Below, one piece after another: positions 1 to 26,316 of a stretch of DNA of 26,316 bases. Location: the IMG/VR virus record IMGVR_UViG_3300027859_000071, positions 1 through 26,316 of that record; one strand, 5' to 3'. Each line of letters opens with the position of its first letter. The first letter of the stretch is position 1. The position numbers were made by a program, and so were the translations under genes. The DNA comes from a virus. The notes below the pieces were generated by a model that ran no database searches, had not been told where the DNA came from, and worked only from the letters and a program-made list of their open reading frames with translations.

Positions 1-724
1 CCTCATTGGCATCCTTGTAGGGAAGGCCAGTTACAACACGGACTCGGGCACAGGCTCCGAGTAGCTCGGCGGCTTTGGTGACTCCATCACGTCCGGCCTG
101 ATCCTGATCAAACATCAGGGTGACGCGACCAAAGCTCTGGATGTAGCTCAGGTTGTCCTTGAGATCGTTGATCGCATTGCCAACACCACTGGTTGTGCTG
201 ACAACAATGATTGATGGATCAAAACCTCTTTGCGCCTCGTAAACAGACATCGCATCAATCTGTCCCTCACAAATGATGAGGTGATTGTTTGATCCGAGGT
301 GCTGCCCAAACAGCTGAGTCTTCTTAGGTTTGTTTACCCAGGCGAAAGTCTTGGGGAGCTTTCTTACATGGCACCCGGCCACGTTGCCTTTGTGATCACG
401 GACCATGGCAAAGTGTGCTGGCTTCCCCTGATACGAACCCTGTGAATAGTCATAGAGTTTGCAAGTATCAGCGCTGATCCGGCGATCAGGCATAGACTCA
501 TAGTTGCCAGCTGGAAGTGGCTTGATGGTGGCTGGTTCGGAGATCTCATCAAGCCGTTCTCTCCTGAGCTGATCTAAGAAAGTTTCTGAATTCATTGTCC
601 CCTTAAAATATTGGAGACAGACGAAACAGTAGCCATTTCCGTCGTGGTCAATGGCATAACCATCTGAGGATCCACATCCCCCTTTGTCGGGGCAGGGTAG
701 GTCAGTTTTACTCCATTTACCCAT
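1..724 (-). CDS. T7 gp4-like DNA primase-helicase, N-terminal part (runs off window)
   Basis: Primes and unwinds DNA at the phage replication fork. The visible 241 residues contain a zinc-binding primase finger (Cys11, Cys17, Cys33, Cys36, with the CGSSDG signature) and a TOPRIM fold with Glu153 in IICEGQIDAMS and Asp206/Asp208 in LMFDQDQAGRDG, matching the T7 gp4 primase. The helicase half lies beyond base 1. I chose ATG at 724 because it adds the zinc finger in frame. A shorter start at 595 (MNSETFL, preceded by AAGGGGACA) would skip the finger, like T7 gp4B. The first 133 nt overlap the 3' end of the endonuclease gene in another frame. The first cysteine pair is spaced CX5C rather than the CX2C of T7. 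Family is certain; use of both starts is inference. Confidence 0.93.
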   Translation of the reverse strand, partial: MGKWSKTDLPCPDKGGCGSSDGYAIDHDGNGYCFVCLQYFKGTMNSETFLDQLRRERLDEISEPATIKPLPAGNYESMPDRRISADTCKLYDYSQGSYQGKPAHFAMVRDHKGNVAGCHVRKLPKTFAWVNKPKKTQLFGQHLGSNNHLIICEGQIDAMSVYEAQRGFDPSIIVVSTTSGVGNAINDLKDNLSYIQSFGRVTLMFDQDQAGRDGVTKAAELLGACARVRVVTGLPYKDANE

Positions 725-1131
725 GAGTCAAAGAACTGCTGAGGGATTGGACAAGGGCACCATGCGATGCCAAAACGTTGCGCCCATTGGCAATACATTG
801 TGGATGATTGTTTGCTAATAGTTTGTCTTGGAGCTTGTAGGGCTACAAATATATTCAAGTCAGGGTTATTAGTAATAACAGCAAGGAATTTATTCCTGTC
901 ATCACTTTGCCATCTCCCTTTAACCTCTATCCAGAAGTCAAACTTCTTTCCCCTAACCTGGAAGTCAGGGGTGTACTGTCGCTTGAGATAATAAGGGAAC
1001 CGTTCAGACTCATAGAAATGAGCAGAGTCCTGCTGAAGCAGGAACTCATTGACCTTTCTTTCAAGACCTGAACGAAACTCCCCCTTCTTCCTACGTTTAG
1101 TTCCGAAGTGATTGAAGCGGGAGTAGTTCAT
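592..1131 (-). CDS. T7 gp3-like endonuclease I (Holliday-junction resolvase)
   Basis: Junction-resolving and debranching nuclease of phage recombination and host DNA breakdown. The PD-(D/E)XK core of T7 endonuclease I is visible: Glu24 in FRSGLE, Asp56 in YTPDF, Glu69 and Lys71 in WIEVKGRWQSDDR. At 179 residues it is about 30 longer than T7 gp3. The extra C-terminus (about 44 residues) is encoded by the stretch that also encodes the primase zinc finger, so it may be a by-product of the overlap. Its start overlaps the SSB stop (TGATG at 1129-1133). Its TGA overlaps an internal ATG of the primase (ATGA at 592-595), which could allow coupled translation of a short primase form. Confidence 0.93.
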   Translation of the reverse strand: MNYSRFNHFGTKRRKKGEFRSGLERKVNEFLLQQDSAHFYESERFPYYLKRQYTPDFQVRGKKFDFWIEVKGRWQSDDRNKFLAVITNNPDLNIFVALQAPRQTISKQSSTMYCQWAQRFGIAWCPCPIPQQFFDSWVNGVKLTYPAPTKGDVDPQMVMPLTTTEMATVSSVSNILRGQ

Positions 1132-1751
1132 CAGTCATCAGACTCAAATGCTTCCCCGCCAAACATCTCAGCAAGAGACTTGCCAGGCTGCATCTCCTCT
1201 GGTGCCCGGTATGCACCTTCGACTGCTGCGGGTGTGAAGTTGTCAGTAGTGCGTTCTTTCAACGTGACAATCTGAACGCCTAGCAGCTGGAGCTGAACTC
1301 CAGTTGACATATTTGAGTATGCATAGGGCTGATAAAAAACCTTCAGCTCGCTGCCGTTTCCAATGTCAGGACAGTTCTTTGTAATGTTCAGGCCGCCGCC
1401 ATCCCAAACTTGGGGTGCTGACTGAAGCTTTTGCTCGCCCCTTAGGTTGATGACCTCTTTCCTCCTAAATGTCCAAAGGAGCATCCCTTCCTCTGCAATT
1501 CTGCTGCCGTCTTCCTGCTTTGTCATGGAAGGTTTGAATGGCATCCATGCGTCCTTGGGAGGATCAATAGGCCATTGCTTATTACCCTGTCTTGTTTTTA
1601 TCTCTTCATCTACGGATTCAAAGAGGGGCTTGCTGTCCTCGACGCTGATAACGAGAGCGGCAAGCCATTCTTTTTTCCCCTGCCTATTTTCCTGTGGCGA
1701 AATGAGTGAGCCGAACGCAAAGCGCCCGACGGGAGAAGTGAATGGTTGCAT
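1131..1751 (-). CDS. gp2.5-like single-stranded DNA-binding protein
   Basis: A 206-residue protein placed between RNA polymerase and endonuclease I, exactly where T7-like phages carry their ssDNA-binding protein. It begins with a conserved-looking beta region (PVGRFAFGSLISPQ) and ends in an acidic tail (FGGEAFESDD), the feature gp2.5 uses to contact polymerase and primase-helicase. Its length is close to T7 gp2.5 (232 aa). Sequence similarity to T7 itself is weak, so the call rests on position, size and tail. Start is ATG at 1751 after a 75-nt gap from RNA polymerase; I see no Shine-Dalgarno. The stop overlaps the endonuclease start, indicating one operon. Confidence 0.8.
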   Translation of the reverse strand: MQPFTSPVGRFAFGSLISPQENRQGKKEWLAALVISVEDSKPLFESVDEEIKTRQGNKQWPIDPPKDAWMPFKPSMTKQEDGSRIAEEGMLLWTFRRKEVINLRGEQKLQSAPQVWDGGGLNITKNCPDIGNGSELKVFYQPYAYSNMSTGVQLQLLGVQIVTLKERTTDNFTPAAVEGAYRAPEEMQPGKSLAEMFGGEAFESDD

Positions 1752-1771
1752 GGATTGTTAAAAGTTGAGGC

Positions 1772-1786
1772 GTCTCTAGTAGAGAC
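1772..1786. other. Perfect 6-bp inverted repeat in the RNA polymerase-SSB gap
   Basis: GTCTCT-agt-AGAGAC lies in the only sizeable gap (1752-1826) of the leftward replication operon, about 20 nt upstream of the SSB start. No U-tract follows it, so it is not a standard terminator. It could be an mRNA processing or stability hairpin or a protein-binding palindrome. Function is unknown. Confidence 0.5.
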
Positions 1787-1826
1787 ACACAAAGTCTACT
1801 CCATTACTTGAACGGGCGCAACCTTC

Positions 1827-4259
1827 TCAAGAAAATAGAAAGCGATTTTCTCCGATATGGCTACGTTTCAGCGTGTTTCTTGCAGGCGGCACTGGTATCC
1901 GTTTGCCAGTGCGCTCCATAATATTGTTACGCATGTTCATCAGATGATCCTCACTGTAGAACCGACAGAATTGATCCCTCAATTCATCATTCAATAAATC
2001 AACCTTGTCTATATTCACAGCGACACAATCATGCACTGTGTATAGCGGGTACTTATACGCTGTCGCCCAGTGCCATACAAATCTTTCTAAGAACGCAGCA
2101 TCTTGGCTATGGATGTAGTCAGCACAGATACGGGTGTAAGTTTTCTTGCTTGATATTTCCCCATCATCTATTCCCATCGACACCCTCAGTCTCCTGCCTG
2201 ACAGTTCTAAATAAACATCATGCTGTGATGACTCTCTTCCGTAGCTGCAGACTGTCATCCCATTGGGTGTCTTCCACCATGGAGCCATACCTTTCTCTGT
2301 TAAACAAACCTTGGCGCATCTCCTTAGCCAAGCATGTAGATCATTAATGCCAGGTAGCCAGAGCTTTGCCGCATTATCAATCGCCTTCGCCAGGACCGTA
2401 GCCAGGTCAATAATCCTGATCCCATCTTCTGTTAGGAAGTTGCCCAGCTTCTCACGACAGTGCAGTTGAATAATTTCCAGCATCGTATTGTATGACCTTC
2501 CATATACAATTGGCATACAACATTGCTTAATTAGTTTTCTGTCTGGTTTATGAATCATCCACCATTCAATACATTTTCTCTTTTTCTCACCTGCTTCATC
2601 TGATAGGTCCAGCTCCATAAACATCCGACCCAGCTCAGTAATCGCTGTTTCCATTAGCTCTGAGTACAAATCTCTATAACCTTCGCCTGTGATGTTGGTC
2701 AAGTCAGCCAGAGCAGCATCACCAATCAGGCAAGCTGCATGCCCATAGGCGCTACAGGTCTGATCCAACCTGAATGGAAGCCTTGTCCTGTACTGATAAT
2801 CCTCCTTGAATCGTGCCAGTTCACGGCATAGGCTCACCAGTCGCCATGGTTTCTTGGCCCGTTCCCACCAGCCAATGCACTCAAGCTCCCTTTGGCCGCA
2901 AGTGACCAGCCGATCCTCGTAGACACCAAAGAATTCATATCGCTTCTCCCAGTCTGGATCGACACCCCATGCTTCACCGATCGCCCAGATCAAATGCTTC
3001 TCATTGCCTGCGATCCGAGCGGCACGATTGAATGTCAGCTGTGACTGGGTGTGGTCATTGCTCTGATAGCTGATCGCAGAGCCATTGATGTAGTACCTGC
3101 CCCTATGGTCTTTCTTGCCTACAAACCACAGTTTTTTATGTGGTTTTAATTTGTCGGTGGCAATGAAGTTATGGATGACCTGTGTTCTCTGTCCATTTTT
3201 GCGTTGATCGGCCTTGTATTTCCAGAAGTGGTTCCAATAGGCCGTGGCCTGCTGCTCGCCCAGGGCCTTGGCTTTCTGCCTGTAGGCATCATCACTGGGT
3301 TTCTCCATTGGATCCCTTGGAGGAAGGGAACCCACTTCATGGCCTCGATCCCAGACAGCTCGGATCAGATCACATTGGTCATAGTCAAGATTGAACGCAA
3401 CAGACTGCTGCCAGTTGTGGGAGCCGAGCACACAAGGGTGGGCATCAATCATCTGGCCAGCCCACTTTTCATCTGGCACTGTTGAGCATGTAGTGGCCAG
3501 GCTCAGGTATCCCCCCTCGCTGAGTCCTGTCCATGCAACCGGTGGGCAAACCATCGGTATAAAACTGGGACGGAACAGCATTAGGTTCCGCTTCCAGTTT
3601 TTCATGAATTCCCAATATTGATCCGTCATTCGCACGACCAGTGCTTGACGACCGTAGCCCTGTGGTTCGGCATCAAAGCGCATCAGTCCAGTGACACGGG
3701 CTGCAATCTCAATGGCCAATGTGCCCAGACCAACCTGCTCTTTCTTTGACAGTGGTTGATAGGCAGCAGCCTTGCCAAACCCTTTATGGATCAGCCTTTT
3801 TTTGATCAGGCTCATGGATAGATTTCGGCCATTGGCCAGGCGAAGTCCTTTGAGGTGTTGACTGCCCTTCCACTCGGGATGATTTAGCCAGAGCACGAAC
3901 TCAGCACGCCTGCCAATACTTGCCGCAACGTTGTTGCGCTTCCGTCCTTCAGTGCTGTTGCTGATCATGTAAATCAGAGCTTCGCCAAAGACCTGAGCAA
4001 CAGCTTTCTCATCAGCCATCAGATCCCACATGGCCCCGTAGTTGACCGGGTTCTTCTTGGCCTTCCACCACATTTCAAGGCAAGCTTTCAGATAAGGCTT
4101 GGCGAAGGCATGAGCCATAAATCCCTCGCCTCCGACCCACCACTTGCCTGCTGTTGCTCTATCTCCACCGATGTTTTGTGACCAATATTCCAGGTCAAGC
4201 TGGTCCTGATGCTGAGGGAGCGGAAACCCCTTGAGGCCCTTTGATGGTTGCGTGGTCAT
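1827..4259 (-). CDS. T7-family single-subunit DNA-directed RNA polymerase
   Basis: Transcribes phage genes from phage-specific promoters. All catalytic landmarks of T7 RNA polymerase are visible (numbering from an upstream TTG at 4280, 817 aa): DHRGRYY near 391, motif A Asp506 (FRLDQTCSAYGH), motif B Arg581/Lys585/Tyr593/Gly594 with spacing identical to T7 R627/K631/Y639/G640, and motif C His750-Asp751 (YTVHDCVAV). The specificity-loop region (TPNGMTVCSYG to IDDGEIS, about 671-710) aligns with T7 around 739-770 but differs in sequence, so its promoter should differ. It ends in an aromatic foot (NRFLFS). It is somewhat shorter than T7 (883 aa). I prefer ATG at 4259; TTG at 4280 would add seven residues. 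Neither has a clear ribosome site. It follows integrase in the same direction. Confidence 0.97.
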   Translation of the reverse strand: MTTQPSKGLKGFPLPQHQDQLDLEYWSQNIGGDRATAGKWWVGGEGFMAHAFAKPYLKACLEMWWKAKKNPVNYGAMWDLMADEKAVAQVFGEALIYMISNSTEGRKRNNVAASIGRRAEFVLWLNHPEWKGSQHLKGLRLANGRNLSMSLIKKRLIHKGFGKAAAYQPLSKKEQVGLGTLAIEIAARVTGLMRFDAEPQGYGRQALVVRMTDQYWEFMKNWKRNLMLFRPSFIPMVCPPVAWTGLSEGGYLSLATTCSTVPDEKWAGQMIDAHPCVLGSHNWQQSVAFNLDYDQCDLIRAVWDRGHEVGSLPPRDPMEKPSDDAYRQKAKALGEQQATAYWNHFWKYKADQRKNGQRTQVIHNFIATDKLKPHKKLWFVGKKDHRGRYYINGSAISYQSNDHTQSQLTFNRAARIAGNEKHLIWAIGEAWGVDPDWEKRYEFFGVYEDRLVTCGQRELECIGWWERAKKPWRLVSLCRELARFKEDYQYRTRLPFRLDQTCSAYGHAACLIGDAALADLTNITGEGYRDLYSELMETAITELGRMFMELDLSDEAGEKKRKCIEWWMIHKPDRKLIKQCCMPIVYGRSYNTMLEIIQLHCREKLGNFLTEDGIRIIDLATVLAKAIDNAAKLWLPGINDLHAWLRRCAKVCLTEKGMAPWWKTPNGMTVCSYGRESSQHDVYLELSGRRLRVSMGIDDGEISSKKTYTRICADYIHSQDAAFLERFVWHWATAYKYPLYTVHDCVAVNIDKVDLLNDELRDQFCRFYSEDHLMNMRNNIMERTGKRIPVPPARNTLKRSHIGENRFLFS

Positions 4260-4375
4260 TTCGGTGGATTGCAGTGGCAAAGCCGTTGGTACGACTGATG
4301 TTTGCGCGTCTGCAAGTATTGAGGATCAGGTCACATGATCTCTAATAAATGCAAACGCAGTAGTGAACTGGGGTT

Positions 4376-5539
4376 TTATGCGGGCAATTGCCCTCGCATG
4401 CCCTCAGATCGGGACGTTTGCCCTCGTTCAAGTAATAGCAAGCGCTTAGTCATCCGCTCAGACAGCATCAAATAATCCTGTGAGGTAGTCAGATTTTTAT
4501 GACCAGCCCAATACATAATTTCTGTTGCTTCTGCTCCTAGCCAAGCCAATCGTGTGCATTTGGTATGCCTGAAAGAATGACACGCATGCCATTCTGATCG
4601 ACTTAAATCATCCAGCTGGAAGTAATCACAAACTTGATGGATCTTGCCATATCGCTTGCCCTTCTGTGCTCCAGTGGATCCTTCCATTTTTAAATAATGG
4701 TAGAGGCCATTGTATGCCTGTCTATAGTCTGTATAAGTTCCAGGAAAAACACTGAAGGTGTCATAATCAGGATTACTAAGCTTTTTAAATGCAAGTAGGA
4801 TCCGTTGCACATCCTCCGACATTGGAAGTGTCCTAGGACGCAACCCTTTAGTTTTTACAAACTGCACTGTATTCATGGACCAGTTCACCCGGTCCCATCG
4901 CAGCAAAATTATTTCATTGACCCTGCAGCCGGTATGCCACATAAACTCACAAGCCAGTCGATACTTCTCAACGTCACAGATTGAGATTAAATGCTCATAC
5001 CATTCATCTTTTATTATTAGCCACTGTTTCTCTGGTTTCTTCCTGGATTCAGCAGTGGGCATCAGCGGCACCTTTGCAAGCCAGTGCAATCGTTCTGCTC
5101 TGCTGAAAATGGTGCTAAGTGAACTCAAATAAACCTCAATACTGCTGTTCTCATATCCTTCTTTCTTCATCTGGGCCTGCATCTTATCAATGTCAGTACA
5201 GGTAATCTCATGCACCAACCTGTCAAGACCAATCCGTTTGCCAGCCCTGATCAGTCGCTCTGTCTGCTGTTTGTTGCCCAGTACATCAGTGTCAAAGCAT
5301 TCGGCCATGACTGCTGCCACGGTGCGCTCTTGCTTGACAGCGCCCAAATAGGCAGCATCCAGGACGGACTTTTTGCCCCTGTTGAATTTGATTGCTGATA
5401 GCTCCTGAGCAGTCTCCTGCTTCATTGCAGCTTCCCACTGCATTGCTTCCAGCTCTGTCGGGAATGTCCGGCCCCGATATTTGCCGTCAGGTTGACGACA
5501 TCGAGCACGCCATTTTCCGCGTTCAGACCATACTGCCAT
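4376..5539 (-). CDS. int: Tyrosine recombinase, phage integrase
   Basis: Site-specific recombinase expected to insert and excise the phage genome. With ATG at 5539 it is 387 residues. The N-terminus (GKWRARCRQPDGKYRGRTF, about 8-26, then a helix) resembles an AP2-like arm-DNA-binding domain, followed by a SAM-like core-binding domain (about 70-165). Catalytic residues are Arg206 (HTGCRVNEI), a lysine at 229 or 231, His321/Arg324 (HSFRHTKCT), His347 (WAGHKN) and Tyr356 (SQDYLML). The frame also opens at TTG 5563, but that would overlap the MarR-like gene further. ATG 5539 overlaps that gene by 17 nt, suggesting coupled expression. RNA polymerase follows after about 115 nt. The attachment site is not identifiable without the host. 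Confidence 0.95.
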   Translation of the reverse strand: MAVWSERGKWRARCRQPDGKYRGRTFPTELEAMQWEAAMKQETAQELSAIKFNRGKKSVLDAAYLGAVKQERTVAAVMAECFDTDVLGNKQQTERLIRAGKRIGLDRLVHEITCTDIDKMQAQMKKEGYENSSIEVYLSSLSTIFSRAERLHWLAKVPLMPTAESRKKPEKQWLIIKDEWYEHLISICDVEKYRLACEFMWHTGCRVNEIILLRWDRVNWSMNTVQFVKTKGLRPRTLPMSEDVQRILLAFKKLSNPDYDTFSVFPGTYTDYRQAYNGLYHYLKMEGSTGAQKGKRYGKIHQVCDYFQLDDLSRSEWHACHSFRHTKCTRLAWLGAEATEIMYWAGHKNLTTSQDYLMLSERMTKRLLLLERGQTSRSEGMRGQLPA

Positions 5540-5909
5540 GATTAAGACGATGAATAGTGTCAATAAAGGTACGGCCCTTAGCAGTGAGCCAAACTCTGCG
5601 CAATCTCCTGTCGTCTGGATCTTTTTTCTCCGTCACAAAGCCCAGCATTCTGTTGCTATTAGCTTTGTTTGGAATGTCTGAGAATATATCAATATTGCGT
5701 GAAGTCGCAGACTCACTGCAGTCAAGGTATTCAGCAGCCTGTCTACTAGTTATTCCAGGGTTTAAGTCGATTAGTAATAGAAACGCAATTTGCGATACTC
5801 TTAATTGCGATGCTGTGCTGACGATGGCTCGGCATGCCGCCAGGAAGCAGTCTGAATGGGCGTTTCTTTGCTCGTTGCCATTCTGACCGCCAGTTTTTAA
5901 TTCGTTCAT
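5523..5909 (-). CDS. MarR-like winged-helix regulator upstream of integrase
   Basis: A 128-residue putative DNA-binding protein. A helix-turn-helix runs roughly 53-77 (ITSRQAAEYLDCSESATSR). It is followed by a wing of MarR type, GFVTEKKDPDDRRLRRVWL, then TAKG (about 90-112), matching the family pattern G-h-V-E-x-x-x-D-P-x-D-R-R…L-T-x-K-G. It overlaps the integrase start, so it probably belongs to the same transcript and may control integration, lysogeny or phage transcription; that role is inference. It is clearly related to the protein encoded at 6886-7263. Upstream lie about 200 non-coding bases with a strong inverted repeat (6009-6036). ATG at 5909 is directly preceded by CACTAC and lacks a ribosome site. 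Confidence 0.85.
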   Translation of the reverse strand: MNELKTGGQNGNEQRNAHSDCFLAACRAIVSTASQLRVSQIAFLLLIDLNPGITSRQAAEYLDCSESATSRNIDIFSDIPNKANSNRMLGFVTEKKDPDDRRLRRVWLTAKGRTFIDTIHRLNHGSMV

Positions 5910-6008
5910 GTAGTGTGCAGACTAGTGAGATCTGCGAAAAAAATGGAGTGTTAAAAGTCTTGTGAAAAATAGTTTTAGTGCCTATCGGCAAGTTGAGCAA
6001 ATAATTAT

Positions 6009-6036
6009 CCAGAGCGAGCTGCATGCTCCGCTCTGG
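6009..6036. promoter_or_regulatory. 28-bp inverted repeat in the leader of the MarR-integrase unit
   Basis: CCAGAGCG at 6009-6016 pairs with CGCTCTGG at 6029-6036 (perfect 8 bp), with GAGC/GCTC able to extend the pairing inside. It sits in the 205-bp gap 5910-6114 upstream of the MarR-like gene. No U-tract follows on either strand, so a simple terminator is unlikely. An operator for a dimeric winged-helix protein is a reasonable inference. The rest of the gap shows no convincing promoter. Confidence 0.5.
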
Positions 6037-6114
6037 GCAGGGTCCAAACAATTTGAAAGAAAGCACAGTCAGCAATAAACACGGTTGGCAGTCCTTGGCA
6101 GAGACTTCTGCAGG

Positions 6115-6306
6115 CTACCTATGGCGATGGTCCAGAAATGCCGCACCTACTACAGCGCGTATAATTTGTAACACCGGATGATCTCGTGGACGCAATGTTC
6201 GGCGTTCTACTGATCTCCTCCTCATATATTTGCTCAGCATGACCAGTGAGGGCTTCGCTGTGAATAGGTATTTTTGATGAATGATCCCATAAGTACGGAT
6301 TTTCAT
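6115..6306 (-). CDS. Hypothetical small basic protein, 63 aa
   Basis: Not recognised. It is Arg/His-rich and basic (KYMRRRSVERRTLRPRDHP), with a mildly hydrophobic stretch VLQIIRAVVGAAFL near residues 45-58. The main support is that its ATG overlaps the stop of the preceding 115-aa gene (ATGA at 6303-6306), continuing a run of overlapping starts and stops, and that AAGGG lies about 10 nt upstream. Another ORF (6119-6436) covers the same DNA in a different frame but is not coupled to anything. This could still be a chance ORF. Confidence 0.35.
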   Translation of the reverse strand: MKIRTYGIIHQKYLFTAKPSLVMLSKYMRRRSVERRTLRPRDHPVLQIIRAVVGAAFLDHRHR

Positions 6307-6650
6307 AGCTTTTTACCCTTCTGTGCAGGGAATCGCTCACACTGCTCCTGTTGCAGTGACTTTGCAGCAGTTCTTGCCTCTCGCAAGGTTGCATGCCCTT
6401 GAAACTTGCCGACAGTGGAGATTCGCCCCACGTCATCGACCCACCGGACAGTAAACCGCCATGGTCCTGGTGGGATCCAGCCCAGTGTGGTCCTCCGGCC
6501 TTTCAGCCGTTCCTTAGACAGAAAAAAAGCCCCATCCCAGCAGGGATAACAGGGCTTTGCAGGATGCTCTGAGTCAAGGCCCTTCAGGCAAGCTGGATTG
6601 AACCAGTTGCCCTCATGGCGCAGCTTGATCGAGCCTATGGATGAATACAT
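6303..6650 (-). CDS. Hypothetical protein, 115 aa, possible AP2-like fold
   Basis: Unrecognised protein. The N-terminal third has a CxxC pair (AKPCYPCWDG, about 31-40). The C-terminal part (WRFTVRWVDDVGRISTVGKF followed by a helix rich in Ala/Arg/Lys) has the pattern of three beta strands plus helix seen in AP2-like DNA-binding and integrase arm-binding domains, and resembles the N-terminus of the integrase in this window. That assignment is inference. The start overlaps the stop of the lipoprotein gene (TGATG at 6648-6652) and the stop overlaps the next ATG. A strong terminator-like hairpin lies inside the reading frame at 6522-6558. Confidence 0.6.
   Translation of the reverse strand: MYSSIGSIKLRHEGNWFNPACLKGLDSEHPAKPCYPCWDGAFFLSKERLKGRRTTLGWIPPGPWRFTVRWVDDVGRISTVGKFQGHATLREARTAAKSLQQEQCERFPAQKGKKL
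6522..6558 (-). terminator. Rho-independent terminator-like hairpin inside a coding sequence
   Basis: Read leftward, AAAGCCC (6558-6552) pairs with GGGCTTT (6532-6526) and an inner ATCCC/GGGAT pair (6547-6543 with 6538-6534) stacks inside. A run of seven T residues ends the element (6528-6522). This is canonical terminator shape, yet it lies within the 115-aa gene (about codons 31-43). It may act as an attenuator between the MarR-like/lipoprotein genes and the downstream MarR-integrase-RNA polymerase genes. Confidence 0.7.
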
Positions 6651-6889
6651 CAGTACAGGCCACCCCCATACTCGACTTTGTAACCAGAGGCCTCTAGGTC
6701 AGCCTTTATTTCCGCTTCTCTGGCGCTGCGTCGCATTGCTCTCTGATACCGTTCTGGACTCATGCCTTCATAGTGAAATTTAGATCTTGATGCTGGATAT
6801 TCATTATTGGTGCAACCCACGAGAAGGGCTGCGCAGACTCCAACATGGATAAAGACGGCTCTGCTGATGCTGAAAAAGATGGTTTTCAT
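6650..6889 (-). CDS. Small predicted lipoprotein, 79 aa
   Basis: It begins with a signal-type sequence: MKTIFF, then a hydrophobic core (AVFIHVGVCAALLVGC) ending in a lipobox LVGC with the lipidated Cys at residue 26. The mature part of about 53 residues is charged (SPERYQRAMRRSAREAEIKADLEASG). It would be anchored to a membrane facing the periplasm. Phage lipoproteins of this size act as outer-membrane spanins or as lysogenic-conversion or superinfection-exclusion factors. This one is not proline-rich like classic o-spanins and sits away from the lysis genes, so exclusion or conversion is the better guess, without direct evidence. Its ATG overlaps the stop of the MarR-like gene (ATGA at 6886-6889). 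Confidence 0.65.
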   Translation of the reverse strand: MKTIFFSISRAVFIHVGVCAALLVGCTNNEYPASRSKFHYEGMSPERYQRAMRRSAREAEIKADLEASGYKVEYGGGLY

Positions 6890-7263
6890 GATTCAGATAA
6901 TCCTGTAGTAAACCCCAGAAAAGATTCAATGAATGACTCACCTTTTTTGGTGAGATAAACATGCTTTGTGCGGTCATCGCACTGACCAGGCCTGACTTCG
7001 ACAAAACCGGCGAATTTATGACGCTCCGATTTTCCGCGAACGTTACCGGTCCCGAATACGTCAATGTTTCTGGAGACTCCTCCAGGTGAGCAGTTCAAAA
7101 AGTCCCGCTCCTGAAGCTCCTTCTGGCTTATGCCAGGGAATTCAGAAACCAACAAAAGAAGAACGAGCTGGTTCACACGCATCTGCGGAAAACCAGTGTT
7201 AGCCATTGCGAACTGAAGTGCTCTCCGATTCGCGTGACCAATTTCTACAGGTTCAATGCTCAT
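6886..7263 (-). CDS. Second MarR-like winged-helix regulator, 125 aa
   Basis: Paralogue of the protein encoded at 5523-5909. Both share a helix (MRVNQLVLLLL here, LRVSQIAFLLL there), a PGI(S/T) turn, a helix-turn-helix ending in SRNIDVF versus SRNIDIF, and a wing with GFVEVRPGQCDDRTKHVYL followed by TKKG. It is probably a dimeric DNA-binding regulator. It sits in the overlapping cluster 7735-6115 under the promoter-leader at 7744-7819, so it should be made early or constitutively from a host-type promoter. It starts at ATG 7263 within CTGAATCATGA, preceded by GAGG at good spacing. The targets are unknown; the inverted repeat at 6009-6036 is one candidate. Confidence 0.8.
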   Translation of the reverse strand: MSIEPVEIGHANRRALQFAMANTGFPQMRVNQLVLLLLVSEFPGISQKELQERDFLNCSPGGVSRNIDVFGTGNVRGKSERHKFAGFVEVRPGQCDDRTKHVYLTKKGESFIESFLGFTTGLSES

Positions 7264-7463
7264 GATTCAGCCTCTGAAACAGCGTCTGCATAGGCTGAAT
7301 CCAGCACTTCAATGATGAATTCAGTAGTGGGCCAGCTTGGACGCGGAAGCATCGGTGTTGATTGATGCATGAGCATAAAAAGGATGCTCCATTGATCCCG
7401 CGTCAGTGTCGCCGTAATGGTGATCAGCTCACCACCATTTAGCTTTGCGTTTGTTGGTGTCAT
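7260..7463 (-). CDS. Hypothetical protein, 67 aa
   Basis: Unrecognised small acidic protein (TRDQWSILFMLMHQSTPMLPRPSWPTTEFIIEVLDSAY). No signal peptide or obvious transmembrane segment. Support for coding comes from its place in the chain of overlapping genes: its ATG lies in CTGAATCATGA overlapping the previous stop, with GAGGG upstream, and its stop overlaps the MarR-like start in the same way. It could be a small partner of the regulator; that is speculation. Confidence 0.65.
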   Translation of the reverse strand: MTPTNAKLNGGELITITATLTRDQWSILFMLMHQSTPMLPRPSWPTTEFIIEVLDSAYADAVSEAES

Positions 7464-7735
7464 GATTCAGCCCTCAGTGCAGCGGTCTGCTCCTGAACGT
7501 GCTCATCGTCATGAGTCAGAGCGTAATAAACATCATTTTGCAGAATGTCCATGCACTCCAGTGCTGAAACTCCTGGATAGGACATCTCCTGATTGCTTTT
7601 AAGAAACGTTTTTAAAGCTTCCAGCAATTGTTCATCAGTTGCACTGGTAGATGTCCCGATCTGTTGCAGCCATAGGCAACTGCTTAACAGGCCATAAAGC
7701 CGATTGGCTCCAGGCCTTGTGAAATTGACTTTCAT
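7460..7735 (-). CDS. Hypothetical protein, 91 aa, first gene of the leftward regulator cluster
   Basis: Unrecognised, probably all-helical small protein (GANRLYGLLSSCLWLQQIG, then TDEQLLEALKTFLKSNQEMSY, then a segment ending ALTHDDEHVQEQTAALRAES). I chose ATG at 7735. The frame also opens at GTG 7759, but that codon falls inside the leader hairpin (7756-7771), making it a poor start. It is the first gene downstream of the promoter-leader at 7744-7819. Its stop overlaps the next ATG in the CTGAATCATGA junction preceded by GAGGG. Function unknown. Confidence 0.65.
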   Translation of the reverse strand: MKVNFTRPGANRLYGLLSSCLWLQQIGTSTSATDEQLLEALKTFLKSNQEMSYPGVSALECMDILQNDVYYALTHDDEHVQEQTAALRAES

Positions 7736-7743
7736 GGTGCTTT

Positions 7744-7819
7744 GTTGTAGTGAAAGCACTGTTTCCAGCGCATATTCAGATCATATATGGAACGTCCCGT
7801 TTCTGCAAGCTTCCAGTGC
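7744..7819 (-). promoter_or_regulatory. Promoter-leader element, copy 1: sigma70-like promoter plus GAAA-loop hairpin
   Basis: Read leftward: GCACTGGAAG (7819-7810), -35-like TTGCAG (7808-7803), a 17-bp spacer, -10-like TATGAT (7785-7780), then hairpin GCGCTGGAAACAGTGC (7771-7756; 6 bp including one G-T, GAAA loop) and CACTACAAC (7752-7744), ending about 9 nt before the ATG at 7735. The predicted transcript would begin almost at the hairpin. A near copy lies at 9488-9566. It probably drives the cluster 7735-6115 and perhaps integrase and RNA polymerase. Confidence 0.75.
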
Positions 7820-7862
7820 GATCAAGGAACAAACGAGCGCAGCGAGGATGTGACAGCGCAAT

Positions 7863-7887
7863 AAAAAACCGGGCTCTATGGCCCGGT
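7863..7887 (-). terminator. Rho-independent terminator after the ArdC-like gene
   Basis: Read leftward, ACCGGGC (7887-7881) and GCCCGGT (7874-7868) form a perfect 7-bp GC-rich stem with a 6-nt loop, followed by a T-run (7868-7863). It lies 24 bp past the ArdC-like stop and insulates it from the promoter-leader just downstream. The stretch 7820-7862 shows nothing else. Confidence 0.9.
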
Positions 7888-7911
7888 CCCCCATCACTCG
7901 ACTTCTCCAGC

Positions 7912-8889
7912 CTATGCCTTAACAGTCTCCCGTGCAGGCTCTTCCATGTCTTCCATGGTGACCTCTCCAGTGATCAGATCAGCTGCTCTCCTGGCCTCTG
8001 AGATGGCCTTCAGAAGGCTCTTTGATCCATCCTCCCTAAGCTTGCTGGCCCAGTGCTTCAGATAGCTCGCATGGTTCTGAATATCGCAACCAATATTCAG
8101 CCTGCAACCAATCAGGATGGATGCAAGCTCCGCCACTAGCTCCTCCCTGGCATAACTAGATGATCCGAACTTGCCCTCCATCGGACGGTTCAGCCGTGAC
8201 TTATGACCAGTGCTGTGAGCCTGCTCATGAGCCCAGGTGGCATAGAAAGCAAGGCTTGATTCAAAGCTCCCTATAGGCGGCATGGAAATACAATCACCTA
8301 GTGGTGAATAGCAAGCTACTGATCCGCCATAAGTCGTTTTAACAGGCCAAGCTCCTAGAACATTCTGTGCATTATCAATAATTTCATTTTCTTTCAGTGG
8401 TGTCGTTTCACCTAATGCAGCCTTTACCAGTGAATCCAGCTTATTCTGAGCCTTATCATCCTTACCCTGAATATCAGCGACATTAAAAACACATGCAACC
8501 TTATAACTGGTCCATATGTTCATTTCAGCTTCTCCAGCATCATTAATAACAGGTTTACCCTGTTCATCCTGTTTTTCATATTGATTAAGTTGCGGTCTAA
8601 GCACTCTTGCCGCTTTGCATCCTTTAACAGGATGACAACCAATTTGTTTTGCCTGGGCTGATCCAATCCATAAGGGCATGCTCTGACCTCTCATGGATGA
8701 ATAGATCTCCAGGAGCATTGGATTCGCTCCTGAATACTCTCGACCAGTGATCAGGTTCCTGTGCATCCCTCCAGTCCTTGATGCATCCCATGGCTTACGC
8801 CATGGCGCTAGTTCAGTCCCTGATTCAAACAGTGCAACCAGGTCATTAAACAGGACTTCTTCAGGCTTGATGAATGTTTTCTTAGTCAT
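7912..8889 (-). CDS. ArdC-like antirestriction protein with zincin-type peptidase domain
   Basis: Family known on plasmids and phages for protecting incoming DNA against host restriction. The N-terminal ArdC region binds ssDNA and the C-terminal part is a metallopeptidase-like (gluzincin) domain. In this 325-residue protein the N-terminal signature (FESGTELAPWRKPW, NLITGREYSGANPMLL) spans about 21-60. The metal-binding HEQAH is at 221-225 followed by YAREELVAELAS (246-257) with the glutamates expected for the third ligand. It has its own downstream terminator and is preceded by another terminator only about 25 bp upstream of ATG 8889, so its expression control is unusual. A role in defending the phage genome at entry is inference from family. 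Confidence 0.88.
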   Translation of the reverse strand: MTKKTFIKPEEVLFNDLVALFESGTELAPWRKPWDASRTGGMHRNLITGREYSGANPMLLEIYSSMRGQSMPLWIGSAQAKQIGCHPVKGCKAARVLRPQLNQYEKQDEQGKPVINDAGEAEMNIWTSYKVACVFNVADIQGKDDKAQNKLDSLVKAALGETTPLKENEIIDNAQNVLGAWPVKTTYGGSVACYSPLGDCISMPPIGSFESSLAFYATWAHEQAHSTGHKSRLNRPMEGKFGSSSYAREELVAELASILIGCRLNIGCDIQNHASYLKHWASKLREDGSKSLLKAISEARRAADLITGEVTMEDMEEPARETVKA

Positions 8890-8913
8890 GGTTCCAGGTA
8901 GTGATGGAATGGA

Positions 8914-8947
8914 TAAAAAAAAGAACAGGAGATAAATTATCCCCTGT
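8914..8947 (-). terminator. Rho-independent terminator upstream of the ArdC-like gene
   Basis: Read leftward, ACAGGGGATAA pairs with TTATCTCCTGT over 8947-8925 (one G-U, very small loop if fully paired), followed by TTC and eight T residues (to about 8914). It ends transcripts of the 9476-8966 genes, 19 nt after the stop. It leaves no space for an ordinary promoter before the ArdC start at 8889. Confidence 0.85.
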
Positions 8948-8965
8948 AATCAATAATTGATTGAA

Positions 8966-9235
8966 CTATTCTTTAACAGGAGTCCAGACCTTTACCTGAG
9001 TACAGTTGCAGGCTAAAACTCCATAATCAGTAGCATGGTGATACTTCATGAAATTACTCTCAGTTCCAGGAATAACGTCAATGACTGAGTTTTCTGGTAT
9101 CTCTTTATAAGTAAATACTTTGTATGCTTCATAATCTTGCTGATTATTGTCATAATCAAAACCTGTCTCATCTCCATTGATCATTGCACAGATCCAGTGA
9201 TCAGGAACATACATTTTGTGAGTTCTGAATTTCAT
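8966..9235 (-). CDS. Hypothetical protein, 89 aa
   Basis: Unrecognised acidic small protein starting MKFRTHKMYVPDHWICAMIN, with a Gly-Asp-Glu-Thr-Gly turn and a C-terminal beta-rich part ending TQVKVWTPVKE. I chose ATG at 9235. The frame remains open to TTG 9310, but that would overlap the upstream 66-aa gene. Short proteins with a VPDxWICAxxNGDxxG-like pattern are, from memory, frequent near ArdC-like genes in aquatic bacteria and phages; this was not checked. It is cotranscribed with the 66-aa gene and ends at the 8914-8947 terminator. Confidence 0.6.
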   Translation of the reverse strand: MKFRTHKMYVPDHWICAMINGDETGFDYDNNQQDYEAYKVFTYKEIPENSVIDVIPGTESNFMKYHHATDYGVLACNCTQVKVWTPVKE

Positions 9236-9275
9236 GATGGATTGATTGAATGAATAGTAATGATTAATAAAATGA

Positions 9276-9476
9276 TCAGAGATATGCACTGAATGCATCG
9301 TGAACATCAATTGAATAATCAGGATGATTGATCAGTGCATTGATTGCATTTGTCCTGGTCTGAATAGCTTTGTAATGACGCTGCAGGTCATACAGACTGT
9401 TAGGTAGCGATGCTTCTGCATCCATTGCATCCTTCGTCTGGATAACAGTCCTGGTCAACTGCTTGATGCTTTCCAT
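9276..9476 (-). CDS. Hypothetical protein, 66 aa, first gene of the leftward arm
   Basis: Unrecognised helical protein (MESIKQLTRTVIQTKDAMDA, then LYDLQRHYKAIQTRTNAINALI). The start at ATG 9476 is supported by GGAG six bases upstream, one of the few clear ribosome sites here. It lies directly downstream of promoter-leader copy 2 (9488-9566). As the first gene read from a host-type promoter, next to an antirestriction gene, it is a candidate early host-interaction protein; that is inference only. Confidence 0.6.
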   Translation of the reverse strand: MESIKQLTRTVIQTKDAMDAEASLPNSLYDLQRHYKAIQTRTNAINALINHPDYSIDVHDAFSAYL

Positions 9477-9487
9477 TGATTGCTCCG

Positions 9488-9566
9488 GTTGTAGTGCTGC
9501 TCACTGTTTCCAGTGAACTATCAGACCATAGCACTGGTCCTTGCCATTCTGCAACCTTTCCACTGC
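9488..9566 (-). promoter_or_regulatory. Promoter-leader element, copy 2: sigma70-like promoter plus GAAA-loop hairpin
   Basis: Read leftward: GCAGTGGAAAGG (9566-9555), -35-like TTGCAG (9554-9549), an 18-bp spacer, -10-like TATGGT (9530-9525), hairpin TCACTGGAAACAGTGA (9516-9501; perfect 6 bp, GAAA loop) and CACTACAAC (9496-9488). It mirrors copy 1 block by block with different spacer bases. It should drive the genes at 9476 and 9235, ending at the 8914-8947 terminator. Confidence 0.75.
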
Positions 9567-9971
9567 AGCAAGCTCCTATTCTTATCAATCTTATATTGAT
9601 TATATTATTCTTTATGGTTCATTATATTTTCATGCTGTTTCATTCTTATTCTTTTTATGGGTCGTGTGTGTATCCAAACTAATAAGAATTAAACAGTACA
9701 GAATAATAATAATACAAATCTATCTGGTTGTCAATTCATTTCATTAAGGACGCTGTGAGGATCAGATGGTGTGATCTTAGCGCCCTCAGAATATTTAAAA
9801 GGAAACATCGACGGGGGAAAAATCAAAAATATATATATACGCGTACCCATACACCGATTAGTAACAAAAATCCGATGTATCACTAATTCATCAAGTATTA
9901 ATCTAGATCCATCATATGAATCATAGATATTTCTATTAAGTGTTAGATCAGGATTAATCAGTAATGAATAC

Positions 9972-10056
9972 TAACAGCCTTTTAACAGCCTCTTCTAGAT
10001 TGAGAGTTATTTGTTAGGGAGAAAGTCCGTTCCAGAGGAACTTTCTCATAACAGCC
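9972..10056 (+). repeat. TAACAGCC direct repeats (three copies)
   Basis: TAACAGCC occurs at 9972-9979, 9983-9990 and 10049-10056. The first two are 11 bp apart, about one helical turn, and both are followed by T. The third is 66 bp further on. Such phasing is typical of cooperative binding sites (integrase arm sites, repressor operators, iterons). The bound protein is unknown. Confidence 0.6.
10019..10047. other. Inverted repeat/hairpin in the control region
   Basis: GAGAAAGT (10019-10026) pairs with ACTTTCTC (10040-10047). An alternative inner hairpin GTTCC-AGA-GGAAC is also possible. No T-run follows on either strand. It lies between the second and third TAACAGCC repeats. Confidence 0.5.
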
Positions 10057-10144
10057 CGACATCAATTATGGATCCTTCTAATGGTTTGGATTGATCTTTT
10101 GATGAATGATGATGGATCAGTAATGAGTGGAGTCTAAGCAGGTG

Positions 10145-10162
10145 TGTCAAGCATTTGTCAAG
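10145..10162 (+). repeat. TGTCAAG direct repeat pair
   Basis: TGTCAAG at 10145-10151 and 10156-10162, 11 bp apart, in the same control region as the other phased repeats. Confidence 0.5.
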
Positions 10163-10200
10163 AGTGCTAGTGGAGCAGTAGCAATTGCGTGCAATGGACC

Positions 10201-10229
10201 TTTACGGGCCTGTAAGGGCCGTGTAAGGG
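10201..10229 (+). repeat. TGTAAGGG-type tandem repeats
   Basis: TTTACGGG (10201-10208), TGTAAGGG (10211-10218) and TGTAAGGG (10222-10229), spaced 10 and 11 bp. A weaker relative, TGTAGGGG, is at 10271-10278. CACTAGATAGGG follows at about 10236. They lie about 100 bp upstream of the first rightward gene. Confidence 0.55.
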
Positions 10230-10323
10230 TTATTGCACTAGATAGGGCATAACGTATGGGTAAGAGGCCTTGTAGGGGCTTCTAGAGCCTGCTAAGGATG
10301 TTCCAGTACGTTCAAGCAATGTT

Positions 10324-10476
10324 GTGATTGATCTGGCTCGGCTTCATTGCGTCAAATCCAATGGGGAGGGTTCTTCCCTGTATCAGCTCTTTGATGTGCC
10401 CCGTAAGGACGCTCCAAGGCGCCATAAGGAGCTAAAGAGCCAGGGTTGGACTGTCACCCATACGGAGCTTGTTTGA
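10324..10476 (+). CDS. Hypothetical protein, 50 aa, GTG start
   Basis: A short frame giving a protein-like sequence with no ATG: after GTG it reads IDLARLHCVKSNGEGSSLYQ, then LFDVPRKDAPRRHKELKSQG and WTVTHTELV. The part LYQLFDVPRKDAPRR…L..QGW.VTHTELV looks like a small winged or helical motif rather than random translation. Its stop is one base before the ATG of the Ig-like gene, suggesting coupling. No ribosome site is visible. GTG at 10324 is the only usable start I see; the frame is open back to a TAG near 10272. Confidence 0.45.
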   Translation: MIDLARLHCVKSNGEGSSLYQLFDVPRKDAPRRHKELKSQGWTVTHTELV

Positions 10477-10477
10477 G

Positions 10478-11539
10478 ATGAATGAAGCCCCTCTGAAGCG
10501 GGATGTGTACCGACCTACATCCAGACCTGTCCTCAAGGATCCAGATGACTCCCTTCACCTGGAATGGGTCATGGTCCCCTTTGATGCCTCTCCAAGCCCT
10601 CCAGGGCCGGAACGAACACCCATCACGGTGGTCTCTCCCGCCAAGTGGGCAGATGTCGGCAATGTCTATGTCGTCGGCAGCACTGTCTTTGCTGAAACTG
10701 CTGGCTTCACTGGTGGGTTAACCGATACCACTACCTATCGCTGGCGGACTCAGACCCGTGCTGCTGCCGATGCCTCATGGATCAATGGCAGCTGGACTAA
10801 TTACACCGATCATGCAGAAGAAGTCTCATTTCCACTAACGGCAGCGGGGCAGGTCCGTTTCCAGTGTCAAGCCAGAGATACAGGCGTTGACCCTGTTGAG
10901 CAGATAAACAGCTTCGCCGGTATCAAGGACGTTGAATCACCATCAACACTGGTGTATTCGAGCCCTGTCGTCACTGGTGAGCCGTGGGTTGGCGAGACAT
11001 TGCGTTGCTCTGAACCTGTCGTCAGTGGTGGCGTAGGGCCATATCAATTTGACTACTTCTGGGTAGACGAAACCAACGCCATTGTTTGGGAAGCACCCAA
11101 AATGGCACCCACAACCATTGTCACTACTTATGACATTGGCAAGATGATGAAATGCCTGGTTCAGATCACTGATAAGGGCTGGGATAAAGGCGAGTCCATC
11201 ACTGTTGAATCCAACAGTATTGGACCTATTGGACAGCGCACGATTGGCACTCTTGCTGTCACTGTTGATGGCACAGCCAACACTGAAGATGATGTGGTCC
11301 CAACGCGGAACGGGCTGGATCACGTCATCCTCGCAACCACTGATGGCAACGCCACTGGTCTCCAGTACGACTTCACCCTTCGTTCAGGACAGGCCAGGCT
11401 TTCAATAACAGGGAACAGCTGCATTGTTTCCATCCAAGGAGCTTCCCCTGGTTCTGTTGCAATTGACATCCGCATTCAAGATTTCAACACCGTTGAGCAA
11501 CAAGCTGGCCAGCGGGTGTCCTTCTACATCGGGGAATGA
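10478..11539 (+). CDS. Ig-like domain protein, probable virion-associated
   Basis: A 353-residue protein made of beta-sandwich-like modules. The first (about 45-145, with TYRWRTQ and VRFQCQARD) and second (about 155-255, with GEPWVGETLRCSEPVVSGG, FDYFWVDE and MMKCLVQITDKG) have the W/C pattern of Ig/PKD-like repeats. The third (about 260-353) looks like a bacterial Ig-like/cadherin-like fold. Such domains decorate capsids and tails of tailed phages and can bind carbohydrates, but none proves the location of this one. I chose ATG 10478, one base after the 50-aa stop, with GGAG about 10 nt upstream; TTG at 10469 is less likely. It leads the rightward mini-operon. Confidence 0.75.
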   Translation: MNEAPLKRDVYRPTSRPVLKDPDDSLHLEWVMVPFDASPSPPGPERTPITVVSPAKWADVGNVYVVGSTVFAETAGFTGGLTDTTTYRWRTQTRAAADASWINGSWTNYTDHAEEVSFPLTAAGQVRFQCQARDTGVDPVEQINSFAGIKDVESPSTLVYSSPVVTGEPWVGETLRCSEPVVSGGVGPYQFDYFWVDETNAIVWEAPKMAPTTIVTTYDIGKMMKCLVQITDKGWDKGESITVESNSIGPIGQRTIGTLAVTVDGTANTEDDVVPTRNGLDHVILATTDGNATGLQYDFTLRSGQARLSITGNSCIVSIQGASPGSVAIDIRIQDFNTVEQQAGQRVSFYIGE

Positions 11540-11682
11540 ACTGGACTCAGATCCTGCATACTGCCAACATTGAAGAACCACCTCACTACCGGGAGACTGT
11601 TGAACGATGCCTGCAAAGAAAAGCTGCTGGACTGGTTATGAAAAGCGCGGCACAAAAAAAGGCAAAAACGGGAAAACGGTAA
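11536..11682 (+). CDS. Hypothetical protein, 48 aa, overlapping the next small gene
   Basis: MNWTQILHTANIEEPPHYRE is followed by a basic tail (KSAAQKKAKTGKR). The start overlaps the stop of the Ig-like gene (ATGA at 11536-11539) and GGGGA sits just upstream, supporting coupled translation. The last 76 nt overlap the 36-aa gene in another frame. Unrecognised; small virion or nucleoid-type roles would fit its charge but are speculation. Confidence 0.5.
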   Translation: MNWTQILHTANIEEPPHYRETVERCLQRKAAGLVMKSAAQKKAKTGKR

Positions 11683-11717
11683 ATAACTGCGTAAAGAAGG
11701 GCACAAAGAAGAAATGA
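11607..11717 (+). CDS. Small Lys-rich Cys-containing protein, 36 aa
   Basis: The sequence starts MPAKKSCWTGYEKRGTKKGK and ends NNCVKKGTKKK, with CWxGY near the N-terminus and NCV near the C-terminus. From memory, short CWxGY…NCV lysine-rich peptides recur in aquatic phage genomes; this was not checked. The two cysteines could bind metal or form a disulfide, and the charge suggests nucleic-acid binding. GGGAG lies about 11 nt upstream of the ATG. It overlaps the 48-aa ORF. Confidence 0.55.
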   Translation: MPAKKSCWTGYEKRGTKKGKNGKTVNNCVKKGTKKK

Positions 11718-11758
11718 CCTGTTAAGCTTCATTTGTTGCCCGTGGTAGTGCGCGGTCG

Positions 11759-11795
11759 CCAGTATCAAGCGCGTTAGTTACCCCTTCGATACTGG
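11759..11795. other. 8-bp perfect inverted repeat
   Basis: CCAGTATC (11759-11766) and GATACTGG (11788-11795) are separated by 21 nt, immediately before the terminator-like stem at 11799-11844. It may extend the transcript-end structure or be a protein-binding site. Confidence 0.45.
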
Positions 11796-11798
11796 AGG

Positions 11799-11844
11799 AA
11801 ACCCCCTAAACCTGTTCTCTGATCGGTGCAGGCATGGGGGTTTT
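11799..11844. terminator. Bidirectional terminator-like stem between convergent genes
   Basis: AAACCCCC (11799-11806) pairs with GGGGGTTT (11836-11843), with an inner CCTG/CAGG pair (11811-11814 with 11829-11832). On the plus strand TTTTC follows. It sits between the rightward genes ending at 11717 and the leftward lysis genes ending at 11852, where a shared terminator is expected. The short T-runs make it moderate rather than strong. Confidence 0.6.
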
Positions 11845-11851
11845 CTCATGC

Positions 11852-12055
11852 CTACTCATCAAGCCATTGCTTCAGCCTGTAAGCCACAGGTTCAATCCCT
11901 GTCAGCTGATAGAACCTGAAGATCTCCTCATGCTGCTCCTTGTAGAACAGTTGGCTTCTCCCTGGTTGCCAGCAACTCAGATGCTTCCTGGCATCGGCAT
12001 ATCGCATCTCCTCGATTCGGATGCGGCCTTCGGTTTCAAAGATCCTGCGCTTCAT
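11852..12055 (-). CDS. Hypothetical protein, 67 aa, last gene of the lysis cassette
   Basis: Unrecognised, charged, helical (MKRRIFETEGRIRIEEMRYA, then SCWQPGRSQLFYKEQHEEIF, then GIEPVAYRLKQWLDE). No membrane segment. Its ATG overlaps the stop of the nested membrane-protein ORF (ATGA at 12052-12055) and it ends just before the bidirectional terminator. Position in the lysis cassette suggests an accessory lysis role but nothing in the sequence demonstrates it. Confidence 0.55.
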   Translation of the reverse strand: MKRRIFETEGRIRIEEMRYADARKHLSCWQPGRSQLFYKEQHEEIFRFYQLTGIEPVAYRLKQWLDE

Positions 12056-12306
12056 TTCTGTGAATAGCGTGATTTCCGGCCATAGCCCGGTTCATGAAAG
12101 CCATAAAGCTCCTTCTGCTTCCCGTCGTCTGCGGAGTCCTGCTTCGACTGCTGTTCCGGGGTTGACGTAGAGCATGAAGGCTGCTGGGACTTCATCCCAC
12201 GCATGATCCCTAAGACAGCGAGTAATAGTGCCGCAGCCAGGAGCACCGTAAAATTGCGAGCCCATGTTGTAGCTGAAACTGAGAAGTGCGCCCTGTTGAT
12301 TCTCAT
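12052..12306 (-). CDS. One-TM small protein nested in the endolysin gene (holin/spanin candidate)
   Basis: 84 residues: a short basic N-terminus, a single hydrophobic segment NFTVLLAAALLLAVLGIM (about 18-35), then a polar tail of about 47 residues (RGMKSQQPS…GRKSRYSQK). The first 215 nt overlap the 3' part of the endolysin gene in a different frame; the last 40 nt extend past it and the stop overlaps the next start. Nested one-TM genes are a known arrangement for spanins and some holins, so a lysis role is plausible. A chance ORF in a conserved endolysin frame is the alternative. Confidence 0.45.
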   Translation of the reverse strand: MRINRAHFSVSATTWARNFTVLLAAALLLAVLGIMRGMKSQQPSCSTSTPEQQSKQDSADDGKQKELYGFHEPGYGRKSRYSQK

Positions 12307-12724
12307 TCATCTCCTTCCAGTAGGGGATAGTTCCAACTAAGACATTCCAGAAGTCGCATTCAGCAATGACCATCATCATTTCCCTGGCCGTGGGTTCACT
12401 GATGGCTGGATCGCCCCATTGGACTCTGCGGCCATCGATATAGAAAGTGCTGCCATAACCGATTGTGGCGACCCCGATTCCATCGTCATACACTGTCGGC
12501 ACGAACCCTTCAAACTCACAGATAAGGTCAATTGCAGCTGATGGCAAAACTGATACTGGTGCAGGGTCTGGTGTTCGGTATAGATCTATCCAGTTTGCAG
12601 TTTCTTCCTCAAGCAGTGATACGGGCATTAATTTCCACAAGTCTTCTATACCTTCTTGTTGTTTTACTCCGCCGTCATAGTATTTGAAAAAGTTCTTGAA
12701 TCCATCTAATGTGAGTCGAGACAT
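12092..12724 (-). CDS. Phage lysozyme (GH24/T4-type endolysin)
   Basis: Muramidase that cleaves peptidoglycan for lysis. The catalytic triad matches T4 lysozyme spacing exactly: Glu72 in CEFEGF, Asp81 in VYDDGIG and Thr87 in ATIGYG (E-9-D-6-T). The C-terminus has the usual NQQGALLSFSYNMG and GLRRRREAEGALW motifs. A roughly 60-residue N-terminal extension (LTLDGFKNFFKYYDGG…ANWIDLYR) precedes the enzyme domain and is not a signal peptide. I chose ATG at 12724; TTG 12736 would add four residues. It reads leftward, head-to-head with terminase and only 26 bp from it. It lacks a visible secretion signal, so it needs a holin. Confidence 0.92.
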   Translation of the reverse strand: MSRLTLDGFKNFFKYYDGGVKQQEGIEDLWKLMPVSLLEEETANWIDLYRTPDPAPVSVLPSAAIDLICEFEGFVPTVYDDGIGVATIGYGSTFYIDGRRVQWGDPAISEPTAREMMMVIAECDFWNVLVGTIPYWKEMNENQQGALLSFSYNMGSQFYGAPGCGTITRCLRDHAWDEVPAAFMLYVNPGTAVEAGLRRRREAEGALWLS

Positions 12725-12750
12725 AATGAGCGACAAAGCTTCTTAAATTT

Positions 12751-14472
12751 ATGGCAGAACTATCGCTTGCGCAATTCACAACGATGCTGATGCGTGAGCT
12801 GCAAATGGCGCAGTTCCCAACGCCAGTACAGATGCAGATATTGGATTACCTGGAGAACGGTCCTAAGCGCCGAGTCATTGCTGCTTTCCGTGGTTGCGGC
12901 AAGAGCACCCTTAGTGCGATGTATCTCTTATGGCGACTGTATAAGAATCCAGAAGAGAAGATCTTGATTATTTCAGCTTCACTAAATCGGGCAGAAGCAA
13001 TGTCAGCCTGGATGCTTAAAACCATTGCTGATGTGCCATGGCTGCGTCACATGCTCCCCAGCACTCATGACGGAAGATATAGCAGGATCTCTTTTGATGT
13101 TGGCACCTGTAAGTTTATTGAGCAGTCGCCAAGTGTCCGTGCTGCAGGGGTTGCAGGGCAAGTCACTGGCTCTAGGGCATCGATTATTCTAGTAGATGAC
13201 TGCGAGACAGTACAAACAGCTCTGACCCAAACTCAGCGGGAAAAACTAAGAAATACCCTGAACGAGATGGAGGTGATTATGAAGCCAGGCCCAGAGTCAG
13301 AAATCGTCTACCTGGGCACACCACACAGCAGCACAGACAGCATCTATTTTGCTCTCAAACGTGACCTGAATTACTCTCTCAGGATGTGGCCCAGCCGGGT
13401 GCCATCAGACCTGACTCCATATAAAGGATGCCTTGCACCGCTGATTGAGAAGCGGATGGATGAGCAAGGAGCAATTGGTAAGCCAACTGATACCCGATTC
13501 AGCGAAGACGAGCTGATGCAAAGGGAGTTGAGCATGAGCAACATGCAGAACAAGCTCCAGATGATGCTGGACGCCAGCCTCTCAGATCAGGAGAGATACC
13601 CCCTGCGTTGTGCGAACTTCATGGTTATCGATATTGACCACTACGTCCCGGAGATAATGATCTATGAAAAGCATAAGACTTGGCAGATTGACGAGTTGCC
13701 ATGTGCGGGGATGTCACATGATCCGACTTTCTATAGACCGCGCCAGACAGAAGGCGTGATTGCCATAGAAGAATTGCCCACTGTTATGGCTTTAGATCCC
13801 TCAGGCGGCGGAGCTGACGAATTTGCATGGGCGATCGTAAAAGTTTGGGGTGGTAATTACTATATTTGTGATGTTGGTGGAATACTTGGCGGCGTCTCTG
13901 AAGCGTTCTGGAAAAAGCTTGCAGGCCTAGCGCACGAGTGGAATGTGAACGAGATTGCAGTGGAGTCGAATTTTGGTGGGCTTGAGATATACAAGCAAGT
14001 GCTTCTGCCCTATCTACGTGACGCAGGCGCAGAATGTCGCGTCGAACCAATCCGATCCAACCAGCGGAAAGAGCTGCGCATCATCGATACCTTGGCTCCG
14101 GTGATGCAGACGCACCGCGTTGCACTCGCCAGGCACGTCATTGAAGCTGATAACGAACTGGTGAAAAACGCCAAAGACGATCGAGACGTGAGCTATTCGC
14201 TGATACATCAGCTCACCCGCCTAACTCATGACAGGGGAAGCCTTCTGCACGATGACCGAATCGACGCGCTAGCCATGGCAGTCCAGTGGTTCCAGGAGCA
14301 AGCTGCGCAGGATCAACAGGTCAGAGCGCGTGATCGATCCAGGGAACTATTACTTGCTTCTATCGAGAATGCTGATGGCTACGCCCTGATGAACGTTCAG
14401 CGTCAGGCGATGGGGATGACACTGGAGCAGTGCCAACGGGCTGACGGGGCTGAGTACGGGAGCTGGATTTAA
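12751..14472 (+). CDS. Terminase large subunit, T7 gp19-like
   Basis: ATP-driven DNA packaging motor and headful/concatemer nuclease. Walker A AFRGCGKST is at 45-53, Walker B IILVDDCE at 145-152, and a coupling motif YLGTPHS at about 187-193. The RNase H-like nuclease acidic residues lie in MALDPSGGGADEFA (about 346-359), AVESNFGG (about 402) and HDDRIDALAMA (about 501). The 573-residue length agrees with T7 gp19 (586 aa). The start lacks a Shine-Dalgarno, and only 26 bp separate it from the leftward endolysin start. Its stop overlaps the stop of the convergent 216-aa gene. In T7, terminase follows the tail-fibre gene; here it precedes the ejection proteins. Confidence 0.95.
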   Translation: MAELSLAQFTTMLMRELQMAQFPTPVQMQILDYLENGPKRRVIAAFRGCGKSTLSAMYLLWRLYKNPEEKILIISASLNRAEAMSAWMLKTIADVPWLRHMLPSTHDGRYSRISFDVGTCKFIEQSPSVRAAGVAGQVTGSRASIILVDDCETVQTALTQTQREKLRNTLNEMEVIMKPGPESEIVYLGTPHSSTDSIYFALKRDLNYSLRMWPSRVPSDLTPYKGCLAPLIEKRMDEQGAIGKPTDTRFSEDELMQRELSMSNMQNKLQMMLDASLSDQERYPLRCANFMVIDIDHYVPEIMIYEKHKTWQIDELPCAGMSHDPTFYRPRQTEGVIAIEELPTVMALDPSGGGADEFAWAIVKVWGGNYYICDVGGILGGVSEAFWKKLAGLAHEWNVNEIAVESNFGGLEIYKQVLLPYLRDAGAECRVEPIRSNQRKELRIIDTLAPVMQTHRVALARHVIEADNELVKNAKDDRDVSYSLIHQLTRLTHDRGSLLHDDRIDALAMAVQWFQEQAAQDQQVRARDRSRELLLASIENADGYALMNVQRQAMGMTLEQCQRADGAEYGSWI

Positions 14473-15119
14473 ACGCCAGGGAACATGCCAGCTGGTCTGA
14501 TCTCACTGTCCAGGGGGGAGATCGGTTGGATCAGCTCAGCACCGGAAGCTGGATCAATCGGTATGTTGCCGCCACGTTTTCTGTTCTGAGCTTCCTTTTC
14601 AACAGCACCAATGGGGTCATAGTCCTCGTTGATGAACCGCTCAACTTCTTGAATCTTGGATAAAGTTCTTTTTTTTACATCGTCTGGCAATAGCTGTTTG
14701 GGATCTTCTCTCCTGTCTTCCCTGAAGCGAAGTCCTCCTTTGACTCTTTCGGGTTTACCCCTGTTGTATGAATTCATTTCAACGGGTCGATGTTCAAGGA
14801 TTATGTCGTTTTGATCAAATGAACCCCGACGCAATCTGAATTTATCTCCTTCCTTGGGGTCATTCCCTTGCTGAATTTGCTCAACATACATTCTCCTTAA
14901 GTCAGAGTCTGTCGCCATAAGCTTTTGAAGCGTTCTCTGAGTCGTTGCTATTCGTCTTGCATTTCTATTGTCTTTGCGTCGAAAGGGACCATATCCTTTG
15001 TTTGTATAGAAGTCGTTAGCTTCCCTGGCTGCTTGTTTCAGCATCCGATCTTTCCGTATCGGCCTATAGCCAGCTAGCAGAGTTTCCTCTTCCTGTTCAA
15101 CGTCAAGGAATCTCAGCAT
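14469..15119 (-). CDS. Hypothetical basic protein, 216 aa, paired with small terminase candidate
   Basis: Not recognised. Strongly charged and probably extended-helical, with Arg/Lys-rich stretches (REANDFYTNKGYGPFRRKDN, NARRIATTQRTLQKLM) and a Pro/Gly-rich C-terminus ending RPAGMFPGV. No membrane segment or known motif seen. It starts 7 nt before the end of the upstream small-terminase candidate, so the two are cotranscribed leftward. It ends convergently on terL, with the two stop codons overlapping within 14469-14472. A packaging or structural role is a guess from position. Confidence 0.75.
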   Translation of the reverse strand: MLRFLDVEQEEETLLAGYRPIRKDRMLKQAAREANDFYTNKGYGPFRRKDNRNARRIATTQRTLQKLMATDSDLRRMYVEQIQQGNDPKEGDKFRLRRGSFDQNDIILEHRPVEMNSYNRGKPERVKGGLRFREDRREDPKQLLPDDVKKRTLSKIQEVERFINEDYDPIGAVEKEAQNRKRGGNIPIDPASGAELIQPISPLDSEIRPAGMFPGV

Positions 15120-15364
15120 GGTGAGTCGGGGGTCATGGACATCAGACGCTCCAGCTCTTCTGCGGATGGCAGGGTTTGGGCGATGTTGGCCAGGGGCTCA
15201 CTGGCTTGGATCTGGCAGCTGATGTTGTTGTCTTTGAGGTACTTGAGGGCATAGCTCACGCCGTTCAATCGTTGGCGGGGATCTGGGTCATTCAGCATGT
15301 CCGAGATCTCTTGGCCGACCATGGCATGAATTTGGCCTAGAAAGTCTTCCGATGCTCTACTCAT
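15113..15364 (-). CDS. Candidate small terminase subunit, 83 aa
   Basis: A short helical protein of a size close to T7 gp18 (89 aa), with a pattern reminiscent of that family: an N-terminal helical part (FLGQIHAMVGQEISDML), a middle LNGVSYALKYLKDNNI helix and a C-terminal LANIAQTLPSAEELERLM segment. In this role it would recognise phage DNA and load the large subunit. Similarity is by pattern and by proximity to terL only, so the call is tentative. Unusually it is on the opposite strand to terL. Its ATG at 15364 is 31 bp from the divergent Lys-rich ORF. Confidence 0.55.
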   Translation of the reverse strand: MSRASEDFLGQIHAMVGQEISDMLNDPDPRQRLNGVSYALKYLKDNNISCQIQASEPLANIAQTLPSAEELERLMSMTPDSPC

Positions 15365-15395
15365 GGGCTATTTTTGGTTTAGCTGTTGCCTAATT

Positions 15396-15458
15396 ATGCC
15401 CCGGAAAGGATGCAAAGGGAAACCTAAGGGAGGTAAAAAAGGCGGCAAGAAATACTGA
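15396..15458 (+). CDS. 20-aa Lys/Gly-rich peptide coupled to the first ejection protein
   Basis: MPRKGCKGKPKGGKKGGKKY, with nine lysines and one arginine in 20 residues. Its TGA overlaps the ATG of the 1018-aa protein (TGATG at 15456-15460), so it could act as a translated leader as well as a peptide. It resembles the MPAKKSC… ORF at 11607 in start and composition. No ribosome site of its own is visible. Confidence 0.45.
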   Translation: MPRKGCKGKPKGGKKGGKKY

Positions 15459-18400
15459 TGGGGTACTCAGGACCGCCCATTAGTGGCGTTAGCATAAATA
15501 ATCCTGGCACCAGTGGCAGCTTGCCAGGAATTGATATTGCACGACTGCCGGGAAATAATCGCTCGCGCGATGCAAACCTAAATCTTGACCGTCAAAATCC
15601 CGGCCGCGCATTAGACGAAGGAAGGCAGAAGGCCGCTCAAATCGGCAACTTCATGAACTTCTTCAATAAAAGCGTTACGCCATTTTTAATTAAGGAGCAG
15701 GATCGTCGCGCAAGGCAGGAAGCGGGTGAAGCTATTGACGCTTACCCAAGCATCCTCACTGCGGCGCAAGATGATCCACAGGCAATGGATCGTCTCAATG
15801 CGTTGAGTCCTAGGGCTAAGGACTTTGCTATTGAGGCGTCAATGAAGGCGCGAGTAAATACCTATGGAGGTTTGGTCAACAGCGCCACAATGGCGAACTG
15901 GTCAACTCTCACTGACCCCAATGACTCAGAGGAAGCCCAGCGAGAGCGGGCGCTGCTTAGGTCAAGAATTTCTAGTGAGGCCAGGGAGCAGGCATTTGCA
16001 GGGATGCCGCCATATCAAATTGCTATAAACGCTGCTGAGATCACTGCAGCTGAAAAAGCAGTTGGAACTGCTGCCTACACGCAAAGAGGGGAGAACATTG
16101 CAAATGAGGTGACAGGAGCTCTGGTTCAAGGTGCGGCTGCTGATATGTCAAGGGTTTCAAAAGAGATAATGAGACCGGCTGGTGAAGGCTCGCCAGATTC
16201 AGCGACAAGACAACAGGCTCTAACAGAATGGATTGTTTCTGAAAATGAGAAAATAAAAGCTCGGCTTGGCACCCAAGACGCAACAAAGGCGTGGATGCAA
16301 GTGATTGTAAGCGCAAGCTTTAGCTTCTCAACTGATCAAGAGAGGGTGCAATTTCTTGAGATGGTACTAGAAGCAAGTGATAGTGAGTTACTGTCAGCGT
16401 CGGGAAGAAACATATGGACAATACCTTTTAAGGTTGACGGCGGTGGGACTGGAACTATTAGAAGTGCTCTACAGGGTATTCGCGATAGAGCACAGCCAAG
16501 AGCGGATCAGGAACTGCAGGAAGATGTAGTTGCTCAAATAAATCAAATTTATTTAGATGACACAGTTGAGGACAAGGCTGGAGAAATTAAAAACATTTTG
16601 CAGCAAAATCCGGGTGCCTTTAAGCAGCCTGGCGCTGTTTACAGCATCATGACTCAAATTGAAAGCTTTGAAGTAAGAGAAACTCCTGAGATGCAAAAGA
16701 ATTCATACGAAGCGATGCAGCGTATATTTAGTGGTGAAGATCCAATTCAAGTGTTTTCCGATATGGCACAAGCGCAAATAGCCACTGATGGGAAAACATA
16801 TACAAAAGACGCCATGAGGACTGCTGAAAATGCAGCCTGGAAGGGCCGGAAGGATGAAGACTCAGGGATGAGCAAGTACACGCAAGTTGATAACTTTTTA
16901 GACAAAATGCGAAGAAATGAGCAAGGGAAAGGCATTATAAAGGAGGCCAATAGTGACTATATTGAAAACTATCCTAGAGACCCCAACACAGGTCAGATTG
17001 ATCCAAGACTCACAAAGATAGATCGAACAACAAACAGTCTAGATCCATTTAGGGTAAAGGCTGATAACCAATTCAATCTTGAATTAGCAGCTGAAGTCAA
17101 AAGGATTATTGAAGAGGAGCCTGATAAGGAGGGAATGGTGATACTGCAAGAAGCTGCTAATAATGTTGTTTCAAGGCGTAAGGACGAGACTAATAAACTA
17201 CAGCCACCGGTAAGTGCAGCGAAAAAAAGCAAGCAATATGTAGTTAATTCTGCAGCAGCAATTAAAGCAGCAACAGCTAGAAACAATGGGACAATTACGA
17301 TCCCATGGGAAGCCTTGGATCCTTTAACTCAAGAGTCGATAAGAACCAATAACCAATTGAGTAGTTTAAATGAAGCCAAGCAATGGTTTGGCAATCAATC
17401 CCTTCAGAAGAAAGGCCAATGGTATAAAGAGTCTTTGAGAATGAATGCGGCTAGGCCTGAGCCAGGCAAAGAGGATGAATTTAGAAAGCAAATAGACGCT
17501 GAATATAAAAAGATACTCAAAAATGCTAGAGGCTCAGGATCGTCTCAGCCGACAACTCCGCGACCGCCAAGACCAACTCCAACAAATCCAAGGTCATCAA
17601 ATTACCAGTCAGCTTTGCCGCGAACAGTGCCTATCACTGAGCAAGAGCGACAAGAATCAGGCTCTGATCCTTTTGTGGAAAGAACCATTGCGTTACTGGA
17701 TAACGCCAGTTCTGGCTTATTGACTGGAAAAGGGGATAGTGGATTTGGTGCAGAAGAGGCAGGACGGAAATGGTTCAATAACAATGGACAAGGGCCAATA
17801 GCTCTTGTCACAGATATGACGGGTAGCCTTTTGAGCATGGCCTTAGGCGGAGCGCCAGCTAATGCTTCACCGTTGTTTTCAGAAGCAGAGAATATCAAGG
17901 CATTGCAAGACGCTTTTGGAGGAGCAGAGAGACAAGTGTCATCTCCACAGCTCCCGCAGTTGGCGTCAACGACACCAGTAAGAATGGTCAAAAATGCGAT
18001 TACTTCAGTTAATCATGAGCTATTTATAGCGATAGGTATTAATGAAGGGACTAGATCGCCAAGTGGAGAATTCACTGATGCTTACTACGGCCACAGAGAC
18101 CCTGGCGATGGGAATCTAAATGTTGGCACTGTCTCTGGTGGCAGGGGCAGAGCAAAGACGCCAGACGGTGTAGACCGTGAATACATGCGTATCCTTACTG
18201 AAAAGCAGTATCGAGCCGCCCCAATACTAAAAAGCCTTGGATTGCAGCCTGGCACTGTTGGATACAACAGAGTGATGTTCAACATTCTGGACCTAGAGGT
18301 TCAGGCACCAGCTGCAGTACCTGACTTCATTAGAAAGTTAGGTGACGTAAAAGGACAAGGATTTAGTATTGATGCAATTGCTAAAGCCCGTGCTGATTCG

Positions 18401-18514
18401 TTCTTTACTCCAGAAGGAAACCTAGATGCACCGGGATTCAACAATAACTATTCAGTGTTGTTGAAAGACCAACGTTCCAGAGCTGGAGCTTACGACTTCA
18501 AAAAACGACTATGA
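15458..18514 (+). CDS. Large internal virion (ejection) protein with C-terminal glycosidase-like domain
   Basis: 1018 residues, first of three very long coupled genes placed just before the tail fibre, the position of T7 gp14-16 ejection proteins. Most is predicted helical and charged without a recognisable fold. A Pro/Thr/Arg-rich linker is near 690-710 (SSQPTTPRPPRPTPTNPRSS). The final 170 residues form a compact domain with INEGTR (Glu about 862), YYGHRDPGDGNLN and GTVSGG, which looks like a lysozyme-like peptidoglycan-active module; the enzyme class is inference. It would travel inside the capsid and help DNA cross the cell envelope. Start ATG overlaps the stop of the Lys-rich ORF; its stop overlaps the next ATG. 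Confidence 0.8.
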   Translation: MGYSGPPISGVSINNPGTSGSLPGIDIARLPGNNRSRDANLNLDRQNPGRALDEGRQKAAQIGNFMNFFNKSVTPFLIKEQDRRARQEAGEAIDAYPSILTAAQDDPQAMDRLNALSPRAKDFAIEASMKARVNTYGGLVNSATMANWSTLTDPNDSEEAQRERALLRSRISSEAREQAFAGMPPYQIAINAAEITAAEKAVGTAAYTQRGENIANEVTGALVQGAAADMSRVSKEIMRPAGEGSPDSATRQQALTEWIVSENEKIKARLGTQDATKAWMQVIVSASFSFSTDQERVQFLEMVLEASDSELLSASGRNIWTIPFKVDGGGTGTIRSALQGIRDRAQPRADQELQEDVVAQINQIYLDDTVEDKAGEIKNILQQNPGAFKQPGAVYSIMTQIESFEVRETPEMQKNSYEAMQRIFSGEDPIQVFSDMAQAQIATDGKTYTKDAMRTAENAAWKGRKDEDSGMSKYTQVDNFLDKMRRNEQGKGIIKEANSDYIENYPRDPNTGQIDPRLTKIDRTTNSLDPFRVKADNQFNLELAAEVKRIIEEEPDKEGMVILQEAANNVVSRRKDETNKLQPPVSAAKKSKQYVVNSAAAIKAATARNNGTITIPWEALDPLTQESIRTNNQLSSLNEAKQWFGNQSLQKKGQWYKESLRMNAARPEPGKEDEFRKQIDAEYKKILKNARGSGSSQPTTPRPPRPTPTNPRSSNYQSALPRTVPITEQERQESGSDPFVERTIALLDNASSGLLTGKGDSGFGAEEAGRKWFNNNGQGPIALVTDMTGSLLSMALGGAPANASPLFSEAENIKALQDAFGGAERQVSSPQLPQLASTTPVRMVKNAITSVNHELFIAIGINEGTRSPSGEFTDAYYGHRDPGDGNLNVGTVSGGRGRAKTPDGVDREYMRILTEKQYRAAPILKSLGLQPGTVGYNRVMFNILDLEVQAPAAVPDFIRKLGDVKGQGFSIDAIAKARADSFFTPEGNLDAPGFNNNYSVLLKDQRSRAGAYDFKKRL

Positions 18515-21375
18515 CTCAAGCACCAACAGGCTACGTTCCCACCCCTGGTCTGTTCGGACCAGAAGAAGAAGAAGAGGAAGATCTTCGGCTGCCAGAACTG
18601 CAATCCAGGGAAGAGATCTTAAATACGATTCCAGGGTCTGCTCCAGATGCTGGGGCAACTCAGCTCAGGCAAGCACAAGCAAATGAAAGAGGTGCGGATT
18701 TAGCAGCAAAGCAGAATAAGCCAATGCTTGCTGATGGCCTTGGCGGTGCTTTAGTAGACGTTGGATTAATTACAGCTAACGCTGCTTCCTCATTAGTAAC
18801 TGACTATGTGGATCTTGGGCATGGTCTTGTAGATATTGCTGACCAGTCTGGCAAGGCACTGCAAGGGGGGAAATTTGATTGGGACGAAACATTTAACGAT
18901 GCTGATAATCCTCTGACTAAAGCGCGATTAGATCATCTAAGGGCTACAAGTGAAGCCGGTGAGGTAATGAACCGCATTGTCAGGGTTGGCGTTGCGTTAT
19001 TTACGCTGCCTAAATTTGCAGTTATGGGAGTTGCAAAACTAGCCAAGGCAGCATCACTAGGCGGGAAAGTGCCAGGTGTCACTAAGATCGCAAAAGGATT
19101 AGGTGCGTTAGACAAGGCTAAGGATGTAAGGACCGGAACAGTAGGGATTAGCAAAGGATTTGACCGACTGAATAAGTTGGGTCAGGGTACTGGTCTATCA
19201 ACTAAGACTGGCAAGCAAGTACAGAAATTAGGTCAAGCTGATGACTGGTTGAAGCTGACATACAAAGATATGGTCAATGCCAACCAGATGGTTGATGGCG
19301 GACGAGTTGCAACGTGGATGCGTTCAACTGGTCGTGCAGCGTCTGGTCTTACTAAGGGCAAGTCAAGTGTGAGGACAGTTGGTGAGGCTCTTGGCTGGGG
19401 CGCTTTTGTTGCATTCAACGAGTCCGGTGAACGTGATCCGCTGGAAGACACTGGAGTTACTGACCTGCTTAAACAGATGGGTCTGTTTTATTTCCCACAG
19501 CTTTTAACAAGGCCAGAAGAGTCACCTCTGGAAACCAAACTCCGCATGATGGTGGAGGGAGGAATCCTTGACGCAGTTATCAGTCCACTGCTTGATATAC
19601 ATAGGATTTATAGATTTAGCCGAGCTTACCAAAAGGCAACACGAGCTGAGAAGTCTGCAATCGTTCGTGCATTTAATACCGAGTCTGAGACGTTAGGCGC
19701 TGGTATGGCCAAGCTGGCAGATCAGGCTGAGAAGGTTGCGAAAGACACTCCATTCACAAGCTCGACCATGACTCCACCATCAGGTGGGGCAAATGCTGTC
19801 AGCGGAATGTATGGGAAGGAAGATGCAGAAGTATTGACGATGTTTGATAAATATCTGAATGATGTTGAGGGTGTAAGAACTAACAACCTGTTGAGAGAAA
19901 GGGAGCAAGCCGCTGCAGCAAGGGCTGGTCTAGTAGCTGACGATGCAGCCAAGGGAAGGCTCGCCCAGGGGATGGACCAAATACAAAACCCTGTTCCTCC
20001 TCGCAACCCTGAAAGAGGTGGTGATCTTGCCGCTCGTCCGTCAAGTGCTCTAACTGTTCCAGATCAGACAATCTTCCGGCCTGACATTCAGGTGATGCGT
20101 CCACCGGAGCCGACGATCTCTCCACAGACGATGAGGGCGGCTTTTGATGACTTTATAGAGAAGCGGTTTACAGCTTCAGGTCAGGGCCAAGAATTTATGG
20201 ATGAGTTGAAAGGTAAGGCATTTGCTCTGCTGCCTAGGAATGAAGTTGATCTGATTGACTACATAAAAACGTCAAAGCTGCAATTTAATGCGTTGGGCAT
20301 GCAGTCCACTGCTGATGCAGCCATCAGTGACTTCATTGTTAAGCGTGGTCTGCAAAGGGGTTATATCACGTTGAATGATGACTTCATGTTGATGTTCAAC
20401 AGGAAGGTTGCATATGACTTTGACCGAGGCCAGTACGTTCTTAAAAAAGCTCAGGCCATAGATGATGCTGCGGAGTTGGAAGCATATAACAACCGTTTGC
20501 AAACAAGTAGAGCAGATGGTGAAGGGCCATCAGCATACGGATCAGAACGTATGCGGAAAGAAGGGACAGAGAAAGCACTTGCTGATGCACCGGAGCTACC
20601 ACAGGAAGCAAAATTCGATAGTGGACAGGCGGAGCCAGGAAGACCAAAACAGCAGCTAAACAATATGGATCTTGATCCAGGTTTAGTTGATGCAGCCCGA
20701 AAGGAAGCGTTAGCAGCAACGCAAGAGGCCGGAGCTGCAGCATCAGCAAAGCAAGAGCTGGTCGATGCAGCGGCCAAGTACGGGGAGAAGGGCAGCCCGA
20801 ACCAGCTTGCAGCGGAGATGTTGAATGTAGATCTTGACAACCTGCCGCCACTAAACATTGCAAAGATCGGCAATCGTCGGTATCAGATCGTTGATGAGTT
20901 TGGCGAAGCTATTGACGGCAAGACGTTTGGAACAAAGAAGTTAGCTGACAAAGGACTGGAGATCGCTCAAAAAGCACAGGTCAATGACATTGTAAAAAGA
21001 GCCAGAGCCGCTGCTGAGCGTGGCCAAGATCAGGTCATGGAGATGGCGTTTGGTGAGAATCCTATTGATTCTGCTGCTGTCAGGGCACAAGTTTCATTGA
21101 CGCAGAAGAACGTTGATTTATTGAATAAGCTAGGTATTCCTATCGGTGATCGGAACTTAGACCTGTCTCAGGCTGATTTGTCTGGTATGTCTGGATCGAT
21201 CCGGCAGCTACAGGAACAGGCAACTGGCAGTGAAAAAGCACAGTTAAACAATATAATCAGGAAGGTTGATGAAGCTATTGTCGATCTTGGCCCTGCTGCT
21301 CGCAGGGATCAAATGGCGTCCGACACTATTGCGGATGCTCAAAAGTTCCTCACTGATGGAGAAATCTGCTACTAA
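18511..21375 (+). CDS. Large internal virion (ejection) protein, 954 aa
   Basis: Second of the three giant coupled genes (ATGA overlap at 18511-18514). The N-terminus carries a Pro-rich lead and an acidic run (GPEEEEEEDLRLPEL, about 16-30). A central hydrophobic/amphipathic region (RIVRVGVALFTLPKFAVMGV followed by AKLAKAASLGG, about 154-185) could insert into or cross membranes. Long helical, Ala/Gln-rich segments follow, including one near 710-760. The pattern matches the middle of T7 gp16-like proteins rather than any enzyme I know. Its role in forming the ejection conduit is inferred from position and size. Confidence 0.75.
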   Translation: MTQAPTGYVPTPGLFGPEEEEEEDLRLPELQSREEILNTIPGSAPDAGATQLRQAQANERGADLAAKQNKPMLADGLGGALVDVGLITANAASSLVTDYVDLGHGLVDIADQSGKALQGGKFDWDETFNDADNPLTKARLDHLRATSEAGEVMNRIVRVGVALFTLPKFAVMGVAKLAKAASLGGKVPGVTKIAKGLGALDKAKDVRTGTVGISKGFDRLNKLGQGTGLSTKTGKQVQKLGQADDWLKLTYKDMVNANQMVDGGRVATWMRSTGRAASGLTKGKSSVRTVGEALGWGAFVAFNESGERDPLEDTGVTDLLKQMGLFYFPQLLTRPEESPLETKLRMMVEGGILDAVISPLLDIHRIYRFSRAYQKATRAEKSAIVRAFNTESETLGAGMAKLADQAEKVAKDTPFTSSTMTPPSGGANAVSGMYGKEDAEVLTMFDKYLNDVEGVRTNNLLREREQAAAARAGLVADDAAKGRLAQGMDQIQNPVPPRNPERGGDLAARPSSALTVPDQTIFRPDIQVMRPPEPTISPQTMRAAFDDFIEKRFTASGQGQEFMDELKGKAFALLPRNEVDLIDYIKTSKLQFNALGMQSTADAAISDFIVKRGLQRGYITLNDDFMLMFNRKVAYDFDRGQYVLKKAQAIDDAAELEAYNNRLQTSRADGEGPSAYGSERMRKEGTEKALADAPELPQEAKFDSGQAEPGRPKQQLNNMDLDPGLVDAARKEALAATQEAGAAASAKQELVDAAAKYGEKGSPNQLAAEMLNVDLDNLPPLNIAKIGNRRYQIVDEFGEAIDGKTFGTKKLADKGLEIAQKAQVNDIVKRARAAAERGQDQVMEMAFGENPIDSAAVRAQVSLTQKNVDLLNKLGIPIGDRNLDLSQADLSGMSGSIRQLQEQATGSEKAQLNNIIRKVDEAIVDLGPAARRDQMASDTIADAQKFLTDGEICY

Positions 21376-24317
21376 TGGCTAAACAACCTCTTTGCGCTCC
21401 ATTTGCAGTCGAGCCAATCACAATCAACCGTCAGGCCGGTGAGACTGACGAGGACTTTCTGAAAGCAGTTCAGGAACGTGCTTATAACGAGGTAAGAGAA
21501 GGATTAGATAATACTGATGCAACAAATGCCAAACGAGTCTTTCAGCAGTTTAAATACATGACTGGCATGGAGATGCCTGCTGTATTGGAGTATGCGCAAG
21601 CCACTGCAGAAGGGTATAGGCGAAGCAACTTAAAAGGTGATAAACCTTTAGCTCAGTCTGCACTCACGCGAATTGTTGCAGCAACAGAGATCTACTTTGA
21701 GAAGCGTTCACAGGGCATCAAACAGATGGCCCAGAACTATGTGGTCAAGCGTAATGAGGGAGAGGCCATCGTTCAGGCCAAGGCTTTCCTTGATCAGTTA
21801 TTGGCCTTTAATCGGCTGGCCCAATTTATTGCAAAGGGGAAGTTAGAAGCTGGTTCACAGCTGCGTCAGTTCCGTGTTGCCAAGGGATTGCCTGAGCAAG
21901 AGCTGAGCACGATGGGCTTTGCGGAGGGGATGAATACCATGGGCCGCACAAGTGTCCCTGATCAGGGAATGGCTCAGGGATTGATTGACAATATAGGAAA
22001 AGAGATGGATGCGTTTCAGCAGATAAAGGAGATGATTAATCGTGGTGAAGTAGATGAAGCTTTGCAGCTTGCGGAGAAAGTAGCGAAACAGATCGGGGAG
22101 ATTGATGATCCAAGGGACATTGCAGCAATTTCTAGTCGCTGGAAGAGCACATGGAATAGCTGGGATGAGGTGTGGATGAATGGATTGCTCAGTTCTCCAG
22201 AGACAGCAGTTGTCAACGTCACTGGTCTGGCATGGGTAGCAATGCGGCCAATGATGCAGCTCGGCTTTGCCAAAGCCATGACAGAGAGTGGGATTGCGTC
22301 AGGGAAGTTCAAAGGCCCGATGGAGCAAGCGGCCGCTGAGGCAGGTGCAATGCTCGCGGCACAGCAGCAGAGTTTCATGGACGCCCTGGTGCTGGGGTGG
22401 AGGGCAGCTAAGTCTGAGAAGTCGCTGCTACAAGAGACGACTCAGCGAATCACAGCAAAGAACCTGAGAGCAAATAACAAGTATTTCAGTCGTGTTCCAG
22501 CTAGTGCTGAGATTGATCAGGCCATTGACTTGATTGGTGGCCTGGTTCGTATGCCTTCCCGCTTCATGCTGGGAGTGGACGAAATGGGCAAGATTCTTGG
22601 ATTGCGGTCAGAGGTTGCAGCCAATGGGATTTTGCGAGCAATTAATGATGGGGTGAAGCCTAGTGATCAGAAACGTCTGAATGCTTATGTAGCTCAAGAG
22701 ATGAAGTATGCGTTTGATATTAATGCAGGCAATATGGAAGCCAGATATAGGTTTAACCCTGAAACACCAGATCTAGCAGGGGAAAGGGCTAAGTCATACA
22801 ACCTGATGAATCAGGCATCAACTGGTCGTGATGTTATGACTAGGGCGAGGGAATATACATTTCAGGAGCCAAACAGAGTAGCAAAAAGCATTAATTCATT
22901 TGTTGAGTCTCCCGTAAGCAGCTTCAGTGGTGGCGAGCCTAATTTTATTGATGGCGCTTTAAAGTTTGTCCTGAAGCCATATGTCCCGTTTGTTACTACG
23001 CCGCTGAATATTATCAAGCAAGGTGTATATGAGTCAACGCCATTTAAGCCAATTGGCGAGGCGTTAATGGTTGCGGATAAGGTAACGAAACAGGAAGGCG
23101 TTATTTCGCCATTAAAAACGTACTATGCCTTGCAACAAAAGCTGTTAGAAGATCCCGGTACATCGGCACGAATTGGTGGACAGATCTCACTAATGACAGT
23201 GCTAGGTGGCGTTGTATGGGGGATGACGCAAGACGGCACGATGACAGGTGGTGGCCCTGCTGCATTTGAATCTGGCTATCAAGCGTATAAAGCTCAGCGA
23301 ATATGGGAAAAATATAATGTGCCTTATTCGATCAAGATTGGGGACAACAGGATTGCAATTGACAGGCTAGGTGAGCCATTTGCAACGATGCTCAGATCAA
23401 TTGCTAATGCTGGGATGTACTCCGGTTATATGACAAGAGAGGAACAGGATTCCGTCTTTGGTGGATGGGCTGGCATGGCTGTCGGTGGGCTGTATGACGC
23501 TTCATTCCTCAGGGGCTTTGATAACTTTATGAAGCTGCTCAAGGGAGGAACAGAGAACTGGCAATACGAAGCTGGCAAGGGTGCGCAGAACTGGATTGCC
23601 ACTCAGATGCCTTTTGGCAGTTTGCTGGGATTCGTCGATAGAGCCCAGAACCCATACCGCTCAGCGTATGAGGGAGCAGAAATTGGAGAGATGATGAAAA
23701 TATATGAGATTGAATTAGGCAGAGGACTGTTCGGTAAGTTCCTGGCAAAGATCCCTGGCGTACAGGAGAACCCGTTAATTACTGATCAGATCACTGGTGG
23801 GCATATCCCAATTCGCCCTGGTACTGGCCCGTATGGCCCGAACCCACTGCAGCAGGCGATCCCATTCTTCCCGCGCAATGACCCGTCGGACAAAGTTTGG
23901 GAAGCAGTGATGGAGATCATGGGAAGCTACTCAGACGCTAACCCGTTAAATGCTTTGAAGCCATTAGGGACAGAGAAGCAAAGATTCAATGAGCTGATGA
24001 GCGAGGAAAGAATTGACGGCCTGCTGTTTAGGGAGTGGATTCTTAGATTCCGGGTGAGGCCTGATGTTGATGAGTTCGTAAGGAAAGGAGGAGTTACGGC
24101 AAGAGGCACTGCAATCCAGAGAGAATTCATCAGGATGAAGGGCAAGTATTCACAAGCGGCAAAGAACAGTTTGCTCCAAGAAAATCCAAACTTACTTGAG
24201 CGGTTTAGATATTCTGAGCAGATCACTGAAGCACAGGGCAGAAATGATCTTGACGCTATTGACGGATATGTTGACCGTATTGATGAATTGAGGCAGCGAG
24301 CCCTGAGAGGCTATTGA
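21375..24317 (+). CDS. Large internal virion protein, gp16 C-terminal-like, 980 aa
   Basis: Third giant gene, joined to the previous one by a TAATG overlap at 21373-21377. It contains features shared by large phage polyvalent and gp16-type ejection proteins: LLSSPETAVVNVTGLAW (about 272-288), a helical SRFMLGVDEMGKILGLRSEV stretch, then FVLKPYVPFVTTPLNIIKQG with TPFKPIGEALM. It also has a Gly-rich hydrophobic segment (MTVLGGVVWGMTQDG, about 608-622) that may be membrane-active. It probably forms part of the tube that delivers DNA through the cell wall. It is followed after 32 nt by the tail-fibre gene, as gp16 is followed by gp17 in T7. Confidence 0.8.
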   Translation: MAKQPLCAPFAVEPITINRQAGETDEDFLKAVQERAYNEVREGLDNTDATNAKRVFQQFKYMTGMEMPAVLEYAQATAEGYRRSNLKGDKPLAQSALTRIVAATEIYFEKRSQGIKQMAQNYVVKRNEGEAIVQAKAFLDQLLAFNRLAQFIAKGKLEAGSQLRQFRVAKGLPEQELSTMGFAEGMNTMGRTSVPDQGMAQGLIDNIGKEMDAFQQIKEMINRGEVDEALQLAEKVAKQIGEIDDPRDIAAISSRWKSTWNSWDEVWMNGLLSSPETAVVNVTGLAWVAMRPMMQLGFAKAMTESGIASGKFKGPMEQAAAEAGAMLAAQQQSFMDALVLGWRAAKSEKSLLQETTQRITAKNLRANNKYFSRVPASAEIDQAIDLIGGLVRMPSRFMLGVDEMGKILGLRSEVAANGILRAINDGVKPSDQKRLNAYVAQEMKYAFDINAGNMEARYRFNPETPDLAGERAKSYNLMNQASTGRDVMTRAREYTFQEPNRVAKSINSFVESPVSSFSGGEPNFIDGALKFVLKPYVPFVTTPLNIIKQGVYESTPFKPIGEALMVADKVTKQEGVISPLKTYYALQQKLLEDPGTSARIGGQISLMTVLGGVVWGMTQDGTMTGGGPAAFESGYQAYKAQRIWEKYNVPYSIKIGDNRIAIDRLGEPFATMLRSIANAGMYSGYMTREEQDSVFGGWAGMAVGGLYDASFLRGFDNFMKLLKGGTENWQYEAGKGAQNWIATQMPFGSLLGFVDRAQNPYRSAYEGAEIGEMMKIYEIELGRGLFGKFLAKIPGVQENPLITDQITGGHIPIRPGTGPYGPNPLQQAIPFFPRNDPSDKVWEAVMEIMGSYSDANPLNALKPLGTEKQRFNELMSEERIDGLLFREWILRFRVRPDVDEFVRKGGVTARGTAIQREFIRMKGKYSQAAKNSLLQENPNLLERFRYSEQITEAQGRNDLDAIDGYVDRIDELRQRALRGY

Positions 24318-24349
24318 GGATAGACTCGGCTTATTAACTGTCATCTCCT

Positions 24350-25231
24350 ATGGCAATCCCGTCATACGAATATTCGGGCGTCTGCTACATAACAACAGCT
24401 GGGCAGACCACGTTCGCGTTGACAACGACTGGCGGGAACGCGATAGGGTATCTGGAAAGCAAGCATATAAAGGTACGTTGGAGTGATGACGCTGGTAACA
24501 CTTGGAATAGCCTTGCTCTTAACACTGGTTTCGTATTTACTAATCCAGCCACTTCTATAACGCTTACTTCTGCACTGACCACTGGTGCATGGCTAGATAT
24601 TCACAGGGAGACACCAGCGACTGAAGACTATATCAAGTTCAATGAAGGCAGCTTATTAACTGCAGCACAGTTAAACGAGTTTGATACTTGGCAGCTATAC
24701 ATCGACCAAGAGATCCTTGATCGGGTTGAGAACCTCACGGCTCCTGACATCAATCTGGCCAACACAGATGACCTGCCAGAAGGGAGCACAAACCTCTATT
24801 ACACCGATGCGCGGGTCCAGACGGTCATTGACGCGCAGCCGGTTGTCGATGTTGGCGTAACCAAGATCAAGGCTGGGAATAACGTTTCGATCAGCCCAAC
24901 CTCTGGTGTTGGTGAAGTCACTATTACTGCTGCAGGCGGCGGTGGTGGTGGCATCCCAGAGGCCCCGCTTTCAGGTGGCCCTTACGGAAGGCAGAGCGCT
25001 GGTTGGACAGAGTTAGCCATTCCACCGGCTCAAGTTCAATCTGATTGGAGTGTCACTGATACATCAAGCGTTGCTTACATAAAACACAAACCTTCTATTC
25101 CCAGTACGCCCACGCTGCAAGAGGTTACGGAACAAGGCAATACAACAGATAGGGATATAACTGTTGCAGATATAACGGCCACTGCTTTTCGTATTGATCA
25201 ACTCACCGCAATCACTTCTACCTCACCATGA
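24350..25231 (+). CDS. Tail fibre/adaptor protein with T7 gp17-like N-terminus
   Basis: 293 residues. The first 130 match the tail-attachment domain of T7 gp17: GQTTFALT, YLESKHIKVRW, TNPATSITLTSALTTGAWL, then IHRETPATEDYIKFNEGSLL and a helical TAAQLNEFDTWQLYIDQEIL. The middle has LYYTDARVQTVIDAQ and a Gly run (about 199-204). The C-terminus has the fibre-type phrase SDWSVTDTSSVAYIKHKPSIP and TLQEVTEQGNTT. It is too short to carry a complete receptor-binding region, so it probably acts as an adaptor onto which the next protein assembles. Its stop overlaps the next ATG (ATGA at 25228-25231). Confidence 0.9.
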   Translation: MAIPSYEYSGVCYITTAGQTTFALTTTGGNAIGYLESKHIKVRWSDDAGNTWNSLALNTGFVFTNPATSITLTSALTTGAWLDIHRETPATEDYIKFNEGSLLTAAQLNEFDTWQLYIDQEILDRVENLTAPDINLANTDDLPEGSTNLYYTDARVQTVIDAQPVVDVGVTKIKAGNNVSISPTSGVGEVTITAAGGGGGGIPEAPLSGGPYGRQSAGWTELAIPPAQVQSDWSVTDTSSVAYIKHKPSIPSTPTLQEVTEQGNTTDRDITVADITATAFRIDQLTAITSTSP

Positions 25232-26316
25232 CTTACGACAAGCTCAAGTCCACAGATAAAATGCTTGTGGCTCGTGGCGACAAGAGTTATCAGGCTTCAG
25301 TTGCTGACGTAAAGAGCGGCAACAAGCTGAAGGACGATGATCAGTTCCTGGTCAATAGAGGAGCCAACAGCTACAAGATCTCAAAGGCTGATCTTGAGTC
25401 TGAGATAGGTAGCAACGTCACAGCTAAGCCAACAGTGGAGGCTGCTGTACTGAGTCAGAACGCTACGAACGCCAATCGATTTACCAGCAACAGTTTCACC
25501 ACAGCGGTGGTGGCAACTGAATCACCAACAAAGCTGCAGATGAAAGCAGAGGTGGTTGGTGCCCTAGCCATTCAAGCTGGGTCACACCCAATCGTTACTA
25601 ATGCCTATAACGGCAGCGGTGGTATTCCATTGACACTGAGTGGTGATTCCAGTGCGGACTTTAGTAAAGGTGATGTAGTTCAAGCTAATACGACTTATGC
25701 GCCTCAGTCGAGTGAGATTGTTGCTGTAACACCAGCTGGGCTGCAACCATATTTCACTAATTTTGCAGGACTTAATTACGACGGAAGTTTTGCTGACAAC
25801 CCCCCAGGTTATTCTGATATTTATGATAGCGCTAGTGGTGTTTTCAATGTTGATTCACCCTTTGTAACTACTTATAACCCACCTTGGGATATGTCAGCAG
25901 TTACACAGTTCCGTGGCGGTTCAGCCAGTATAGGTTCAAATAATGGTCGGGTTGATATTGTTTTCTCTGATGGTGCTACGCAGAGTATTACCATAACTAC
26001 AAGCGGAGGTTACAGTCCACCGTCTCCATTTGTAACCTTACCTGGCAAAAAGGTTAGCCAGATGACTTTTGTTTCTTTGGACGCTGACGGTGTAAGTGCT
26101 ATCGGTTTCTATGATGCAAGTAATGAAGCAGTTATTTATGATGCTGCTAAGTCTACAGAACTTGAGTTCACCGACGACACAGACCTCAAGTATTTCCAAG
26201 AGGGTGATGTGGCTCAAGAGATTGGTACTGTTTACAGTATCCGTTGCTCCACTGACGGTAATGCTTGGTTTAATGATGACTATCTTCCTAAGTATGGATT
26301 TACTGGTGAGTCATCA
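25228..26316 (+). CDS. Fibre-like structural protein, partial (runs off window)
   Basis: Open from ATG 25228 to the window end (363 residues visible). The N-terminus holds two tandem copies of a short motif: DKMLVARGDKSYQASVADV and DQFLVNRGANSYKISKADL (D-x-h-L-V-x-R-G-x-x-S-Y-x-h-x-x-A-D). I recall this motif from fibre and structural proteins of cyanophages; not checked. The remainder is beta-rich and Ser/Gly/Thr-rich, including TQFRGGSASIGSNNGRVDIV, typical of phage adhesins. It is coupled to the preceding fibre adaptor and is the likely receptor-binding or fibre-shaft component. Confidence 0.8.
   Translation, partial: MTYDKLKSTDKMLVARGDKSYQASVADVKSGNKLKDDDQFLVNRGANSYKISKADLESEIGSNVTAKPTVEAAVLSQNATNANRFTSNSFTTAVVATESPTKLQMKAEVVGALAIQAGSHPIVTNAYNGSGGIPLTLSGDSSADFSKGDVVQANTTYAPQSSEIVAVTPAGLQPYFTNFAGLNYDGSFADNPPGYSDIYDSASGVFNVDSPFVTTYNPPWDMSAVTQFRGGSASIGSNNGRVDIVFSDGATQSITITTSGGYSPPSPFVTLPGKKVSQMTFVSLDADGVSAIGFYDASNEAVIYDAAKSTELEFTDDTDLKYFQEGDVAQEIGTVYSIRCSTDGNAWFNDDYLPKYGFTGESS

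Follow-up and report, generated by a model that had tools for sequence, protein, structure and literature searches.

The 26,316-base stretch of DNA analysed here (the window) is an IMG/VR virus record from an integrase-bearing Autographiviridae phage near Krakvirus. Its leftward genes include those for a single-subunit RNA polymerase (phrog_414, E 1.5e-95), a Gp2.5-like ssDNA-binding protein, an endonuclease, an integrase, two MarR-like regulators, and an ArdC-type antirestriction protein. Among named phages, Krakvirus S39C11 (AP013549, Autographiviridae) is the closest, with a terminase (TerL) and an RNA polymerase that are 82% and 52% identical to those of the window, respectively; the window is thus a temperate T7-like phage with an integration module. 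One MarR-like gene (5523-5909, minus strand; phrog_9665, E 4.9e-15) lies directly upstream of the integrase gene, adjoining it upstream of the phage RNA polymerase gene as in the MarR module of temperate T7-like phages. The other (6886-7263, minus strand; phrog_9665, E 3.9e-8) encodes a candidate operator-binding protein and belongs to a leftward early gene group, which starts with a 92-residue ORF (7460-7738) and continues with ORFs 7260-7463, the MarR-like gene itself, 6650-6889, and 6303-6650. The window thus has two MarR-like genes, and the tblastn matches in relatives correspond to one locus each, adjoining the integrase. At three successive junctions of this group (window 6886-7463, minus strand; starts at 7463, 7263, and 6889), the sequence CTGAATCATGA is common and the stop TGA of one ORF overlaps the ATG of the next ORF. 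A second leftward early group starts with a 66-residue ORF (9276-9476, minus strand), followed by ORF 8966-9235. Two terminator-like elements are located on the minus strand between these groups: a hairpin with a T tract between ORF 8966-9235 and ardC (8917-8947), and CCGGGC-CATAGA-GCCCGG-TTTTTT after ardC and before block A (7863-7886).

We found that two non-coding blocks of ~85 bp, block A (7744-7826, minus strand) and block B (9488-9572, minus strand), stand directly upstream of the short early ORFs 7460-7738 and 9276-9476, respectively. Local alignment of the two blocks gives 65 identical columns of 89 including gaps (73%) and a score of 41; 3,000 dinucleotide-shuffled pairs gave a mean score of 14.6 and a maximum of 28. 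By this comparison the blocks are homologous, a duplication far beyond chance, and both are read as copies of one early-gene start cassette ahead of two early gene groups. Reading along the minus strand, block A consists of TTGCAG (7808-7803), 17 bp, TATGAT (7785-7780), 8 nt, a hairpin (7771-7756), the leader word CACTACAAC (7752-7744), and the ATG at 7738. Block B has the same order, with TTGCAG (9554-9549), 18 bp, TATGGT (9530-9525), 8 nt, a hairpin (9516-9501), CACTACAAC (9496-9488), and the ATG at 9476. Exact matches of CTGGAAACAG in the window occur in blocks A and B only. The shared words that the initial annotation described in the same order in two leftward non-coding blocks are all present on the minus strand. 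Its statement that the spacers differ holds for their sequences, but the likeness extends across the whole block, and the spacers are therefore related sequences that have diverged.

The promoter-like boxes of block A (TTGCAG-17-TATGAT, 7780-7808, minus strand) agree with the sigma70 consensus at 8/12 positions, and those of block B (TTGCAG-18-TATGGT, 9525-9554, minus strand) at 7/12, with a TGN before the -10 box. Both -35 boxes agree with TTGACA at three of six positions. The -35/-10-like pairs with 17 and 18 bp spacing noted earlier are thus present but weak, and in a sigma70 scan of the window both fell below the threshold and were absent from its list. The TATGNTCTG of the block A boxes is common to the TTGACA-17-TATGTT promoters of two relatives, L012 and L015. 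The scan located a near-consensus promoter reading towards block B (TTGACA-17-TATTAT, 9706-9734, minus strand; 11/12), whose -10 box is 176 bp upstream of the block B -10 box. No hairpin stands behind this promoter.

The hairpins are GCGCTG-GAAA-CAGTGC in block A (7756-7771, minus strand) and TCACTG-GAAA-CAGTGA in block B (9501-9516, minus strand). Computed in 37 nt and compared with shuffles, their RNA fold energies are -9.6 kcal/mol (z -3.3) and -12.4 kcal/mol (z -3.5), respectively, so the 6-bp GAAA-loop hairpin reported for both blocks is borne out by folding better than shuffles; the block B stem extends to 8 bp if G-U pairs are included. In each block, 8 nt separate the -10-like box from this GNRA-type hairpin, and a short unstructured leader that includes CACTACAAC follows; the distance from the hairpin to the start codon is 20 nt in A and 24 nt in B. 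The hairpin is the best conserved part of the blocks (CTGGAAACAGTG), and the spacers and the stretch from the -10 box to the hairpin have diverged. Covariation had also been proposed: the outer pair is G-C in one block and T-A in the other, a double change, and the inner G-T/A-T pair has changed on a single side. These changes exist but are too thin to prove an RNA structure, because unrelated bases pair by chance in 6/16 cases and one double change between two copies is weak evidence. No Rfam family matched the window at gathering score.

Relatives of the phage were found through its polymerase. No relative appeared among viral loci with the window RNA polymerase as the sole query, or in an RNA polymerase search of bacterial and archaeal genome contigs, but a three-sequence RNA polymerase alignment used as the query yielded 30 viral loci, in most of which integrase and MarR genes adjoin the polymerase gene. 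The exact block motif was found nowhere else in the viral contigs scanned and not in the fetched relatives; a relaxed motif scan of viral contigs matched nine contigs, and a scan with the pattern TTGCAGAA..TATGNTCTGA was unspecific among the matches listed. Searches among phages gave no match for the block region as DNA or for ORF 7460-7738 as protein. One weak viral protein match to the region sits in an unrelated phage and was set aside.

A within-genome scan for similar leaders showed that many relatives have repeated leader cassettes of their own, located in the corresponding early region. We selected promoters solely by their consensus match (9/12 or better) in early regions of the window and of the fetched relatives. 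In 6 of the 10 picks, a hairpin with a stem of 5 bp or more, including three or more G-C pairs, lies at most 11 nt behind the promoter, compared with 14% of random early-region positions; blocks A and B are outside these ten. Homologous pairs are among the six (L012/L015 and two L040 cases), leaving about four independent cases. The six cases are one each in L006, L012, and L015 and three in L040, and their hairpin sequences are unrelated between lineages. Two of the L040 cassettes differ by compensatory changes (GGGGAGC/GCTCCCC versus GGGAGGC/GCCTCCC). In both of these cassette copies (5545-5573 and 6148-6176), the TGA that ends the preceding gene overlaps the -35 box TTGACA. G-U pairs are present in the stems of block A, L006, and L015; such pairs suit an RNA better than a DNA palindrome. 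All three ardC-holding phages examined (the window, L009, and L040) have a leader hairpin after ardC and before the start codon of the next early gene. An early non-coding tandem array of AGAACCTATGT / AGAGCCACAT units occupies 6040-6290 of L009.

Hairpins also occur in the relatives without promoters. We identified 34 distinct copies of one long leader hairpin (17 pairs) in 14 relatives. Each stands ahead of an early gene, either behind the stop codon of the early gene that precedes it or close to that gene's end; examples are L016 4822-4868, L022 5977-6021, and L034 7402-7448. Many are capped by UNCG loops (UACG, UUCG, or UGCG). The L009 copy (3380-3426, minus strand), right after ardC, was added by a covariance model, giving 35 copies in 15 relatives; both of its stems have changed (CCTCCTA/TAGGAGG and GAGCATC/GATGCTC) and its UACG loop is kept. 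Over the 35 copies, both-sided changes occur at 9/17 pairs in a structure-fitted alignment (6/17 in a plain alignment); none of 500 shuffles reached the former value, and slid structures fall well short of it. An Rfam search of six of these relatives gave no matches. The UNCG-capped hairpins seem to be a phage RNA family that has not been catalogued. In L022 (6014-6030) and further copies, a GGCTCC located a few bases downstream offers an alternative partner for GGAGCC, the 3' arm of the outer stem, and such an element could switch between two folds. The covariance model of this leader hairpin family (R1) has no match in the window at E up to 1; because of this, the window is linked to its relatives by analogy of layout, not by homology.

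The part of the layout nearest to the gene is a short word before the start codon. In the window, CACTAC occurs just before four early starts, those of ORFs 9276 and 7460, ardC, and the MarR-like gene 5523, and the leader of the last (MarR 5523-5909) also holds a GCAGAT..GTCTGC hairpin. Its role as a start-codon word is suggestive only, because two of the four starts belong to the homologous blocks. In 11 relatives, ACCTTG(C/T)A has 51 sense copies, of which 47 are positioned at most 25 nt ahead of the ATG of an ORF of 45 aa or more, almost always in the early region. Sites include L034 5672, 6339, 7465, and 8422, L016 4220-6045, and the minus strand of L009; in several relatives the word abuts the MarR ATG directly. 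In L040, CACTTTA occupies the same leader place. The distance from hairpin to ATG is 20-37 nt where measured, with the exception of the MarR leader at 5909 (7 nt). A far-reaching and doubtful extension of these observations is that early genes in this clade of integrase-bearing Autographiviridae bear a leader 'code' particular to each lineage, in which a hairpin is combined with a fixed word (ACCTTGYA, CACTTTA, or CACTAC) before the start codon. A phage or host factor would recognise this code in the RNA and thereby set early expression or the choice between lysis and lysogeny; in the present lineage, the code would take the form of blocks A and B.

The arrangement of hairpin, leader word, and ATG is found both behind promoters and without a promoter after stop codons, and the hairpin is therefore linked to the leader, not the promoter, which favours a role in RNA. 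The reading that we favour, at about an even chance of being correct, is a 5'-end hairpin that protects the early mRNA and keeps the start region open, so that both early groups are expressed alike soon after infection. Host RNA polymerase would start approximately at the base of the hairpin, and the early mRNAs would begin with it. The folded hairpin may then shield the 5' end, or a processed end, from decay and leave the ribosome-loading stretch single-stranded, and the two early gene groups would thereby be expressed alike soon after infection. Hairpins at the 5' terminus are known to stabilise bacterial mRNA (PMC3997798), and an effect on RNA stability is plausible at blocks A and B. For the conserved transcription start with a structured leader that the initial annotation assigned to two leftward operons, the duplicated cassette and the analogous cassettes of unrelated sequence at the same places in related phages speak in favour; the predicted start sites are the doubtful part, with weak boxes and, for block B, a near-consensus promoter 176 bp upstream. 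Against the RNA reading, block B would be internal in any transcript from promoter 9734-9706, only one pair within the window has changed on both sides, and half-sites flanking the promoter would fit an operator.

Such an operator is the main rival, next after the RNA reading. The dyad would be a DNA site at which a phage MarR-type regulator binds CACTGGAAACAGTG at the transcription start, and perhaps a CACTGGAA-like half-site at approximately -45, repressing both early groups in lysogeny, and the MarR of the block A group would regulate itself. The window encodes two MarR-like proteins, and an earlier report (PMC10134795, citing Boeckman 2022) proposes that MarR proteins control temperate T7-like phages from sites on either side of the promoter that precedes the RNA polymerase gene. 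Copies resembling CACTGGAA flank the boxes, 48 and 50 bp apart, and in block A the half-sites are GCACTGGAAGC and GCGCTGGAAAC, a start-site dyad plus a similar half-site near -45; the flanking 11-mers (approximately -45 and +1) agree at 9/11 positions, which is marginal, with 52 and 86 of 1,000 shuffles as good. On this strand of the window, four CAGTG/CACTG words within 85 bp occur in block B only. In L012, CAGTGTTCGAYG, a candidate MarR operator, stands just after the early promoter (3928) and again upstream of the RNA polymerase gene (6505). However, the block A dyad has a G-T mismatch as DNA, the full dyad (CTGGAAACAG) is absent before the integrase and RNA polymerase genes in the window, the matching hairpins of relatives are unrelated in sequence even within L040, and the same layout exists without promoters. 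We consider an operator possible but on balance improbable, and the hairpin and operator roles could coexist.

It is also rather unlikely that the blocks are a mere duplication of an early promoter region, with the hairpin as a functionless by-product of conserved promoter and start sequence. Only two copies with one double change are available, and at 73% likeness an unbroken stem is not very surprising; against this, the hairpin is the best conserved element while the spacers diverged, and in relatives this position is still occupied by a hairpin, though of different sequence. Promoters of the phage's own T7-like RNA polymerase are a much poorer explanation: the phage encodes such a single-subunit enzyme and CACTA occurs in T7-type promoters, but there are only two copies, both early and upstream of the polymerase gene, with none before late genes in the window, and the motif is absent from relatives. 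Terminators or attenuators are hardly credible, as the hairpins sit between gene groups but neither is followed by a T tract (TTTCACTAC, GCAGCACTAC), and separate T-tract hairpins are nearby (7886-7863 and 8947-8917). These last two readings were rejected, as was membership in an Rfam family, on the absence of matches.

Early-gene control in temperate T7-like phages is little understood, and a cassette that recurs in structure and position across relatives while its sequence changes offers a testable handle on early expression and the lysis-lysogeny choice. In phage T7, the gene 10 leader hairpin and the RNase III sites of the early region are likewise hairpins in leader or intercistronic RNA ahead of start codons. 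Those of T7 are either cleaved by RNase III or located behind phage promoters, whereas the block cassette has host-type boxes and a stem of just 6-8 bp. The 5' stem-loops of ompA, papA, and engineered bla (PMC3997798) resemble the blocks in having a stable hairpin at the 5' end, which is predicted here, followed by a single-stranded ribosome-loading stretch; the blocks differ in being in a phage and in two copies together with the promoter. In the case of the halovirus HF2 (PMC8707807), a short promoter-carrying intergenic repeat precedes several virus genes, but this virus is archaeal and its repeat is unrelated in sequence, and the abstract of that paper describes promoter motifs rather than leader hairpins. 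LUZ100 (PMC10134795) shares with the window a MarR-like gene directly upstream of the integrase gene, followed by the single-subunit RNA polymerase gene, and early host-type promoters; hairpins are not mentioned in the paper's main text, and the window has two MarR-like genes. Krakvirus S39C11 (AP013549) lacks the block A/B sequence but has a promoter, TTGACA-17-TATGTTCTGAG, with a hairpin behind it as in the blocks, ahead of an operon leading to the MarR, integrase, and RNA polymerase genes.
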